Shown: positions 1 to 62,852 of the stretch, in pieces
Layout: each line of letters starts with the position of its first letter
How positions within the stretch are numbered: position 1 is the first letter of the stretch
The notes under the pieces: model-generated
The model's database searches: none
Seen by the model: the letters and a program-made list of their open reading frames with translations, nothing else
What the model was told of the DNA's origin: nothing
Made by a program: the position numbers and the translations under genes
Origin: Deltaproteobacteria bacterium
GTDB lineage: Bacteria; Desulfobacterota; Binatia; UBA9968
Length of the DNA stretch: 62,852 nt
Direction of reading: 5' to 3'
NCBI GenBank assembly: GCA_009692615.1
Contig: SHYW01000013.1
Coordinates: forward strand, 1-62,852

Positions 1-130
1 CTTTGACCCGGTAACATTGCCGTTCGCTCACTCCCATCACCCGTGCGGCCTCAACCACGGTGATCTCGCTGCGATATACTCGTTGAATTACGTCTAGTCG
101 TTTCTCGTCTTTCATTGTCAGGGTTGTCAT
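1..130 (-). CDS. ISNCY-like transposase, N-terminal HTH (partial)
   Basis: Only the first 43 codons lie in the window; the gene runs off the left edge. The peptide begins MTTLTMKDEKRLDVIQRVYR and continues as a helix-turn-helix with VVEAARVMGVSERQCYR. In known families this is the start of transposases assigned to ISNCY, where the HTH recognises the element ends. A second possible ATG is at 115. The gene points out of the window, so the sequence to its right should be the end of the element and then host DNA. The family call rests on the N-terminal motif only; the catalytic domain is not visible. Confidence 0.55.
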   Translation of the reverse strand, partial: MTTLTMKDEKRLDVIQRVYRSEITVVEAARVMGVSERQCYRVK

Positions 131-139
131 CCTTCCACC

Positions 140-170
140 CTGACATAATCACTTTGCTACAACAGTCAAG
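140..170. mobile_element. Possible terminal end of the left IS
   Basis: The stretch starting CTGACATAATCACTTTGC lies just upstream of the transposase start, where an inverted terminal repeat is expected. The decamer TTTGCTACAA is present at 153-162 and again at 201-210, 48 bases apart. The opposite end of the element is outside the window, so the boundary and any target duplication cannot be confirmed. This is inference from position. Confidence 0.25.
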
Positions 171-221
171 CCACTAGCGCATTGACGGCGCTTCAGCTTA
201 TTTGCTACAAGCAAAGCCGTC

Positions 222-986
222 ATGACTAACGAAAAACCTGTCGCCCTGATAACCGGCGCGGCCACGGGGATCGGCCGCAGCGCCGCCGTCGCGCTGGCGA
301 AAAACGGCTACGATGTCGTCGTCAATTTCAGCCGCAGCGAAGACGCGGCCAAGCTCACCGCGGCGCAATGCGAGGCGGCCGGCGCGCGCACGCTACTCCA
401 GCGCTGCGATGTCAGCGATGACGCCGGCGTACGCGCCATGCTGGCGGCGACGGAAAAAGAATTCGCCCGTCTCGACGTGCTGATCAACAACGCCGGCACC
501 ACGGTGGATGTCGAGCCGAAAAATTTTGACGCGATGAAAGTAGAAGACTGGAACCGCGTATTCAACGTCAACGTGCTCGGTTTATTTCTGGTTACCCGGG
601 CGGCGGCGCCGCTGCTGAAAAAATCGCCCAACGGCTGCATCGTCAACACCTGCAGCATCGCTGGCCTCCGACCGAGCGCCCAGCCGCTGCCCTACGCCGC
701 GAGCAAAGCGGCGGTGGCCAATCTGACGAAAACTCTGGCCAACGCGCTGGGGCCGCAAATCCGCGTCAACGCCGTCGCGCCGGGATGGATCGAAGGCGAC
801 TGGATGAAGCGCACGCTGGCGGAAAATTACCAAGGATTAATGGCGCGCCGAGCGAAATACACGCCGCTCCAGCGCTGCTGCACCGAAGACGATGTCGCCG
901 ACAGCATGCTGAGCTTGATCCTGCACAACCGTTTTGTCACCGGCGAGATTATAATCGTCGACGGCGGCTTCGCGAGCACCACGTGA
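222..986 (+). CDS. SDR family NAD(P)-dependent oxidoreductase (FabG-like)
   Basis: A 254-residue classical short-chain dehydrogenase. The cofactor motif TGAATGIG is at residues 11-18, NNAG at 89-92, and the catalytic Ser-Tyr-Lys set at about S145, Y158 and K162 (YAASK). The C-terminal IIIVDGGF is the usual end of FabG-type enzymes. Such enzymes reduce or oxidise keto/hydroxy groups in the cytoplasm; the substrate cannot be read from the sequence. The ATG has no strong ribosome-binding site and sits about 50 bases beyond the apparent end of the left IS, so expression may depend on the element. An adenylating ligase follows on the same strand, which fits a shared catabolic role (inference). Confidence 0.9.
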   Translation: MTNEKPVALITGAATGIGRSAAVALAKNGYDVVVNFSRSEDAAKLTAAQCEAAGARTLLQRCDVSDDAGVRAMLAATEKEFARLDVLINNAGTTVDVEPKNFDAMKVEDWNRVFNVNVLGLFLVTRAAAPLLKKSPNGCIVNTCSIAGLRPSAQPLPYAASKAAVANLTKTLANALGPQIRVNAVAPGWIEGDWMKRTLAENYQGLMARRAKYTPLQRCCTEDDVADSMLSLILHNRFVTGEIIIVDGGFASTT

Positions 987-1000
987 TCCGAAGGATCACG
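982..1000 (+). repeat. Hairpin over the SDR stop codon
   Basis: CGTGATCC-GAA-GGATCACG is a perfect 8-bp stem with a 3-base loop containing the TGA stop. No T-run follows, so it is not a classical intrinsic terminator. It could stabilise the mRNA 3' end or be one of the many palindromic units of this genome. Confidence 0.35.
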
Positions 1001-1003
1001 GAC

Positions 1004-1131
1004 TCCATATTCCAAATTACAGATTCTAAATTCAATAAAGCCGACGATATGACAATGCGCGCGACGGAATTACATTTGGTACACCTCGGCATTCAATTCA
1101 GAAATTTGAAATTTGGAATGTGGAATATGGA
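1004..1131. repeat. Imperfect inverted repeat between SDR and ligase genes
   Basis: CCATATTCCAAATT at the left is answered by AATTTGGAATGTGGAATATGG at the right, with a less GC-rich middle. It resembles other intergenic palindromic elements of this window. The longest reading frame of the ligase starts inside its right arm, one reason for preferring the later start. Confidence 0.4.
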
Positions 1132-1154
1132 ATTCCGAGCGCAGCGAGGAAGAG

Positions 1155-2804
1155 ATGCTTGACGGTGTCGTCCGTTTCCCCGCCGAATTCGCCGCGCGCT
1201 ACCGCGCCCAAGGCTATTGGGAAGATCGCTCGTTGCGCGACACGTTTGAGGAGTTGTTCGCCCGCCACGCCGATCGCGTCGCGGTCATCGACCGCGATCA
1301 ACCCGTCACTTACGCGCAACTCGATGAACGTTCGACTCGCCTTGCGCTCAATCTCCTCGCCGAAGGACTGAAGCCCCTCGACCGCGTCGTCGTGCAGCTA
1401 CCCAACGTCGTCGAGTTCGTCTATCTCTACTTCGCGCTGCAAAAAATCGGCGCCATCCCGATCATGGCGCTGCCGACCCATCGTTTCCGCGAGATGAGTC
1501 AGTTTGTCGAACTGTCCGGCGCCGTCGCCTGCGCCACACCCGACACCACCAAAGACTTCGACTACCGCGAGCTGGTGCGGCGCATTCGCCCAGCGAGCAA
1601 GACTTTGCGCGTGGGAATTATTCTGGGCGACGCGCCGCAGGGCTACTTGTCATTGACCGAACTGCTGGAGCGGCCAAGCCAGCGTTCGCCAAATGAACTG
1701 CCAAGCATCACCATCGACCCCGAAGATCCCGCGGCATTCCAGCTCTCGGGCGGCACGACGGGAATTCCCAAGCTCATTCCCCGTTCGCACAACGACTATA
1801 TTTATAATTCCAAAATGGCCGCCGCGGTGACCGGCGTCGGACCCGATAGCGTCATGCTCAGCGTGTTGCCGCTGGCGCACAATCTGCCGCTCGCCTGTCC
1901 GGGACTGCAAGGATATTTTCTCCACGGCGCCAAGGTCGTGCTCGGCAGCTCCACGCGCGGCGAAGACATCTTTGCTCTGATCGAGCGCCACCGGGTGAGC
2001 CATATGGCGGTGGTGCCGGCGCTGCTGATTCGTTTGATCAACGATCCGGCGATCGCGAAATACGATCTTTCTTCCCTGCGCGTCATTCAGAGTGGCGGCC
2101 AACGACTTCAGCCAGAGGTGCGCCGGCGGACTAAAGAATTGATTCCAAGCGTTTTCGTCCAGGAAAATTTCGGCATGGCCGAAGGCATGCTGATGTTCGT
2201 TCGCTTCGACGATCCTGAAGATGTGCGAATGGAAACCGTCGGCCGGCCGGTGAGTCCCGACGATGAAGTGCGGCTGGTCGACGATGACGATAATGAAGTG
2301 GCGCCGGGCGAAATCGGCGAGTTGCTCGCCCGCGGGCCCTACACATTGCGCGGCTATTTCGGCGTGCCGGAGTATAATGCGCGCGCGTTTACCACCGACG
2401 GCTTTTACCGCTCCGGCGATCTGATGCGGCGCCATCCGTCGGGGAATTACATGGTCGAAGGCCGCAAGAAAGATCTGATCAACCGCGGCGGCGAAAAAAT
2501 CAGCGCCGAGGAAATCGAAAATCTCATTCTCACCCATCCCGCGGTGCAAAACGTCGCCTGCGTGCCCATGCCCGATCCGATTCTCGGCGAGCGCATGTGC
2601 GCTTATGCGATCCTGCGCACCGGCAGCGCGCTGACGTTGCCGCAACTCGTCGCGTTCCTCATGAATGAAGAGATCGCTAAGCACAAACTGCCAGAGCGCT
2701 TGGAGATAGTCGACGATTTTCCGCTCTCGCCGTTCGGCAAGGTATCGAAAAAAGATTTGACGGAAAGAATTTCGTTGAAACTGAAGGAAGAAGGCGCAAA
2801 CTAA
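1155..2804 (+). CDS. AMP-dependent synthetase, 2,3-dihydroxybenzoate-AMP ligase type
   Basis: A 549-residue adenylate-forming ligase that activates a carboxylate with ATP, usually for transfer to CoA or a carrier. The phosphate-binding loop SGGTTGIPK is at about residues 198-206, followed by the hinge-region YRSGDL and the C-terminal [15 protein letters not shown]. The opening [20 protein letters not shown] is typical of the EntE/DhbE branch, pointing to an aryl acid substrate. The start at 1155 has AGGAAGAG just upstream; a longer frame from 1113 begins inside an intergenic repeat and is less likely. No carrier-protein domain is nearby, so CoA ligation in aromatic acid degradation fits better than siderophore synthesis (inference). 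Confidence 0.88.
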
Positions 2805-2815
2805 TTTTTGTTATG

Positions 2816-2844
2816 ATCCGCTACTACTCCGGGGCGGATTTTTG
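2816..2844 (+). terminator. Probable intrinsic terminator after the ligase
   Basis: ATCCGC pairs with GCGGAT around a 12-base loop, followed directly by five T residues. It lies a few bases past the ligase TAA. The stem is short, so confidence is moderate. Confidence 0.45.
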
Positions 2845-2912
2845 TATTCGCTTTTGCCTCCACTGCCTGTTGCCTTTGTCTATCAGCTTCAAATAGAATC
2901 GGCGCCAATCTT

Positions 2913-3500
2913 ATGGCCGAGACGTTAACCTTTATTCCAAGCGAACGGCTGGTACGTTCGATCCTGCTCATCCGGGGAGAAAAAGTCATGCTGGATTACG
3001 ATCTGGCGGACCTTTACGAAGTCGAGGTGAAACAAATAAAAAGGCAGGTGAGGAGAAATATCGACCGATTCCCAAAAGACTTCATGTTCGAACTATCAAA
3101 ACAAGAATATGATTCTTTAAGGCGCCAATTTGGCACCATAAAACGTGGCGAGCATTCTAAATACCTGCCTTATGCGTTTACCGAGCAAGGCGTCGCCATG
3201 CTCTCCACGGTGTTAAGAAGCAGGAGAGCGGTGCGGGTCAACATCGAGATCATGCGGGCTTTTGTTCGGCTCCGAGAGATAGTGGCCACGCATAAAGACC
3301 TAGCAAGAAAACTTGAGGCCCTAGAGGGAAAATACGACGCTCAATTCAAGATGGTTTTTGACGCGATTCGCCAATTGATGACCCCACCGGAGCCGAAGAA
3401 ACGAAAGATCGGATTTCTCGTGAAGGAACGAGCTGCAAAATACGGAAGGTGCGACATTAATCTGAGAAGTCAAAATTGCCAACCGACGACGAAGCCATAA
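2913..3500 (+). CDS. ORF6N domain-containing protein
   Basis: A 195-residue cytoplasmic protein with an N-terminal ORF6N domain (about residues 8-95), marked by [29 protein letters not shown] and [15 protein letters not shown]6N is a DNA-binding-related domain common in phage antirepressors and scattered chromosomal genes of unknown role. A helical segment follows, then the family's usual ending [16 protein letters not shown]. Here about 16 further residues follow, where family members normally stop, so the original stop may have been lost. Base composition is more AT-rich than the neighbours, consistent with transfer. No partner gene is adjacent. Confidence 0.8.
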
Positions 3501-3566
3501 TAGAAAACTGGATTGAGAATAAAGCATGAAAACCGAACAGGCCTCGACGCTGAAAATGTAAACCCC

Positions 3567-4409
3567 ATGAGAATCATCGACCTGCACTGCTATCCCAACA
3601 CCGAACCCTGGATCAAATCCCAGGGGCCCTACGTCGAAGCGCTGGCGAAATATTGGAACCGTGCCTGGACATGGAAGAGCGAATCCGAGGTCATCGAAGA
3701 ATTTAAAAAAGTTCAAGTTGAAGCGCTGCTGGTCGCCTTCGACATCGAATCGGTCACCGGCGCGCCGCCCTGCACCAATGAATATGTCGCGCAGATGCGC
3801 GACCGCCATCCGGGCGTGATTCGCCAAGCTTGGGGCGCCGTCGATCCGCTGAAGGGAGAAGCTGCTATCGCAGAAGCGAAAAAGGCTATCCATGAGTTGA
3901 AGCTACTCGGCTTTCACTTCCATCCGATCATGGGTCATTTCTCCGTCGACGACCGCAAGCTCTACCCGCTGTGGGAGACCATCAACGAACTGAAAGTTCC
4001 CGTCATGATCGACGTCGGCACCACCGGCATGGGCGCGGGCATGCCCGGCGGCTTGGGCGCGGTGATTCGCCATGCGCACCCGTCCGCCATCGATCAGCTC
4101 GCCGCCGACTTTCCCAATTTGAATATCGTCGCCGCCCATCCCGGCTGGCCGTGGACCGAAGAAATGATCGCCGTGGCGTTGCACAAGGGCAATGTTTCAT
4201 GGGAGCTATCGGGCTGGGCGCCGCAGTATTTTTCCGACGCGCTCAAGCGCGACATCAGAAGCCGGCTCAAGGACAAAATCATGTTCGGCAGCGATTACCC
4301 GAGCCTCCCTTACGATCGCCTTTTCAAAGAGTGGCACGAACTCGGTTACTCGGACGACCTATTGGAAAAAATCTTTCACGGCAACGCCGAGCGAATCCTC
4401 GGCTTGTAG
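3567..4409 (+). CDS. Amidohydrolase family protein (TIM barrel, ACMSD superfamily)
   Basis: A 280-residue metal-dependent hydrolase/decarboxylase-like protein. It begins MRIIDLHCYPN, where the classical HxH metal pair reads H-C-Y, so the second histidine is absent. Other expected ligand regions are present: FHFHPIMGH, AAHPGWPW and FGSDYP near the C-terminus. The superfamily includes ACMSD and gamma-resorcylate decarboxylase, acting on aromatic acids or ring-cleavage products. The start at 3567 is chosen because homology begins there; a frame from 3513 adds 18 unrelated residues. A second amidohydrolase and a racemase-fold protein follow on the same strand, suggesting one catabolic operon. Confidence 0.8.
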   Translation: MRIIDLHCYPNTEPWIKSQGPYVEALAKYWNRAWTWKSESEVIEEFKKVQVEALLVAFDIESVTGAPPCTNEYVAQMRDRHPGVIRQAWGAVDPLKGEAAIAEAKKAIHELKLLGFHFHPIMGHFSVDDRKLYPLWETINELKVPVMIDVGTTGMGAGMPGGLGAVIRHAHPSAIDQLAADFPNLNIVAAHPGWPWTEEMIAVALHKGNVSWELSGWAPQYFSDALKRDIRSRLKDKIMFGSDYPSLPYDRLFKEWHELGYSDDLLEKIFHGNAERILGL

Positions 4410-4489
4410 TCTCGCGAGGCCGCAACGAATTGCAGAAAAGAATGGCCGCGGAGAACGCATAGGGCGCAAAAAAGATTTCGGAACTGTAG

Positions 4490-4542
4490 GGGCGGGTTTC
4501 AAACCCGCCCGTCCCCGAAACCTTCGTGCCTTCGTGGTGAGA
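4490..4542. repeat. Palindromic repeat: GGGCGGGTTTCAAACCCGCCC plus half of a CCTTCGTG repeat
   Basis: A 10-bp perfect palindrome (4490-4510) is followed by a half-unit CCTTCGTGCCTTCGTGGTGA whose partner arm is missing. Full versions of the second unit occur elsewhere in this window. Confidence 0.6.
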
Positions 4543-4572
4543 AAATCCGACGGACTGAAGGAGACAACTGTA

Positions 4573-5556
4573 ATGAACATCGACTTCCATGCCCACTTCT
4601 ATCCTGAAGACTATTTAAAGAAACTCGAAGCCTCCCAGGGCGATGTCCGTATCGAGACCGACGCCAAAGGACAACGGTGGATTTTGAGCATGGGCGCCAA
4701 AGCCGGACCGATCACGCCGGACTTTTTCGACATCGACACCCGCGTCGAGCGGATTACCGAGAACCGCGTCGACATGCAAGTTCTCTCCTCGCCCCATCCC
4801 GGCGTCGACCGCTTTTCGCCGGAGGAAAGCGCCGACATGAGCCGGGCGATCAACGACGGCATCGCCAAAGCCATGCGCAAGTCGCCGAAACATTTTCAAG
4901 GCGTCGCCATGCTGCCGCTGATCGACACCAAGCTGGCGTTAAAAGAACTCGACCGCGCCGTGTTGGATCTCGGCATGAAGGGATTGTGCATGCTCTCCAA
5001 CGTCGCCGGCAAAATGCTCGACGGCGATTTTCTCCTGCCGATTTACGCGCGCGCCCAAGAACTCGGCGTGCCGATCTTTATCCACCCGACCACACCGCTG
5101 GGCGCGCAAGTGATGCAGGAGTGGCGCTTGGCGATCATTCTCGGTTTCGAATTCGACGTCGTGCTGTCGGCGACGCGGCTGGCTTATTCCGGAATACTCG
5201 AGCGCTTTCCCGAATTGAATTTCGTCATCTCGCACCTCGGCGCAGGGATTCCTTTTCTCGCCGGCAGAATCGACCGCGGCTACTTCGATCCCACCTGCGG
5301 CATCAAAACCAAAAAGCCGACCAGCGAATATCTCCGCGAGCTTTACTGCGACACGGTGTCGTTTTATCAACCGGCCTTGGCCATGGCCTACGAATTTTAC
5401 GGCGCCAGTCGAATGGTGCTGGGCAGCGATTTTCCGTTGATCATCGGCGACCTGCCCGCCGCCGTGCCGAGCATCGAAGCGATGAACATCCCCATACGCG
5501 AGAAAGAGAAAATTCTCGGGGGAAATGTCATTGAACTACTGAAACTGAAAATCTAA
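4573..5556 (+). CDS. Amidohydrolase, aminocarboxymuconate-semialdehyde decarboxylase-like
   Basis: A 327-residue amidohydrolase-fold protein of the ACMSD type. It starts MNIDFHAHFYPEDY with an intact HxH metal pair (H6, H8); further ligands are suggested by FIHPTTPLG, ISHLGAGIPF and LGSDFP. Known relatives remove a carboxylate from aromatic or muconate-type substrates in the cytoplasm using zinc or manganese. GAAGGAGA lies about 10 bases upstream of the ATG; the longer open frame from 4192 overlaps the previous gene and is spurious. It lies between another amidohydrolase and an arylmalonate-decarboxylase-like gene. Confidence 0.86.
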   Translation: MNIDFHAHFYPEDYLKKLEASQGDVRIETDAKGQRWILSMGAKAGPITPDFFDIDTRVERITENRVDMQVLSSPHPGVDRFSPEESADMSRAINDGIAKAMRKSPKHFQGVAMLPLIDTKLALKELDRAVLDLGMKGLCMLSNVAGKMLDGDFLLPIYARAQELGVPIFIHPTTPLGAQVMQEWRLAIILGFEFDVVLSATRLAYSGILERFPELNFVISHLGAGIPFLAGRIDRGYFDPTCGIKTKKPTSEYLRELYCDTVSFYQPALAMAYEFYGASRMVLGSDFPLIIGDLPAAVPSIEAMNIPIREKEKILGGNVIELLKLKI

Positions 5557-5571
5557 ATCCGCGAACTGTAG

Positions 5572-5590
5572 GGGCGACCGGCGGTCGCCC
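5572..5590. repeat. Hairpin GGGCGACC-GGC-GGTCGCCC
   Basis: A perfect 8-bp stem with a 3-base loop, preceded by GTAG, in the short gap after the amidohydrolase. It belongs to the GTAGGGGC...GCCC hairpin family seen also at 9389, 34265 and 58296. No T-tract follows. Confidence 0.5.
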
Positions 5591-5627
5591 GTATTATTAA
5601 CAACGAACAAACCACACGAGGTGACCT

Positions 5628-6395
5628 ATGGCCGACTACATCAAAAAACTCATGCCCCGTTTCCGCTACGGCGCGATCCATCCGCGCGCCCACGAAGACC
5701 CCATGCGCGGCGCCTGCTACCAGCTCTACCACCTCGTACCTTTGGACTTCATGGAGGTTGCCACCGGACTTGGATTGGAAAATTACACCAAGGACGCGGT
5801 CGAGAAGGCGATCAAGAATTTTTGGCCCTGCGTCGAGCGCCTCGCCAAAGAAAAAGTCGACCTGATTATTTTCAGCGGCGCGCCGATCTCGGCTGCTTTG
5901 ACTCGGCCCCGAGTGCTCGAATTGCTGCGCCAGGTGAAAGAGAAAACCGGCATTAACGCCGACGCGCCGCTGGAAGCGGCCATCGCCGCGATGAAACATT
6001 TAGGTCTGAAAAAGCTCAGCATCGGCAGCCGCTGGGCCGACCCAGTCAACGACGCTATGATTTGCTATTTTGCCGAAGCCGAGATCGAAGTCGTGCACAC
6101 CACCAAGCGCAATCAATGGGCAGCCGAAGCCTTCGGCATGACCCTGGAAGAAGGTTTGCAGGCCGCGGTTGACGTTGGCCGTGAAGCCGTAAGCCAAGCG
6201 CCGCAAGCCGAAGCGATTTTCGTTGCCGGCGGCGCGGCGATGTCTCTGCACGCCATTCCGACGATCGAAGAGGAATTCGCCAAGCCTACCTTCACCAACA
6301 TGAGCGCCGAAGTATGGCATGATTTAGTACGCCCCGGCATTATTCCGCCGATACAAGGCTGGGGTTGTTTGCTGGCGAACCAAAAGCGGCCGTAA
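5628..6395 (+). CDS. Asp/Glu racemase superfamily protein (arylmalonate decarboxylase/maleate isomerase-like)
   Basis: A 255-residue protein of the Asp/Glu racemase fold with two similar alpha/beta lobes. DLIIFSGAPIS and AIFVAGGAAMSLHAIP lie where family members carry catalytic thiols or oxyanion loops, but neither segment has a cysteine; the second resembles the arylmalonate decarboxylase loop with the catalytic Cys replaced by Ala (comparison from memory). The C-terminal half has a conserved look (TNMSAEVWHDL, GWGCLLA). The start has GAGGTGACCT just upstream. It follows two amidohydrolases and precedes an SBP, so a role on imported organic acids is plausible, but the reaction is unknown. 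Confidence 0.72.
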   Translation: MADYIKKLMPRFRYGAIHPRAHEDPMRGACYQLYHLVPLDFMEVATGLGLENYTKDAVEKAIKNFWPCVERLAKEKVDLIIFSGAPISAALTRPRVLELLRQVKEKTGINADAPLEAAIAAMKHLGLKKLSIGSRWADPVNDAMICYFAEAEIEVVHTTKRNQWAAEAFGMTLEEGLQAAVDVGREAVSQAPQAEAIFVAGGAAMSLHAIPTIEEEFAKPTFTNMSAEVWHDLVRPGIIPPIQGWGCLLANQKRP

Positions 6396-6401
6396 TCTTT
6401 T

Positions 6402-6475
6402 TTCACCACGAAGGCACGAAGAGCACAAAGTTCGAATGTCTAACTTTCCGATACCTTCGTGTCTTCGTGGTGGAA
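6402..6475. repeat. Palindromic repeat, CACCACGAAGG...CCTTCGTG...GTGGTG
   Basis: TTCACCACGAAGGCACGAAG on the left is complementary to CTTCGTGTCTTCGTGGTGGA on the right. Related units occur at 14931, 18783, 20593, 40869 and 42431, always between genes. Confidence 0.7.
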
Positions 6476-6496
6476 CAAACGATGGAAAGAAAACCA

Positions 6497-7459
6497 ATGA
6501 ATCGTTTTAAGCATATCATTCTCATCGTCGCGGCGATCGCGTTTCCCTCCGCCGCCATCGCCGCCGACCGCGTGACCATGAGCTCGACCAACATCACCGC
6601 CTTCGATCTCGATCAGATCGTTGCCGTAGCCAAAGGTTTCTTCGCCAAGGAAAACATCGAGTTCGAAGCCACCTACATGCAGCCCGACCTGGTGGTCAAA
6701 GCGTTGCTTGCCGGCACTGTCGATTTAGCTAAATCGGGAAGCCACTTCGGCCTCATCGCCGCGGCGCGCGGCGGCGATTTGAAAGTCATCGGCGGCTCGA
6801 CCTACGGCTACGCCTACCAAATCATCAGCCAGCCGCAGTTCAAAACTCTAACCGATTTGAAAGGCCAAAAAATCGCCGGCGCCGGCATCGCCAGCATCAC
6901 CACGACGATCTTCAAAGACGTTATGCAGCGCCAAGGCATCCCGCCGTCGGCGTACACGATTCTTTCCGTAGGCGGCAGTCCGGAAAGATTCCAAGCCCTC
7001 GCCTCCGGTCAAGTCGCCGCCTCCCTCGCCGAAGCGCCGCCCTACAATTTTCTCTCCATCGACATGGGCAAACGGGTGCTGCTCAACTACTCCGACGACA
7101 TCAAGAGCATTCAGTACGGCTCCTACTTCGCGTCGAACAAATCGCTGACGCAAATGCGTCCGGTGTTGCAGCGCTTCATGCGCGCCATCGGCCAATCCAT
7201 GCGCTGGTTGAACGATCCCGCCAACGAACGGGAAGGCGTGAGAGTTTTGATGGATCGGTTAAAGATCGACGAAACCGTCGCCGCGCGCACGTTCAAATTC
7301 ATGGTGCCGGAAAACCGCTCCTACCGCGGCGAAGCGTTGATCGATCCGGTGGGATTGAATGAAATGATCCGCCTGCTGGCGTTGGATAATTTAATTCCAG
7401 AAAGAAAACCTTGGGAGACGTTTGTCGATTCAGGATTTCTACCGGTCGCGGCGAAGTAG
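6497..7459 (+). CDS. ABC transporter substrate-binding protein, NitT/TauT (NMT1/THI5-like)
   Basis: A 320-residue exported binding protein. The N-terminus MNRFKHIILIVAAIAF...AIA is a Sec signal peptide cleaved before ADRV. The mature part has NMT1-family features: an early segment on a mobile enzyme-like ligand pocket (VAVAKGFFAKENIEFE), the LTDLKGQKIAGAG hinge region and a SGQVAASLAEAP loop. Relatives bind taurine, nitrate, thiamine precursors or aromatic sulfonates in the periplasm. GGAAAG precedes the ATG at 6497; another ATG is at 6482. No permease or ATPase is adjacent. The position after three catabolic genes suggests uptake of their substrate (inference). Confidence 0.85.
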   Translation: MNRFKHIILIVAAIAFPSAAIAADRVTMSSTNITAFDLDQIVAVAKGFFAKENIEFEATYMQPDLVVKALLAGTVDLAKSGSHFGLIAAARGGDLKVIGGSTYGYAYQIISQPQFKTLTDLKGQKIAGAGIASITTTIFKDVMQRQGIPPSAYTILSVGGSPERFQALASGQVAASLAEAPPYNFLSIDMGKRVLLNYSDDIKSIQYGSYFASNKSLTQMRPVLQRFMRAIGQSMRWLNDPANEREGVRVLMDRLKIDETVAARTFKFMVPENRSYRGEALIDPVGLNEMIRLLALDNLIPERKPWETFVDSGFLPVAAK

Positions 7460-7496
7460 AAATCGTGTTGGTGATCAGATCCGGCCACGAACACGA

Positions 7497-8201
7497 TCAC
7501 GTCAATTCCATCGCGACGCGAAAGCCATAATCAGCATAGCGAAAACTCGGCGGCAACGAACTGCGCGCGGCGCAGCGGGCGAATTTGATCTGATGACGCC
7601 AGGAGCCGCCGCGCGACGCGCGCCTAGTTCCCGATGTTGGGCCCTGGGGATTTCGTTCCTCCGAGTGGAGATAATAACGGTAATCATAAAAATCGCCGCA
7701 CCACTCGTGCACGCCTTCGCTCATGTCGTAAAGTCCGAAACCGTTAGCGTCGTTGACACCAACCCGCGCCGGCCCGCCGGTCAGTGGATCGAATCCGGCA
7801 TAGGGCCGCTGCTCTGGAGATGTATCGCCCCACGGAAAAAGCCCGCCGTCCCGTCCGCCGCGCGCGGCGCGCTCCCATTCGGCTTCCGTCGGCAAACGAC
7901 AAATTTTGCCGCTGCGTTCGCTCAACCACTGACAGTAGGACGCCGCTTCATCCCAAGTGACTCCGACCACCGGCAGTTCGGCATCGGCGAACATCGGCTC
8001 GGCATGAAATGGCGGCGCGCTTGCGCCAGTGGCCGCGACAAAGACTTTGAATTCACGATTGGTCACCGGAAATTTGCCGATGGCGAAGCTACAGAGCCAG
8101 ACACGATGTACCGGCCGTTCGTTTTCCTGGCCGGCTTCGCTGCCCATGAGAAAATCGCCATCGGGAATCACGACGAACTCTGGATTGACGTTTGGTTGCA
8201 T
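7497..8201 (-). CDS. Formylglycine-generating-enzyme (SUMF1) fold protein
   Basis: A 234-residue protein of the FGE-sulfatase domain family. Typical landmarks are FLMGS near the start, ERPVHRVWL, a CRLPTEAEWERAARGG motif, FPWGDTSP, NGFGLYDMSEGVHEWC and RGGSW near the end. In true FGEs two cysteines near the C-terminus oxidise a sulfatase cysteine; here the segment after RGGSW reads RHQIKFARCAARSSLP with one cysteine, so sulfatase activation is doubtful. Other fold members act in ergothioneine and related oxidations or have no known activity. No signal peptide and no sulfatase gene nearby. It ends facing the SBP at 7459. Confidence 0.85.
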   Translation of the reverse strand: MQPNVNPEFVVIPDGDFLMGSEAGQENERPVHRVWLCSFAIGKFPVTNREFKVFVAATGASAPPFHAEPMFADAELPVVGVTWDEAASYCQWLSERSGKICRLPTEAEWERAARGGRDGGLFPWGDTSPEQRPYAGFDPLTGGPARVGVNDANGFGLYDMSEGVHEWCGDFYDYRYYLHSEERNPQGPTSGTRRASRGGSWRHQIKFARCAARSSLPPSFRYADYGFRVAMELT

Positions 8202-8232
8202 GTCGAGAAGTTCGCAAGTCGCTTAACGGCGA

Positions 8233-8262
8233 TTGCGCCGAAGTTGCAATCTGCCGTATAAA
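8233..8262 (+). promoter_or_regulatory. Candidate sigma70-type promoter for the TctC-like SBP
   Basis: TATAAA at 8257-8262 is a good -10 box; TTGCGC at 8233-8238, 18 bases earlier, is a weak -35. It lies in the divergent gap before the gene at 8293, about 30 bases from its ATG. Confidence 0.35.
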
Positions 8263-8292
8263 TAAGTTTGTTGCACTGTAACGGAGGAATCG

Positions 8293-9363
8293 ATGACGAC
8301 GCAAGTGAGACCATCGCGCAAGCTGATGAATGGCTTTATTCTGACCGTAGTCGGATTTTTCGGATGGTTGCTCTGCGCATCTGAGTCGCGCGCCCAAGCC
8401 GCGCCGTTTTACAAAGACAAAACCATCCGCATCATCGTCGGCTTCACCTCCGGCGGCTTGTACGATCAGTACGCGCGCTTGTTGGCGCGCCACATGGGCA
8501 AATACATTCCCGGCAATCCAACCGTCATCGTGCAAAACATGCCCGGCGCCGGCTCGCTGAGCGCAACCAATTATGTTTACGGCGTCGCCAAACCGGATGG
8601 CCTCACGTTAGCCATGCCCGGCAGCGGCATCTATCTCGACCAGATGCTCGGCCGCAAAGAGGCCACCTTCGATGTCGCCAAATTCGCCTGGCTCGGCAGC
8701 GTCGACCAACGCGATCTGGTGCTCTACATGAAAGCTGACGCGCCGTGGAAATCCATCGAAGACATACTCGCCGCCAAGGAAGTTCCCAAGTGCGGCTCGA
8801 CGGGAACCTCCGACCTGACGACGATCATGATGAATATTTTGAACGACACCATCGGCGCTAAATTCCACGAAGTGCGCGGCTACCCCGGCGGCGTCGAAAT
8901 CGATCTGGCTTTGGAGAAAGGCGAAATCCAATGCCGCGGCACCGGTATCACCACGCACTTCGCCCGCGAACCTTATTTTTCCTGGCATAAGAGCGGCTTC
9001 GACCGCCACATCGTTCAGACCGGCGCGAAAAAAGATCCGCGTATCGCCGACGCGCCGACGCTGGTGGAACTGATGGAGAAAAAGAAAACTCCGGCGCTGC
9101 CGCGCAACGTCGCCAAAGTTTTATTGGTATCGGCAACGATTGGACGACCGATGATGACTACGCCGGGCACGCCGCCGGACCGCGTCACACTTCTGCGGGA
9201 AGTTTATGTGAAAACATTCAAAGATCCGGCGGTGGTCGAAGAAGCCAAGAAAGCGAAAATGGATTTAGAAATTTTAACCGGCGCCGAAGTCGAAGCCCAG
9301 CTGCGCGACGTCATGGGCCAACCCAAAGACGTCATCGAGCGGGTAAAAAAATTATCAGAGTGA
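8293..9363 (+). CDS. Tripartite tricarboxylate transporter SBP (TctC/Bug family)
   Basis: A 356-residue exported binding protein. A long N-terminal hydrophobic signal ends near SRAQA. The mature start FYKDKTIRIIVGFTSGG, then YARLLARHMGKYIPGNPTV, NMPGAGS and the later PDGLTLA are hallmarks of the Bug family, which captures carboxylates in the periplasm for TctAB permeases. A strong ACGGAGGAAT site lies before the ATG. No TctA or TctB gene is in the window, as for most SBPs here. The gene stands alone, divergent from the FGE-fold gene. Confidence 0.88.
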   Translation: MTTQVRPSRKLMNGFILTVVGFFGWLLCASESRAQAAPFYKDKTIRIIVGFTSGGLYDQYARLLARHMGKYIPGNPTVIVQNMPGAGSLSATNYVYGVAKPDGLTLAMPGSGIYLDQMLGRKEATFDVAKFAWLGSVDQRDLVLYMKADAPWKSIEDILAAKEVPKCGSTGTSDLTTIMMNILNDTIGAKFHEVRGYPGGVEIDLALEKGEIQCRGTGITTHFAREPYFSWHKSGFDRHIVQTGAKKDPRIADAPTLVELMEKKKTPALPRNVAKVLLVSATIGRPMMTTPGTPPDRVTLLREVYVKTFKDPAVVEEAKKAKMDLEILTGAEVEAQLRDVMGQPKDVIERVKKLSE

Positions 9364-9388
9364 TCGTCCGCTTTGAATCCTATGGTAG

Positions 9389-9407
9389 GGGCGTATTGCA
9401 TACGCCC
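9389..9407. repeat. Hairpin GGGCGTAT-TGC-ATACGCCC
   Basis: A perfect 8-bp stem with a 3-base loop preceded by GTA. An almost identical, imperfect copy is at 34265-34283. It follows the TctC-like stop without a T-run. Confidence 0.5.
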
Positions 9408-9430
9408 TTCTTCCCACCCGCGACAGATTC

Positions 9431-9655
9431 ATGAAGCCCTTCGTCATCTACACCGCACTCGTTCTCGCGATCATATTTCTCGCCGGCGCGCTTGTCGCCA
9501 TCATCGAAGTGTTGCAAGAACCTAACCTGCTCGCCAATCCCAAGCTGAAACCGGCCCTCGGCTTCCTCGTCAGCGGCGGCATGTTTCTCGGCATCGGCCT
9601 GCGCGGCTGGCGCGGGCGCCGGAAAATTGCGGCAACGAGTAACCAATCGATTTGA
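9431..9655 (+). CDS. Small membrane protein, unknown function
   Basis: A 74-residue protein with two hydrophobic segments (about residues 4-26 and 43-58) joined by a short charged loop and ending in a basic tail RGWRGRRK. It looks like a two-helix inner-membrane protein with a cytoplasmic C-terminus by the positive-inside rule. I do not recognise a family. It ends one base before the stop of the convergent SBP gene. Support is composition and topology only; no clear ribosome-binding site precedes it. Confidence 0.5.
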   Translation: MKPFVIYTALVLAIIFLAGALVAIIEVLQEPNLLANPKLKPALGFLVSGGMFLGIGLRGWRGRRKIAATSNQSI

Positions 9656-9656
9656 A

Positions 9657-10628
9657 TTATTTGCTCGCCTCCAGATCTTTCCACACCTGCCTTGCCAGGG
9701 AAAAATCACGCACGTCATCCAGCGTCCGTTTCTTGTCGTTGCCCAGCCGATCTATAAAACTTTCGATCTCGGCGTCGGTCATGGTGCCGTCGCGCTGAAT
9801 CGATTTAAGTTCGACATCATAGGAGCGCGCGGCGATCTCCGGGGTTTGCTTGACCCATTGCAACAGGACTTTAATCGTTTCGGCGCGGTTCTCGTCGATA
9901 AAACGGTTGGCGCGCAAAATCGCCCGCACGCCGCGCCGGACGAAATTTGGATTCTCCTTGATCAATCGGTCCGAGGTAATCATCCCCGAGGCCGGCATGC
10001 CGATCTCCGGCGGCCCGGCGAGAACTTTGCCACCGGCCTTTTGCGCCATCAAGTCGTGGGGCGGCGACAGCGTCGTCACTTCCACCGCGCCGGTGATGAC
10101 CGACTGCAAGCGCACCGAAGTATCGCCGAGTACCACCGGTTGCATCAGCGCCGGATTCAGCCCTTTGGAACGAAGCAACTCCTCCGCGACTAGATGATCA
10201 GAACCACGAAGACTCGATACGCCAAGCTTCTTGCCCTTGAGATCTTGCACGTCCTTTATGCTCGGATGCGCGATCAAATAATAAACACCCTTTTTGAAAG
10301 CGACAAGCACGATCTTCATCGAAAATCCGGAAAGTATTCCGCGCACCGTGCTGACAAAGGTGCCGGTGAAAGATACATCCCCATTCATCAACGCCATCAC
10401 ACCCAAGCGCGGATTGGCCTGAATGATCTCCACGTCCATGCCTTCGTCGCGAAAGAACCCTTTACTCACCGCGACGTAGTACGGCACACTGGTGTTACTG
10501 CGACTCGAAAACGAAATGCGCACTTTCTGCATCTGCGCCTGAGCGATCCCATTGATAGCGGCAATGGCAACGACAACTGCAAGCAACATCGAAAAGCAGC
10601 TTCGAATTCCGATCCGGCGATTTTCCAT
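9657..10628 (-). CDS. ABC transporter SBP, NMT1/THI5-like (second of a tandem pair)
   Basis: A 323-residue exported binding protein. The signal peptide begins MENRRIGIRSCFSMLLAVVV and ends before QMQKVRISF. SSRSNTSVPYYVAVSKGFF, GDVSFTGTFVSTVRG and VQDLKGKKLGVSSL match the adjacent gene closely, so the two are tandem duplicates. GGAGAACTGAG precedes the ATG at 10628; the longer frame to 10682 overlaps the upstream gene's coding region. The 26-base gap to the upstream copy suggests one transcript. The ligand is unknown; FVSTxRG-type SBPs are common in genomes with expanded NMT1 sets. Confidence 0.86.
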   Translation of the reverse strand: MENRRIGIRSCFSMLLAVVVAIAAINGIAQAQMQKVRISFSSRSNTSVPYYVAVSKGFFRDEGMDVEIIQANPRLGVMALMNGDVSFTGTFVSTVRGILSGFSMKIVLVAFKKGVYYLIAHPSIKDVQDLKGKKLGVSSLRGSDHLVAEELLRSKGLNPALMQPVVLGDTSVRLQSVITGAVEVTTLSPPHDLMAQKAGGKVLAGPPEIGMPASGMITSDRLIKENPNFVRRGVRAILRANRFIDENRAETIKVLLQWVKQTPEIAARSYDVELKSIQRDGTMTDAEIESFIDRLGNDKKRTLDDVRDFSLARQVWKDLEASK

Positions 10629-10654
10629 TCTCAGTTCTCCCTTCTGCAATGTTC

Positions 10655-11602
10655 CTACTTTCCCGCTTCCAATTCCTTCCACGCCGCCCGCGCGAAGGAA
10701 AAATCGCGCACTTCATCGAGGGGCCGTTTCTTGTCGGCGAGCCGTTCCATTTGCCCTTCGATCTCGGCGTCGGTCATAGTGCCGTCTTTGGCGAGAGTCT
10801 TGAGCTCGATATCGTAGGAGCGCGCCGCCAGTTCCAATTTCTGCGGCACGAACTGGGACATGATGCGGATCGTTTCTTCGCGATTGGCTTCGAGAAAACG
10901 ATTGGCGCGCAATAAAGCGCGAATCGCTTTGCGCAGCACTTGGGGATTCTCCTTGATCACCTTGTCGGCGGCGAAAAGTCCGGACGACGGCACGCCGATC
11001 TCGGGCGGACCGGAGACTGCTTTCAGTCCCAAATTTTGCAACTGCACATCGTAGGGCGGCGGCACCGACACCGCTTGAACGATGCCGGTAACTACCGCTT
11101 GAAATCGCAGCGACGGATCGCCCACGGCAATGGCTTGGACAGAGTTGGGATCGATCCCCTTCATGCGCAGCAATTCGCGGCCGATGATGTGGTCGCCGCC
11201 ATTGATCGCCGTCACGCCAAGCTTCTTACCCTTCAGTTCTTGCACGTCTTTGATCACCTCGGGCCGCACCATCAAATAGTACAGACCTTTCTTCAGCAAG
11301 ATGAAAACCGTCTTCATCGGCAATCCCTGCACCACACCGCGAAAGGTGCTGACAAACGAAGTCGTGAACGTGACATCGCCGTTGAGCACCGCCATCGCGC
11401 CCAGCCGCGGATTGATCTGAATAAATTCCACATCCAACCCTTCATCGCGAAACATCCCGCGCGCCTGGGCGACATAGTAACTCGCGTTGGTATTACTGCG
11501 GCTCGACAATGAAATACGAATCTTCTGCGTCTGCGCCTGCGACGCCGGCACGAACATCAACATCGACAACGCCAATCCCACAAGTCCGATTTTTTTTCTC
11601 AT
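10655..11602 (-). CDS. ABC transporter SBP, NMT1/THI5-like (first of a tandem pair)
   Basis: A 315-residue exported binding protein with signal peptide MRKKIGLVGLALSMLMFVPA ending at SQA. The mature chain is colinear with the downstream paralogue: SSRSNTNASYYVAQARGMF, GDVTFTTSFVSTFRG, VQELKGKKLGVTAI and the C-terminal DGTMTDAEIEGQMERLADKKRP. GGAGAAGCGC precedes the ATG at 11602. Differences are mainly in the ligand-facing segments, so the pair may bind related but different compounds (inference). No permease or ATPase adjoins. Confidence 0.86.
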   Translation of the reverse strand: MRKKIGLVGLALSMLMFVPASQAQTQKIRISLSSRSNTNASYYVAQARGMFRDEGLDVEFIQINPRLGAMAVLNGDVTFTTSFVSTFRGVVQGLPMKTVFILLKKGLYYLMVRPEVIKDVQELKGKKLGVTAINGGDHIIGRELLRMKGIDPNSVQAIAVGDPSLRFQAVVTGIVQAVSVPPPYDVQLQNLGLKAVSGPPEIGVPSSGLFAADKVIKENPQVLRKAIRALLRANRFLEANREETIRIMSQFVPQKLELAARSYDIELKTLAKDGTMTDAEIEGQMERLADKKRPLDEVRDFSFARAAWKELEAGK

Positions 11603-11836
11603 GCGCTTCTCCGTGAAATTGACCAACCGAGGGAGGTTTCTAAACCCGCCCCCATATTTCCAATTCTTTTTTTGCGCCCTTTGCGCTTTTTGCGGCCATT
11701 CATCCGAATCCGAACTCTACGATCTCCGCTTTCACAGTCAACTATAAATAAGCCAGCCGACTCCAACAGGTCAAGATAAGTTTGAGTAATTTTTGCTTTA
11801 CAAGCCGCCGAGACTTGACCTAGAGTCGGCTCAATC

Positions 11837-12862
11837 ATGATGCAGTTATCCATTCGCGCCACTCTTCTGCTCTTGTTAATCGCAACCACGGCTTCGGCCA
11901 ATCACTACCTGCCCAAGCCCGGCGACCGGCCGGTGAATCTTCGCGTCGGCACCTCGGCGGTCACCGGCGGCTTCGTCCACCTCTACACCGGTCTCGACAA
12001 CGGCATTTTCGAAAAGTACGGCTTGAAGATCGAGCACGTCTACATCCGCGGCCAATCGCCGGCCCTCGCCGCGTTGGCCGGCGACGAGCTGCAATTCAAT
12101 TACGGCGCGGCCGATGGCAGTCTGCCTGGAATGGCGGCCGGCGTCGACGCCAAACTGATCGCCTCGCCGCTGGTCAAACTTCCTTACGTCATGATCGCGC
12201 GCAAGGAGATCCGCCGTCCCGAAGATTTGAAAGGAAAATCTATCGGCGTCACTCGCCCCGGCGATTTGAGCGCGCGGCTGTCGCGGCAAGTGGTAAGAAA
12301 ATTTGGCCTTACCACCGATGAAGTGACCATCCGCCCCATCGGCGGCAGCCAATCGGAACGTTATCAAGCCATGCTCGGCAACGTCGTCCAAGCGATCCTG
12401 GTCACGCCGCCATTGGATATTCGCGCCAAACTCGACGGCTTCAACATCATCTATCGCTTGATCGACTTGGAGATTCCGTTCATCTACAGCTCGCTGATCA
12501 CCAACTATAAAATGCTCCGCGAGCGCCAAGAAACCGTCCAACGCATGGTCGCAGCTCTGGCCGAGACGGTTCACTTCGTCGAAAAAAATCCCGAGCGCGC
12601 CAAAGCCGCCATCGCCAAAGCCATGCGCGTGAAGGATGATGAAGCATTGCAATCCTCCTACAACGTCTATGCCAAAGAGATCGTCGATCGTACCATGATC
12701 GTGCCGGGAAAATCGGTCATCGAAGCGGTGGACATCGCCCGCGAAACTGGCACCATCGTCAGAAAGAAAGCCGAAGAGCTGTTCGACAACAGTTACGTCA
12801 ACAATCTCGAAAAGAGCGGCTTCTTAAAAGAGCTTTGGGGCAACGAAAACTACCGGCGGTGA
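11837..12862 (+). CDS. ABC transporter SBP, NMT1/TauA-like (first of a tandem pair)
   Basis: A 341-residue exported binding protein. The signal peptide MMQLSIRATLLLLLIATTASA is followed by NHYLPKPGDRPVNLRVG. NMT1 features are FVHLYTGLDNGIFEKYGLK, RRPEDLKGKSIGVTRPGDLS and a C-terminal VNNLEKSGFLKELWG. The next gene starts two bases after its stop and is a close paralogue, so the two are translationally coupled duplicates. It is a different subfamily from the minus-strand pair at 9657-11602. Confidence 0.87.
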   Translation: MMQLSIRATLLLLLIATTASANHYLPKPGDRPVNLRVGTSAVTGGFVHLYTGLDNGIFEKYGLKIEHVYIRGQSPALAALAGDELQFNYGAADGSLPGMAAGVDAKLIASPLVKLPYVMIARKEIRRPEDLKGKSIGVTRPGDLSARLSRQVVRKFGLTTDEVTIRPIGGSQSERYQAMLGNVVQAILVTPPLDIRAKLDGFNIIYRLIDLEIPFIYSSLITNYKMLRERQETVQRMVAALAETVHFVEKNPERAKAAIAKAMRVKDDEALQSSYNVYAKEIVDRTMIVPGKSVIEAVDIARETGTIVRKKAEELFDNSYVNNLEKSGFLKELWGNENYRR

Positions 12863-12864
12863 AT

Positions 12865-13884
12865 ATGAAAATAAAAATATTGCCGTTGCTGCTGGTTATC
12901 TTTAGCGCCAACGCCTTCGCCAACCCCTATCTGCCCAAACCCGGCGAGCGCACTCTTGCCATGCGAGTTTCCACCTGCGCCGTCTCCGGCGGCTTCATCC
13001 ATCTCTACACCGCCCTCGACAACGGCTTGTTCGAAAAATACGGCGTCAAGTTTGAAAATATATTTATCCGCGGCAGCGGTCCCAATCTCTCGGCGCTCGC
13101 CAATGATGACGTGCAATTTTCCTACTGCGCCTCCGACGCGTTGATTCCCGGTCTAGCCGCGGGCATCGACGCAAAAATCGTCGCCTCGCCGTTGGTAAAG
13201 CTGCCTTACGTGCTGGTCACGCGCAAAGAAATCCGCCGCCCCGAAGATCTCAGAGGCAAAGCTCTCGGCATTGCCAGGGCGGGCGACTTGAGCGACCGGC
13301 TGTCGCGCGCGGTGGTGAAAAAATTGGGCTTGGCGGCGGACGAAGTCATCATGCGCCCCATCGGCGGTAGCCAAGGCGAGCGTTATCAAGCGATGGCGGC
13401 GGGCATCGTTCACGGCGTCATCATCACGCCGCCCTTAGATGTCCGCGCCAAGAACGAAGGCTACAACGTGCTCTACCGCCTGATCGATTTGAATCTGCCG
13501 TTCATCTACAGCTCGCTCCATACCAATTATAAGATGCTCCGCGAACGGCCCGACATCGTCCAGCGCGTGGTCGCCGCTCTCGCCGAGATCGTCTACTTCG
13601 TCGAAAAAAATCCCGACAAAGCCAAAGCATCGGTCGCCAAAGCGATGCGCACCAACGACCAAGCCGCGCTCCAATCCGCCTACGACATGTACGCCAGAGA
13701 AATCCTCGATCGAACATTGTTGGTACCGAGCAAAGCCGTCGCTGAAGCCGTCGACATCGCCCGCGAAGGCGGCACGACAGTCAGAAGAAAAGCCGAAGAG
13801 ATTTACGACAACGGCTTTGTGAATAATCTGGAGAAGAGCGGTTTCTTGAAAGAGATTTGGGGCAGTGAAAATTATCGGCGGTAA
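12865..13884 (+). CDS. ABC transporter SBP, NMT1/TauA-like (second of a tandem pair)
   Basis: A 339-residue exported binding protein, paralogue of the preceding gene. The signal peptide MKIKILPLLLVIFSANAFA precedes NPYLPKPGERTLAMRVS. The body repeats IHLYTALDNGLFEKYGVK, RRPEDLRGKALGIARAGDLS and the ending VNNLEKSGFLKEIWGSENYRR. Cys residues in STCAVSGG and SYCASD are absent from the first copy and could form a disulfide. The start two bases after the previous stop indicates coupling; an upstream start at 12835 would overlap the first gene. Confidence 0.87.
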   Translation: MKIKILPLLLVIFSANAFANPYLPKPGERTLAMRVSTCAVSGGFIHLYTALDNGLFEKYGVKFENIFIRGSGPNLSALANDDVQFSYCASDALIPGLAAGIDAKIVASPLVKLPYVLVTRKEIRRPEDLRGKALGIARAGDLSDRLSRAVVKKLGLAADEVIMRPIGGSQGERYQAMAAGIVHGVIITPPLDVRAKNEGYNVLYRLIDLNLPFIYSSLHTNYKMLRERPDIVQRVVAALAEIVYFVEKNPDKAKASVAKAMRTNDQAALQSAYDMYAREILDRTLLVPSKAVAEAVDIAREGGTTVRRKAEEIYDNGFVNNLEKSGFLKEIWGSENYRR

Positions 13885-13924
13885 CTTTGCGCGGCGATTT
13901 CCATTTAAAAGCTAGCACCAACGC

Positions 13925-14890
13925 TCACCTCCCCTGCACCTTGCGCAACAAACTCATATCTTCCAAATCATCCGGCGTAAACGTCTTCGTGATCTTCAGA
14001 GTCTCGCGATAAATCTCGATCTCCTTTTCCACCGCCGCGCGCGGCTTCGTGCCGTCTTTGCTGTAGCCGAGCATTTGCGCGGTGAAGGCCTTTTCAGCCA
14101 GCGCCAGATCGAGCTTGTGATAACTGGAAACATACTGAACCACTTCGCTGCGATTGGCCGGATTGAGAATATAGGTCATGGTCCGGTGCAGTGCCGCGAT
14201 CATGCCGTAGACTTTCTGCGGGCTCTTTTTCATCGTGTCGATGGAACTGACCAAGCCGATGAAACTCAACGGCGCGTACGTCCTCGCCTCCGCCAACTTC
14301 ACATAGCCTTTGGCTTCCAGCTCTTCGACATACGGCGGCGCCAGCAAAGTCGCGGCAATTCTTTTGCTTGTTAGCGACTTGATCGCGTTGTCGGTGACCA
14401 GCATCGCCAACAGCGTCACCTTGCCCGCCTCGATCCCATGGGCGCGCAGAATCACGTTCGCTGACATACCCACGGCGTCGGTCAATGCGGTGACACCGAC
14501 CGCTTTACCGATTAAATCTTGAATCGACTTAATCTCCGGCTGCGCCAGCAGCACATGAACCGGATCCTGCTGAACATAGAATATCCGCCTGATCGGCAAG
14601 CCGCGCATGATCGCCGACGTGGCCGCCCCCGTGGTCGTGGAAAAATCCAGCTCGCCGCCGACGATCGCCGCGATCGCCGTCGGTGGCGACATCATCACCA
14701 ACTGGGGCTCGATCTGCTCGGCCGCGAAGAAGCCCTTATCCTTGCCGAAGTAGTACGGCATGATCGACAAACTCTTCGACGGCACATGGATCGTCGCCTT
14801 CATGGGCGCGGAAGCGGCGTGGGCCGATTGCAGCGCCAGCATCAAACCGAGAATGACCACCGCATTGTGAATTACTGTCCGTGCGTACAT
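13925..14890 (-). CDS. ABC transporter SBP, NMT1/THI5-like
   Basis: A 321-residue exported binding protein. The signal peptide starts MYARTVIHNAVVILGLMLAL and is cleaved near AHAAS. PYYFGKDKGFFAAEQIEPQL, GGELDFSTTTGAATSA and IQDLIGKAVGVTAL are typical of the NMT1 group; the C-terminal region includes DDLEDMSLLRK. AGGTGAGACG precedes the ATG at 14890; a longer frame to 15049 would translate a palindromic intergenic repeat. It converges on the plus-strand pair. No transport partner is adjacent. Confidence 0.86.
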   Translation of the reverse strand: MYARTVIHNAVVILGLMLALQSAHAASAPMKATIHVPSKSLSIMPYYFGKDKGFFAAEQIEPQLVMMSPPTAIAAIVGGELDFSTTTGAATSAIMRGLPIRRIFYVQQDPVHVLLAQPEIKSIQDLIGKAVGVTALTDAVGMSANVILRAHGIEAGKVTLLAMLVTDNAIKSLTSKRIAATLLAPPYVEELEAKGYVKLAEARTYAPLSFIGLVSSIDTMKKSPQKVYGMIAALHRTMTYILNPANRSEVVQYVSSYHKLDLALAEKAFTAQMLGYSKDGTKPRAAVEKEIEIYRETLKITKTFTPDDLEDMSLLRKVQGR

Positions 14891-14930
14891 CGTCTCACCT
14901 AACCTCTCGCGCACAATGTGAAGATTTGAC

Positions 14931-15003
14931 TCACCACGAAGATCACGAAGGACACGAAGGGTTCGGATGAATACAAATCCGACCTTCGTGTCCTTCGTGG
15001 TGA
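14931..15003. repeat. Palindromic repeat, CACCACGAAGATCACGAAGG type
   Basis: The left arm TCACCACGAAGATCACGAAG is answered by CCTTCGTGTCCTTCGTGGTGA, with a nested TTCGGAT...ATCCGA core. It lies in the gap upstream of the SBP at 14890. Confidence 0.7.
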
Positions 15004-15045
15004 ACACTTCCGTTCGTCTTTGCTTGCGGCCAATACCAGCTCGCG

Positions 15046-15636
15046 TCACTCATGGAACCTGCTTGTCGCCGCCGCGGCGACTTGCTGCACCGCCGGCACC
15101 GGACAAAAGCCATGGGCTTCGACGGCGAAGACCGGGTTGAACTTACTGCGAAAATTTTCCAGCGCGATGACCGCCGCCAGCTCGACTAGCTCTTCTTCGC
15201 TAAACTGTTTCTTAAGCCGGTTGAAAAATCGCTCGGTCACGCGCTTGTTGGTGTAAGTCATGCGTTCGCACAGTTCCAACGCCAATTTTTCGCGTAATGA
15301 AAACAGCGCGCTCTTCTTGTAAGCGCCCAGCGCCGCCGCCACTTTCTCCGCCGACGCGCCCTGTTGCATCCCACTGGATGCGTTGATGTCCAGTCAATAG
15401 GGGCAACCGTTGATGCTCGCCGCTTTCATGCACAGTAGATGGCGCAGCTCGGCGCCGATCAAGCCCGAAGCGACAATGCCGGCTTGCAGCGCCTGCACGC
15501 CTTTTTGAATCGTCGGCCGCAGACCGTAGACTTTCGCCGTGTTTAAAATCGTACCGTATTGTTTCTCCTGCGACGCGAATACCTCTTGAACTTCTTTGGG
15601 CGCGGTTTCTTTCGACGCACCTTTGATTCTCAACAT
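15046..15636 (-). CDS. AhpD/carboxymuconolactone decarboxylase-like selenoprotein (in-frame TGA = Sec81)
   Basis: Read through a TGA at 15394-15396, this is a 196-residue protein of the AhpD-like CMD family. The TGA falls where relatives have the second cysteine of the redox motif: INGC-P-Y-[TGA]-LDIN, normally CxxCxDIN. Homology continues in the same frame after it: REKLALELCERMTY, EEELVELAAVIALENFRSKFN and EAHGFCPVP. Family members reduce peroxides through the CxxC pair. A hairpin with bacterial SECIS geometry begins 12 bases after the TGA. GGAGGTCGCAT precedes the start. The gene follows an amidohydrolase by 18 bases and is likely co-transcribed. A simple nonsense mutation is the alternative, but the exact position and the hairpin favour selenocysteine. 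Confidence 0.8.
15361..15396 (-). promoter_or_regulatory. Candidate bacterial SECIS element downstream of the Sec TGA
   Basis: On the minus strand, 12 bases after the TGA, GCATCC and GGATGC form a perfect 6-bp stem with a 4-base loop AGTG (15366-15381). The loop begins 18 bases after the TGA and has G at its second position, both within known limits for bacterial SECIS. An outer CTG/CAG pairing could extend the structure. A competing hairpin ACTGGA/TCCAGT overlaps. SelB binding is inferred from structure only. Confidence 0.65.
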
Positions 15637-15654
15637 ATGCGACCTCCGATTGAA

Positions 15655-16608
15655 CTATATTTTCAGCAGCTTCGCCGCGGTGCCGCCGAGCATGGCTTCT
15701 TTCAATTTTGCATCCAGCGCCAGGCTACGAATCAGCGCAATATACTCGCCCACACCATCGATGTTCTTACCTTGTTTAGGATCGCTGGCGTTGAAATTTT
15801 GCGGATAGTCCGTGGCGAAAACCAGCCGCTCCGGTTTGATGACTTCCAACGCGCAGCGCAGCGCGATAGCGCTGCCCTCGAAGCCGGCCATGTCGAAGTA
15901 GAGCCGTTCGAAATAATCGTCGAACGACTTGGGCAACTTGAAACGATACGACGAGCGCGAGATGCGCTCTTTGTAACCCGCCAAACCGCCGCCGAAGTGG
16001 GCGAAGACAAAATTTAAATCGGCAAAGCGTTCGACCACGCCGCCGGCGATCAGCCGCGTCACTGCCACGCCGAGATCGAATTCTCGCGTAAGAATCACTG
16101 GCAGCATATAATCCTTCATCAGGTCGTAGCCCTTGGGCCCCAATGCCGGATGAACGAAAATAGTTGCACCCAATTTCGCCGCCAGTGAATAGAACGGCTG
16201 AAACTCCTTGGCATCCAACGACAGGCCGTTCACCTGCGACGAGATCGTCACGCCTTTCAAGTTCAATTCAGTGATCGCCCGCTCAAACTCGGCGAGCGCC
16301 GCATCGCCGCCCAACGGCGGCACATGCGCCAAGCCGACGAAGCGGCCGGGAAAATCTGTCTGCGCCCGCGCCGTGCAATCGTTGAGCAGCTGGCAGTTTT
16401 CCAGCGTCGTATCCCAGCCGAGAATGCAGCTCTGCACCGCGACATCGATACCGGCGCGGTCCATGTCGGCGATCTGCGCCGACAAATCGAAAAGCTGCGA
16501 ATGAATCGAAGCATCGCCGGTCCGCACTGCATCCTTGCGATTGGGATCCATGCCCATGCGCCGGCCGAGTTCGGCGGGAATGTAGTGATGTTCAAAGTCT
16601 ATAACCAC
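15655..16608 (-). CDS. Amidohydrolase family protein (ACMSD/gamma-resorcylate decarboxylase-like)
   Basis: A 317-residue TIM-barrel protein. The N-terminal VVIDFEHHYIPAELG carries the E-x-H arrangement of the decarboxylase branch; later ligand regions are IFVHPALGP, FVFAHFGGG and FATDYPQNF. Relatives decarboxylate hydroxybenzoates or muconate semialdehydes. The start is a GTG at 16608 with GGGAG upstream; the frame to 16659 adds residues without homology. The selenoprotein gene begins 18 bases after its stop, so they probably form an operon. Whether the selenoprotein handles a product of this enzyme is unknown. Confidence 0.82.
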   Translation of the reverse strand: MVIDFEHHYIPAELGRRMGMDPNRKDAVRTGDASIHSQLFDLSAQIADMDRAGIDVAVQSCILGWDTTLENCQLLNDCTARAQTDFPGRFVGLAHVPPLGGDAALAEFERAITELNLKGVTISSQVNGLSLDAKEFQPFYSLAAKLGATIFVHPALGPKGYDLMKDYMLPVILTREFDLGVAVTRLIAGGVVERFADLNFVFAHFGGGLAGYKERISRSSYRFKLPKSFDDYFERLYFDMAGFEGSAIALRCALEVIKPERLVFATDYPQNFNASDPKQGKNIDGVGEYIALIRSLALDAKLKEAMLGGTAAKLLKI

Positions 16609-16687
16609 AGAGGATCTCCCGCAAGCAGTGAATTGTTCAAAGAGACCAAGGTGTACCACAACTTGGCATCCTTCGTCACATGTTCCG

Positions 16688-17884
16688 CTAACCGGACAGC
16701 TGCACCAACTCGCTGGTGTAAAGGCGATAGATTTCCCAACATATTAACATCAGCAACGGCTGAATCGGGTTGATCGGCAAGCTACCGGGAAAGATCAGCA
16801 AGAAGTAGGGAATGAAGTAAAGCAGCAACAGCGATATCTTATAATAAGATGAGAGTTCGTCGCTGTACGGATAGAGCAACAAGATCGGCACCGCCAGCAG
16901 CAGCAGGTCGTAAACGAAGCCGTGATGCATGAGCAGCAACGTGGCGGTCATCAGCATCGCCCACTGGAAATCGAAGGCATTAGATGTTGTCGGCACCGAT
17001 TGTCGACAAACTCGCCACAACCAATAAATCACCAATAGCGATATCGACAGGGTCGCAACGATCGCAGCTAAGTGCGGCAAGAGCGAGCGGAAAAATCCGT
17101 ACAGCGTGATGTAGTGCGACAACGGTTGCGTCAAGGTGACGATGCGGCGTGACTGTTCGGCGACCGCTTCGATGTACGCCGGGTAAGAGCCGAAAGAGAA
17201 CAGCCAACCGCCGGCGACGATCAGCAGCAGGCAAGAACTAGCGATGCCGAGGAGGCCGGCCCACATTTTTCTTAGCGCCAGCAGCGGCAACAGCACCATT
17301 AAGTATTGCGCCCGGTAGGAGAGAAAGCCCAGGACAAATCCTGCCCAGTAAAGCCGCTCGCGCTTGATCAGAACAAAGGCGAGAGCCCAAAGAAAAAGCA
17401 CAACCGCCGTCGTTTGCCCCGTGGATATCAGCCAGTAGAGCACCGGCGCCGCGTAGATGACGGCCAAGTCCACGCGCAGCGATGGTAGCCGCGCCGGATC
17501 GAGACGAACGATCGACAGCACCGATAGACAACTGAGAACGACAGTGAACGCGGCCCACAGCCAATAAGCCCCAGCATAAGAAAGTGCGCTGAGCAGCATT
17601 AAAAGAATCGTAAAGAAGGGCGCGTGCAGATACGGCCAGTGCACGCCGCGGCGCGCGCCGGGGCTGAACTGTTTTTGCAATTCGCGTTGCGCCGCGGCGT
17701 CGTAAAGTTTTTCGGGATGATCGCGCGCTAATAGTGCCGCCGAGTAGAACTGCACGAAATCGGCGCCGGGAGTTTCACGGAAGCTCGGAACGTGAACTTA
17801 AGCGGCAACGATGACTAGGTTGGTCAGCGCAGATAATACCAAGGCGTAAACGAAAATGCGTTTCGCTATGAGCCAAGCGAGCAT
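16688..17884 (-). pseudogene. GT87/DUF2029-like membrane glycosyltransferase with in-frame TAA
   Basis: About 398 residues of polytopic membrane protein with eight or more hydrophobic segments. After a first helix (MLAWLIAKRIFVYALVLSAL) the frame meets TAA at 17798-17800, then continues without shift as VHVPSFRETPGADFVQFYSA. The loop DFVQFYSAALLARDHPEKLYD is typical of GT87-like enzymes, which use polyprenyl-phosphate sugars at the membrane. The ATG at 17884 lies five bases after the asparaginase stop with GGAG upstream. A shorter product could start at a GTG at 17755 but would lack the first helix. Single nonsense mutation or sequencing error is the simplest reading. Confidence 0.65.
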
Positions 17885-17889
17885 GCGCC

Positions 17890-18747
17890 TTAGCTCTCCA
17901 CCACAATCGCCGTGTCGGCGGTGATCGCGCATACCGGCATATGCGTGGTGTTGCGCGCGAAACCGATCTTGCCTGAGCTATCGATCAGAATAATACCGCC
18001 GGTGCTGCTTAGCTTCGCCGCAAGTTCGGCGATCACATGAACGGCGGCATTCTGCGCATCGTTACCATTGCGCAAAAAATCCACCGCGGTTTTCGCCAGC
18101 ACCAAGCGCATGATCGCTTCGCCGTAACCGGTGCACGACGCCGCGCCATAATTATCCGCATAAGTGCCGCAACCGATCAACGGCGAATCGCCGACACGGC
18201 CGGGCAGTTTGTTGAAGATCCCACCGGTTGACGTCGCCACTGCAAGCTTGCCGCCGGCATCGAAGGCGACGCAGCCCACCGTGCCGTGCTTGGCGTCCCA
18301 GCGAATCTTCTCACTTGCGACAATCAAGGCATCGGGATCGCATTCAGGAAACCCGATCCCGCGCGCGAATCGCAATGCGCCGGCCCCCGCCAGCATGACA
18401 TGACGGCCGTCCTCTAAAACGCGGCGCGCCAGCTTGATCGGATTCTTAATTCCAGAAACAGCCGCCACCGCTCCCGCTCGAAGCGATTGTCCTTCCATGA
18501 TCGCCGCGTCCATCTCGACGTTGCCAAGACTGTTTAGCGTCGACCCGGTGCCGGCGTTGAACAGCGGATTGTCTTCGAGCACAACCACCGCCGCTTCGGC
18601 GGCATCAAGCGCAGTGCCTCCAGCGACAAGAATTTTCCAGCCGGCCAACGCCGCCGCTTTGCAGCCGTTGAGCCGCGCGACGAGACTATCGTCTTTAATC
18701 GGCCCAGCGCCGCCGTGGACAATGATCGAAGGTTGAAATGATGCCAT
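17890..18747 (-). CDS. Plant-type L-asparaginase/isoaspartyl peptidase (Ntn hydrolase)
   Basis: A 285-residue precursor of the Ntn-hydrolase asparaginase family, which hydrolyses asparagine or beta-aspartyl peptides in the cytoplasm. IIVHGGAG lies at the N-terminus; NPLFNAGTGS and MDAAIMEG follow. The autocleavage site is KHG-TVGCVA with nucleophile T156, and GRVGDSPLIGCGTYAD and TGYGE complete the active-site regions. It should mature into alpha and beta chains. The start at 18747 gives a normal N-terminus with GGAAGAAAC upstream; a longer frame starts in a repeat. The broken glycosyltransferase follows directly. Substrate could also be another amide. Confidence 0.9.
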   Translation of the reverse strand: MASFQPSIIVHGGAGPIKDDSLVARLNGCKAAALAGWKILVAGGTALDAAEAAVVVLEDNPLFNAGTGSTLNSLGNVEMDAAIMEGQSLRAGAVAAVSGIKNPIKLARRVLEDGRHVMLAGAGALRFARGIGFPECDPDALIVASEKIRWDAKHGTVGCVAFDAGGKLAVATSTGGIFNKLPGRVGDSPLIGCGTYADNYGAASCTGYGEAIMRLVLAKTAVDFLRNGNDAQNAAVHVIAELAAKLSSTGGIILIDSSGKIGFARNTTHMPVCAITADTAIVVES

Positions 18748-18782
18748 GCCTGTTTCTTCCAGCTCGATAAGAAAATGCGATC

Positions 18783-18846
18783 TCACCACGAAGGACACGA
18801 AGGTTTCGGATAATTAATATTCCGAACTTCGTGCCCTTCGTGGTGA
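18783..18846. repeat. Palindromic repeat, CACCACGAAGGACACGAAGG type
   Basis: TCACCACGAAGGACACGAAG at the left is complementary to CTTCGTGCCCTTCGTGGTGA at the right, with a TTCGGATAATTAATATTCCGAA core that is itself a palindrome. It lies upstream of the asparaginase gene. Confidence 0.72.
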
Positions 18847-18866
18847 ATAATTCTTCGCTGCTTCAC

Positions 18867-19493
18867 TTACGCAAGCTCTCGCAGCACCGCCCGGCACGGC
18901 GCGCCGTCGGAGCCGGCGAGCTTCACCGGCGGACAAAATAATTCGTAGCGCCCCGGCGGCACTTCGGAGAGATCGACGCCTTCGAGCAAGATCACGCCGT
19001 GATCGAGAAAGGCGCGATGCACCGCCACTTGCTCGTTGGCACCGGCGGCGGAAAGATAATCCAATCCCACTAACTTCACACCCAGATCGACCAGCGCCTT
19101 GGCACCGTCGACAGAAAACGGCGCGAAGCTCGCATCGTACACGCCTTTTTTTAGCAACTGCGAATTGCGCGTCTTGAACAACACCCGCGTCTCACCAATG
19201 AGATTCGCCTTGGCGACATCGGCGGCGGTGATATGCGTGCCGGGCTCGGCGGCGCACACGCGCGCCGGACCGATGAAGGTTTCCAGCGGCAGCGCTTCGA
19301 TGGTGATGCCGTCGGGCAAGAAATGAAACGGCGCGTCGACATGAGTGCCGGCATGAACGCTGGTATGAATCGACGACGAATTGTTGGTGTCGCCCTTGCT
19401 TATGCGTTTGCGCCCGATCAGTTCCAACGGCTGCGCCGTCACCCAGCGAATCGATTCCGGCGAAAGCGTCAAAGAAATATCATAGAGTTTCAC
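18867..19493 (-). CDS. Cyclase family protein (kynurenine formamidase-like)
   Basis: A 208-residue metal-dependent hydrolase of the cyclase family. The metal motif HAGTHVDAPFHF lies at about residues 47-58, preceded by SIHTSVHAG; the C-terminal half has VGLDYLSA and a late ILLEGVDL, as in bacterial kynurenine formamidases and isatin hydrolases. These enzymes open formamides, lactams or esters of aromatic amines. The start is a GTG at 19493 preceded by GGAGGTGATGCT. It is upstream of the asparaginase on the same strand with a palindromic repeat between them. Confidence 0.87.
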   Translation of the reverse strand: MKLYDISLTLSPESIRWVTAQPLELIGRKRISKGDTNNSSSIHTSVHAGTHVDAPFHFLPDGITIEALPLETFIGPARVCAAEPGTHITAADVAKANLIGETRVLFKTRNSQLLKKGVYDASFAPFSVDGAKALVDLGVKLVGLDYLSAAGANEQVAVHRAFLDHGVILLEGVDLSEVPPGRYELFCPPVKLAGSDGAPCRAVLRELA

Positions 19494-19551
19494 AGCATCA
19501 CCTCCGTCAATCGATCTTATGCGAGCTGATGATTACTGACAAGCAGCCGAA

Positions 19552-19571
19552 GGGCAAGGCACGCCTTGCCC
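19552..19571. repeat. Hairpin GGGCAAGGC-AC-GCCTTGCCC
   Basis: A perfect 9-bp stem with a 2-base loop, followed by CTAC. It belongs to the GGGC...GCCCCTAC hairpin group and lies between the EamA transporter and the cyclase. The surrounding 150 bases hold no gene. Confidence 0.5.
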
Positions 19572-19658
19572 CTACAAGTCTAATTCCGATTTTGCGTCCT
19601 TTGCGGTGAACATTCCGAAGCAGAGCTAAGGCCGATCGCGACCGGCCCCTACAGCGAA

Positions 19659-20534
19659 TCATCGGCCCAAATGAATCGCGAAATTTCCCGCGACCACGCT
19701 GACGATGCCGGCGACAATTTTCCAGTTGACCGCTTCGACATCGCGGAGAAAAATCCCCGCGAAGACCAGCGACCAGATCGGGTAGCTCGCGGCGATCGGC
19801 GCGACGATGACGACACGTCCCATACTGATCGCCGTGATGATACAGAGAATCGACACTGTCTCGGATAATCCAGTAATCAAAAAAGGCCACAGCGCGCCGC
19901 GATCCCACACCAACCGTTGGGAGCGCGGCGACAGCGCGAGATAAATCAGAAAGCCGCCCAACGACACCAAACCCATCAGCGCCGAGAAAAACAGCGGCTC
20001 ATGGGCCATCGTCAGCACGTAGCGGCGGATCGGATGATTCATACCGGTGAGGCACGCCGCGCCAATGGGCAGCAGCAAATGCCAACGACGAAAGCTCGCC
20101 ACCTGCCGTTCGGGTTTCCAAGAAACCAGCACGATGCCGATAACCACGAGAATCGTGCCGAGCACGATCAGCGCCGAAGTCTGCTCGCCGAGAATTGTTA
20201 CCGCGAGGGTGGCGCTGATCAGCGGGCTCACCGATTGCAGCGTCGCGCTGCGCGATGCGCCGATCTTTTCCACGCCGGTATAAGCAAACAGCCGCACGCC
20301 CAACTGAAAGATACCCACCAGCGTGAACAGCGCGATCGCCGTCAACGGCACCGCATGAACCCCGCCGGTGACGAAAACCGCGCTCCACAAGAGAACGTTC
20401 TGCATGAGAATCGACACCAACGTGACGGTGGTCGGCGTCGAATAGCGCATCCCCGCCCGCGCCGAAACCAGCGCCGAGGCGTAGAAGACCGAAGTGATGA
20501 GAGCAAGAATTTGCGCCGTCGCGTCGGAAGTCAT
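19659..20534 (-). CDS. EamA/DMT family membrane transporter
   Basis: A 291-residue integral membrane protein with about ten hydrophobic helices arranged as two EamA repeats. The first repeat has SARAGMRYSTPTTVTL and the conserved VEKIGASRSATLQSVSPLISATLAVTILGE end; the second closes with IAASYPIWSLVFAGIFLRDVE. DMT proteins export or import small metabolites in the inner membrane; the substrate is not predictable. A palindromic repeat lies upstream. Confidence 0.85.
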   Translation of the reverse strand: MTSDATAQILALITSVFYASALVSARAGMRYSTPTTVTLVSILMQNVLLWSAVFVTGGVHAVPLTAIALFTLVGIFQLGVRLFAYTGVEKIGASRSATLQSVSPLISATLAVTILGEQTSALIVLGTILVVIGIVLVSWKPERQVASFRRWHLLLPIGAACLTGMNHPIRRYVLTMAHEPLFFSALMGLVSLGGFLIYLALSPRSQRLVWDRGALWPFLITGLSETVSILCIITAISMGRVVIVAPIAASYPIWSLVFAGIFLRDVEAVNWKIVAGIVSVVAGNFAIHLGR

Positions 20535-20592
20535 GTCAAAGCAAGATCCTAAACCGAAGCGTAATCGCGACAGCTAAGTGAGAAAGTCCGTC

Positions 20593-20673
20593 CTCACCAC
20601 GAAGATCACGAAGGACACGAAGGGTTCGGATAATTTAAACTCCGAACTTTGTGCTCTTCGTGTCCTTCGTGGG
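20593..20673. repeat. Palindromic repeat, CACCACGAAGATCACGAAGG type
   Basis: CTCACCACGAAGATCACGAA and TTCGTGTCCTTCGTGGGGA form the arms; inside, GGTTCGGATAATTTAAACTCCGAAC is a second palindrome. It lies between the EamA transporter and an SBP gene. Confidence 0.7.
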
Positions 20674-20734
20674 GAAAGTTCTCTTTCTTATTTGGTTGCG
20701 GCTGTGCCGCGCTAGGCCCTTTGCGGCTAATTTC

Positions 20735-21841
20735 TTATTTCAGAATTTCCTGCAACAGTTTCTGCACCGGTTCCGGATCGAGAAATCCAATCACCTGATA
20801 CTCCCGCCCTGCGGCGCGTTTCCCATCCGTCAAGACATCGTCTTTCGAAATATCGATGCGCATCGAATCCGACGCTTCCACTTCCTTCACGTTCATCACT
20901 TTCTGCCAAACGCTCTGGCCTTCGCGCGACAGATACCAGTTGATGAACAGCTTGGCAGCATTCGGATGCGGCGCGCGGTTGATCAGCGCCAAGACACTGC
21001 TGCCGCCGCCACCGATGGTTCCGCCTTCTTTCAATTTCTCCGGAGGAATGTCTTCGACCGGCAGCCCTTGCTTCGCGGCTTTGTCGATCTCCCGGCACAA
21101 ATGACACAGCGGAAACTTTCCGGTCGCGAGCCAATTGGTCCCCTGTCGGCGGTCTCGGAATAGCGTGATGTCGGTTTCCGTATAAAGCCGCCGCACGAAA
21201 TCGGTGCCGAGTCCCGGACGATGATAAAGAATCAACACCGGCGTCAACAATGCCGCGCCGCGCGGGTCTTGGCCGAGCAGTTTTCCCTTCCATTTCGGCT
21301 GCAATAAATCCCAGTACGACTTGATCTCGTCCGGATTCATCAGCTTGGTGTTGTAGGACAGCCCGGTGGTCACGATGGTGCCTTCGAACATGAAAATATA
21401 TTTGTTCTCCGGATCGGCGTACCAATGTTTGCCGCCGTACCACTTCGACGTATCCGTGACTTCGGGAAGTATAAATGTCGACGCGATGGGATCGAGAATC
21501 TTGTTGAGATAGAGCATGCGCGGCCCGTTGGGCCCGCTGGCCGTCAAGTCAGCGAGATACTTATCCGCCCGCCGCTCCGCGACGATCCGGGTCATCATGT
21601 CGGCGGCGCGTCCACTCGCGGAAGTGATTTTGATGAATGGAAACTCTCTGTTGAACGCCGCGATAATATCCGGATGGGTAATCTCCTGCCCGCCGTAGAG
21701 CGAAACCTGCCCTTCTTTCCTCGCCTCTTCGATGGTCTTTTGCCATTCTCCTTTCCACCGCGGCGCGTCTGCCGCATGCGCAGCAGACACAAACACCAAA
21801 ACAAGGCCGACCATCACAAGGATAAGGACTTTGCTATTCAT
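20735..21841 (-). CDS. Extracellular solute-binding protein, family 1 (iron-type)
   Basis: A 368-residue exported binding protein; the signal peptide MNSKVLILVMVGLVLVFVSA ends at AHA. The mature chain shows the pattern shared by the iron-type SBPs here: WQKTIEEARKEGQVSLYGG, AERRADKYLADL, EIKSYWDLLQPKWKGKL and NRAPHPNAAKLFINWYLSREGQ. It lacks an obvious tyrosine iron site, so the ligand may be an organic acid. A CHLC motif appears in the central cleft region, like CFFC in two paralogues at 27693 and 28922. No permease or ATPase adjoins. Confidence 0.86.
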   Translation of the reverse strand: MNSKVLILVMVGLVLVFVSAAHAADAPRWKGEWQKTIEEARKEGQVSLYGGQEITHPDIIAAFNREFPFIKITSASGRAADMMTRIVAERRADKYLADLTASGPNGPRMLYLNKILDPIASTFILPEVTDTSKWYGGKHWYADPENKYIFMFEGTIVTTGLSYNTKLMNPDEIKSYWDLLQPKWKGKLLGQDPRGAALLTPVLILYHRPGLGTDFVRRLYTETDITLFRDRRQGTNWLATGKFPLCHLCREIDKAAKQGLPVEDIPPEKLKEGGTIGGGGSSVLALINRAPHPNAAKLFINWYLSREGQSVWQKVMNVKEVEASDSMRIDISKDDVLTDGKRAAGREYQVIGFLDPEPVQKLLQEILK

Positions 21842-21868
21842 TCTTTTTCCAGGCTGATGCCTGTTGCC

Positions 21869-21928
21869 TCATTTAATCACCTCACCCGCCCGCGTCAGCA
21901 CCGTCGGCAGAACCGTTGGACCGATCCG
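21869..21928 (-). pseudogene. C-terminal remnant of a TrpX-type SBP
   Basis: Nineteen codons ending in TGA read RIGPTVLPTVLTRAGEVIK, which lines up with the last residues of the intact SBP at 22808 (IGVTVPPNVLVRADRVIR). A stop lies immediately upstream in frame, so only the tail of a former duplicate remains. The toxin-antitoxin pair sits between this remnant and the intact gene. Confidence 0.4.
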
Positions 21929-21968
21929 TCAAGTGGGTGCGCGGTGCGGCGCGATCGAGATACTACCC

Positions 21969-22333
21969 CTACAGGGCAAGCTTATTGGCAAGGGCTTCGA
22001 GGAGTGGAAGGTAACGGCGCAGCCGCCCATAAACTGCCTTGGCCAGCTCCTCGTCGTAGGTGTGCGAGGTTTGATTGCGATCGGCTAACATCGCCAGCCA
22101 GTCCCGTTCGTCCACGACCCAAGAGGCTTTGAATGCCAGCGTCAAGCAACTCTTGGGAGACTGGCAATCTAGGCCCTCGTCCCTGGCCGCTCTTGAATTG
22201 CTTTCCAAGCCAGTTCGAAACAGAACTCAAACCGCTGGATGGCCGCGTCGCGACTCACATCGTTTTCCGGCTGCGCCAACACGTCGCGCAACCGGGTGAT
22301 CGCCGAAGTTAACGCTTGGCGGCGCGTGGTCAC
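21969..22333 (-). pseudogene. HepT-like HEPN toxin (HI0074 family), frameshifted
   Basis: Two overlapping frames together make one HEPN protein. The first starts with GTG at 22333, runs through RDAAIQRFEFCFELAWKAIQE and stops at 22169. The second (22208 to 21969) carries GLDCQSPKSCLTLAFKA, the RX4H motif in DRNQTSHTYDEEL and YLPLLEALANK. A single-base loss around 22185-22200 explains the break. Intact HepT is an RNase-like toxin neutralised by AMPylation from its MNT partner. Its GTG start overlaps the MntA stop by four bases. An assembly error is possible. Confidence 0.7.
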
Positions 22334-22671
22334 AGACGTTCTCCGTATTTAAGAACTTCCTCACGCAAGCCGGCACCGGCCGAGCTAAGATCCACAAGGT
22401 CGATCTGGTAAAGCGTCGCGATATCATCCACGGCATCGTGCAACAGAGCCATACGCTCTGGTGCAATAGGAGTTCCGATCGAGATCGCCAGATCGATGTC
22501 CGAGTGAGCCAACGCTTTGCGCCGGGGCCAAGAGCCAAACCAGATCACCTCCGTGCTCTCGCCGAAAAGCGATCTCGCAAGTCTCGCGACCTCGCGCGCG
22601 ATTTCAAGCGGACGAGCAACGTCGGTTTGGCTACCAAGAGCTTCGCGCACCATCTGTCTTTTTACCTTCAA
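22330..22671 (-). CDS. MNT-type nucleotidyltransferase antitoxin (MntA-like)
   Basis: A 113-residue minimal nucleotidyltransferase. The catalytic motif GSWPRRKALAHSDIDLAI has GS at residues 46-47 and the metal-binding Asp pair at 58 and 60. MntA proteins AMPylate the HEPN toxin HepT in type VII toxin-antitoxin systems. The order MntA then HepT with a GTGA overlap is the canonical arrangement. The motif is intact while the toxin frame is broken, a state in which the antitoxin can persist harmlessly. Confidence 0.82.
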   Translation of the reverse strand: MKVKRQMVREALGSQTDVARPLEIAREVARLARSLFGESTEVIWFGSWPRRKALAHSDIDLAISIGTPIAPERMALLHDAVDDIATLYQIDLVDLSSAGAGLREEVLKYGERL

Positions 22672-22730
22672 GGTTTCTTAGTTTACCTATGCCCGGATGG
22701 CTGTCAATCGCTAATTTCGATCAGCCAAAA

Positions 22731-22776
22731 CCTGTCCTGAGCCCTTCGACTCACTCAGGATAAACTCCTGCGAAGG
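22731..22776. repeat. Degenerate CCTGTCCTGAGC...GCTCAGGA-type repeat
   Basis: CCTGTCCTGAGCCCTTCGAC followed by TCACTCAGGATAAACTCC resembles a widespread palindromic repeat with a CCTTCGAC core; the second arm is partly degraded. It fills the gap between MntA and the SBP at 22808. Confidence 0.4.
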
Positions 22777-22807
22777 ATCTCGATCCTAATAGTCTCACGC
22801 CTCTCGC

Positions 22808-23785
22808 CTATCGAATGACTCTGTCCGCCCGCACCAACACATTCGGCGGAACCGTCACGCCGATCTGCTTCGCCGTTTTCAAATTGACGACAAACTCGAA
22901 CTTCTGAGCCCGTTCCACCGGTAGTTCAGTCGGCTTTCTGCCTTTCAGGATCTTGTCGACGACGGTCGCGGAGCGCCGGCACAGATCGCCCACGTTGGCG
23001 CCGTAAGACAGCAAGCTTCCGGCGTCGGCAAAATGCGATCCACCCGCCGCGGTCGGCAGGCGCTTGCTTATTGCCAGCTCAAGGAGGCGCTGTCGGTTTT
23101 GGGAAAACATGGAACCTTCCGGGATCAAAAGCGCGTCGGTGCGGCCTTGGACCATGGCAACGAAAGCCTTGGCGAAGGCGTCGGGAGCGCTCGCCTCCAC
23201 GCGCTGAAGCCGCACCTTCAATGCGCGAGCTTCCGGTTCGATATTTTTGGGGATAATGGCGTGGCCAGGATCGTTGGAGTTAACTAGAACCGCCACACGG
23301 GAAGCCTTGGGTAGCGCTTCCTTTAGAATCTCTAGCCGTTTTTCGATGATCTCGGTGTCGCGCAACTCCATCCCTGTGATATTACCGCCAGGATGCGCCA
23401 AGCTGAACACGATCCCCTGTTCAACTAGATCGATGGAGACTCCGACGACGATGGGAATCGTCGCGGTCGCCTGTTTAGCCGTAAGGACGGCCGGAGGCGA
23501 GTGCGTCCAAATGACATCGGGCGCGCTTCGGACTAGCTGGGCAGCGACCTCACGGAGCCGCTCGGGCTTCGCCTCGCCGTAGCGAGATTCGATGAGGATG
23601 TTCCGCCCATCCACATAGTCCAATTCCCGCAACCCTTGTCGGAACCCAGCGGTGCAGACGCTCGAAGTAGAACCCGGCTCAAGAATCCCGAGTCTGGGGA
23701 TCTTTCCCCGCTGCTGCGCGTCGGCGAGATGGACGGAAGCCAGAATTATGATCGATAGTAGAGAAATGACGGTCTTTTTTTTCAT
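22808..23785 (-). CDS. ABC transporter SBP, TrpX/ABC_sub_bind family
   Basis: A 325-residue exported binding protein with signal peptide MKKKTVISLLSIIILASVHL ending at ADA. Family features are IPRLGILEPGSTSS, FRQGLRELDYVDGRNI, IWTHSPPAVLTAKQ, IPIVVGVSIDLVEQG and the C-terminal GVTVPPNVLVRADRVIR. Members bind tryptophan, tyrosine or other small organics for ABC import. GGAGAAGACCG precedes the ATG at 23785. It is last in a row of minus-strand SBPs and the UbiD gene, and a remnant of a duplicate lies downstream beyond the MntA/HepT pair. Confidence 0.87.
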   Translation of the reverse strand: MKKKTVISLLSIIILASVHLADAQQRGKIPRLGILEPGSTSSVCTAGFRQGLRELDYVDGRNILIESRYGEAKPERLREVAAQLVRSAPDVIWTHSPPAVLTAKQATATIPIVVGVSIDLVEQGIVFSLAHPGGNITGMELRDTEIIEKRLEILKEALPKASRVAVLVNSNDPGHAIIPKNIEPEARALKVRLQRVEASAPDAFAKAFVAMVQGRTDALLIPEGSMFSQNRQRLLELAISKRLPTAAGGSHFADAGSLLSYGANVGDLCRRSATVVDKILKGRKPTELPVERAQKFEFVVNLKTAKQIGVTVPPNVLVRADRVIR

Positions 23786-23815
23786 CGGTCTTCTCCGACA
23801 ATCCAAAATCTAAAA

Positions 23816-24955
23816 TTATTTCCTTCTCTGCTCCAACACTTCTTTGACGAACTTGGTGATCGGTGCCTGGTCCATCCATTCGGCGCGATCGACGAAGGGA
23901 TAGCGGTTCTCATCGGTGCCTTCGGGCCGGCGGTTGCCGCGCGGCACTTTGTCTTTGGGAATATCGACGCGCAACGAGTCCGGCCCTTCTTCCCCCGTCG
24001 TGAAAATTCGTTGATAGGCGATCTGTCCTTCGCGCGAGAGCAGCCAGTTGAGCCCGAGCTTCGCCGCGTTGGGATGCGGTGCTTTGTTGATCAGCGCCGC
24101 GCCGCCCGATCCCGCCGTGATGTACGCGCCTTCTTTCAAATGATCGGGATCGAACCAATTGACCGGCAATCCTTGGGTCTGCATGACGTCGATATCCATC
24201 CGTCCCACCGGCGCGAAAATCGAGATCGCGAACTTGCCGCCGGCCAGCCAGTCGCCCATCTGGCGCGTGTCGGTGCTGATGACGATATCGGTTTCAGTCA
24301 AAATGCGCCGGATAAATTCCGGGCCGAGGCTTTTGCTGTAGTAAAAAAACCGCATGGCATCGCCGCTGCCGCCCAGGGTCGGATCGTAGGCGACGATCTT
24401 GCCTTTCCATTTTGGATTGAGCAGATCCCAGTACGACTTCACTTCTTTGGCACTGACCAGCTTGGTGTTGTAGGCCACGACGATGCGCGTGCCGCCGTTC
24501 AAGTTGAGCAGATATTTATTCTCCGGATCGACGTAGTGATGTTTCTTTTGCCACCATTTCGACAGATCGGTCACCTCCGGCAGCACCAGCACCGCCGGGA
24601 TCGGATCGAGCGCCTTGGCTTTGTAAAAAACATTGTAGCCGGTCGTGAGACCATTCAAGTAAAGATCGGCAAGAAACTTGTCCGCGCGCCGTTCCGACAT
24701 CAACCGTTTCGCTACATCCGCGCCACGGCTAAACACACCGGTAATTTTTATCTCGGGATATTTTTTGTGAAACTCCCCGTAAAGCGGTTTAAAGTCCGGA
24801 CTACCGTAAATCGACAACTGCCCTTCCTTCTTCGCCGCCTCCACAGTCTTCTCCCAGTCAGCTTTCCAAGCGTCGCTCTGCGCGGCAAGCGCCGCAGCCA
24901 TGGCGAAAGAAAAGTAGATGGCGACAGCGAAAAACATTTGTTTGACGAATTTCAT
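23816..24955 (-). CDS. Extracellular solute-binding protein, family 1 (iron-type)
   Basis: A 379-residue exported binding protein with signal peptide MKFVKQMFFAVAIYFSFAMA. The body has WEKTVEAAKKEGQLSIYGSP, SERRADKFLADLYLNG, EVKSYWDLLNPKWKGKIVAYD and NKAPHPNAAKLGLNWLLSREGQ. The Cys pair found in three paralogues reads SIFAP here, so it is not conserved throughout. It lies 30 bases upstream of the TrpX-type SBP and about 80 bases after another iron-type SBP, in one probable transcription unit with UbiD. Confidence 0.86.
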   Translation of the reverse strand: MKFVKQMFFAVAIYFSFAMAAALAAQSDAWKADWEKTVEAAKKEGQLSIYGSPDFKPLYGEFHKKYPEIKITGVFSRGADVAKRLMSERRADKFLADLYLNGLTTGYNVFYKAKALDPIPAVLVLPEVTDLSKWWQKKHHYVDPENKYLLNLNGGTRIVVAYNTKLVSAKEVKSYWDLLNPKWKGKIVAYDPTLGGSGDAMRFFYYSKSLGPEFIRRILTETDIVISTDTRQMGDWLAGGKFAISIFAPVGRMDIDVMQTQGLPVNWFDPDHLKEGAYITAGSGGAALINKAPHPNAAKLGLNWLLSREGQIAYQRIFTTGEEGPDSLRVDIPKDKVPRGNRRPEGTDENRYPFVDRAEWMDQAPITKFVKEVLEQRRK

Positions 24956-25032
24956 TCGTTCTCCCGAAAAATCATCTTGCGGTGGGAAAGGGAGGCGGCC
25001 CCCTTACTCCTCACCCCTAACCCCTTACCCGA

Positions 25033-26166
25033 TTATTTTTTCGAAGCCGCCTGCGCGTCTTTAATCACTTTGGTCACCGCGCCCATATCCAGCCACTCCG
25101 GCCGGCCGGCGTAAATATATTTCACGCCTTTGTAGCGCCGCTGAGTCGGCGGAATCACGTCCATGGAAATATCTTCGCGCATCGACTGGCGCACGTCGTG
25201 CAGCTCGGCATAAACTTTCTGATAGGTGTCCTGGCCTTCGCGCGAAAGGAGCCAGTTGATCGCGACTTTGGTCGCGTTGGGATGGGGCGCATTTTTGAAT
25301 AACGTGATCCCGCCCTGGGACGGGCCGACAAAGGCGCCTTCTTTGAACTGGCCGGGATCGAAAACTTTCACCGGCAATCCTTGCTTGGCCGCATCTTCGA
25401 TGTCGGTGACGAAGAAGGATAACGGGAATTTACCGGCGCCGAGCCAGTCGTTCATCTGCCGCGCATCGCGCGAGTAGGTCAAATCCATCTCGCTGAAAAA
25501 CCGCCGCACAAACTCGGCGCCGAGATCGGGATGATTGAACAAGAAGCGCAGCGAGTGCGCCACGGTGCTGACCCGGTTGACATCGTAGACGACGATCTTG
25601 CCTTTCCACTTCAGGTCGAGAAAATCCCAGTAGGACTTGAACTCTTTGGGATTGACTAACTTGGTATTGTAGGCGTTCTCGCCACCGTGCACGTTACCCT
25701 GAAAGACAAAAATATATTTCGCTTCCGGATCGGCGTAATGATGCTTGCCGCTCCACCATTTCGACTCATCGACCACTTCCGGCAAAATCAGCTGCGGCCG
25801 GATCGGTTCGAGAATATTGGCTTTGAGAAATATTTGAATCGGCGTCACCACGCCGTTGATGAACAGATCGACGATATACTTGCCGGCGCGCCGCTCCAAC
25901 ATCACCGCCTGGCCATGCTCGCTGCCCTGGCGAATCGTATTTGAGGTAACTTTAATCTCCGGATAGCGCTTTTGAAAAATTTCGAAGATTTTCTCGTAGC
26001 CCTGACTGCCGTAAAAAGAAATCTCCCCTTCCTTCTTCGCCGCCGCCAGGGTCTTCTCCCATTCAACGTTCCAAGACTCTGCCGCTGCCGCAAAAGTTTT
26101 CGCCTGACCGATCATCGTCACGAACACGATCACGAGCCACGAAAACTCACGCCGTCTGCTATTCAT
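25033..26166 (-). CDS. Extracellular solute-binding protein, family 1 (iron-type)
   Basis: A 377-residue exported binding protein; MNSRRREFSWLVIVFVTMIG begins the signal region, ending near KTFA. Shared landmarks are WEKTLAAAKKEGEISFYGSQ, LERRAGKYIVDLFING, EFKSYWDFLDLKWKGKIVVYD and NAPHPNATKVAINWLLSREGQ. Its start lies 30 bases after the UbiD stop, so it is probably co-transcribed with UbiD and may bind the aromatic acid that enzyme decarboxylates (inference). Confidence 0.86.
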   Translation of the reverse strand: MNSRRREFSWLVIVFVTMIGQAKTFAAAAESWNVEWEKTLAAAKKEGEISFYGSQGYEKIFEIFQKRYPEIKVTSNTIRQGSEHGQAVMLERRAGKYIVDLFINGVVTPIQIFLKANILEPIRPQLILPEVVDESKWWSGKHHYADPEAKYIFVFQGNVHGGENAYNTKLVNPKEFKSYWDFLDLKWKGKIVVYDVNRVSTVAHSLRFLFNHPDLGAEFVRRFFSEMDLTYSRDARQMNDWLGAGKFPLSFFVTDIEDAAKQGLPVKVFDPGQFKEGAFVGPSQGGITLFKNAPHPNATKVAINWLLSREGQDTYQKVYAELHDVRQSMREDISMDVIPPTQRRYKGVKYIYAGRPEWLDMGAVTKVIKDAQAASKK

Positions 26167-26196
26167 CGCCCATCACTCCATTACTCCAAAACTCCA

Positions 26197-27633
26197 TCAA
26201 TCCAGTTTTAAAATGTCCTTCCACTTCGCCGCCGCCGCGCGCCGCGTCTCCTCGGGAAAGTAGCAGGTCTTGGCGTACTGATCTTTCCAATGATAGGGCT
26301 GGCAGGCGTTGATGATCGCGACGGAATTGGTGAAATTGCGCGCCGCCCGCGCATCGGGCGCGATCCGCGGGTCGAGCGGCGTGGACCAAGCTTCGGTGAT
26401 AATGTTGATCGCCGTCGCCGGATCGGAGCGCGTCGCCATTGCCCACATGACATCGTCGATGTTCGACGGATCGACATCGTCGTCGACAATGATCACGTAG
26501 CGGCGATGATAGCCGTAGGTCGAACCCAGCATCGCCATCGCCGCGCGCTTCACATGGCCGCCGTATTTCTGCTTGATGGAAATCGCGGTTATATAGCGCG
26601 TCTGATATTCCCACACACCCTGCACGTCGGTGACGCCGGCCTTTTCCAACGCCAGCCAAATGTTCGCCGCGCTCAAGGGCACCGACTTGCCGGAAATTCC
26701 CGGCGGCATGCCGAGGATGATCGGATCGTTGCGGTAAAAAACATTCTTCACTTTGACCACCGGCTCGTTGCGCGTGCCCGAAGCGTAGTAGCCGGTCCAC
26801 TCGCCAAACGGTCCTTCGGCGCGGCTGTCTTCCGCCGGCGGCACGATGAAACCTTCGACGGCTAATTCCGATTTCGCGGGAATCGGCAGACCGGTTTCCT
26901 TGCCGCGAATATATTTTACCGGCTCGCCGAACAGCCAACCGGCGATTTCCAACTCCGACACACCCCACGCTTCATACCAGCTCGCAACTTTGGCGAGAAT
27001 CGGATCTTGGCCGAAGCTGATCACCACCGGACAAGGCTTTCCCTGGGCCCAATATTTTTCCCGGATCAACCTTCCATGTTTGCCGGGTGAAATCCAAATA
27101 CCCAACGTATTTTTGTCGTGCACGCACACACGATAAGTCCCGACGTTGGTCCACTTGCCGTCGGGGTCTTCCATGATCACCATGCAGCCCGTGCCTATAT
27201 AGCGCCCACCGTCTTCCTCATGCCAACGCGGCGTCGGAAATTTAAGCAAGTCGACTTTGTCGCCGCTGTCGCAATTCTCCGTGATCGGCCCGCTGGAAAC
27301 TTCCACCGGTGTAATCGGCGTCTGCTTGCCGAGCCGCTCTTTCCAGGCGCGAATAATGTCGAGACCGGTCAATTGCGGATCGAGACCGAAAGCCAACGCG
27401 GTCGTCGCCGCCGAACAAACCGGATTGGTCACCACGCGAAAACCCTTCGGATAGCCTTTGATCTCGTCGAACAAAACGACTTTCGGATTGTTCGCCCGCG
27501 CCGCGACTTCAGTGATCGCGCCCAGCTCCAAATCCCAATCCGCGCCGTTGACACGGCGCAGCTCGCCGAGCTTGTCGACGGCAGCCAAGTATTCGCGCAG
27601 ATCTTTGTAAGTTAAAGAAGTTTCAGTTCCCAT
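26197..27633 (-). CDS. UbiD family decarboxylase (prFMN-dependent)
   Basis: A 478-residue UbiD-type enzyme, the usual family length. Prenylated-FMN enzymes of this family reversibly (de)carboxylate aromatic or alpha,beta-unsaturated acids in the cytoplasm. The expected catalytic set is visible: R168 in TYRVCVHDK and E273/E278 in EGPFGEWTGYY. DDDVDPSNIDDVMWAMATR near residue 390 is another family signature. No UbiX-type prenyltransferase is in the window, so the cofactor must be made elsewhere. Two SBPs precede and three follow on the same strand, suggesting an uptake and decarboxylation unit for aromatic acids (inference). Confidence 0.93.
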   Translation of the reverse strand: MGTETSLTYKDLREYLAAVDKLGELRRVNGADWDLELGAITEVAARANNPKVVLFDEIKGYPKGFRVVTNPVCSAATTALAFGLDPQLTGLDIIRAWKERLGKQTPITPVEVSSGPITENCDSGDKVDLLKFPTPRWHEEDGGRYIGTGCMVIMEDPDGKWTNVGTYRVCVHDKNTLGIWISPGKHGRLIREKYWAQGKPCPVVISFGQDPILAKVASWYEAWGVSELEIAGWLFGEPVKYIRGKETGLPIPAKSELAVEGFIVPPAEDSRAEGPFGEWTGYYASGTRNEPVVKVKNVFYRNDPIILGMPPGISGKSVPLSAANIWLALEKAGVTDVQGVWEYQTRYITAISIKQKYGGHVKRAAMAMLGSTYGYHRRYVIIVDDDVDPSNIDDVMWAMATRSDPATAINIITEAWSTPLDPRIAPDARAARNFTNSVAIINACQPYHWKDQYAKTCYFPEETRRAAAAKWKDILKLD

Positions 27634-27692
27634 ATTGGATTCCTCTATGTTGACCGCGCCCGAGCATTTCTAATTCTCCGTTGTCCATTCAA

Positions 27693-28811
27693 TTAATTTT
27701 TTCCCGCCGCTTTCAATGCTTCATTGACCACGTCGAGAACCGGTTTCATCTCGATCCATTCAGGTTTGCCGGTGTCGAGATATTTGATATCTGGAAGCCG
27801 CTTCTGTTCGAACGGCACTTCGTCCTTGGGAATATCGATGCGCAAAGAGTCCGCCGGGCTCTCCGCCTTGGCGGTTCTTTGCTGCACGGCAATCTGTCCT
27901 TTGCGCGACAGCAGCCAGTTGATAAAAACTTTCGCCGCGTTGGGATGCGGCGCGCGGTTGATCAACGCGACGGTGCCAAACTGCTGCACCAGTCCACCAC
28001 CTTCCTTGAACACCCGCGGACCGAAGGTGTCGACGGGCAAACCTTGTTGCTTCAGCACGTCAACATCGCAGAAAAAGCAGATGGCGTATTTTCCCGTGGC
28101 GAGCCAATCCGGTCCTTGGCGAAAATCACGGAACAACGTCACTTCCATCTCGCCAAACAGTTTGCGAATGAATGAGGAACCGAGATCCTGATGATAGTAG
28201 AAGAAGCGCGTGTTGCCCGCGCCCGGCCCGGCCTCGCGAATATCGCGCGCCTCGATCTTGCCCTTCCACTTGGGGTTGAGCAAATCCCAGTAGGATTTGA
28301 AATCCTTCGCGTCGACTTGCTTGGTGTTGTAGTTCACCGCGCCATAGGTCGCCGAGCCGACGTAGTTGAAAACATATTGTCCTTCCGAATCGGAATACTG
28401 ATGCTTCTTTTGATAACACTTCGATTGATCGGTGACTTCAGGAAGGATCAGCGCCGGCTTGATCGGATCGAGCGCTTTCGCGGCGTGAAATTGCTGGTAA
28501 TTGGGATTCGCTCCAGTGCTCGACACGTCAGCGATATATTTTCCCGCCCGCCGCTCGGCGAGCAGCCGCGGCCCGAGTTGATTGCCGCGGCCCGTCACCG
28601 CGACGACTTTAATCTCTGGAAATTCTTTCTCGAAGTCTTGAAGGATAGATTCATAGCCGCTGATGTAAACAACAATCTGCCCTTCCTTCTTCGCCGCGTC
28701 GAGAGTTTTCTCCCATTCCTGCTGCCAGGCAGGTTTCGGTTGCGCGGCAAGGGCGGCGTTAATGATAAATAAAAGACCAAGACACACGATCGGGAATAAT
28801 CTTCTGAACAT
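27693..28811 (-). CDS. Extracellular solute-binding protein, family 1 (second of a tandem pair)
   Basis: A 372-residue exported binding protein with signal MFRRLFPIVCLGLLFIINAA ending at LAA. It matches the upstream gene closely: WEKTLDAAKKEGQIVVYISG, GRGNQLGPRLLAERRAGKYI, DFKSYWDLLNPKWKGKI and NRAPHPNAAKVFINWLLSRKGQ. A CFFC motif lies in the inter-lobe region. The start at 28811 is chosen for the signal peptide; the longer frame to 28988 runs back through a repeat. UbiD lies 60 bases downstream. Confidence 0.87.
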   Translation of the reverse strand: MFRRLFPIVCLGLLFIINAALAAQPKPAWQQEWEKTLDAAKKEGQIVVYISGYESILQDFEKEFPEIKVVAVTGRGNQLGPRLLAERRAGKYIADVSSTGANPNYQQFHAAKALDPIKPALILPEVTDQSKCYQKKHQYSDSEGQYVFNYVGSATYGAVNYNTKQVDAKDFKSYWDLLNPKWKGKIEARDIREAGPGAGNTRFFYYHQDLGSSFIRKLFGEMEVTLFRDFRQGPDWLATGKYAICFFCDVDVLKQQGLPVDTFGPRVFKEGGGLVQQFGTVALINRAPHPNAAKVFINWLLSRKGQIAVQQRTAKAESPADSLRIDIPKDEVPFEQKRLPDIKYLDTGKPEWIEMKPVLDVVNEALKAAGKN

Positions 28812-28839
28812 ATGCTCCGACTTTTTCCCCTTACTGAAC

Positions 28840-28914
28840 GCCTTTGCGTCTTTGCGAGAAAACACTCCGTCCGAATCCGGATTTATCTCTCGCCAAGGCG
28901 CAAAGACGCCAAGG
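28840..28914. repeat. Palindromic repeat, CCTTTGCGTCTTTGCGAGA / TCTCGCCAAGGCGCAAAGACGCCAAGG
   Basis: The arms are nearly complementary, with a CCGTCCGAATCCGGAT centre. This is a second intergenic family, distinct from the CACCACGAAGG units; half-copies appear near 19590 and 43160. It separates the two paralogous SBP genes. Confidence 0.6.
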
Positions 28915-28921
28915 TTTCGGA

Positions 28922-30040
28922 CTAATTCTTCCCCGCCGCCTTGAGCGCTTCGTTCATGACGTCCAAGATCGGCTTCATCTCCTGCCACTCCGGCCGACTG
29001 GTGTCGAGGTACTTCACGCCTTCGAAGCGGCGTTGCAATATTGGCACGTCATCCTTCGGAATATCGATGCGTAGCGAATCGATGGGATTTTCCGTCGGCA
29101 ACATGATTCTCTGCAGCGTCGACTGGCCTTTGCGCGACAAGAGCCAATTGATGAAAACTCTCGCGGCGTTGGGATGAGGCGCGTGGTTGACCAAACCGAG
29201 AGTGCCAAACTGCGTGACCAAGCCGGCGCCTTCTTTGAACACGCCCGGTCCAAATGTATCCACCGGCAAGCCTTGCTGCTTGGAAATATCCGCCTCGCAA
29301 AAAAAACAGATCGCCGCCTTCCCCACGGCAAGCCAGTCGGTGCCTTGACGATAATCGCGGAACAGCGTCACGTCCATCTCGCCGTACAATCTCTTGATAA
29401 ATTGTGGCCCGACGTCAGGCAGATAGTAAAACAGGCGCGCATTGCCCGAGCCGGTGCCGGGCACGCGCACATCGCGCGAAATGATTTTTCCCTTCCATTT
29501 GGGTGCGAGCAGATCCCAGTAGGATTTGAAATCCTTCACGTTGATCAATTTCGAGTTGTAACTGATCGAGCCATAGGTCGCCGTGGCGACATAGTTGAAG
29601 ATGTGTTGATTTTCCGGATCGGAGTAATGATGCTTGCCTTGGTACCACTTCGAAGTGTCGGTTATCTCCGGCAGCAGCAGCGCGGGCTTGATCGGATCGA
29701 AAACCTTGGCGGGAAACAACTGCTGATAAGTCGTCACGCCGCCGGCGCTGACGATATCGGCAAGATATTTTTCGGCGCGCCGCTCGGCGAGTAATTTCTG
29801 GCCCACCTGCGCGCCGCGACCGGTGGTCGGAACAACTTTGATCTCCGGATACTCTTTTTGAAATTCAGCGAGTATCTCTTCATAGCCGCTGATGTAGACC
29901 GCGACTTGGCCTTCCTTTTTCGCCGCTTCGACAGTTTTTTTCCACTCCAGCTGCCAGGCAGGTTTGGCTTGCGCGGCATAGCTGCAATTGAACGCAATCA
30001 GCAGTATAAAACATAGAAACGGTAAAAATTGTTTCAGCAT
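28922..30040 (-). CDS. Extracellular solute-binding protein, family 1 (first of a tandem pair)
   Basis: A 372-residue exported binding protein, same length as its downstream paralogue. The signal MLKQFLPFLCFILLIAFNCS ends near YAAQA. WKKTVEAAKKEGQVAVYISG, GRGAQVGQKLLAERRAEKYL, DFKSYWDLLAPKWKGKI and NHAPHPNAARVFINWLLSRKGQ follow, with CFFC at the matching site. It heads the minus-strand series leading to UbiD. Confidence 0.87.
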   Translation of the reverse strand: MLKQFLPFLCFILLIAFNCSYAAQAKPAWQLEWKKTVEAAKKEGQVAVYISGYEEILAEFQKEYPEIKVVPTTGRGAQVGQKLLAERRAEKYLADIVSAGGVTTYQQLFPAKVFDPIKPALLLPEITDTSKWYQGKHHYSDPENQHIFNYVATATYGSISYNSKLINVKDFKSYWDLLAPKWKGKIISRDVRVPGTGSGNARLFYYLPDVGPQFIKRLYGEMDVTLFRDYRQGTDWLAVGKAAICFFCEADISKQQGLPVDTFGPGVFKEGAGLVTQFGTLGLVNHAPHPNAARVFINWLLSRKGQSTLQRIMLPTENPIDSLRIDIPKDDVPILQRRFEGVKYLDTSRPEWQEMKPILDVMNEALKAAGKN

Positions 30041-30084
30041 GATCTCCGGTTCCTGTTTTTTGACTTGGCGTCTTTGCTAGGAAT

Positions 30085-30132
30085 CCCCCTCCTTCATCCT
30101 CCCCTGCTCGCGGGGGAGGATGAAGGAGGGGG
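30085..30132. repeat. Perfect 20-bp inverted repeat
   Basis: CCCCCTCCTTCATCCTCCCC (30085-30104) is exactly complementary to GGGGAGGATGAAGGAGGGGG (30113-30132) around TGCTCGCG. No T-run follows, so it is a repeat element or very stable RNA hairpin rather than a typical terminator. It lies between HyuA and the SBP cluster. Confidence 0.7.
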
Positions 30133-30210
30133 TGATCCGGGTTGACATCGCGCAGCGATCAGCGCAAGCCGCATTCCACCATTGCCGAAATGACGAGTAG
30201 AAACCGAAGC

Positions 30211-32262
30211 CTACTTCGCCGCGCAGGAAATCGTAATCTCGCGCAGCGCGCCGATGGCGAACTTATCGCCGGGCCAAATGATCGTCGTCGAACCATACTC
30301 TTCGATCACCGCCGGACCCATCGCCGTAAATCCCGGTTCCAACGCGTCGCGGTGATAAATCTTCGCATCGAGCCAGCCGCCGGCGTTGCCGATGTAAATT
30401 TTTCTGGTTTGCGCGGTTTCCGCCGGCGTCGCCGTGCGCGGCAAGCGCGTGACATCGGGTTGCTTCAAGCGCGCGAAAGCAGATAAGTGCAGCGCCTGAA
30501 ACTCCGCCGGCGCTTTGGCATCCGCGTGGCCGTAGCGCCGCTTGTAGTCGCGCTCGAAGGCCGCGCGGATCGCGTCTTTGTCTTGCAAACCGGAAACCGG
30601 AACTTTGATGTTATGGCGCTGGCCGCGATAGCGCATCTCGGCGTGCCGCTCGAAAAACACATCGCCGGTGCCAAACTCGCTGGCGAGCGCCACAGCGGCA
30701 TCTTTTTCCAAGGTGGCGAAAGCCTCCGCCATGTTCGGCACAGATTTGTCGTCGAGAATGCCGACGAAGGTTTTTGAAGTGTCTATACGCGCGTCGGCGA
30801 GCAACATGCCAATCGCGGAAAAGTTTCCCGGCTCGGGCGGAATAACCACCGTTGGGATCGATAATTCATGGGCCAGCGCCGAAGAATGGAGCGGCCCGCC
30901 GCCGCCGTAGCTGAAAAGAATAAAGTCGCGCGGATCGAGGCCATGCTCGACGGACACTTTGCGGATCGCGCCGGCCATGATCACGGTGGCGATGGAAATA
31001 ATTCCATCGGCCATCTGCACCATGCCGCTCTCGCCGGCGTAGCCGAGCGGCGTGGCGATGCGCTCGGCAATCGCGCTTTGCGCCGCACTCACGTCGAGCG
31101 GCATCTCGCCGCCGAGAAAGTTCGCCGCGTTGAGACGACCGAGCACGAGATTGGCATCGGTAATCGTCGGTTCCAATCCGCCGCGGCCGTAGCACACCGG
31201 CCCCGGCGTCGAGCCGGCGCTTTGCGGTCCGACGTGCAAACGCTTTTGCGAATCGAGCCAAGCGATGGAACCGCCGCCCGAGCCTACTTCGACGATGTCG
31301 ATAACCGCCGATTTAATTGGGAAGCCTTTGACGTAGCCGTTGGCGTAGTAGAGCGAGTTGACCGAGAAGCGGCCGTTCTCCACCAGCGCGCATTTCGCCG
31401 TGGTGCCGCCCATGTCGAAGGCGACGACGTTTTTGAAGCCGAGTTTGTCGGCGTAGGCGCCGGCGCCGATGCAGCCGCCGATGGGGCCCGACTCAACCAA
31501 GCCGATCGGTTGACGGCAAGTGCGATCGGTCGATAGCAATCCGCCGTTGGAACCCATCATGAACAACGAGCCGCCAAAGCCTTGCTGTTTGAAATCATTG
31601 TCCAAGCGGCGAATGTACGTGCTCACCTGGGGCCCGACGTAAGCGTTGGCGGCGACTGTCGAACAGCGCTCGTACTCATACCACTCGCGGGTCAGGTCGG
31701 TGCTGAAAGTGACGTAGGTATCGGCCAACAACTCTTTTAATTTTTCCGCGGCGACTTCTTCGTGCGCCGGATTGATGTAAGAGTTCATGAAGAACACCGC
31801 CACCGACTCGACGCCGAGTTTCTTGATTTCGCCGGCGAGTTTTTCCAAGCCGGCGACATCCAGCGGTGTCACAACTTCGCCCTTGCTGCCCATGCGCTCG
31901 GCGATTTCTAAACGCAGCTCGCGCGGAATCAGCGGCTCATCGCGCTGATAGTGCAGATCGAAGGGATCGGGCCGGTTGCCGCGGGCGATTTCGAGAATAT
32001 CGCGAAAGCCTTTGCTCGTCACCAGCGCGGTCTTGGCGCCCTTGCGCTGGATCAAGGAATTGATCACCAGCGTCGTACCGTGATTGACGATCGACGCCTG
32101 CGCCGGTTTGAGTTGCGCTTTGTTAAAACAATCGAGAATGCCGTCGACTAAATTGTCATAGGTCGTTGGGCTCTTCGAATACAAAACTTTTTGCGTCTCG
32201 TGATCGAACGCGACTAAATCAGTGAAGGTGCCGCCGATATCGACGGCGATGGCGTAGGACAT
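30211..32262 (-). CDS. hyuA: Hydantoinase/oxoprolinase family protein, subunit A
   Basis: A 683-residue ATP-dependent subunit. The ATPase-fold motif DIGGTFTDLV is at residues 8-17, NHGTTLVINSLIQRKGAKTA follows, and AFDMGGTTAKCA and SYGGGGPLHS mark the second half. HyuA/HyuB pairs use ATP to open hydantoin or oxoproline rings; close relatives are acetophenone and acetone carboxylases and caprolactamase, so the substrate is open. Its start lies about 90 bases after HyuB across a palindromic repeat; both are on the minus strand and should act as a complex. Confidence 0.9.
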   Translation of the reverse strand: MSYAIAVDIGGTFTDLVAFDHETQKVLYSKSPTTYDNLVDGILDCFNKAQLKPAQASIVNHGTTLVINSLIQRKGAKTALVTSKGFRDILEIARGNRPDPFDLHYQRDEPLIPRELRLEIAERMGSKGEVVTPLDVAGLEKLAGEIKKLGVESVAVFFMNSYINPAHEEVAAEKLKELLADTYVTFSTDLTREWYEYERCSTVAANAYVGPQVSTYIRRLDNDFKQQGFGGSLFMMGSNGGLLSTDRTCRQPIGLVESGPIGGCIGAGAYADKLGFKNVVAFDMGGTTAKCALVENGRFSVNSLYYANGYVKGFPIKSAVIDIVEVGSGGGSIAWLDSQKRLHVGPQSAGSTPGPVCYGRGGLEPTITDANLVLGRLNAANFLGGEMPLDVSAAQSAIAERIATPLGYAGESGMVQMADGIISIATVIMAGAIRKVSVEHGLDPRDFILFSYGGGGPLHSSALAHELSIPTVVIPPEPGNFSAIGMLLADARIDTSKTFVGILDDKSVPNMAEAFATLEKDAAVALASEFGTGDVFFERHAEMRYRGQRHNIKVPVSGLQDKDAIRAAFERDYKRRYGHADAKAPAEFQALHLSAFARLKQPDVTRLPRTATPAETAQTRKIYIGNAGGWLDAKIYHRDALEPGFTAMGPAVIEEYGSTTIIWPGDKFAIGALREITISCAAK

Positions 32263-32280
32263 CTATAACTCCAAATCTAA

Positions 32281-32349
32281 GTTTTGAGTCTTTAGTTTCA
32301 AGTTTTGAGTTTCCGGCCACTAAAAACTAAACACTCAAAACTAAAAACT
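32281..32349. repeat. Inverted repeat GTTTTGAGTCTTTAGTTT between hyuB and hyuA
   Basis: GTTTTGAGTCTTTAGTTT (32281-32298) matches the complement of AAACTAAACACTCAAAAC (32324-32341) at 17 of 18 positions. The AT-rich stem lies in the only gap of the hyuBA pair and could affect hyuA translation. Confidence 0.6.
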
Positions 32350-32352
32350 ATC

Positions 32353-34116
32353 TTATCTCCGCGCATTGCCATCATTATCAATGACAACACCGTAATCGTC
32401 GCGCGCGCTGTCAGTTGAAACGAAGCCGCGAATCACATCGCGCTCGACTAATTCCACCGGCCGCAGCTGCGGATCGCCGTAGCCGCCGCCGCCGCCCGTC
32501 GACATGCGCACACGGTCGCCGGTAGTGAGTGGACGATTTTCGGTTTTGTAGAGCAGCTCCGGCTCCTGCGCGCCGTTTTTAAAAATCAGCACCTGGCCCG
32601 ACTTCGCCTGCTTGGCTCCTTGCACGCCCCAGGGCGGGCAGCCAATGCGGTCGAAGTTGGCCCACAGCTCGCAGGGCGCGAGCAGAACATATTGCTTTTC
32701 GAAGCCCAAACCGCCGCGCCACTTGCCGGCGCCGCCGGAATCTTGGCGCAGACGAAATTCCTCGACGCGAAACGGATACATCGACTCCTGAAGCTCGATG
32801 GGAATCAGCCGCGTGTCGCCATGGGCCATGGTGCGAAACGGGCCGGCGCCGTCGTGGGTCGCGCAGGCGCCCCAGCCGCCGTGGCCGCTGTCGTTGGCCT
32901 TGAACACCGCGCCGCTATCCTGCCGCTTGCCGGCGAAACTTAATGAAGAAAACGTCCCGAAGTGCGCCCCGGTAACTTGTTCGGGCAGCGCCGGCTCCAA
33001 AGCTTTGATGATGCAATCGATGACTGTGGGAAATGGAATACTGTAGAGTCCCATCGCCGCGGTGGCTTCGGCGCTGATTAATTTGCCTTCGGGCAAAATC
33101 ATTTTCACCGGCCGAAAGGTACCCTCGTTGGCCGGCTCGCCGGTGGCGATCAAATATTTGAACGCGACCCGCACGCAGGTACGCCCGCCGCCGTAGAAAC
33201 CGGAGTTGACGCAGCCTTTGACCTGCGGCGACATGTCGCTGAAATCGACGGTCAGTTCATCGCCGGCGACGATGACTTTGACACGAATGGGGATTTTCTC
33301 ATCGCGTACGCCGTCGTTGTCGAGAAACGCCTCGTGTTGATAAACCCCATCGGGGATGGCGCGGATCTTTTCCCGGGTCGCCGCTTCGCATTGATCGAGT
33401 ATCGCCGCCAACGTGCCGAGAAAAACTTTCGTGCCGTACTTGTCCGCCATCTGTTGCGTAAGATCGCGGCCGAGAAAACAGCCGCCGAGCTGCGCTTCGA
33501 TGTCGCCGAGAAGTTCTAACGGAAAACGCGTGTTGTTCTCGATAATGCGGTAAACTTCTTCCAGCGGCTCACCCTTGGACCAAAGTTTGATCGAACGGAG
33601 CTGCAAACCTTCCATGAAAATGTCGGTGGAAGAATAGGAAACCGAGCCGATCGCCGAACCGCCGATGTCGATCCAGTGGCAGTTGACAGCGAAAAAACCA
33701 ATCAGCTCATCGCCCTTGGCGCCGCCCAGCACCGGCGTGTACATGACGGTGTTGTTCAAATGCTGCCCTTGGATCGCCGCGTGGTTGCAGACGATGACAT
33801 CGCCCTTGTGCAGATTTTCCCGGCCGTAAACTTCCAAGCCGTCTTTCACCGCCGCGCCGACCGAGTCGGCGACAAACACCGGCATGCCGCCGGTGGACTG
33901 GGCCATCAATTCGCCGCTCGCGCTGACAAAACCGACGGCATAATCTTTGTACTCGTAAATATACGGGCTAAACGCCGTGCGCGTCATGTTGGCGTCGATT
34001 TGATCGCAGATCGAAATGATGCCGTGGCGGATCACTTCGAGGGTAATGGGGTCGACCGGCGGCCTGTTGGCCGCCTCATTTGTGGCACTGGAGTTCATAT
34101 CGATGTCATGGGTCAT
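32353..34116 (-). CDS. hyuB: Hydantoinase/oxoprolinase family protein, subunit B
   Basis: A 587-residue subunit of the HyuB family. VDPITLEVIRHGIISICDQI starts the conserved domain, followed by KGDVIVCNHAAIQGQHLNNT and, in the second half, ATAAMGLYSIPFPTVIDCII and GGWGACATHDGAGPF with the glycine-rich VRMSTGGGGGYGDP near the end. It pairs with HyuA downstream. The first ATG is used; a second, six codons in, is possible, and neither has a clear ribosome-binding site. In a region of SBPs it may process an imported cyclic amide or ketone (inference). Confidence 0.9.
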   Translation of the reverse strand: MTHDIDMNSSATNEAANRPPVDPITLEVIRHGIISICDQIDANMTRTAFSPYIYEYKDYAVGFVSASGELMAQSTGGMPVFVADSVGAAVKDGLEVYGRENLHKGDVIVCNHAAIQGQHLNNTVMYTPVLGGAKGDELIGFFAVNCHWIDIGGSAIGSVSYSSTDIFMEGLQLRSIKLWSKGEPLEEVYRIIENNTRFPLELLGDIEAQLGGCFLGRDLTQQMADKYGTKVFLGTLAAILDQCEAATREKIRAIPDGVYQHEAFLDNDGVRDEKIPIRVKVIVAGDELTVDFSDMSPQVKGCVNSGFYGGGRTCVRVAFKYLIATGEPANEGTFRPVKMILPEGKLISAEATAAMGLYSIPFPTVIDCIIKALEPALPEQVTGAHFGTFSSLSFAGKRQDSGAVFKANDSGHGGWGACATHDGAGPFRTMAHGDTRLIPIELQESMYPFRVEEFRLRQDSGGAGKWRGGLGFEKQYVLLAPCELWANFDRIGCPPWGVQGAKQAKSGQVLIFKNGAQEPELLYKTENRPLTTGDRVRMSTGGGGGYGDPQLRPVELVERDVIRGFVSTDSARDDYGVVIDNDGNARR

Positions 34117-34264
34117 CTAGCAATTCAGCGACTCTTTCAAGTAAGCAAAAAGTTGTCAAGCAAGCTATCCATTCGCCAATGAATTCTTTCGCGCTACAGC
34201 GGCCAAGAAAGATTTCTCGCCGCGCGAAATGACGGACTGCGAGCTGATCCCCTCCCAATCGTAG

Positions 34265-34283
34265 GGGCATATTGCATACGCCC
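34265..34283. repeat. Imperfect hairpin GGGCATAT-TGC-ATACGCCC
   Basis: A near copy of the hairpin at 9389-9407 with one mismatch, preceded by GTAG. It lies in the divergent gap between hyuB and the next SBP, just upstream of a promoter-like sequence. Confidence 0.45.
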
Positions 34284-34299
34284 TCCGGGTCACTCTTGG

Positions 34300-34329
34300 T
34301 TGACAGGTGGTAAGTCTGACAGGTATAGA
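34300..34329 (+). promoter_or_regulatory. Sigma70-type promoter for the SBP operon
   Basis: TTGACA at 34300-34305 and TATAGA at 34324-34329 are separated by 18 bases, close to the consensus. The ATG of the SBP at 34356 follows 26 bases later with GGGAG between. It would drive the broken SBP, its intact paralogue and perhaps the permease. Confidence 0.55.
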
Positions 34330-34355
34330 CCAGCAAGGTTTTAGCGGGAGCGAAA

Positions 34356-35432
34356 ATGAAACGATTGCTGCGAATTCTACCTTGCTGCGTCCTCTTCTGT
34401 GGGCTTTCCGCCCCGTTAATGGCCGCCCAATGGTCGCCGGCCATGTCGGCCTTGATCAAAGACGCCAACAAAGAGGGCAAGCTCAAACTGCTCTGGGGCG
34501 AAGGCACCTTGGGCGGCACCAAGGGCGCGGCCAAGTATGAAGTGATGATCAACAAGATGTTCGGCACCGATATCAAAATCAACTTCACCCCAGGCGCCGC
34601 CATGCCCCAGGTCGGCAGCCAGATCGCAACCGAATACGCTGCCGGTTAGTCCGCCGCGTCGGACGTCTACATCGGCGCCGACAGCTATCTCACGCCGCTA
34701 GTCAAGCGCAAAATATTTTACGAAGTAGACTGGCCGAAGTTTTTGCCCGGCCGGATCACCAACGAAATGGTCGAAGGCGAGCGCACCAGTTTGCGGGTGT
34801 ACACCGGCATTCCGGGAATGCCCTATAACACAAAGCGCGTACCAAAAAACGAAACGCCGACGACTCTCAAGGACATGCTCAAACCTTTTTGGAAGGGCAA
34901 ACTGGCATCGACTCCCTATGTGACGAGTTTAAATATCCTGGCATCGAAGGAGATGTGGGGCAAAGAAGCGGCGCTGGAATATGTCCGGCAGCTATCGAAG
35001 CAAGTGACCGGACTGATCCGCTGCAACGAGATCGATCGGGTCGCCTCGGGCGAATTTCTCAGCTTCGTCATGGACTGTTCCGGATCGCAGACTTTTGAAG
35101 CCCAAGCCCACGGCGCGCCGGTCGAGCATGTCATCGCATGCGACGGCGCCATGCTGCGCCATCGCATGCTGGCGATCCCCAAAAACGCCGAACATCCCAA
35201 CGCCGCCAAACTATTCGCGACGTTCATGCTGACCAAGGAGGCCCAGAAACAACTTTGGGACAGCGACTTCTCCGACATGTATCTGTTCCCCGAATCGCAC
35301 ATGGGCGAGCGCGTGCGCGCGGCGCAGAAACGCGGCGTAAAGTTTTTCGTGCCGACCCTCGAATGGGTCGCGGCCAACCCAGAGATCGACGCGATCTCCG
35401 AAGAGATGGTCAAGATCATGACCCAGAAATGA
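34356..35432 (+). pseudogene. Iron-type SBP interrupted by TAG (first of a tandem pair)
   Basis: A 359-codon frame for an exported SBP, with signal MKRLLRILPCCVLFCGLSAP, stopped once by TAG at 34647-34649 and then open in the same frame to 35432. The downstream paralogue reads AAGQLAVSD where this reads AAG-stop-SAASD, so CAG to TAG at a glutamine is likely. Everything else is intact (TSLRVYTGIPGMPYN, KLFATFMLTKEAQKQLWDSD). The ribosome-binding site and promoter look functional. Low-level amber readthrough could give full-length protein; otherwise the gene is newly inactivated. Confidence 0.75.
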
Positions 35433-35474
35433 CCGCGCGAAGCGCGGTCATCCCGAGCACGAGCGAGGGATCTC
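35431..35474. repeat. Hairpin GACCGCGC-GAA-GCGCGGTC and TCATCCCGAGC...GAGGGATCTC
   Basis: A perfect 8-bp stem overlaps the stop of the interrupted SBP and continues into CATCCCGAGCACGAGCGAGGGATC, a repeat type found between genes in many proteobacteria. It separates the two SBP copies and ends just before the ribosome-binding site of the next gene. Confidence 0.5.
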
Positions 35475-35488
35475 AACAAGGAGCTGTT

Positions 35489-36580
35489 ATGCGCAAAAGA
35501 GCTGATTATTTTTTCATATTCGTCTTATCCGTCGGATCCGTCCTATCGGTCCGATCTAGTTATGCTGCCCAGCCCCAATGGTCGCCGGCGCTCACCAAGG
35601 TGATCCAAGACGCCAACAAAGAAGGCAAGCTCAAACTCAGCTGGGGCGAAGGCACCTTGGGCGGAACTAAGAGAATGGCGCTCTACGAACAGTCGATGAA
35701 CAAAATGTTCGGCAGCACGGTGAAGATCGGTTTCACTCCCGGACCGTCCATGCCAGCGATGGGTAGCCAGATCGCCACCGAATTGGCGGCCGGACAACTG
35801 GCGGTCAGCGATATTTACATCGGTGCCGAAAGTTATCTTGTGCCGTTGGTCAACCGGAAAATTTTCCAAACGGTGGAATGGCAAAAACTCTTGCCCGGCC
35901 GGATCACCAATCAAATGGTCGAAGGCGACGGCCAGAGCTTGCGCGTCTTCTCAGGTTTGCCGGGCACGCCCTACAATAAAAATCGCGTGCCGAAAAACGA
36001 AGTGCCAAAAACCCTCAAAGATTTTTTGAAACCGTTCTGGAAAGGTAAGCTCGCGTCAACGCCGTACGTCACCGGCTTGAACCTGCTCGCCGCCAAAGAA
36101 TTATGGGGCCGCGACGCCGCCCTCGATTACGTCAAGCAATTTTCCAAACAGGTCGCCGGCCTGATCCGCTGCAATGAGATGGACCGGGTCGTCACCGGCG
36201 AATTTTTAGCTTTGGTGATGGACTGCAACGGCGCACGAACCTTCGAACTGCAAGCCCAAGGCGCGCCTCTGGAACATAACGTCGCCCGTGACGCCGCCAT
36301 GGTACGCCATTTTTATTTGAACATTCCCAAGAACGCTGAGAACCCCAATGCCGCCAAGCTCTTCACCACATTCATGTTGACCAAGGAAGCGCAAAAACTG
36401 CTCTGGGAAAGCGACTTTTCCGATCTCTATCTGTTTCCCGAATCCCAATTGGGACAAAAGGTCCGAGCGCTAGAGAAACAAGGCGTAAAATTCTTCGTGC
36501 CGACGCTGGAATGGGTCGCCAACAACCCCGAGATCGAAAAGGTCTCCGAAGAAATGGTCAAAATCGTTACGCAGAAATGA
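35489..36580 (+). CDS. Iron-type extracellular SBP (intact second copy of a pair)
   Basis: A 363-residue exported binding protein with signal MRKRADYFFIFVLSVGSVLS ending at SSYA. It is colinear with the interrupted copy upstream: QWSPALTKVIQDANKEGKLK, WGEGTLGGTKRMALYEQSMN, QSLRVFSGLPGTPYN and FTTFMLTKEAQKLLWESD. AAGGAG precedes the ATG; a longer frame from 35138 lies inside the previous gene. A fused double permease follows 205 bases later, the best candidate membrane partner in the window. Confidence 0.87.
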   Translation: MRKRADYFFIFVLSVGSVLSVRSSYAAQPQWSPALTKVIQDANKEGKLKLSWGEGTLGGTKRMALYEQSMNKMFGSTVKIGFTPGPSMPAMGSQIATELAAGQLAVSDIYIGAESYLVPLVNRKIFQTVEWQKLLPGRITNQMVEGDGQSLRVFSGLPGTPYNKNRVPKNEVPKTLKDFLKPFWKGKLASTPYVTGLNLLAAKELWGRDAALDYVKQFSKQVAGLIRCNEMDRVVTGEFLALVMDCNGARTFELQAQGAPLEHNVARDAAMVRHFYLNIPKNAENPNAAKLFTTFMLTKEAQKLLWESDFSDLYLFPESQLGQKVRALEKQGVKFFVPTLEWVANNPEIEKVSEEMVKIVTQK

Positions 36581-36634
36581 GTTCAACGAACTTGCAACTG
36601 ACATCGCACACGCCGCCCTGCGAAATTCTCATTT

Positions 36635-36741
36635 AATCCCCCCTTTGAAAAAGGGGGTAAGGGGGGATTTTCCTGAGCGGGTTTTGTTATCTGCACAGGG
36701 TTCAAATCCCCCTCGTTCCCCCTTTTCCAAAGGGGGAAGTT
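36635..36741. repeat. Pair of AATCCCCC...GGGGGATT palindromic repeats
   Basis: AATCCCCCCTTTGAAAAAGG with its complement GGGGTAAGGGGGGATT forms one unit, and AAATCCCCCTCGTTCCCCC with CAAAGGGGGAAGTT a second. Both fill the gap between SBP and permease. Such units are common intergenic repeats in deltaproteobacteria and cyanobacteria (general knowledge). Confidence 0.55.
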
Positions 36742-36785
36742 AGCAGGATTCCGACAGACGATTGTCTCCGACTCCACAACAGATC

Positions 36786-38534
36786 ATGGTCAAACTTTTC
36801 ACCCAAAAATTCTCTCGGCAATCCGGCCAAGCCGATCCTTGGGCGATCGCCATGGTCGCGGTGGCGTCATTTGTCAGCCTGCTCATACTCGCGCCTTTGG
36901 CGGTGGTGCTGTGGTTGAGTTTTTTCGACGGTTCGCCCATCGATCCGATCACTAAATATTCCTGGAAAAACTATCTGACGGTTTTCGCCGAGCCCTTCAC
37001 TTATAAAGTTCTCTGGAACACCGCCTGTTTCTCGTTCATCGCCTTGGTCGTGTCGTTTATGTTCGGCCTGCCCACCGCGTGGCTGGTCGAGCGCACCGAC
37101 TTTCCGGGGAAAACTATTTTGCTGACGTTCATGACCGTCGGCTTGCTGATTCCCGGCTTCGCCGTCGCCATGGGCTGGCTGTTTCTGCTTCATCCGCGCA
37201 TCGGCATCGTCAATCAATGGCTGCAAGACGCCTTCGGCCTCATCGACGCGCCGATCAGCATCACGACGATCACCGGCATGGGCTGGGTGCAGGGGCTCAA
37301 TCTAACTCCAGTCGCCTTCATCATGACCGCCGGCGCTTTCCGCGCCATGGACCCCAAGCTCGAAGAAGCCGCCGAAGCCAGCGGCGCCAGCACCACGCGG
37401 ATGATTTGGAATGTGACGATACCGCTCATCTGGCCGGGCATCCTCGCCGCCGGAATTTATATTTTCACCGTCGGTCTATCCGCCTTCGACGTGCCGGCGA
37501 TCATCGGCTGGTCGAACCGCATTTTTACTTTCAGCACCTACATGTATCTGCTCGTCAGTCCCCAGGAAGGTTTGCCGCGCTACGGCTTGAGCGCGACTTT
37601 CAGCATCATGGGCATTGTTCTCGCCGCCGGCTTGGGTTGGTGGTACGCCCGCGTGCAGAGCCGCAGCCATCAATATGAAATCATCACCGGCAAAGCCTAC
37701 CAGCCGAAGATCGTCAAACTCGGCCGACGCGCGATTCTCGCCTGGCTCTACGTCGGCGCGTATCTGGTCCTGAGCAAACTGATTCCCCTCGCCATGCTGG
37801 TCTGGGCCTCGCTGTTAAAATATTTTGAGATGCCGTCGGCGGAAGCCTTCGCGCATACCTCCATGCAAAACTATTACGGCCTGCCTTGGGATCTGGTCCT
37901 GCGCGGTATCGCCAACACGTCGATTTTGATGCTGCTCACGCCGACCATCACGGTGATCGTCAGCCTGATCTTCGCCTGGGTCGTGCTACGGTCGAAAATC
38001 CGCGGCCGTTTCATCTTTGATTTTTTCGCCTTTCTACCTCACGCCGTGCCCAACATTATTTTTGCCATCGGCGCCGTGCTGCTGGCGCTGTTCGTCTTGA
38101 AAAATTATATCCCGCTGTACGGCACCATTTGGCTGCTGCTCTTGCTCTACATCATCGTCCGTCTGAGCTACGGCACGCGCATGATGAACAGCTCACTGAT
38201 TCAAATCCATCGCGAACTCGAAGAAGCCGCCTACGTCGCCGGCAGCAGCACCTGGAACGTGGTCCGGCGCATTCTCGTGCCGATCCTAACGCCGCCGATC
38301 CTTTACGGCTGGCTCTGGATCGCGCTCCTTACCTATCGTGAGCTGACTCTCGCGGTCTTATTGTCACGGTCGGAAAACACCACGCTGCCGGTGGTGGTCT
38401 GGAGCATATGGCTCAACGGCGGTTTCGGCCAAGCCGCGGCGTTGACGCTAGTCATGCTTTGTATTTTAGTGCCGATCATTGCGCTCTATTGGATCGTCGC
38501 CCAACGCTCCGGCATCGGCACGCGGGCAGTGTAA
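36786..38534 (+). CDS. ABC transporter permease, fused double iron-type (FbpB-like)
   Basis: A 582-residue inner-membrane protein with about twelve helices in two binding-protein-dependent permease domains. Each domain has the EAA loop that contacts the ATPase: EEAAEASGASTTRMIWNVTI near residue 205 and EEAAYVAGSSTWNVVRRI near 480. Iron(III) and related importers use this fused form. No ATP-binding gene lies beside it, so it must share an ATPase from elsewhere. The start at 36786 is the first ATG; a TTG at 36762 is an alternative. It probably works with the SBP just upstream (inference). Confidence 0.9.
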   Translation: MVKLFTQKFSRQSGQADPWAIAMVAVASFVSLLILAPLAVVLWLSFFDGSPIDPITKYSWKNYLTVFAEPFTYKVLWNTACFSFIALVVSFMFGLPTAWLVERTDFPGKTILLTFMTVGLLIPGFAVAMGWLFLLHPRIGIVNQWLQDAFGLIDAPISITTITGMGWVQGLNLTPVAFIMTAGAFRAMDPKLEEAAEASGASTTRMIWNVTIPLIWPGILAAGIYIFTVGLSAFDVPAIIGWSNRIFTFSTYMYLLVSPQEGLPRYGLSATFSIMGIVLAAGLGWWYARVQSRSHQYEIITGKAYQPKIVKLGRRAILAWLYVGAYLVLSKLIPLAMLVWASLLKYFEMPSAEAFAHTSMQNYYGLPWDLVLRGIANTSILMLLTPTITVIVSLIFAWVVLRSKIRGRFIFDFFAFLPHAVPNIIFAIGAVLLALFVLKNYIPLYGTIWLLLLLYIIVRLSYGTRMMNSSLIQIHRELEEAAYVAGSSTWNVVRRILVPILTPPILYGWLWIALLTYRELTLAVLLSRSENTTLPVVVWSIWLNGGFGQAAALTLVMLCILVPIIALYWIVAQRSGIGTRAV

Positions 38535-38556
38535 TGTTACCGCGTCAAGCATCCAG

Positions 38557-38714
38557 CGAAACAAATCCGAAATCCGAATATCGAAATCCGAAACAAACTC
38601 AGATACAAATAAATCCCAAACCCGGAAAATCCAAAACCTCGAGTCCGAATCGAGTTAGTTTGGAATTTTGAGTTTTTCATCATTTTGGATTTGTTTCGAA
38701 TTTCGAGTTTCGGT
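38557..38714. repeat. AT-rich inverted repeat, GAAACAAATCC...GGATTTGTTTC
   Basis: CGAAACAAATCCGAAATCCG on the left is matched by TTGGATTTGTTTCGAATTTCG on the right. The element fills most of the 240-base gap between the permease and the next SBP; nothing else is recognisable there. Confidence 0.55.
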
Positions 38715-38777
38715 CCGCGGGGCCTCTTTCGTGCTTAGAATTTTTTGGCTAGATTTCAGCGAGAGTCGTTGACTAAC

Positions 38778-39779
38778 ATGGAGCAAAAGTTGGCGCAGCG
38801 TGGAAAAATGATTTCATTACTCATCGCGATAATTTTGGCGCTGCTCTCAGCCAATCACGGCCCGGCGCAAGAACGGCGTGGCAAGACGAGAATTTCGAAT
38901 GCCGGCTTCACCATCACGGCGCTGCCTCTTCTCGCCGCCAAGGAATGGGGCATCTTCAACGCCAACAACTTGGACATGGAAGTGATTCTCATGCAGTCCA
39001 ACCTAGTGCCGGCGGCGTTGACCCAAGGCGATATCGATTATCAAGCCGGTGTCGGCCCGGCTTCGGTGAATGCGACGATGACCGGCTTCGCCACCCGCGC
39101 GATTTGGTTTTCATCCGATCGTATTTCCTACCGGCTGATGGCCAAACCGCAGTACAAAACTCTCGAAAGCCTCAAGCAAAAAAAAGTCGCCGTCACCGGT
39201 TTGGGCGGCACGGTGCATATCGCGTTCAACATGGCAGTGGATAAAGCCGGCGGTAATCCAAAAGATTTCGTCTTAGTAACCATCGGCGGCCAATAAATCC
39301 AACAGCTCATCTCTCTCGAATCCGGTTACGTCGACGCCGCCGTGCTGTCGCCGCCGGTGACTTTGGGCGCGCAAAAAAAAGGCTTTAGCAAAGTTCTCGA
39401 TGTCGGCGCCATGGTGGAAATGCCGGGCGGCGGCTTGACCACGCTGGCGAAGACGATTCAAGAACGACCGGTGGAAACCAAACGCGTGATCCGCTCGCTG
39501 CAAATGGCCAAGGAAGAAATCCGTAAATCCAAGTCGCGAACATTAGACCTCATCGTCAAGCTGCTGCGCATGGATCGCGAAGCCGCCACCGACACCTACG
39601 AGCAATTTTTAACCACCCTCAGCCCAAGCGGCATCCCCACGCGCATCGGCATGGACATCTTGGTGAAGTCGGTACAGCAACAAGGCCGCTTCGTCGACCG
39701 CAAAGTAAATTTTTATGAAATCGCCGACGACCGCCTCGCCACCGAAGTGGCGAAAGAAATGGGCTACAAGATTCCGTAA
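38778..39779 (+). pseudogene. NMT1-type SBP interrupted by TAA (first of a tandem pair)
   Basis: A 334-codon frame for an exported SBP interrupted once by TAA at 39294-39296. Before it: KTRISNAGFTITALPLLAAK and GDIDYQAGVGPASVNATMTG; after it, in the same frame: ISLESGYVDAAVLSPP and DVGAMVEMPGGGLTTLAKTI. The intact paralogue downstream has GQQLQ where this has GQ-stop-IQ, so CAA to TAA at a glutamine explains the break. The start could also be the ATG at 38808. It is probably recently inactivated. Confidence 0.75.
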
Positions 39780-39852
39780 TCCCCGCCATCGAAGTCTTTC
39801 CCCTCGCCCATTCCGATGGGAGAGGGCGAGGGTGAGGGCGTTAAGGACAGTC

Positions 39853-40854
39853 ATGAGTCGATTATCACCGCGAAAATTAGTCTGGCACATTTGCGCCGCA
39901 CTACTTCTAACAATTCTCAACGCTCTCCCGGCAACAAGCCAAGACAAACGCACCAAGGTGCGCATCTCCAACGCCGGCCTGACCATCACCGCGCTGCCGC
40001 TGTTGGCCGCGCGCGATTGGGGCGTCTTTAAAGAGAACGGACTCGACGTCGAAATCGTCGTCATGAGCCCACCGCTGGGCGCCGCCGCGATGAATCAAGG
40101 CGACATCGATTATGTCGCCGGCGTCGGGCCGGCGTCGGTCGCCGCGACGCTTACCGGTTTGCCGTCGCGGGCGATTTGGTTTTCTTCGGATCGCATTTCC
40201 TACTGGCTGCAGAGCGCGCCACAGTATAAGTCGCTACAAGAACTCAAAGGCAAAAAGATCGCGCTGTCGGGCGGCGTCGGCGGCACCAATCATGTCGCGT
40301 TGCTCATCGCCCTGGAAAAGTCCGGCGCCAACCCGAAAGATTACGTCATGGTGGCGATTCCCGGCCAGCAACTGCAAATTTACTATTCGCTCGAATCCGG
40401 TTTCGTCGAGGCCGCGCTGATGTCGCCGCCGCATATTTTTGCCGCGGCGAAAAAAGGCTTTCACAAAATCTTGGACGTCGGCGCCATGGTGGAAATGCCC
40501 GGCGGCGGTTTGACCGCAATGGTGAAAACCATACAAGAGCGCCCCGCCGAAACGCGGCGCGTCATCCGCGCGCTGCAAGTCGCCAAGGACGAAGTACGCA
40601 AGTCGAAACCACGAACAGTGGAATTGATCATGCGGCTTTTGAAAATGGACAAGGACGGCGCCGGAGAAACTTACGACGCGTTTCTGACGACATTGAATCC
40701 CAGCGGTCTGCCCAATCGCGCCGGCATCGACAACCTGGTTCGTTCGCTCCAAGCCCAAGGCCGTTTCGTCGACCGCAAAGTAAATTTCGCCGAAGTCGCC
40801 GACGACCGCCTAGCAACCGAAGTGGCGAAGGAGTTGGGCTATAAGCTGCCATAG
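39853..40854 (+). CDS. NMT1/TauA-type SBP (intact second copy of a pair)
   Basis: A 333-residue exported binding protein. Signal MSRLSPRKLVWHICAALLLT ends near PATSQ. KVRISNAGLTITALPLLAAR, GDIDYVAGVGPASVAATLTG, ELKGKKIALSGGVGGTN and DVGAMVEMPGGGLTAMVKTI match the interrupted upstream copy. AAGGACAGTC precedes the ATG; the longer frame from 39715 lies in the previous gene. A hairpin-like repeat (CCCTCGCCC...GGGCGAGGG) lies just before it. The FAD enzyme downstream may act on its ligand (inference). Confidence 0.87.
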   Translation: MSRLSPRKLVWHICAALLLTILNALPATSQDKRTKVRISNAGLTITALPLLAARDWGVFKENGLDVEIVVMSPPLGAAAMNQGDIDYVAGVGPASVAATLTGLPSRAIWFSSDRISYWLQSAPQYKSLQELKGKKIALSGGVGGTNHVALLIALEKSGANPKDYVMVAIPGQQLQIYYSLESGFVEAALMSPPHIFAAAKKGFHKILDVGAMVEMPGGGLTAMVKTIQERPAETRRVIRALQVAKDEVRKSKPRTVELIMRLLKMDKDGAGETYDAFLTTLNPSGLPNRAGIDNLVRSLQAQGRFVDRKVNFAEVADDRLATEVAKELGYKLP

Positions 40855-40868
40855 ACTGAAAGACTTGA

Positions 40869-40951
40869 TTCACCACGGAGGACACGGAGAGCACGAAGTT
40901 CGGAAAATCTATTTTCTAGACCTCTGTGTACTCCGTGACCTCCGTGGTGAA
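40869..40951. repeat. Palindromic repeat, CACCACGGAGGACACGGAG variant
   Basis: TTCACCACGGAGGACACGGA is complementary to CTCCGTGACCTCCGTGGTGAA, a GGAG variant of the CACCACGAAGG family. It separates the SBP from the FAD-dependent enzyme. Confidence 0.7.
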
Positions 40952-40996
40952 TCATGTGTTTCGCTCTAATAACTGTGACAATTGGAAGAGAAATCC

Positions 40997-42391
40997 ATGG
41001 AACCACTCTACTCAGACATTGTCATCGTCGGCGCCGGCCTCGCCGGCTTCACCGCCGCGGTCCGTGCCGCCGAACGAGGCGCGCAAGTTTTACTCGTCGA
41101 TAAAAGTAACGGCGAACTAGGCGACGGCAACGTCTTGATGGCGTCAGGCAGCCTGCGCGCCGGCGGCAAGAGTCCGAAGACCGATGCCAAAGAGCTGCAC
41201 GATTTCGTCATGTCCGAAGGCGTCGCCTATCCCGACTTGGTCAAGTCTTGGTCGGCGACGTGCAGCCGCGCCATCGATTGGTTGCCGACTGTCGGCGTCG
41301 CCATCGAAGAGACCGCGCCGGGAAGAATTTGGCTCCAGCAAGAGAGCGAGATTTCCTACGGCCCGGTTTACAAAAAGGATGTCGGCCCGCGCGCCATCGC
41401 CAGTCTCAAAAAACAGTTCTTAAAACTCGGCGGCCGCTATATGAACGGCATGGAAGGCGTGCGGCTGATCGTCGAGAACAACCGCGTCGTCGGCCTCGTC
41501 GGTAAACAGAACGGTCGAGAAATTGAATTGCGTAGTCGCGCGACGATTCTCTCCACCGGCGGTTTCAGCGCCAACAAAGAATTGGTGAAACGATATATCG
41601 GCTCCCACGCCGACCGCTGCAAACTACGCGGCTCCAAGCAAGACACCGGCGACGGTCTGCGCATGGCGCTGGAAGTCGGCGCCAAAGCGGTCAATCTCAA
41701 ATATTTCTACGGCCATCTGATCGCGCGCAAAGCGCTTAGCGACGACCGCTTCTGGCCCTACCCGCGTTTAGATTCATTTGTCGACGAAGGCATGCTCGTC
41801 AATGCCACCGGCCAGCGCTTTGTCGACGAAGGCCGCGGCGATGTCGCGGTGGCCAACGATCTGGCGCGCAGCGACGATCCCACCGGCGCGACTTTGATTT
41901 TCGATCGCGAGTCTTGGGCCGCGTCAAAGGACAACCCGTCGTCCGCGTCGCTAAAAATTCCCGCGCCCAATCCATGGATAATCGACAACGGCGCCGAAAT
42001 ATTTTCCCACGAGACCGTCGAAGGCCTGGCGCAAGCGCTCGGCATCGATCGCGCAAAACTGAAAAAAACTGTCGAGGATTACAATCGCGCGGTAGAAACG
42101 AACGATGCGAAGGCATTAACCGTGACGCGCACGGGCAAACCGAAAGCGCTGCGCGCGCCGCTCTACGGCTTGCGCGTCGTCTCCGGCATCACTTTTACAA
42201 TGGGCGGCGTCGCCATCAACGGTCGCGCCCAAGTTCTGAACCAAGAAGAAAAATCCATCGCCGGCCTGTTCGCCGCCGGCGACGCCATCGGCGGTCTAAT
42301 GGGCGGCCAGCGCGGCGGCTACACCGGCGGTCTGATGCAGGCGATTGTAACGGGAATTTTAGCCGGCGAAAGCGCGGCTGAGACGAAGTAG
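40997..42391 (+). CDS. FAD-dependent oxidoreductase, fumarate reductase/KstD-like flavoprotein
   Basis: A 464-residue flavoprotein of the FAD_binding_2 family. The dinucleotide motif VIVGAGLAGFTAAVRAAE is at about residues 9-26, then VDKSNGELGDGNVLMASG; the cap domain follows, and the C-terminal GVAINGRAQVLNQ, GLFAAGDAIGG and GQRGGYTGG complete the FAD site. Relatives reduce fumarate-like enoates or desaturate ketosteroids and tricarballylate. No signal peptide, so cytoplasmic. GGAAGAGAAATCC lies before the ATG. It stands alone after the SBP pair; the electron acceptor and substrate are unknown. Confidence 0.87.
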   Translation: MEPLYSDIVIVGAGLAGFTAAVRAAERGAQVLLVDKSNGELGDGNVLMASGSLRAGGKSPKTDAKELHDFVMSEGVAYPDLVKSWSATCSRAIDWLPTVGVAIEETAPGRIWLQQESEISYGPVYKKDVGPRAIASLKKQFLKLGGRYMNGMEGVRLIVENNRVVGLVGKQNGREIELRSRATILSTGGFSANKELVKRYIGSHADRCKLRGSKQDTGDGLRMALEVGAKAVNLKYFYGHLIARKALSDDRFWPYPRLDSFVDEGMLVNATGQRFVDEGRGDVAVANDLARSDDPTGATLIFDRESWAASKDNPSSASLKIPAPNPWIIDNGAEIFSHETVEGLAQALGIDRAKLKKTVEDYNRAVETNDAKALTVTRTGKPKALRAPLYGLRVVSGITFTMGGVAINGRAQVLNQEEKSIAGLFAAGDAIGGLMGGQRGGYTGGLMQAIVTGILAGESAAETK

Positions 42392-42430
42392 GTTTCGAAT
42401 CGAAGTATTCTGCTAGGGGAGTAAGATCAT

Positions 42431-42498
42431 TTTCACCACGAAGGACACGAAGGTTTCGGATAAATTATTTTGCAAACTTCGTGCTCTTCGTGGTGAAT
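42431..42498. repeat. Palindromic repeat, CACCACGAAGGACACGAAGG type
   Basis: TTCACCACGAAGGACACGAA pairs with TTCGTGCTCTTCGTGGTGAA; the centre has TTTCGGATAAATTATTTTGCAAA. It lies between the convergent FAD enzyme and lipoprotein genes. Confidence 0.72.
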
Positions 42499-42515
42499 CA
42501 ATTTCTCACAACAAA

Positions 42516-43130
42516 TTAGAAGCTCACCGCTTTCAGATCAACGATCAGCGCGGCAAGAATCTCATTCAAAGCATCGTTCCAACCTTTGACCAACGCTTCC
42601 GGCGTGCGACCGTTGACCGCCGTCGCTTTGACGTAACGCTTGCGCGTGACGATCTCGGCCTTGCTCGGAGTTTCTTTGCTCAAGAAAAATTCCATCTCCA
42701 ACACCGCCTTCGGCGCGTTGAGATCGCGAAAGTCGCCGTAGAGCGCGTCGACGCTGCCCTCCAAATTATGCGTCGGCTCCAGCTGGCTGGCGGCGCCAAT
42801 GACGTACTGCGCCACTTGCGCCTGGGCCAAAGCGCGGCGCACTTCTTCGCTGAGCAAGGCGCCGGGCGCGACCAGAAACTGATGATAAAAGTCCGACTCG
42901 AAGTTGCCATCGCCGCGCCGATAGACAAAACTCCGTCCGTCATAACGCGGTGAAACGCGCAACGTCGAAACCAGCAGCACACCGCCGGTCTTCGCAGTCG
43001 CCGCACTTTCAGCGCGGCTCGCTTCCAGCACAAAGTAACGTTTGTCCGGATAACTTTTCTCCACGCTGACGCAGCCGGAGACAACACCCAACACGACCCA
43101 CAACAGCGATGAAAGAAACAAATTATTCAT
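42516..43130 (-). CDS. ABC-type transport auxiliary lipoprotein (PqiC/YmbA-like)
   Basis: A 204-residue lipoprotein. The N-terminal MNNLFLSSLLWVVLGVVSGC is a type II signal with lipobox VSGC, so the mature protein is acylated. DKRYFVLEASR, LLVSTLRVSPRYDGRSFVYR and FLVAPGALLSEEVRRAL are the pattern of the auxiliary lipoproteins that accompany MCE transporters at the outer membrane. It is last of the minus-strand mlaE-mlaF-mlaD series. The start at 43130 is chosen for the signal; a GTG at 43154 is an alternative and neither has a clear ribosome-binding site. Confidence 0.85.
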   Translation of the reverse strand: MNNLFLSSLLWVVLGVVSGCVSVEKSYPDKRYFVLEASRAESAATAKTGGVLLVSTLRVSPRYDGRSFVYRRGDGNFESDFYHQFLVAPGALLSEEVRRALAQAQVAQYVIGAASQLEPTHNLEGSVDALYGDFRDLNAPKAVLEMEFFLSKETPSKAEIVTRKRYVKATAVNGRTPEALVKGWNDALNEILAALIVDLKAVSF

Positions 43131-43201
43131 TGTTGAGTTTATTTTGTTCACCAATTTCTTTCTTTGCGTACTTTGCGTTCTTTGCGGTTAAATTTTTTGA
43201 C

Positions 43202-44260
43202 TCATTTGCGCACCGCCTCCGACTGCGGCGGCGGCGCGCCGAAGATCGCTTGCGACGGGAATCGTTTGGAATCCTCGCTCAGCTCTTTGACGTTTTCCGA
43301 GATCGAGCGAATATTCTCCATGGTATTTTGAATTTCATTTTGCTGGCTGGCGAGCAGGCGGTTCAAGCGCCGCAAGGACTGACGCAACTGCGCGCTGGTC
43401 TCCGGCAGCTCGCCGGAGATCCCATCGAGCCGTTTGATCAGCCGCGTCATGCTCTCTGAAGCTTGCGGCAAGTCGGCGAGCAACTGCTGCATCGGCTTCT
43501 CGGCGCTAGTGATGATCGCCCGCGCCCCCTTCGCCGCCGCTGCGGCGTCGCTCGCCGCGCTTTTGAATTCTTGGGCGCCGACCAGCTCTTTGAGCTGGCG
43601 GTTGGTCTCGCGCACTTCCGAGAGAAAGGCCACCGCCTCGCCGCTCAACTTTTCGAACTTCACGCTCTCAGCAACCTTGGTGATGGTGCCCAAAGATTTC
43701 TCCATACCGTCGACCAACCGGCCGAGGTCGACGTTTTCCAAGCTGCGAAGAATTTTCTCCAAGGATTCGCTCAACTGGGTGATGCGGCTGCGCGTCGACG
43801 GTATGTAGGGGTAGATCGGCTGCCAGTCGATTTCCAACGCTGGATTGCGCTGCGGGTCGGCGTAATCGGCTTCGATATACGCCACGCCGGTCAAGCCTTG
43901 AGCCGCCAACCGCAGCCGCAAGCCGCGATCCACCTCCAACTTGAAGCCGGCCTGATTGAGCCCTGCCCCGGCGAAATGAAACATCGTCGGCGCGATGCCG
44001 ACGCGCACCAACACGTAGCGCTTGCGAGTAGAATATTCGGCGCTGGTCAAAGTGATCTTTTCCACCTTGCCGATCGGCACGCCGCGAAATTTCACCGCCG
44101 AGCCGACGTCCAAGCCTTGCACCGACTCGTCGACATAAGTCTCCAGCAAAGTATCGTGTCGAAAGACCGTGCCGACACCGAGCACGATCACGCCCACCAC
44201 CGCGATCAGCGACGCGGCGATGACGAACAATCCGATTTTAAAGTAACTGAGTTTTTGCAT
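43202..44260 (-). CDS. mlaD: MlaD family protein (MCE domain)
   Basis: A 352-residue protein with one N-terminal membrane helix (about residues 7-30) and a periplasmic MCE domain marked by VDESVQGLDVGSAVKFRGVP and YIEADYAD. A long coiled-coil C-terminus (residues about 170-340) has heptad-rich segments and could form a needle or tunnel as in PqiB/YebT-type proteins. MCE hexamers move phospholipids between membranes with the MlaFE permease. The gene lies 20 bases after mlaF. Confidence 0.9.
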   Translation of the reverse strand: MQKLSYFKIGLFVIAASLIAVVGVIVLGVGTVFRHDTLLETYVDESVQGLDVGSAVKFRGVPIGKVEKITLTSAEYSTRKRYVLVRVGIAPTMFHFAGAGLNQAGFKLEVDRGLRLRLAAQGLTGVAYIEADYADPQRNPALEIDWQPIYPYIPSTRSRITQLSESLEKILRSLENVDLGRLVDGMEKSLGTITKVAESVKFEKLSGEAVAFLSEVRETNRQLKELVGAQEFKSAASDAAAAAKGARAIITSAEKPMQQLLADLPQASESMTRLIKRLDGISGELPETSAQLRQSLRRLNRLLASQQNEIQNTMENIRSISENVKELSEDSKRFPSQAIFGAPPPQSEAVRK

Positions 44261-44281
44261 TGGCCGTGCTAACGCGGGCGA

Positions 44282-45043
44282 TCACCCATTAAGCGAAGCT
44301 TGGCGCGAGAAAAATTGCCGCACCCAAGGATTATCGCTATGATCGCGCAGTTCATTGGGCTTACCCGTGGCGACGATCCCTTTGACTTTTTTATCTAACA
44401 TAATCACCCGGTCCGCAATCGCGAAGATGCTCGGCAACTCGTGGCTGACGATGACGAAGGTCATTTTCAGATTGCGCGACAGGCTGACGATCAACTCGTC
44501 GAGTTCCGCCGAGGTGATCGGATCCAAACCCGCCGACGGTTCGTCGAGAAAGAGTATCCGTGGATCGAGCGCCATGGCGCGGGCGATGGCGGCGCGCTTC
44601 TGCATGCCGCCGCTCAATTCCGCCGGTACATGACTGTCGAAACCGTCCAAGCCCACCTGCTTGAGCTTCATCAAGGCGATCAAACGAATCGCCTCGGGCG
44701 GCAGATCGGTGAACTCTTCCAGCGGCAAACAGATATTTTCCAACAGCGTCATCGAACCGAACAGCGCACCGCTCTGATACATGACGCCGAACTTGCGCAA
44801 GATTTCGCTGCGCTCTTGGCGCTCGGCACCGACGACATCGGCGCCGTCGATGCGAATGGTGCCCGCCGCCGGCCGGTACAGGCCGATCATATGTTTTAGC
44901 AAGGTGCTTTTGCCGCAACCCGAGCCGCCGAGAATGACGAACACTTCGCCGGCGTAAACCTCGAAACTCACTCGGCTCAAGATGATCTCGTCATCGTAAG
45001 CAGCGGTAAAATTCTCAACCTGAATGATGCTCTCACCCGCCAT
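44282..45043 (-). CDS. mlaF: MlaF-type ABC transporter ATP-binding protein
   Basis: A 253-residue ABC ATPase. Walker A GGSGCGKST is near residue 40, the Q-loop YQSGALFGSMTLLENI, the signature LSGGMQKRAAIARA near 145, Walker B ILFLDEPSAGLDP and the switch His in IVSHELPS. The SGALF Q-loop is typical of MlaF/Ttg2A, which powers lipid transport between membranes. It starts three bases after mlaE, indicating translational coupling. It is the only ATPase of ABC type in the window and belongs to lipid transport, not to the SBPs. Confidence 0.92.
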   Translation of the reverse strand: MAGESIIQVENFTAAYDDEIILSRVSFEVYAGEVFVILGGSGCGKSTLLKHMIGLYRPAAGTIRIDGADVVGAERQERSEILRKFGVMYQSGALFGSMTLLENICLPLEEFTDLPPEAIRLIALMKLKQVGLDGFDSHVPAELSGGMQKRAAIARAMALDPRILFLDEPSAGLDPITSAELDELIVSLSRNLKMTFVIVSHELPSIFAIADRVIMLDKKVKGIVATGKPNELRDHSDNPWVRQFFSRQASLNG

Positions 45044-45046
45044 CGC

Positions 45047-46186
45047 TCACACCCACAGATAATAATAGATCACGGAAAAAATTCCGTCGGTGATGACGAT
45101 CAAAACGATCGCGCTGACCACCGCGCGGGTGGTCGACTCGCCCACCGCGCTGGCGCCATTCTTAGTTTGCAGACCGCGCAGGCAGCCGATCGCCGCGACT
45201 AGAATACCGAAAAAAAATGATTTGACGAGGCCGCCCACCGGCGAACCGTAGGAGACCGCCGATTGCAGTTGGTGAAAAAAAGTAATCAGCGGGAAACCGA
45301 GGGAAAGGAGAACGACGGCGCCGCCCATCAAACCGACCAGATCGGCGAACACGGTCAGCAACGGCGTCATCACCAGCGCGGCGATGACGCGCGGCACGAC
45401 GAGAAAACGCACCGGCTCCAAGCCCATGGTTTTGAGCGCGTCTATCTCCTCGCGCACTTTCTTGGTGCCGATTTCGGCGGCGAAGGCCGAGCCCGAGCGG
45501 CCGGCTAAAACAATCGCGGTCATCAACGGGCCGAGCTCGCGCAGGATCGCCAGGCCGATCAAGTTCGCGACGAAAATCTGCGCGCCGAATTGGCCCAACG
45601 GAATCGCTGCTTGGAATGCCATGATCAAACCCATGAGAAAACCGATTAAGAGAATAATCGGCAGCGCATCGACGCCCAGCGCCTCGGCGATCTTGAGCGT
45701 ATCGAGCCAGCGCACCCGGCGCGGATGACGCGCGGCATGCGCCATGGCGAGAAACAGTTCGCCGACAAAACTGATCACCACGCGAATGTCTTGTAATAAT
45801 TCGACCACCGCCTGGCCGAGCTGCTCGGCAAAGCGTTGGTCTTTTTCAATCGGAACACTCGTCGCCAACGTTTGACCGCCGGTGATGTCGTGCAGCAGTT
45901 CTTGGAACTCCGAGTGCAAGCCGTGAATTTCCAGCTGACCGCCCCGGGCGCTTTGCTGATGACGCAGGTGAATCAATAGCGCGATGCCAGCGCCATCGCA
46001 GTATTCGACGCCCGAGGCATCGACGATGACCGTCGCGGCTTTGCCGCGGGCGAGCACTTGCATGGCGTCGCGCCAGACGGTGCCGGTGGTGGTCGAATCG
46101 AGGCGGCCGGCGATTATCAACTTAACCCCATCGTCGCCGGAGATCTCCGAACGGAATTGGACGAACTGTTTTTCCGATGCATTCAT
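45047..46186 (-). CDS. mlaE: MlaE-type permease with N-terminal STAS domain
   Basis: A 379-residue protein. Residues 1-100 form a STAS-like domain (LIIAGRLDSTTTGTVWRDAM, VDASGVEYCDGAGIALLIHL); residues about 130-379 are an MlaE permease with five to six helices and LGVDALPIILLIGFLMGLIM, RELGPLMTAIVLAGRSGSAF and EEIDALKTMGLEPVRFLVVP. In E. coli the STAS protein MlaB is separate and regulates MlaF; here it is fused, as in several other phyla. The gene heads the mlaE-mlaF-mlaD-lipoprotein operon. Confidence 0.92.
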   Translation of the reverse strand: MNASEKQFVQFRSEISGDDGVKLIIAGRLDSTTTGTVWRDAMQVLARGKAATVIVDASGVEYCDGAGIALLIHLRHQQSARGGQLEIHGLHSEFQELLHDITGGQTLATSVPIEKDQRFAEQLGQAVVELLQDIRVVISFVGELFLAMAHAARHPRRVRWLDTLKIAEALGVDALPIILLIGFLMGLIMAFQAAIPLGQFGAQIFVANLIGLAILRELGPLMTAIVLAGRSGSAFAAEIGTKKVREEIDALKTMGLEPVRFLVVPRVIAALVMTPLLTVFADLVGLMGGAVVLLSLGFPLITFFHQLQSAVSYGSPVGGLVKSFFFGILVAAIGCLRGLQTKNGASAVGESTTRAVVSAIVLIVITDGIFSVIYYYLWV

Positions 46187-46224
46187 ACCGGGCGGTGCGA
46201 GACTGCGATCATTATGCGCTGTCT

Positions 46225-47559
46225 TTAGTCTTGGTCAACCGCTAGCGGTTTATGCGGCGTGCGCACCGCCAAACTTAAGCAAGCCGATACCAGCAACGCG
46301 ATCACGAAGGAAACGAACGACACCTGATAGCTGCCGCTGACATCGTGCACGAAACCGAAAAACGGCGCGCCCGCGGCGCCGAATGCGTACGTGACGAAGA
46401 TGCCCAAGCCGCGCACTACGCCGAGTGAAACGCGGCCGAAGCAGCTCGCCCAAATGATTTCTTGCAACACCCAGCCGCCGCCAAGGCCGATGCCGTACAA
46501 GAAAAATCCGCCGTACAGCGGCACCAGATGGCGGCTCACCAACACCAGCGCCAAGCCGGCGGACTGCACCAAGAACATCACCATGGTGGCGTAGCGGATC
46601 GCCATGCGCTCACTGACAAATCCCCAAATCAACGTCGAACCCAACTGCGCCGAGGCGATGATGCTGAGCACGGTGGCGGCGACGATGGTCGAATAACCGG
46701 CATCGGTCACGTAGGCGAAGACATGGAGATTCAAACCGGCGATGCCGATGTTGACCATGCCGTAGATAAAACAGATCACCCAAAAAGTCCGCGTGCGAAT
46801 AACTTCCCGCCAACTCCAGAGGGTCTCCTCGGCAGATCCATGATCTTTGCTCCTGCCATCGTCAGGAGATTTTGTCGCAGCGGCAGCATCTGGTTCGTCG
46901 GCGCTACCATCGGGGCACAGTCCCATATCTTCCGGGCTGCGGCGCATGAAAATCAGCGCCGGGAAAACCACCAAGAACAAAGTCACGACGCCGAAGACCG
47001 ACCAGGTCAAACGCCAACCGACCCAAGCAAATAGGCTCGCGGTGACGACCGGAATACAAACTTTCGCAGCGCCTTGACCTAAACTGGCGATGGCGATGGC
47101 CCGGCCGCGTTTGCGCACGAACCAGCGCGACACGGTCACGCCGACGACCATGTGACACATGAAGACGCCGCCGATGGCGACCAGGCCCCAACGCAAAATC
47201 AGGAACTGCCAAAAAACGCCGACCTGGCTCATCCAGAGAAAACCGATCACCGCCGAAAGCGCGCCACCGGCCATAAGCCAACGCCCGCCGAGGCGATCGA
47301 CCAGCGGGCCGACCAGCGGCGCCAGCGCGCCAGAAATGAGAATTTCGCCGGAGCGCAGCAATGAAAACGTGCCGCGGGATACTCCCAAGTCTTCGGTCAT
47401 CGGCTTGAGAAACACGCTCAGCGTGCTCGACATATGAAACGCGCAGGCGAGATGGGAAAGAAAACCGACACCGACAATGTACCAGCCGTAGAAAATTTTT
47501 GGCCTAGAAGTTGACGAGGATGACGCGTGCGAATTCAAAACAGAACCACCAGGAAGCAA
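46225..47559 (-). CDS. MFS transporter (oxalate/formate antiporter-like)
   Basis: A 444-residue membrane protein with about twelve helices and a cytoplasmic loop near residue 215 rich in acid and serine (SADEPDAAAATKSPDDGRS). The N-terminal FYGWYIVGVGFLSHLACAFH is characteristic of the OFA-like MFS group that carries monocarboxylates. It lies divergent from the VOC gene and follows the mla operon on the same strand. The substrate is unknown; a carboxylate would match the catabolic genes around it (inference). Confidence 0.87.
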   Translation of the reverse strand: MLPGGSVLNSHASSSSTSRPKIFYGWYIVGVGFLSHLACAFHMSSTLSVFLKPMTEDLGVSRGTFSLLRSGEILISGALAPLVGPLVDRLGGRWLMAGGALSAVIGFLWMSQVGVFWQFLILRWGLVAIGGVFMCHMVVGVTVSRWFVRKRGRAIAIASLGQGAAKVCIPVVTASLFAWVGWRLTWSVFGVVTLFLVVFPALIFMRRSPEDMGLCPDGSADEPDAAAATKSPDDGRSKDHGSAEETLWSWREVIRTRTFWVICFIYGMVNIGIAGLNLHVFAYVTDAGYSTIVAATVLSIIASAQLGSTLIWGFVSERMAIRYATMVMFLVQSAGLALVLVSRHLVPLYGGFFLYGIGLGGGWVLQEIIWASCFGRVSLGVVRGLGIFVTYAFGAAGAPFFGFVHDVSGSYQVSFVSFVIALLVSACLSLAVRTPHKPLAVDQD

Positions 47560-47686
47560 GAGTTTTTAAACTACCAAGGATCGGCGCGCTTTGAAAGCAA
47601 CAGATTTCAGTTGAATACTTGAGAACCAACGGGTTATAGACATCTGACGAGCACGAACACAAACCACGAACATGGGAGTTCAAGCC

Positions 47687-48037
47687 ATGGCGAAAAAAGG
47701 TCTGAGCCACATCGCGCTCAAAGTGCGCGACCTAAAGAAAACCGAAGAGTTCTACATCAAAGTCTTGGGCCTGAAAGTCGCGTTTCGGCATCCGCCGACC
47801 ATGATTTTTCTCACCACGCCCGGTAGTGGTGATTTATTGAACTTCGTGAAAAGCTCCCGCCGGCGCACGGCGAATCAAGGGTTGGAACATCTCGGCTTCA
47901 AAGTCAGCGCGGCGGCGTTGAAAAGAATGGAGCAAACTTGCCAGGCGCACAACGTCGCCATCGAAGGCCGGCGCGGCAAAAGCGCCTTTTACATCTCCGA
48001 CCCCAACGGCTATCAGATCGAATACTACTGCGACTAA
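47687..48037 (+). CDS. VOC family protein (glyoxalase/dioxygenase fold)
   Basis: A 116-residue single vicinal-oxygen-chelate domain protein. LSHIALKVRDLKKTEEFY at the start and FYISDPNGYQIEYYCD at the end carry the usual metal residues (His near 9 and Glu near 112). Members include lyases, dioxygenases and resistance proteins. GGGAGTTCAAGCC precedes the ATG at 47687. It is the first plus-strand gene after the MFS transporter; function is not otherwise indicated. Confidence 0.82.
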   Translation: MAKKGLSHIALKVRDLKKTEEFYIKVLGLKVAFRHPPTMIFLTTPGSGDLLNFVKSSRRRTANQGLEHLGFKVSAAALKRMEQTCQAHNVAIEGRRGKSAFYISDPNGYQIEYYCD

Positions 48038-48148
48038 ATTACGGAAGTCTGCCAGTTGCTATCGGTGCAATTGTCTGAACGTTTACACTAGCCAAACGAA
48101 CCTGCGGCATACGGCGGCGTCATAGTATGAATTCGGCAAAGTAAGGGA

Positions 48149-49264
48149 ATGCTTAGTACGGTAACGGTTCTTGGCGGATATGGAACCTTTGGCTCCCGGA
48201 TCAGCAAAGCTCTGGCCCAACATTCCCAAGCCCGGGTTCGAGTAACAGGCAGGAACCGTGATGTCGGCGAGAATTTTGCGCGAACGATAAACGCTGACTT
48301 CGTTCCCTGTAATCTGGATGACGAAAACTCACTTCGTCAAGCCATACGTCACTCACACATTGTCATTCACACGGCCGGCCCGTTCCAGAATCGAGATTAC
48401 AGCGTTGCAAAGTTATGCATCGAGGCGGGAAGCCACTACCTCGATCTCTCCGACGCGCGTCAGTTCGTCGCCGGTATTAGCACTCTTGATCAGGTTGCGC
48501 GGCGACAACGCGTGTTTGTTAGCTCCGGAGTTAGCTCTGTTCCGGCGATCACCTGCGCGTTGATAAAGGAGCTTTCACCGGAGTTCTCGAACATCAATCG
48601 AATTGCCATTGGACTCAGTCCTGGAAATCAAAACCCCAGAGGCGCATCGACGATCGCGGCGATCCTGAGTTATTTGGGTCGGCCAGTAACTGTTATTGAG
48701 AATACTCAAGAGATTACCGTCCTTGGCTGGGGCGATAGTCAATATCGTGAGTTTCCTCCGCCGGTAGGATCTCGCCGAGTTCACAACTGCGATGTTCCGG
48801 ATCTCGAGTTGTTCCCAAAACTTTGGAATGCTCGAACAGTTAGATTTTATGCGGGCGTAGAGTTAAATGTTTTTAACTACGCTCTTTCGACTATCGCATT
48901 GCTGAGAAAACTATTTGCCCTTGAGCGCCTGCCGCGGTACGCGCCTTTGTTCTCGAACCTTTCTCTCATGCTCTACTCTTACGGTTCGAAGAACGGCTCA
49001 TTGGCAGTATGGTTGAGTGGCAAGAACCACAACGACCAGCTGATCGAACGCAACATCGCTATCGTCACCGATGATGACGGACCCGCGACACCGAGCGCAG
49101 CGGCCATCGTGCTAACGAAAAAGATTCTCGACCACGGACCGCCGGCCTTGGGAGCCTTTCCTTGTGTCGGATACTTGACACTGGACGAAATAATGGCGCA
49201 CCTTGGTCCGCTGGGCATCTGGACTGTAATGGGTGACGAACGCGGCTGGGGGCTGCGACAGTGA
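48149..49264 (+). CDS. Saccharopine dehydrogenase NADP-binding domain protein
   Basis: A 371-residue cytoplasmic oxidoreductase-like protein. The Rossmann motif VLGGYGTFGSRISKAL is at the start, VRVTGRNRDV the second strand, and TAGPFQNRDYSVAKLCIEAG the typical saccharopine dehydrogenase-like loop. Members range from lysine-pathway enzymes to trans-acting reductases of lipids. Codon choice is visibly less GC-rich than in its neighbours, suggesting later acquisition. It stands alone, and no lysine pathway gene is nearby. Confidence 0.78.
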   Translation: MLSTVTVLGGYGTFGSRISKALAQHSQARVRVTGRNRDVGENFARTINADFVPCNLDDENSLRQAIRHSHIVIHTAGPFQNRDYSVAKLCIEAGSHYLDLSDARQFVAGISTLDQVARRQRVFVSSGVSSVPAITCALIKELSPEFSNINRIAIGLSPGNQNPRGASTIAAILSYLGRPVTVIENTQEITVLGWGDSQYREFPPPVGSRRVHNCDVPDLELFPKLWNARTVRFYAGVELNVFNYALSTIALLRKLFALERLPRYAPLFSNLSLMLYSYGSKNGSLAVWLSGKNHNDQLIERNIAIVTDDDGPATPSAAAIVLTKKILDHGPPALGAFPCVGYLTLDEIMAHLGPLGIWTVMGDERGWGLRQ

Positions 49265-49358
49265 GCCGTGGTAAACTAACGCGCCAAATTATTTGTGCGC
49301 AAATGAACTCATGTTATGGGTCACTGTTTTAAGACCGAGTAGAGATCCCTCCACAGCA

Positions 49359-50414
49359 TTAAAACAAACTCAACTGATCCTTCCCCGGCCGGCGAAAATG
49401 TTCCGTCGTCAGCTGCGGCCAGCGCTCGGTGATGCCCGACTTCTTGCGCGCCAGCTGAAATAGCTTGGCCATCTGCTCGGCATAAATCCCCTCGCCGCGC
49501 ATGCGCGATTTGAAGTTCGGATCGTTGAGCTTGCCGCCGCGGATTTCACGCACGCGGTGGAGGATTTTTTCTTTTTTATCGGGATAGTGTTGGTCGAGCC
49601 ATTGCTCGAACAAATCTTTTACGGCGAACGGCAGCCGCAGCGCCACGTAGCCGGAAAAAGTCGCGCCGGCTTGCTTGGCGGCCAAGGCAATCGCCGGCGC
49701 TTCGGCATCGGTGAGGCCGGGAATCATCGGCGCCTGTAAGTAACCCACCGGTACGCCGGCGTCGGCAAGCTTGCGAATCGCCGCCAAACGGCGCGCCGGA
49801 CTCGATGCCCGCGGCTCGAGCGCCGATGCCAGCTTGGCATCCAGCGTGGTCAGCGAAATCGTCACACCGATACAGTCGAACTGCGCCAATTGCAAAAGTA
49901 TATCGATGTCGCGGGTGACCAAATGATTCTTGGTGACGATCACCGCCGGATTGCGAAACTCCAAGAGAACTTCCAGACAGCGTCGGGTGAGCTGATAGCG
50001 TTTTTCCGCCGGCTGATAGCAATCGGTGACGCCGCTAATGCCGAGCAGCTGCGGTTGCCATTTGCGACTCGATAATTCCTTGCGCAGCAGCTCCGGAGCA
50101 TCTTCTTTGACCATGATCTTGGTCTCGAAGTCCAAGCCCGCCGAGAAACCGAGATACTCATGGGTCGGCCGGGCATAGCAGTAAACGCAACCATGTTCGC
50201 AGCCGCGGTAGGGATTGATACTGGCGTCGAAGCCGACATCGGGGCTGTCGTTGTAGGCGATCAGTGACTTGGAACCGTCTGGGAAAAACTGCGTGTGCGG
50301 AGCGGAGATCTCGTCGTACTCCTCTGACGGCTCGGGCACCCGCTCGATCGTCTCGAAGCGGTTCTTCGGATTGCTCGCCGAGCCGCGGCCGCGCAGAGGA
50401 GGCGGCGTTTTCAT
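49359..50414 (-). CDS. PA0069 family radical SAM protein
   Basis: A 351-residue radical SAM enzyme of the PA0069/SplB-like group. The cluster motif is CEHGCVYCYARP (CxxxCxxC) near residue 72, in the conserved SINPYRGCEHGC context. GVTISLTTLDAKLASALEPR and LQAPMIPGLTDAEAPAI are family signatures; the end is GKDQLSLF. The reaction is not established, though relatives include spore photoproduct lyase. It is transcribed towards the saccharopine dehydrogenase-like gene, and the Ala-rich protein lies 12 bases upstream. Confidence 0.9.
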   Translation of the reverse strand: MKTPPPLRGRGSASNPKNRFETIERVPEPSEEYDEISAPHTQFFPDGSKSLIAYNDSPDVGFDASINPYRGCEHGCVYCYARPTHEYLGFSAGLDFETKIMVKEDAPELLRKELSSRKWQPQLLGISGVTDCYQPAEKRYQLTRRCLEVLLEFRNPAVIVTKNHLVTRDIDILLQLAQFDCIGVTISLTTLDAKLASALEPRASSPARRLAAIRKLADAGVPVGYLQAPMIPGLTDAEAPAIALAAKQAGATFSGYVALRLPFAVKDLFEQWLDQHYPDKKEKILHRVREIRGGKLNDPNFKSRMRGEGIYAEQMAKLFQLARKKSGITERWPQLTTEHFRRPGKDQLSLF

Positions 50415-50426
50415 GGCGCAGAGTGC

Positions 50427-50771
50427 TTAGGCCGGCGTTTCCGCTGCTGTGGCAGCTTCAGCGGCCTTTGCAGCTTCCGCAGCTTCAGCCGCCTTTGCAG
50501 CTTCCGCGGCGGCAGCGGCCTTTGCAGCAGCTGCTGCGCTGGCGGCAGCGGCTTTTTCTGCAGCCTCTTTGGCGGCGGCTTCAGCTGTGACTTTCGCAGC
50601 GGCTAACTTCTTCGCGCCGGCAAGCGCGCGGGTTTCGCGTTTAAGCAGCTTAACCTTGCGTTGAACTCTTTGAACAATCTTCCGATTGGGCTTCGCGGCA
50701 TTGATTTCGGCCTTCTTTTTCAAGAGCAGGCGAATGTTCTGTTTCGCCGTGGTCGTAGCGTTGGCATCCAT
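50427..50771 (-). CDS. Ala/Lys/Glu-rich protein with histone H1-like tail
   Basis: A 114-residue protein. Residues 1-55 are basic (NIRLLLKKKAEINAAKPNRK and RKVKLLKRETRAL); residues 60-114 are nearly pure Ala, Glu and Lys in units such as EAAKAAEAAEAAKAAEAA, predicted to form one long helix. The composition recalls histone H1-like or PHA-granule (phasin) proteins, but no family is certain. The repeats make codon-level slippage likely, so length may vary among relatives. It lies between the radical SAM gene and the divergent endonuclease III. Confidence 0.65.
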   Translation of the reverse strand: MDANATTTAKQNIRLLLKKKAEINAAKPNRKIVQRVQRKVKLLKRETRALAGAKKLAAAKVTAEAAAKEAAEKAAAASAAAAAKAAAAAEAAKAAEAAEAAKAAEAATAAETPA

Positions 50772-50832
50772 TATTCGATTTTCCTCCCTTTATGACAGGC
50801 TTTTTGCTACCATATTTTTCACCAAAACCAAA

Positions 50833-51471
50833 ATGACCGAAACCAACGTCAAGAAAATCATCGATCGTCTGGAAAAAGTCCATCCCGACGCCAAGCTCGC
50901 CCTCGACTTCACGAGTCCGCTGGAATTGTTGATCGCCCTGATCCTCGCCGCCCAAGCGCGCGACGATCTAGTCACCAAGATCACGCCTGAACTGTTCAAA
51001 GCCAACCGCAGCGCCGCCGACTACGCCAACCTGCCGCTGCCCGAGTTAGAAAAACAGATCGGCAAGATTAACTTCTACCGCAACAAAGCCAAATCGATTC
51101 ACAACTGTTGCGTGCAACTGGTGGAACGATTCAGCGGCCAAGTGCCCGGCAATTTCGCCGACCTGATCAGCCTACCGGGCGTCGGTCGCAAGACGGCAAA
51201 TATCGTCCTCGGCAACGGCTTCGGTCAACAAACCATCGGCGTCGATACCCACGTCATGCGCCTATCGCAGCGCTTGGGCTTCACGAGCAAACCCGACCCG
51301 GACAAAATCGAAGCCGACCTAATGCAAATCGTCCCCGCCAAACAGCGCGTCCGTTTCTGCCACCTCTTGCAGTACCACGGCCGGCGCGTCTGTGTCGCGA
51401 AGAAACCGAAATGTCCGCAGTGCACGATCAAAGACCTTTGTCCGTTTCCGGCGAAGACAAAAAGCCAGTGA
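50833..51471 (+). CDS. nth: Endonuclease III (DNA glycosylase/AP lyase)
   Basis: A 212-residue base-excision repair enzyme that removes oxidised pyrimidines. The helix-hairpin-helix LPGVGRKTANIVLG carries the catalytic Lys120 and VDTHVMRL the catalytic Asp138, the same numbers as in E. coli. The C-terminal iron-sulfur cysteines follow C-x6-C-x2-C-x5-C (VCVAKKPKCPQCTIKDLC). The start at 50833 gives the normal N-terminus; a longer frame from 50686 overlaps the divergent gene. No clear ribosome-binding site precedes it. Confidence 0.95.
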   Translation: MTETNVKKIIDRLEKVHPDAKLALDFTSPLELLIALILAAQARDDLVTKITPELFKANRSAADYANLPLPELEKQIGKINFYRNKAKSIHNCCVQLVERFSGQVPGNFADLISLPGVGRKTANIVLGNGFGQQTIGVDTHVMRLSQRLGFTSKPDPDKIEADLMQIVPAKQRVRFCHLLQYHGRRVCVAKKPKCPQCTIKDLCPFPAKTKSQ

Positions 51472-51498
51472 CGTTTTTCCCAATCTGAGCAACACTCC

Positions 51499-52446
51499 GT
51501 GAACATCCTCATCGTCGGCGCATCAGGCAATCTCGGCTCTCAGCTGACCAAGCATCTACTGACGACTGCGCATCGTCTCCGCCTGCTCACGCACAAGCGC
51601 CCCCTGCCCTTCGCTTTGCCAACCAATGCCAACGCGGAAATTGTCCGCGCCGATCTCGACGATCCGGCGTCGCTGCGAACCGTTTGTGAAGATATCGACT
51701 GCATCGTTTACCTCGCCGGCGTTCTGTTCCAGCCACGTCCAGAAAAATTTTTGCACCGGACCAATACTGTCTACGCGCAAAATCTTATCGACGCGGCCAC
51801 CGCCGGCCACGTGAAAAAGTTTATTCTTGTCAGCTTTCCCCACGTCGAAGAAAACACCACGCCGGACAATCCGGCAAAAGGCGAATTGCATGTCGAACCG
51901 AAGTCGCTCCACGCGCGCACGCGGCTGGCGGCGGAGAAATATTTGTTTGACGCTTGTGCCGAACGGTCAATGACGCCGATCGTTCTGCGCGCCGGCGTGA
52001 TCTACGGGCGGGAAGTGAAATTGATCGAAGCAGCTAGATGGCTGATGCGCTGGCGCTTGATGGCGATTTGGCGCGCGCCGGTTTGGCTGCATCTGCTCGC
52101 CCTGCCGGATTTTCTCAACATCGTCCGCGTCGCCATCGACAAGGAAAACCTCTCCGGCATTTACAATCTGTGCGACGATCAGCCTCTGTTGTTGCAGGAT
52201 TTTCTCGATCGGCTGGCAGAGCATTGGGGCTATCCACCAGCGCGCCGTTTACCGGAATATTGCTTTCACGCCGCGGCGGCAATCTGCGAAACCGTCGCGG
52301 CCATGTGCCACTCCGGCACGCCGCTCACCCACGACATGATCGCCATGGGCATGACTTCCGTAGTCGCCGACACCAGCCGGATGAAAAGAGAACTCGTCGG
52401 CCAACTCGCTTATCCAACGTTACATCAGGGCATCACGATACTTTAA
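51499..52446 (+). CDS. NAD(P)-dependent epimerase/atypical SDR (NDUFA9-like)
   Basis: A 315-residue atypical SDR. The N-terminal NILIVGASGNLGSQLTKHLL has the GASGxxG Rossmann motif, DLDDPASLRTVCEDIDCIVY the acidic strand end, and LRAGVIYGREVKLIEAARWL resembles complex I NDUFA9-like proteins. The start is GTG at 51499, 28 bases after the nth stop. Members bind NADPH, often without a known reaction. It may be co-transcribed with nth and the hydrolase downstream. Confidence 0.82.
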   Translation: MNILIVGASGNLGSQLTKHLLTTAHRLRLLTHKRPLPFALPTNANAEIVRADLDDPASLRTVCEDIDCIVYLAGVLFQPRPEKFLHRTNTVYAQNLIDAATAGHVKKFILVSFPHVEENTTPDNPAKGELHVEPKSLHARTRLAAEKYLFDACAERSMTPIVLRAGVIYGREVKLIEAARWLMRWRLMAIWRAPVWLHLLALPDFLNIVRVAIDKENLSGIYNLCDDQPLLLQDFLDRLAEHWGYPPARRLPEYCFHAAAAICETVAAMCHSGTPLTHDMIAMGMTSVVADTSRMKRELVGQLAYPTLHQGITIL

Positions 52447-52596
52447 TAACAAGAGCTGTCGTTGCACCGCGCGCGATCGAAGCGCGAGACCGGCCCGTCT
52501 TGAGATTTGGAATATTGGCCGCATAGAACGCAAAAAGCGCAAAGGCAAAAACCGTGCTCTTCATTTGTTCGCGTGACCGCAGTACAGTCAGCCCAG

Positions 52597-53331
52597 ATGA
52601 CCGACAACTTCGAACCTCCAGCTTTTTCCGGCGTGTATCGCGAAGTGCGCGGATTGATCGAACTGCCACGTTTGTTGCTACGAATGCCGATTCTCGCCTG
52701 CCAGCCGCGCGGCGCCAGCGCGCCCGTGCTGATTCTTCCCGGTTACGGCACCGGTGACTGGTCGACGACGATTCTCAAAGGCTATCTTCGCTTGCTCGGC
52801 TACCGCGCCCGCGGTTGGGGCTTGGGCTGTAACCGCGGCGAGGTTCCGGATCTGCTGCCGCGTGTGTTGAAACGGCTCGCCTCGTTTTCCCGGCGTAGCG
52901 AGCAAAAAGTTGCGCTCATCGGCTGGAGCTTCGGCGGCTACTTGGCGCGCGAACTCGCGCGCGAACGTCCGGAACTGATTCGTCAAGTAATTACCTTGGG
53001 CACGCCCGTTATCGGTGGGCCAAAGTACACTTCCGTGGCGGCGCTTTATCGCACCCGCGGCCTGGACCTCGACGCCATCGCCGCCGAAATCGATCGGCGT
53101 AATCTCAGCTCGCTCTTGCAAGTGCCAGTAACGGCGATCTATTCGCGTGCCGATGCCATCGTCGCGTGGCAAGCCTGCATCGACCGGCAAACGCCAGACA
53201 TCGAACATGTCGAAGTCACTACCACCCATCTCGGCATGGGATTTTCACCGGAAGTTTATAAGATCATCGCCCAGCGGCTCGCCAAGGTTAGCCTACAGTC
53301 CGATCATCGCATAACCCAAATGTTGAAATGA
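52597..53331 (+). CDS. Alpha/beta hydrolase
   Basis: A 244-residue alpha/beta-hydrolase fold protein. The nucleophile elbow GWSFGG (Ser near 110) lies after LIGWSFGGYLARELARE; VLILPGYGTGDWSTTILKGY holds the oxyanion region, and AIYSRADAIVAW and a late TTTHLGMGF give the expected Asp and His. It resembles lipase/PGAP1-like hydrolases of unknown substrate. The start at 52597 is the first ATG consistent with homology; earlier in-frame residues come from a repeat-like region. Confidence 0.82.
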   Translation: MTDNFEPPAFSGVYREVRGLIELPRLLLRMPILACQPRGASAPVLILPGYGTGDWSTTILKGYLRLLGYRARGWGLGCNRGEVPDLLPRVLKRLASFSRRSEQKVALIGWSFGGYLARELARERPELIRQVITLGTPVIGGPKYTSVAALYRTRGLDLDAIAAEIDRRNLSSLLQVPVTAIYSRADAIVAWQACIDRQTPDIEHVEVTTTHLGMGFSPEVYKIIAQRLAKVSLQSDHRITQMLK

Positions 53332-53405
53332 GTTAGCCGCGCCACTCCCTAGCTTTTTTCTCGGCGCCGCACTATAAGGCAGGCATTCATCGACAACGAG
53401 GCCAT

Positions 53406-53963
53406 ATGATCAATCGCAAGTTTTTTTTCGAACAAGTCCGCGGCCATCTCTTCGACGGCAAACTCAAACAAAGCCAGGTCGACGGCCTGACGGCGATTCT
53501 CGACCAGTGGGATGGCAAGTACGCCAACAGAGACGACCGCTGGTTGGCCTACATGCTCGCCACTACCCATCATGAAACCGACCGAACCATGCAGCCGATC
53601 GAAGAGTACGGCAAGGGCAAGGGGCGCGAATACGGCGTCGCCGATCCCGCGACCAAGCAAGTTTACTACGGCCGCGGCTTCGTCCAGCTGACTTGGAAAG
53701 TGAACTACCAAACCATGGGCAAAAAACTCGGCGTCGACTTGGTGAACCATCCCGAGCTAGCGCTGCGCCTCACTGTCGCCACGCAAGTTTTATTTTTCGG
53801 CATGATGGAAGGACGCTTCACCGGCGTGAAACTCGCCGCCTATTTCAACCCGAGCAAGGAAGATTGGATAAACGCGCGGCGGATCATCAACGGTCTCGAC
53901 AAAGCCAACTTGATCGCCACCTACGGTAAGGCGTACTACGCCGCGCTCAGCCACACAACTTGA
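53406..53963 (+). CDS. GH19-like chitinase/lysozyme-family protein
   Basis: A 185-residue protein of the GH19 lysozyme-like fold. MLATTHHETDRTMQPIEEYG carries the expected catalytic Glu after the His pair, and VYYGRGFVQLTWKVNYQTMG is the conserved GH19 strand motif. It lacks a signal peptide, as do phage endolysins, so it may act in the cytoplasm, leave by lysis, or work after non-classical export. A secreted hypothetical protein follows 10 bases later. Confidence 0.78.
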   Translation: MINRKFFFEQVRGHLFDGKLKQSQVDGLTAILDQWDGKYANRDDRWLAYMLATTHHETDRTMQPIEEYGKGKGREYGVADPATKQVYYGRGFVQLTWKVNYQTMGKKLGVDLVNHPELALRLTVATQVLFFGMMEGRFTGVKLAAYFNPSKEDWINARRIINGLDKANLIATYGKAYYAALSHTT

Positions 53964-53973
53964 GAATTCACTC

Positions 53974-54678
53974 ATGCATCGGGATAAAATCATTTTCTCG
54001 TTGACACTGGCGCTGTTGTTGTCTGGCTCGATCGCGACGGCGGCGCAGCAGCGCAAACCCTTGCTAACCCCAGCGCGCATTCCGCTCACGGCAAAGTCGC
54101 CGCGCCAATTCGTTCCGGCGGGTTGGACTATCGAGGAACAAATCGTCGGCGATTTGAATCGCGATAGTCTGCCCGACGTGGTTTTGAAATTGGTCCAGAG
54201 TAAGACTTCTAACAGTGCGGCCGACGCCGGAGAGAAACAACGGGCGCTGATCATTTTGTTTCGCGGCAAGAACGATCAATGGCGCCGCGCCGCCATCGCC
54301 GACCGCTTGCTCCAGTGCGTGACCTGTGGCGGCGCGCTTTATGGCGTGAAGGAAGCTCCCGCCCACGTCGCCATCGATAAGGGCATCTTGATCGTCAAAC
54401 AAGACCATGGCTCGCGAAATGTCGTCGACCAGACCTTTCGCTTCCGCCACGACAAAAAGATCGGCAAGTTCCTGCTCATCGAGCTCGATCGCGCCGACCG
54501 CGACCGCGCCAATGGCGAGTTGATCGAACAGCACACCGATTTTCTCACTGGACTGAAAACGGCGAGCAAATCGCGCTACGACGAAGCTGGGCAAAAATTT
54601 GTCGTCAAGTCATCGGCGCGAACCAAAGTTGCCAAAAGCCGCATCCCCATCGAACAGGTCGATCACCAAAAATATTGA
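53974..54678 (+). CDS. Exported protein with a VCBS/FG-GAP-like DLNRDSLPD motif
   Basis: A 234-residue protein with a Sec signal (MHRDKIIFSLTLALLLSGSI, cleaved near TAAQ). A single EF-hand-like segment EEQIVGDLNRDSLPDVVLKL looks like a calcium-binding VCBS/FG-GAP unit. Two cysteines in LLQCVTCGG could form a disulfide. The rest gives no known domain. It starts 10 bases after the GH19-like gene, suggesting one transcript. Confidence 0.7.
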   Translation: MHRDKIIFSLTLALLLSGSIATAAQQRKPLLTPARIPLTAKSPRQFVPAGWTIEEQIVGDLNRDSLPDVVLKLVQSKTSNSAADAGEKQRALIILFRGKNDQWRRAAIADRLLQCVTCGGALYGVKEAPAHVAIDKGILIVKQDHGSRNVVDQTFRFRHDKKIGKFLLIELDRADRDRANGELIEQHTDFLTGLKTASKSRYDEAGQKFVVKSSARTKVAKSRIPIEQVDHQKY

Positions 54679-54690
54679 GACGAGCCGCGC

Positions 54691-55056
54691 TCACTGCGCA
54701 TCGCGATGAACCGTCGACGGCGAAAACGCCGGCAAACAGACCGCGATGTATTCCGCGCCCACCGGCCCCGGCGTGCCGTAACGAACCCATTCGCCGGCGT
54801 GCACGACGATCGCCTGCCCCGCCGCGACTTTGTAAACCTCGTCGCGCGTCTCAACTTGCAACTCGCCGCGCAGCACGATTGTATACTCGTCAAACTCCGG
54901 CGTCTGCCCCGGCTCGCGCCAACCGCAAGGGCTGGTCATCTTAGCGATGCTCACAGCGGAAGTTTGCGAATTCACCACACCGATAAATTCTTCGATAATC
55001 TTCGGCGGCTCGCCGGCGGCGGGAATGACGGTGGGAGAGGAAATTATCTTTGCCAT
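54691..55056 (-). CDS. Cupin domain-containing protein
   Basis: A 121-residue single-domain cupin. EFDEYTIVLRGELQVETRDE and AGQAIVVHAGEWVRYGTP are the two cupin motifs; Glu and His residues there could bind a metal, though motif 1 lacks the usual H-x-H. Members are isomerases, dioxygenases or regulators of small-molecule metabolism. It converges on the preceding exported protein and lies 32 bases after gloA on the same strand. Confidence 0.82.
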   Translation of the reverse strand: MAKIISSPTVIPAAGEPPKIIEEFIGVVNSQTSAVSIAKMTSPCGWREPGQTPEFDEYTIVLRGELQVETRDEVYKVAAGQAIVVHAGEWVRYGTPGPVGAEYIAVCLPAFSPSTVHRDAQ

Positions 55057-55088
55057 AAAGACTGTCGACTTTTCGCTGTCGCCGAAAA

Positions 55089-55481
55089 TTATTCGGCCCG
55101 CGTCGTCAGCTCAATCTTGTAGCCATTAGGATCTTCGAGAAAAGCGATGGCGCCCGCGCCGCTGCCATGTTTCATCGGCCCCGGTTCGCGGACGATCCTG
55201 ACACCTTTAGCGCGCAGGTCGTCGCAAGTTTTGTAGACGTCCGGCACGCCGAGAGCGATATGGCCGAATCCGTTGCCGATATCGTAAGCATGAGTGTCCC
55301 AGTTGTAAGTAAGCTCGATGACCGCATCGGTCGCTTCCGAACCGTAGCCGACGAACACGTTGGTAAAACGACCCGACTCGTAATCTTTTTTCTTCAGCAG
55401 TGTCATGCCGAGTCCGTCGCAGTAGAACTTCAAACTCTCGTCGAGATTGTTGACGCGGATCATCGTGTGGACGATTTTCAT
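55089..55481 (-). CDS. gloA: Lactoylglutathione lyase (glyoxalase I)
   Basis: A 130-residue glyoxalase I. MKIVHTMIRVNNLDESLKFY, GLGMTLLKKKDYESGRF, ELTYNWDTHAYDIGNGFGHI and REPGPMKHGSGAGAIAFLED are the standard segments, with metal residues H5, E56, H74 and E122 or near. The enzyme converts the methylglyoxal-glutathione hemithioacetal to lactoylglutathione in the cytoplasm. The GGAGGAAAAC site precedes the ATG. A cupin gene follows on the same strand. Confidence 0.95.
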   Translation of the reverse strand: MKIVHTMIRVNNLDESLKFYCDGLGMTLLKKKDYESGRFTNVFVGYGSEATDAVIELTYNWDTHAYDIGNGFGHIALGVPDVYKTCDDLRAKGVRIVREPGPMKHGSGAGAIAFLEDPNGYKIELTTRAE

Positions 55482-55648
55482 GTTTTCCTCCGGTAACCAT
55501 ACCCATCATTGCACTTTGACGATTAGCCAAACCAGCGGCTCTCCGCAGGCTTTACATTGCGTATGGTAAACAGTAGATTTTCTGCTGTAACCGGTCAACG
55601 GTTACGAGCGCAATATAGATCAAATCCCAAGCACGAGGTAGTTTCGCC

Positions 55649-56053
55649 ATGGGAACCTTTTACGCAAGATGCAAATTCGAAAACCCAGCGGATCGGTCCA
55701 AATCCGTCGTCATTCCAAAACTATTGGTAGACACGGGAAGTGAATTTACCTGGGTGTCTCAGCGTATGCTGGAACGGATCGGCATCGGTCGAGAAAAAAA
55801 GGACCTACGATTTGTCCTCGCAAACGGCCAAGAAGTCACCCGCAGCGCGGGCTTCGCGATCATCCGCCTCGACAAGTTTTTTACCATTGACGAAGTGGTC
55901 TTTGCCGAACCCGGCGACCTGCAACTTTTGGGAGCGCACACGCTCGAAGGACTGAATTTGATCGTCGAACCCGCCAGGCGAAGACTCATTGCCGCCGGCC
56001 CACTTCCCGCCGCGTCACCCACACGCCCGAAGCGAAGTCCACACCGCCGTTAA
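55649..56053 (+). CDS. Retropepsin-like aspartic protease family protein
   Basis: A 134-residue clan AA protease-like protein. The active-site motif LLVDTGSEFTWV is at residues about 29-40, and LLGAHTLEGLNLIVEPARRRL near 95-115 is the second conserved hairpin, as in bacterial retropepsin-like proteins found near toxin-antitoxin or aspartyl-protease clusters. Such enzymes dimerise to form the active site. GAGGTAGTTTCGCC precedes the ATG. Its stop overlaps that of the convergent monooxygenase. Confidence 0.75.
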   Translation: MGTFYARCKFENPADRSKSVVIPKLLVDTGSEFTWVSQRMLERIGIGREKKDLRFVLANGQEVTRSAGFAIIRLDKFFTIDEVVFAEPGDLQLLGAHTLEGLNLIVEPARRRLIAAGPLPAASPTRPKRSPHRR

Positions 56054-57030
56054 TTCATCGCCTTGGCAAATCCGCGGATCGTCTCTTCCCTGCTGCCGCC
56101 CGGCGGGCTGTAGGGAATGATGGCGATCTGTTGGATGCCGGTTTTCTTGATGCGCGCGATCTGCGCGCGGCACTGATCGACCGTACCGGCGATGGCGAAC
56201 TTGTCGACCAGCCAGTCGGGGATCACTTCGGCGTGATTCGCCTGCTGATCCATGTGATGGTAATAGTCGTAGGTCTTGCGAATTTCTTCCAAAACTTTCT
56301 GTTCGCTGGGATCGAGCACGTAGGGCAGCGGATGGGCGACCACGCGGGCGACGTGGGCTTTGACCGCGTCCTTGGCATTGGCCGTTTCGGAAACCGCGCA
56401 GGGAACCCACAAAACTAAATTGATGTCTTCGAGCTTGCGCCCTGCCGCTTTCGCCCCCGCGGCGATTTTTTCTTTGGCGTGAGCGATGTAATCGTCGGCG
56501 ACGCCGACCAACACGATAATGCCGTCGGCGATGCGGCCGGAAAGTTCGAGCATCTTCGGCCCGCTGGCGGCGATGTAGATCGGCACTTGGTTTTTGCACG
56601 GATGCAGCAAGTGAATTTTTCCCGTCGGCAACTCAGCTTCTTTGCCGGCGAATAATTCGCGCATCTGCTGCAGCGACTTTTCGAAATTCGCCAGCGTCGA
56701 CGGCTTCATGCCCATGGTTTCCACCGAGCTGTCGCCCAGACCGATGCCGACGATCATGCGGCCAGGACCGTACTCTTCCAATGTCGCGTAACCGCTGGCG
56801 ACTACAGACGGATGGCGCGTCAACGGATTGGTCACGCCGGTGCCCAACTTCACTTTTGTCGTGTTGAGCATCATCGCCGCCATATTGATGTAAGCTTCGC
56901 GCCAAATCAGATGCGAATCGCCGACCCAGATGTGGCTGAAGCCGACTTCTTCGCTGACCTTGGCCAGGTGAATCATTTTTTGCAGCGGCTCGGTGGGAAA
57001 CAGGCCGACGCCAAATTCGAATGCGCTCAC
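56050..57030 (-). CDS. LLM class flavin-dependent oxidoreductase (F420 or FMN)
   Basis: A 326-residue luciferase-like TIM-barrel enzyme. FSHIWVGDSHLIWREAYINM, KVKLGTGVTNPLTRHPSVVA, GRMIVGIGLGDSSVETMG and PIYIAASGPKMLELSGRIADG are typical of the MER/F420-type group, which oxidises or oxygenates organic substrates. AAGGAGACTTTATC precedes a GTG start at 57030; the longer frame to 57117 overlaps the enamidase-like gene. The order enamidase-like, LLM enzyme on one strand with 13 bases between suggests joint degradation of one N-containing compound (inference). Confidence 0.9.
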   Translation of the reverse strand: MSAFEFGVGLFPTEPLQKMIHLAKVSEEVGFSHIWVGDSHLIWREAYINMAAMMLNTTKVKLGTGVTNPLTRHPSVVASGYATLEEYGPGRMIVGIGLGDSSVETMGMKPSTLANFEKSLQQMRELFAGKEAELPTGKIHLLHPCKNQVPIYIAASGPKMLELSGRIADGIIVLVGVADDYIAHAKEKIAAGAKAAGRKLEDINLVLWVPCAVSETANAKDAVKAHVARVVAHPLPYVLDPSEQKVLEEIRKTYDYYHHMDQQANHAEVIPDWLVDKFAIAGTVDQCRAQIARIKKTGIQQIAIIPYSPPGGSREETIRGFAKAMN

Positions 57031-57043
57031 GATAAAGTCTCCT

Positions 57044-58216
57044 TTAACAACAACTCTCGCTGGCGGCCCGCTCCGGCGGCGGCGTCTGTTGGCTGCGCCC
57101 GGCGACTTGGACAACACCGTCGATGATCACATAAGAAATTCCCGGTAGATCGCCCTTGGCAAAAGAATCGAGAGCGTCCTTCGACACTGAGCCGGTGATC
57201 TTGTGCAGCAGGACAATATCGGCGGGGCGCCCTTCCTCGATAGTACCGATATTCAAATCATGGGCGCGGCCGACGTTGCCGGTGGCCATGCAAATGGTTT
57301 TCTCCGGTTCGATCTCGCCGACGGAAGAAAGAAAAGCGATCTCGCGCAAAATCCCGCGCGGCACGATGCCGGTGCCGCCCGGCGTGTCCGTGCCGATGAG
57401 CACGCGCTGATGCAAGCCTTGCGTTTTGACGACACGGGCGAGGCTCAGAGCCAAGCGATAATTGCCCGACGTGCAGATTTCCATGAAGCAGTCGGTCTCG
57501 TTGGCGATGCGGATCATGTCTGCTTCGGCCATCGGAATCGGCCCGCCGGTGATGTGGCCGATGATGTCAGGGCGGATTTTTTGCACCATGTCGAAGCCGG
57601 CGATTTGGCTGACACCGGAGCGCGACACGCCGCCGGAATGAATCTTGACTTTAATGCCGCGCGCGTGCGCCCAGTCGACGTAACGATTGGCTTCGCCGTT
57701 GGGCAGCAAGCTGTAATCGTAAAAAATAAATTTAACTAGCTTGATACCGAGGGACTGAATCTCGTCAAAATCTTTTTCCGTCAAGCCCGGAACTAACAGT
57801 AAAGTGCCGGCATGCACTTTTACGCCCGACGGGCGCAGGTTGTCGTAGCATTTCTTAGTCACGATGGCGACGGACAACGCCGTGCGCGCGTCGGGAGGCA
57901 ACGGCAATCCCGGCAAATGCAACTCGCCGGCGGAAATCAGCGCCGTCACGCCGCCATGCATATAGTTGGTGATCCAACCGATAGAATTCTGCGCCGGCGT
58001 GTATTCACCGATGGACGGGTGCGAGTGCGAATCGATCAAGCCAGGAATGGCGGTGATGCCGTTGGCGTCGATGGTTTGATCCGCGGCTTGATTCAGGCCG
58101 GTGCCGATCGCTTGCACGATGCCGTCGCGAATGAATATGGAATCCGCCTCGCGCAACGGACTCTCCAACTTGCCGGTCGCCAGCGTGCCGATGTTTTTGA
58201 TCAGAATGGTGGACAT
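57044..58216 (-). CDS. Enamidase-like amidohydrolase
   Basis: A 390-residue amidohydrolase that resembles the enamidase of Eubacterium barkeri nicotinate fermentation (from memory of that sequence): IKNIGTLATGKLESPLREAD, ITNYMHGGVTALISAGELHL, RPSGVKVHAGTLLLVPGLTE, IGHITGGP, GTDTPGGTGIVPRGILREI and TICMATGNVGRAHDLN. Metal ligands are in PGLIDSHSHPS, KIHSGG and GTDTPGG. Enamidase opens a cyclic enamide; nicotinate itself is not implied because other pathway genes are absent. The LLM oxidoreductase follows directly. Confidence 0.88.
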   Translation of the reverse strand: MSTILIKNIGTLATGKLESPLREADSIFIRDGIVQAIGTGLNQAADQTIDANGITAIPGLIDSHSHPSIGEYTPAQNSIGWITNYMHGGVTALISAGELHLPGLPLPPDARTALSVAIVTKKCYDNLRPSGVKVHAGTLLLVPGLTEKDFDEIQSLGIKLVKFIFYDYSLLPNGEANRYVDWAHARGIKVKIHSGGVSRSGVSQIAGFDMVQKIRPDIIGHITGGPIPMAEADMIRIANETDCFMEICTSGNYRLALSLARVVKTQGLHQRVLIGTDTPGGTGIVPRGILREIAFLSSVGEIEPEKTICMATGNVGRAHDLNIGTIEEGRPADIVLLHKITGSVSKDALDSFAKGDLPGISYVIIDGVVQVAGRSQQTPPPERAASESCC

Positions 58217-58295
58217 GATTCAGTTTACTAAGATTTCGCGCACACGATATCAATAGCTAGTAGCGGTTCACGTTGATATGAACGAATCGTCCGAT

Positions 58296-58355
58296 GTAGG
58301 GGCAGACCCCCGTGTCTGCCCTCCGAACCGGGCGACCACAGGGGGTCGCCCCTAC
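58296..58355. repeat. Nested palindrome GTAGGGGC...GCCCCTAC
   Basis: The outer arms GTAGGGGC and GCCCCTAC enclose two inner hairpins, GGGCAGACCCCCGTGTCTGCCC and GGGCGACCACAGGGGGTCGCCC. It is the longest member of the GTAGGGGC family here and lies between the enamidase-like gene and the metal permease. Confidence 0.65.
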
Positions 58356-58412
58356 TTCGGATTTCGAAAATAAACCACTACTCAAGAACAAGTTAGCCTT
58401 AGAAGCATATGA

Positions 58413-59255
58413 CTAAGCCAGCGACAACAATTTGCGGACGATGCCGATCAGCACCAGCGCCGCACCGAAAGTCACGACGATGGTCGCGCCGGTGGGCAAA
58501 TCCCAAAAGTACGAGAAGTAGCAACCGATCACGCTGACGCCGAAACCGACCAGCCAAGCGACCGAGACACTGCGACCGACTTGGATCTTGCCGCCCTCGC
58601 TCCTTCCCACCAGTAACATGGCGCAAACCGCCGGCACAACTAAATAAGAGAACACCAGCAAGACACCGGCGATGGCGACACTCGATGTGACGACGAAACC
58701 GAAGGTGCCGTAGAAAAATAGATCCCACTTCCACGGCCGCGGTGCTTGGGTCTTCGTCCACTCGTCGGTCTCGGACACTTCCCACAGGGGCTTGCGCCAA
58801 AGATAATGCAGCACGCCGATAGCGCCGTAAAGCAACGCCGTCTTCACCACCGTGCTCCACTGCACGAACAAGAGCGAACCGACGAGTATGTCTTTGACAT
58901 GCTCGGCGCCGCCGGGCGCGCGGTCGACGACCAGAATCGCCGCCGCCGCCGAAACCGCGTAGACGATACCGATAAACGCTTCTTGCGGAATGCGCGCGCG
59001 GCGCGAACGGGTGAGCGAAAAGATCAACGCGCCAAGCAAAGTGAAGGCGAGGGAAAACCAGTAGGCTTCGCCGCCGTGGATGTCCAAGCCAAATAGAAAC
59101 GCCACGGTGGCGCCGAGCGCGGCGATTTGCGCCAGGGCGATGTCGACGAAGATCACGCCGCGCCGCACCACATGTAGTCCGAGATAAGCGTGCAACCCGG
59201 TGAGAATCAAACTCGCCGCGAAGGGCGCGGCCATGATCGCGAAAAATTCACTCAC
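58413..59255 (-). CDS. Metal ABC transporter permease (ZnuB/MntB family)
   Basis: A 280-residue inner-membrane protein with about eight helices of the ABC-3 family. GLHVVRRGVIFVDIALAQIA is the conserved early segment, and SVAIAGVLLVFSYLVVPAVCA and a conserved mid region follow. Such permeases take up zinc or manganese with an SBP and an ATPase. The SBP gene lies 11 bases upstream, but no ATPase gene is present in the operon, which is unusual. Confidence 0.9.
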   Translation of the reverse strand: MSEFFAIMAAPFAASLILTGLHAYLGLHVVRRGVIFVDIALAQIAALGATVAFLFGLDIHGGEAYWFSLAFTLLGALIFSLTRSRRARIPQEAFIGIVYAVSAAAAILVVDRAPGGAEHVKDILVGSLLFVQWSTVVKTALLYGAIGVLHYLWRKPLWEVSETDEWTKTQAPRPWKWDLFFYGTFGFVVTSSVAIAGVLLVFSYLVVPAVCAMLLVGRSEGGKIQVGRSVSVAWLVGFGVSVIGCYFSYFWDLPTGATIVVTFGAALVLIGIVRKLLSLA

Positions 59256-59266
59256 GGAACAATCCC

Positions 59267-60160
59267 TTACTTTAGCGCGGCGCTGAGTTTGCCGACGATA
59301 GCGTCGAACAGATCGGGGTAAGTTTTAATAGTGTCCTCGCCGCCCACCGAGGAGGCGAGCGTCACGAGCTTGGCGCCGGTCTTATCGGCCACCGCCTTGG
59401 GCACGCTCGGACTGGTATAGTTGCTCGCCAACAGCGCTTTGATTTTTTTCTGCTGCATGGTTTGGATCAACTCTTCCAAATGGCGCGGCGTCGCCGGGAT
59501 TCCCGGCTTATCCTCGACGTAGCCGACCACGCCGAGCCCCAACCAGTTTAATAAATACTCCCACTCCTTGTGATAAGTTACCAACTGCGTTCCGCGAAAG
59601 GGCGCCATCTGCTCTTCCCAACGTTTGCGCTTGGTGGCGATCTCGCTCTCGAAGTTTTTTAGATTCTGTTCGAACCGCGCGCTATCAGTGCCGGCCACTG
59701 CTTTTAATTCCTGAGACACGCGGCGCGCCACAATCACGCCGTTGCGCGGATCGAGCCAGTAGTGCGGATTACCGAACGGATGGACATCGCCCTGCGCCCG
59801 CGACAGCGGCCCGGTGGGTTTTTCCAGCACGGCGATTCCCGTGGACAAATCGACGACGATCATCGACGGATTGCGCGCGCCTTGAATCAACAGCGGCAAC
59901 CAACCGACTTCCAACTCGAGGCCGACGTTGAACAGCATGCGCGCCCGGTTGACCACCCGAATGTAACTCGGCTTGGCTTCGACAAAATGCGGATCTTGAT
60001 AGCCTTTGGCGATGCTTTCCACCGTGACCCGATCGCCGCCGATAGCTTTGACGATGGCGGCGATGTCCGAGGTGGTGGTAACAACTGCGGTCGGCTCCGC
60101 GGCCGTCGCAACCGAAGCCAGCAATAACAGCGAAAAAAATAATGTCAGGAAAAATTTCAT
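59267..60160 (-). CDS. Metal ABC transporter SBP (ZnuA/cluster A-I family)
   Basis: A 297-residue exported metal-binding protein with signal MKFFLTLFFSLLLLASVATA. VVTTTSDIAAIVKAIGGDRV, IAKGYQDPHFVEAKPSYIRV, DVHPFGNPHYWLDPRNGVIV and TYHKEW give the usual His/Asp/Glu ligands. The His-rich loop of zinc-specific ZnuA is absent, so zinc or manganese remain possible. It lies between the outer-membrane barrel gene and the permease, 8 and 11 bases from each, in one transcript. Confidence 0.92.
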   Translation of the reverse strand: MKFFLTLFFSLLLLASVATAAEPTAVVTTTSDIAAIVKAIGGDRVTVESIAKGYQDPHFVEAKPSYIRVVNRARMLFNVGLELEVGWLPLLIQGARNPSMIVVDLSTGIAVLEKPTGPLSRAQGDVHPFGNPHYWLDPRNGVIVARRVSQELKAVAGTDSARFEQNLKNFESEIATKRKRWEEQMAPFRGTQLVTYHKEWEYLLNWLGLGVVGYVEDKPGIPATPRHLEELIQTMQQKKIKALLASNYTSPSVPKAVADKTGAKLVTLASSVGGEDTIKTYPDLFDAIVGKLSAALK

Positions 60161-60168
60161 CGCTTCTC

Positions 60169-61437
60169 CTAATATTGATGCGCCGGGTGGGAACCAATGG
60201 TGAAGTTCATTTGTAATAAAACTTCATTCACCGCCTTGGCGTTATTTTGAGTAGTGTAGCTGTGTTGCAGGCGCAGAGCCGAGAACTCGCTCGGCACCAG
60301 CGCCAACAACGTCGTCCAGCGATTTTTCCGGCCGTCGTCGAGTTTCGGCACGCCGAGCAAATCGTAACGCCCTTGAATCCACCAATTACGCGCGAACTGA
60401 TACTGCAACGACGAATACAAACCGCCGCCGCGGCTCGACGGATCGCGCTCCCGCTCGCGGTTGAAATAAATATATTCGTTCTGCCAGATCAGCGCTCTCT
60501 CGGTCGCCTGCTGCAGCGGCCGCCACTTCATCGTCAGATCGACGCCGATCGCCTGGGACAACCGATGACCGGCGTCGGAGTTGCGCCCGGCGATGTACGA
60601 GTTGCCGAGTTCCACCGTCGTCGAGTCGGTCAAGTCGACAAAATTCTTCCAGTGGCCAAGATAAGCGCCGCGCCGCTTGGAGTCGGCGCCGTTACGAAAC
60701 AAGCCGTCGTTCTCGCCGGCCATGCCTTGAAAGGTCAGCTCGGAAAACCACGGCGACGGCAGCAAGTAAGAAATGCCCATGCCGGGCTCGCGCAATCCCT
60801 CGTCGCCGAACACCGCTTGACTGATCAGCGGCCGGTTGATGAAAGGAAACTGATGGGTGTGCAAAATATTGTGCTTGCCGAAACCGGCATAGAACTTTCC
60901 TAGCTTGAGTCCGGTGTCGCGGGGCAGCAGGTCGTAGGGCAACTGTTCGGAAGTGACGAAACCCTCCTCGATGTCGACTTTACCGGCGCGGTCGACGGCT
61001 AAAATAAAGTTGGCCTTCCAATAGGGATCGACATCGGCGGTGAATTGAAACTCGGCTTCCTGAAAATTGAAACCGTTGTGAAAATTGCCGTCCGTCCAGC
61101 GCTCGGTGAACGGCGACTTCGACGAGTAGCCGCCGCCGAACAAACCGTTGACGCTGATCGCCGGATTGAAAGCGTTAAGCGCGCCCTTGCCGCTCGCCGG
61201 CGCGCTCGCCACCACCGGCTGCGGCTCGGCCGGCGGGTTGGCATTGGCAGCGTTGGCGGCCCGCTCTTTTTCCAGCTGCTCGAGCCGCTCGGCCATTTGT
61301 TTCATCGCCGCCTGCATCTCGCCCATTTGCCGTTTCAATGCGTCGATGACGCTGTCTTGAGCCTGGCCCACCGCCGGTGCGAGCAGGCAAACCGCCAATA
61401 CGCCACACCCGCAAAGTTTGCTGAAAATTGAAACCAT
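60169..61437 (-). CDS. Outer-membrane beta-barrel protein with coiled-coil N-terminus
   Basis: A 422-residue exported protein. After signal MVSIFSKLCGCGVLAVCLLA a coiled coil (DALKRQMGEMQAAMKQMAER, then EQLEKERA) leads to a barrel of alternating aromatic strands ending MNFTIGSHPAHQY. This resembles trimeric or DcaP-like porins that have an N-terminal coiled coil. GGAGGTTAGACTT precedes the ATG at 61437. It lies upstream of the metal SBP with an 8-base gap, so it is probably the outer-membrane metal channel of the system (inference). Confidence 0.82.
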   Translation of the reverse strand: MVSIFSKLCGCGVLAVCLLAPAVGQAQDSVIDALKRQMGEMQAAMKQMAERLEQLEKERAANAANANPPAEPQPVVASAPASGKGALNAFNPAISVNGLFGGGYSSKSPFTERWTDGNFHNGFNFQEAEFQFTADVDPYWKANFILAVDRAGKVDIEEGFVTSEQLPYDLLPRDTGLKLGKFYAGFGKHNILHTHQFPFINRPLISQAVFGDEGLREPGMGISYLLPSPWFSELTFQGMAGENDGLFRNGADSKRRGAYLGHWKNFVDLTDSTTVELGNSYIAGRNSDAGHRLSQAIGVDLTMKWRPLQQATERALIWQNEYIYFNRERERDPSSRGGGLYSSLQYQFARNWWIQGRYDLLGVPKLDDGRKNRWTTLLALVPSEFSALRLQHSYTTQNNAKAVNEVLLQMNFTIGSHPAHQY

Positions 61438-61521
61438 AAGTCTAACCTCCAATGAAAACACTGCCGGCATTCCACCCATGGGTGAGATGCTGGTAAAAAA
61501 ATTTGCCAATGAACCGTGGAA

Positions 61522-61824
61522 CTAAAGGGAGAGGAAACTCGGGGGGGCGCGACTGGCTTTGTTACTAATGACATGAAAGACGAACTCGGACTGGGAGATA
61601 AACTCGACAGACCGGTATTCGACGACCGCTAACGCGAGCGATGGCAACGCGGCGATTCCCGCTTCAGTCCGGCTGCCATGCAGACAACCGCATTCTTTGG
61701 CGACGTGGGGCGCCGCCACCGCGACGTGAAAATGGAGCGGCAGGAAGAATACCGCCAGAAACAGGAACAAACCGACAAAGCGCCGTCCATGGAGATTGAT
61801 TAACGGCTGAGGCACTTGGGACAT
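61522..61824 (-). CDS. Small His/Cys-containing exported or membrane protein
   Basis: A 100-residue protein with an N-terminal hydrophobic segment (RRFVGLFLFLAVFFLPLHFH, cleavage near AVAAP). PLHFH and AKECGCLHG give a cluster of His and Cys suited to metal binding. No named family is recalled with certainty. It heads the outer-membrane barrel, metal SBP, permease series on the same strand, suggesting a metal sensor, chaperone or leader protein (inference). AAGGG lies 12 bases before the start. Confidence 0.6.
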   Translation of the reverse strand: MSQVPQPLINLHGRRFVGLFLFLAVFFLPLHFHVAVAAPHVAKECGCLHGSRTEAGIAALPSLALAVVEYRSVEFISQSEFVFHVISNKASRAPPSFLSL

Positions 61825-61982
61825 AAAGTTTGATAGCCCTTTGCCCAGACCTTGTCAATTCCGCGATTGCACCCGCAAGTTCTCTATTTGGAAGCTTTTA
61901 AAGCGTAGGTAAACCTCCCGCGGCCTCCGCCGTCTAATCCGCATGAGGGCTAATATGAACGCAAAAACAAGGAGATTCTGCT

Positions 61983-62423
61983 ATGAATAAGTCACTGATG
62001 TTGGTTGGCGCGGGATTACTGGCGGTTGCCGTGGCAACGACTGGAACAGCTTCGATGGCGGCGGAAGGTAAAATCACCCCGGCCGAGAAACATGAACTGC
62101 GCCACGACCGGCGTGAGATCAAAGGCGACCGACGCGACATTCGCGAAGATCGCCGCGAGATCAAAGGCGATCGCAAAGAGTTACACAACGACCGCAAAGA
62201 ATTGGTCGGCGACCGCCAGGAACTGCGCCGGGATTTGAAGAGCGGCGCGAGCAAAACCGAGATCGCTCAAGACCGTAAGGAAATTCGCCAAGACCGCAAA
62301 GAGATCGCCGACGACAAACGTGATCTCGCTAAAGATCGCCGCGAAATCAAAGGCGACCGCCGCGAGCTGCGTCAGGATCGCCGGGAATTTCGCCGCGACG
62401 TAAAAGATGCCCTGAAGAATTAG
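61983..62423 (+). CDS. Exported protein of tandem DRRE heptads
   Basis: A 146-residue protein. The signal MNKSLMLVGAGLLAVAVATT ends near SMAAE; the rest is about 14 heptads of the form D-R-(R/K)-(E/D)-(I/L)-x-x such as DRREIKG, DRRDIRE, DRKELHN and DRQELRR, ending DVKDALKN. A strict seven-residue period with Ile/Leu at one position predicts a long, highly charged helix or coiled coil. AAGGAG precedes the ATG. No function is known to me; a periplasmic spacer or metal/acid buffer is possible. It precedes a truncated sigma-factor gene. Confidence 0.8.
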   Translation: MNKSLMLVGAGLLAVAVATTGTASMAAEGKITPAEKHELRHDRREIKGDRRDIREDRREIKGDRKELHNDRKELVGDRQELRRDLKSGASKTEIAQDRKEIRQDRKEIADDKRDLAKDRREIKGDRRELRQDRREFRRDVKDALKN

Positions 62424-62432
62424 GCGGCGCAG

Positions 62433-62723
62433 ATGGCTACGCTAACGCCGGCGGCAGGATTCGCTCGTCTCCGCCGGCCTGCCCTCAATCCTCGGCGCGC
62501 GACGGAAATAGCAACGGAGAGCAACGCATTGTCGAACTCTGGGGATGAGGCATTGGTGGCGCGCGCCCAACAGGGCGAGCGCCGGGCGTTTGAAGAGCTG
62601 GTCGAGCGCCATCAGCAGCGTGCCTATCATATCGCCTTTGGCTTCGCGCGCAATCGCGAAGACGCCAAGGATCTCTCCCAAGAAGCATTTTTGAAAGCGT
62701 ACAGCTACTTAAGGAATCTCTGA
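62433..62723 (+). pseudogene. ECF sigma factor, truncated by IS5 insertion
   Basis: The frame encodes sigma-70 region 2 (DEALVARAQQGERRAFEELV, then NREDAKDLSQEAFLKAYSYL) and then runs three codons into an IS and stops at TGA. Regions after 2.2, including promoter -35 recognition (region 4), are lost from this window. The ATG at 62433 is used, but a TTG at 62529 with GGAGAGC upstream may be the real start. The gene lies 9 bases after the heptad-repeat protein and probably once formed an operon with it. The rest of the gene would lie beyond the IS. Confidence 0.75.
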
Positions 62724-62852
62724 ACAAGTCATCTAGCAAGTCGTCTAATAACGAAGAGCAGAAAGACCGACAAGGTGAGGCGGGAGGAAAGAGCGTGGGG
62801 GAGCAGACAACGTTTGCGAGTTTGGCGTGGGCGAGAAAGAAAAAGCAGAGCA
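62713..62852 (+). mobile_element. IS5-family element, left end
   Basis: GGAATCTCTGAACAAGTC at 62713-62730 resembles the IS5 terminal repeat (which has GGAA...GAACAAGTC) and is preceded by TTAA, a fit to the IS5 target YTAR. The transposase starts inside. The right end is outside the window. Confidence 0.65.
62795..62852 (+). CDS. IS5-family transposase (partial)
   Basis: Nineteen codons begin at a GTG after GGAGGAAAGAGC and read VGEQTTFASLAWARKKKQS, close in pattern to the IS5 transposase N-terminus (FADSEFSSKRRQ). The gene runs off the right edge, so its DDE domain is not visible. Confidence 0.6.
   Translation, partial: MGEQTTFASLAWARKKKQS

Follow-up and report, generated by a model that had tools for sequence, protein, structure and literature searches.

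A probable CxxU selenoprotein of the AhpD-like superfamily in a Binatia genome, with a conserved in-frame UGA followed by a co-varying hairpin

The window analysed here, a stretch of 62,852 nucleotides from contig SHYW01000013.1 of a Deltaproteobacteria bacterium assembly (GCA_009692615.1; class Binatia), carries on its minus strand an AhpD/CMD-fold gene (15046..15636) that contains a predicted selenocysteine codon. The gene opens with an ATG at 15636-15634, 6 bases downstream of a Shine-Dalgarno-like GGAGG (15643..15647, minus strand, read by eye from the sequence), and its codon 81, which lies inside INGCPY-TGA-LDIN, is a TGA (15394..15396) at the second position of a CxxC motif. Beyond this codon the frame stays open for 115 codons (82-196) up to a TGA at 15048-15046, giving a product of 196 residues including the putative Sec81. 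The original prediction had described both the single in-frame TGA at the second Cys position and the unbroken coding that follows it, and both descriptions hold, with the addition of the strand, which had not been given. Read with table 11, the gene falls apart into two ORFs, of 80 aa and 107 aa. Judging from the aligned relatives, the terminal TGA is very probably a true stop, since codon 197 is a stop in nine of the ten sequences compared (five TGA, two TAG and two TAA; L026 reads on). Cys78 (codon at 15403..15405, minus strand), which occupies the first position of the CPYU motif, is shared by every one of the 17 sequences in alignment A1 and is probably the resolving residue. A hairpin (15366..15381, minus strand) begins 12 nt after the TGA and consists of GCATCC (15381-15376), the loop AGTG (15375-15372) and GGATGC (15371-15366), so that the perfect 6-bp stem and the UGA-to-loop distance of 18 nt are as originally predicted.

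The gene is flanked on the same strand by an upstream Amidohydro_2 (PF04909) gene (15655..16659), which ends 18 bases before the ATG, and by a downstream gene for an NMT1/THI5-like substrate-binding protein (13925..15049 as the longest ORF, with an inferred start at the ATG at 14890). This flanking order is kept in three of the 16 named loci (L051, L052 and L066) and the other 13 have different neighbours; the neighbourhood suggests a catabolic setting, in near relatives only. Within 9657-13884 and 13925-15049 of the window, Pfam confirmed three NMT1/THI5-like substrate-binding proteins, and two further similar-looking ORFs lie at 9657-11626. The window also contains a dispersed, REP- or MITE-like inverted repeat built on CCTTCGTGTCCTTCGTGGTGAA, the arms of which are 21 nt long and 31 nt apart at 14931-15003. 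It occurs at 14930-15004, 18782-18847, 20593-20676, 40869-40890 and 42432-42497, and the genome holds 87 copies of CCTTCGTGTCCTTCGTGGTGAA with at most one mismatch, compared with 0 for the reversed control.

Assignment to the AhpD/CMD family, as proposed in the original prediction, is borne out by the match to Pfam CMD (PF02627; 40.3 bits, cut-off 23) and by the predicted fold. The AlphaFold2 model (mean pLDDT 95.7) has an all-helical CMD fold, its best Foldseek matches in the PDB are Bmp8 (6ohi/6ohj), 2prr, 6k40, 2pfx and 2ijc, and all 34 PDB chains found at E 0.001 or better are AhpD-like or peroxidase-related by title or family. The same family emerges from a profile search, with 14 PDB sequences at E 1e-5. 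All eight of the NCBIfam models matched stay below their cut-offs.

Homologues were compared across 117 genomes, the window's own included, 98 of which gave some protein match at E 0.001. The alignment revealed that the TGA is not a private mutation. It is present at codon 81 in all 21 close copies (67-99% identity, from 20 genomes with the window's included, two of the copies being broken up in their assemblies, G003 and G024), and neither TAA nor TAG ever stands there. Nineteen of the 25 sampled genomes of the window's family have a close copy, as does one genome of another family of the same order, and of the comparable records that carry a name, most are 'Deltaproteobacteria' MAGs and one is 'Candidatus Binatia'. 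Four copies from Dehalococcoidia/Chloroflexi MAGs, at 51-59% identity, likewise all have TGA. No Cys form of the close subfamily was found among the copies readable at codon 81; L098 (genome G014; 57% identity over residues 1-75) meets a contig end and stops short of this codon, and L087 gave no readable codon 81. The nearest Cys form, L045 (49% identity over the matched part), comes from a genome in which selB and selA were not found, and among 21 remote loci the 20 that are readable at codon 81 all encode Cys. The codons downstream of the TGA are, by codon comparison, under purifying selection. Downstream dN/dS was 0.07-0.17 in the six of nine comparisons in which dS was computable, synonymous sites being near or at saturation and dS incomputable in the other three, and amino-acid change after the TGA was no greater than before it in eight of nine comparisons with relatives. 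In the closest pair (with L022), pN was 0.072 after the TGA versus 0.028 before it, with a dN/dS of 0.11.

The host genome (5.05 Mb in 186 contigs, 98.7% complete) contains all four components sought, tRNA-Sec, selA, selB and selD, each over its cut-off. One tRNA-Sec scores above the Rfam cut-off (74.9 bits, with seven weaker matches below it) and the same tRNA is called as SeC by ARAGORN. The three genes stand adjacent, in a row, on contig C70: selD (1609-2535, 372 bits), selB (2873-4756, 410.3 bits) and selA (4831-6162, 616.7 bits), all over their curated cut-offs, and the selA and selB matches have no internal stop. Many control genomes give weak matches to these models, so only matches over the cut-offs were counted; by this measure, 14 control genomes yielded tRNA-Sec in five, selA in one, selB in two and selD in two. 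The SelD encoded beside selB and selA (L018) has one in-frame TGA of its own, in the motif AAG-U-AAK. It looks like a selenoprotein itself and is a second sign of a Sec system in use. Formate dehydrogenase was considered as a further selenoprotein and rejected, as none of its 10 matches was over the cut-off and none had an internal stop.

The folding energy of the hairpin is ordinary (-9.6 kcal/mol, z -1.0, with 32 of 200 shuffles as stable), and this energy alone proves nothing; conservation decides the case for a SECIS element. When the 20 codons that follow the TGA were recoded synonymously 20,000 times, 1.0% of the trials produced a comparable hairpin (a Watson-Crick stem of at least 6 bp with a G at loop position 1 or 2, at any place within the tried range) and 0.11% produced the exact hairpin. 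The bSECIS rules given in the legend to Fig. 2 of PMC13188914 ask for a loop of 3-9 nt, a stem of 4-16 bp and a spacing of 16-37 nt, and further for a G among the first two loop nucleotides and an MFE of at most -7.5. In the bacterial SECIS check that had been proposed for this locus, the element passes when 40 nt (loop 4, stem 6, AGUG, 18 nt, -9.6 kcal/mol) or 50 nt are folded and fails at 45 nt, where another fold wins. With folds of 40, 45 and 50 nt, respectively, the rules are passed by 52, 48 and 52 of 71 distinct TGA homologues, by 7, 11 and 10 of 40 Cys homologues and by 142, 234 and 300 of the window's 1842 TGA triplets. Eleven of the 19 TGA homologues that fail at 40 nt belong to the close subfamily, nearly all of them with a C/C mismatch at the closing pair. 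Scanned against Rfam with gathering scores, the window gave 0 matches.

Alignment of the close copies reveals that the hairpin holds its place while its stem drifts with compensating substitutions. Among 24 close sequences (25 pieces are distinct over 60 nt, but two of them are identical over 45 nt and count once), 91.7% of stem cells are paired, versus at most 52.1% in slid registers. The covariation score lies above every slid register and above all 500 shuffles, which leave the relatedness of the sequences in place; the number of cells in which both sides have changed is likewise higher than in any shuffle, and two other measures of the five are not, being reached by 302 of 500 shuffles. 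Twelve of the 24 have a C/C mismatch at the closing pair, the stems of L026, L040, L062 and L065 use G-U pairs that a Watson-Crick-only scan missed, and full stem exchanges are seen in GCATCG-GGTG-CGATGC (L036) and GCGTCG-GGTG-CGACGC (L063). Nineteen more distant TGA copies, hand-picked for a common hairpin register with other TGA homologues left out, have different stems, for example TCTGCC-GTN-GGCAGA or CGCCGCC-GTG-GGCGGCG, and their loops share one starting nucleotide, 19 after the UGA. In this set 95.6% of cells are paired, versus at most 66.7% in slid registers, and covariation is again above all 500 shuffles and every slid register, with two of the five measures not above them (259 and 186 of 500).

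We compared the form of the gene with the presence of selB in the 64 genomes with a clear match (best match at E <=2.2e-11; selB counted at E 1e-60). The best CMD-fold match has TGA in 51 of these, a set found by likeness to the Sec protein and hence no census, and selB is present in 46 of the 51 TGA-form genomes versus four of the 13 Cys-form genomes (Fisher p 3.7e-5, uncorrected for kinship, with many of the 13 Cys forms being distant paralogues). Three of the five TGA-form genomes without selB have selA over the cut-off (G023, G025 and G112), and neither gene was found in the two MAGs that make up the rest (G014 and G067), perhaps due to incomplete assembly. A tree of 110 homologues, built with column 81 removed, includes 72 TGA forms, four of which are from Dehalococcoidia/Chloroflexi; L117 and L148, which have neither Cys nor TGA at the codon, were left out, and in the L048 row one segment had been merged wrongly. 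The close TGA rows, 25 in all, group together (support 89 from a short search, below the tool's mark of 95), the Cys form L045 stands next outside this group, and the tree, with the same short search and limited support, needs at least six changes between TGA and Cys forms. Further CMD-fold genes in which TGA takes the second Cys place of CxxC have other motifs (CLFU, CHYU, CRTU, CQLU and CALU) and lie at L128, L111, L112, L118, L142 and comparable loci within the window's class, some genomes having several. From these genes, the class looks rich in CMD selenoproteins.

Taken together, the presence of tRNA-Sec, selA, selB and selD, the TGA shared by all 21 close copies and the co-varying hairpin support the reading that the gene encodes a selenoprotein in which UGA codon 81 is decoded as selenocysteine, to which we assign a probability of roughly 0.93 and which agrees with the Sec insertion originally predicted. 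Two other readings of the codon appear very improbable. Were the TGA a genuine stop, with the gene either interrupted or yielding a functional N-terminal fragment of 80 residues, the two ORFs obtained with table 11 would have a ready explanation, but purifying selection on the downstream codons, the use of TGA and never TAA or TAG in every close copy and the covariation of the hairpin argue against it. For decoding of UGA as an ordinary amino acid in this genome, by a code change or leaky read-through, no support was found, and it is just as hard to credit, given that three of the 11 window ORFs checked end in TGA, that selA and selB are free of internal stops and that the genome has complete Sec machinery and the TGA falls on the catalytic codon. 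Under the selenoprotein reading, SelB carrying Sec-tRNA would bind the hairpin just 3' of UGA codon 81, as the conserved anatomy and the machinery suggest, and the ribosome would then place selenocysteine there rather than stopping. The product would be an all-helical AhpD-like protein with Cys78-Pro-Tyr-Sec81 as its redox centre. By analogy with AhpD, Sec81 would most likely be the attacking selenolate, oxidised by the substrate (probably a peroxide or another oxidised small molecule), after which Cys78 would resolve the oxidised Sec81 as a selenenylsulfide that a thiol donor would reduce.

What the selenoprotein does is less firmly indicated. A peroxidase-type function, carried over from AhpD, seems somewhat favoured; peroxide reduction or adaptor work would be our first choice and other thiol-redox chemistry its main rival. 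A selenoprotein that is no peroxidase, with its CxxU centre serving in reductive dehalogenation (as in Bmp8) or as an oxidoreductase adaptor in a catabolic process to which the adjacent amidohydrolase and substrate-binding protein would contribute, is a less probable alternative that nevertheless deserves weight. The best Foldseek match in the PDB is Bmp8, titled a debrominase (E 1e-6, TM 0.75), the relay His of AhpD is replaced by Asn, and Amidohydro_2 and NMT1 genes flank the gene in the window and in the three named loci that keep this order. However, the top rank of Bmp8 says little because the peroxidase-related 2prr, 6k40 and 2pfx match almost equally well, the neighbourhood is not kept at 13 of the 16 loci, and a paper on Bmp8 was not found in the open-licence literature. 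The narrower proposal that the subfamily is a selenium-dependent reductive dehalogenase or a similar non-peroxidase catabolic enzyme, combining a Bmp8-like fold with deiodinase-like chemistry and with Sec making the proton relay needless, strikes us as distinctly unlikely. The pKa of Sec is low, and this may explain how an Asn can stand in place of the relay His of AhpD. The idea that Sec generally takes over from the AhpD relay was considered and rejected. Asn85 is found in 37 of 71 TGA versus one of 40 Cys homologues, but the Asn85 rows cluster on the tree, and both the Glu and the His of the relay are kept in nine of the 71 TGA rows versus four of the 40 Cys rows, so that no general rule of Sec for relay emerges.

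As AhpD-like selenoproteins with a CxxU motif were already known from the ocean metagenomes, the window's protein is, on sequence comparison, a new branch of a known kind rather than a new kind. With its ORF split and its scores under every one of the eight NCBIfam cut-offs, a predicted Sec enzyme that occurs in 19 of the 25 genomes sampled from one bacterial family is easily overlooked. As CMD-fold genes with TGA are common there, the lineage is a good place to study the interchange of Sec and Cys and also the drift of SECIS elements at a fixed position. In the open-licence literature, no report of selenoproteins in Binatota was found, a search for the subfamily as CMD selenoproteins of Deltaproteobacteria yielded reviews only, and the NCBIfam model name and related terms gave nothing relevant among the matches listed. 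A phylum-wide search that used the alignment of the close copies, at E 1e-45, matched one of 395 genomes, the window's own. On viral contigs, 11 stretches matched a pattern and none was a relative, and 50 plasmid records matched, all with less than 60% identity, one of them being H1 of Cupriavidus.

The original prediction's statement that AhpD-like selenoproteins are known from metagenomes is correct: CxxU proteins of this kind are described in a 2008 study of ocean metagenomes (PMC2398784) and also appear in lists given in recent reviews (PMC9312934, PMC13188914). With these AhpD-like CxxU selenoproteins (COG2128/YciW, TIGR01926; PF02627) the window's protein shares the CMD/AhpD family and the predicted Sec at the second CxxC position, but it forms a separate sequence branch that scores 44.5 bits on the peroxidase-related enzyme model TIGR01926, below the cut-off of 81.8. 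The closest curated model, NF053654 (GroundWater_YciW, YciW-related (seleno)protein), aligns over residues 1-173 with 155.6 bits, half of its cut-off of 310. The model seems to describe a sister branch, as it gives 294 bits to L041, a TGA-form relative (40%). Among proteins of known structure, the debrominase Bmp8 (6ohi and 6ohj, named according to the PDB titles) is the best structural match at 23% identity, and nothing in its PDB listing marks it as a selenoprotein. The structure of PA0269 of P. aeruginosa (2ijc) matches the whole model at E 1.4e-5, whereas AhpD of M. tuberculosis (1gu9) gives a poor match, with a best E of about 1 and a TM of no more than 0.46 relative to the length of the model. 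This may be explained by the position of the shared helix pair, which lies at different chain ends in the two proteins according to the structural comparison in PMC3141380. In the five-residue relay of AhpD proper, Glu-Cys-His/Tyr-Cys-His, the window's protein has His66 for the Glu, Asn85 for the His and the predicted Sec for the Cys. His66 stands for Glu36 of PA0269 and Glu118 of AhpD, a Glu36-to-His change that the same comparison notes in 2GMY, and Asn85, present in all 17 sequences of alignment A1, stands for His55 and His137, the former given there as invariant among the proteins compared (PMC3141380). By these residues the window's protein is placed in the AhpD-like superfamily and outside AhpD proper, and because the relay residues differ and M. 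tuberculosis AhpD matches weakly, an AhpD-type peroxidase activity is not assured. Common to the window's protein, PA0269 and M. tuberculosis AhpD is the CxxC helix-hairpin core, in which Cys48, Tyr50 and Cys51 of PA0269 stand where C78, Y80 and U81 do, with Sec predicted to take the place of the second Cys.
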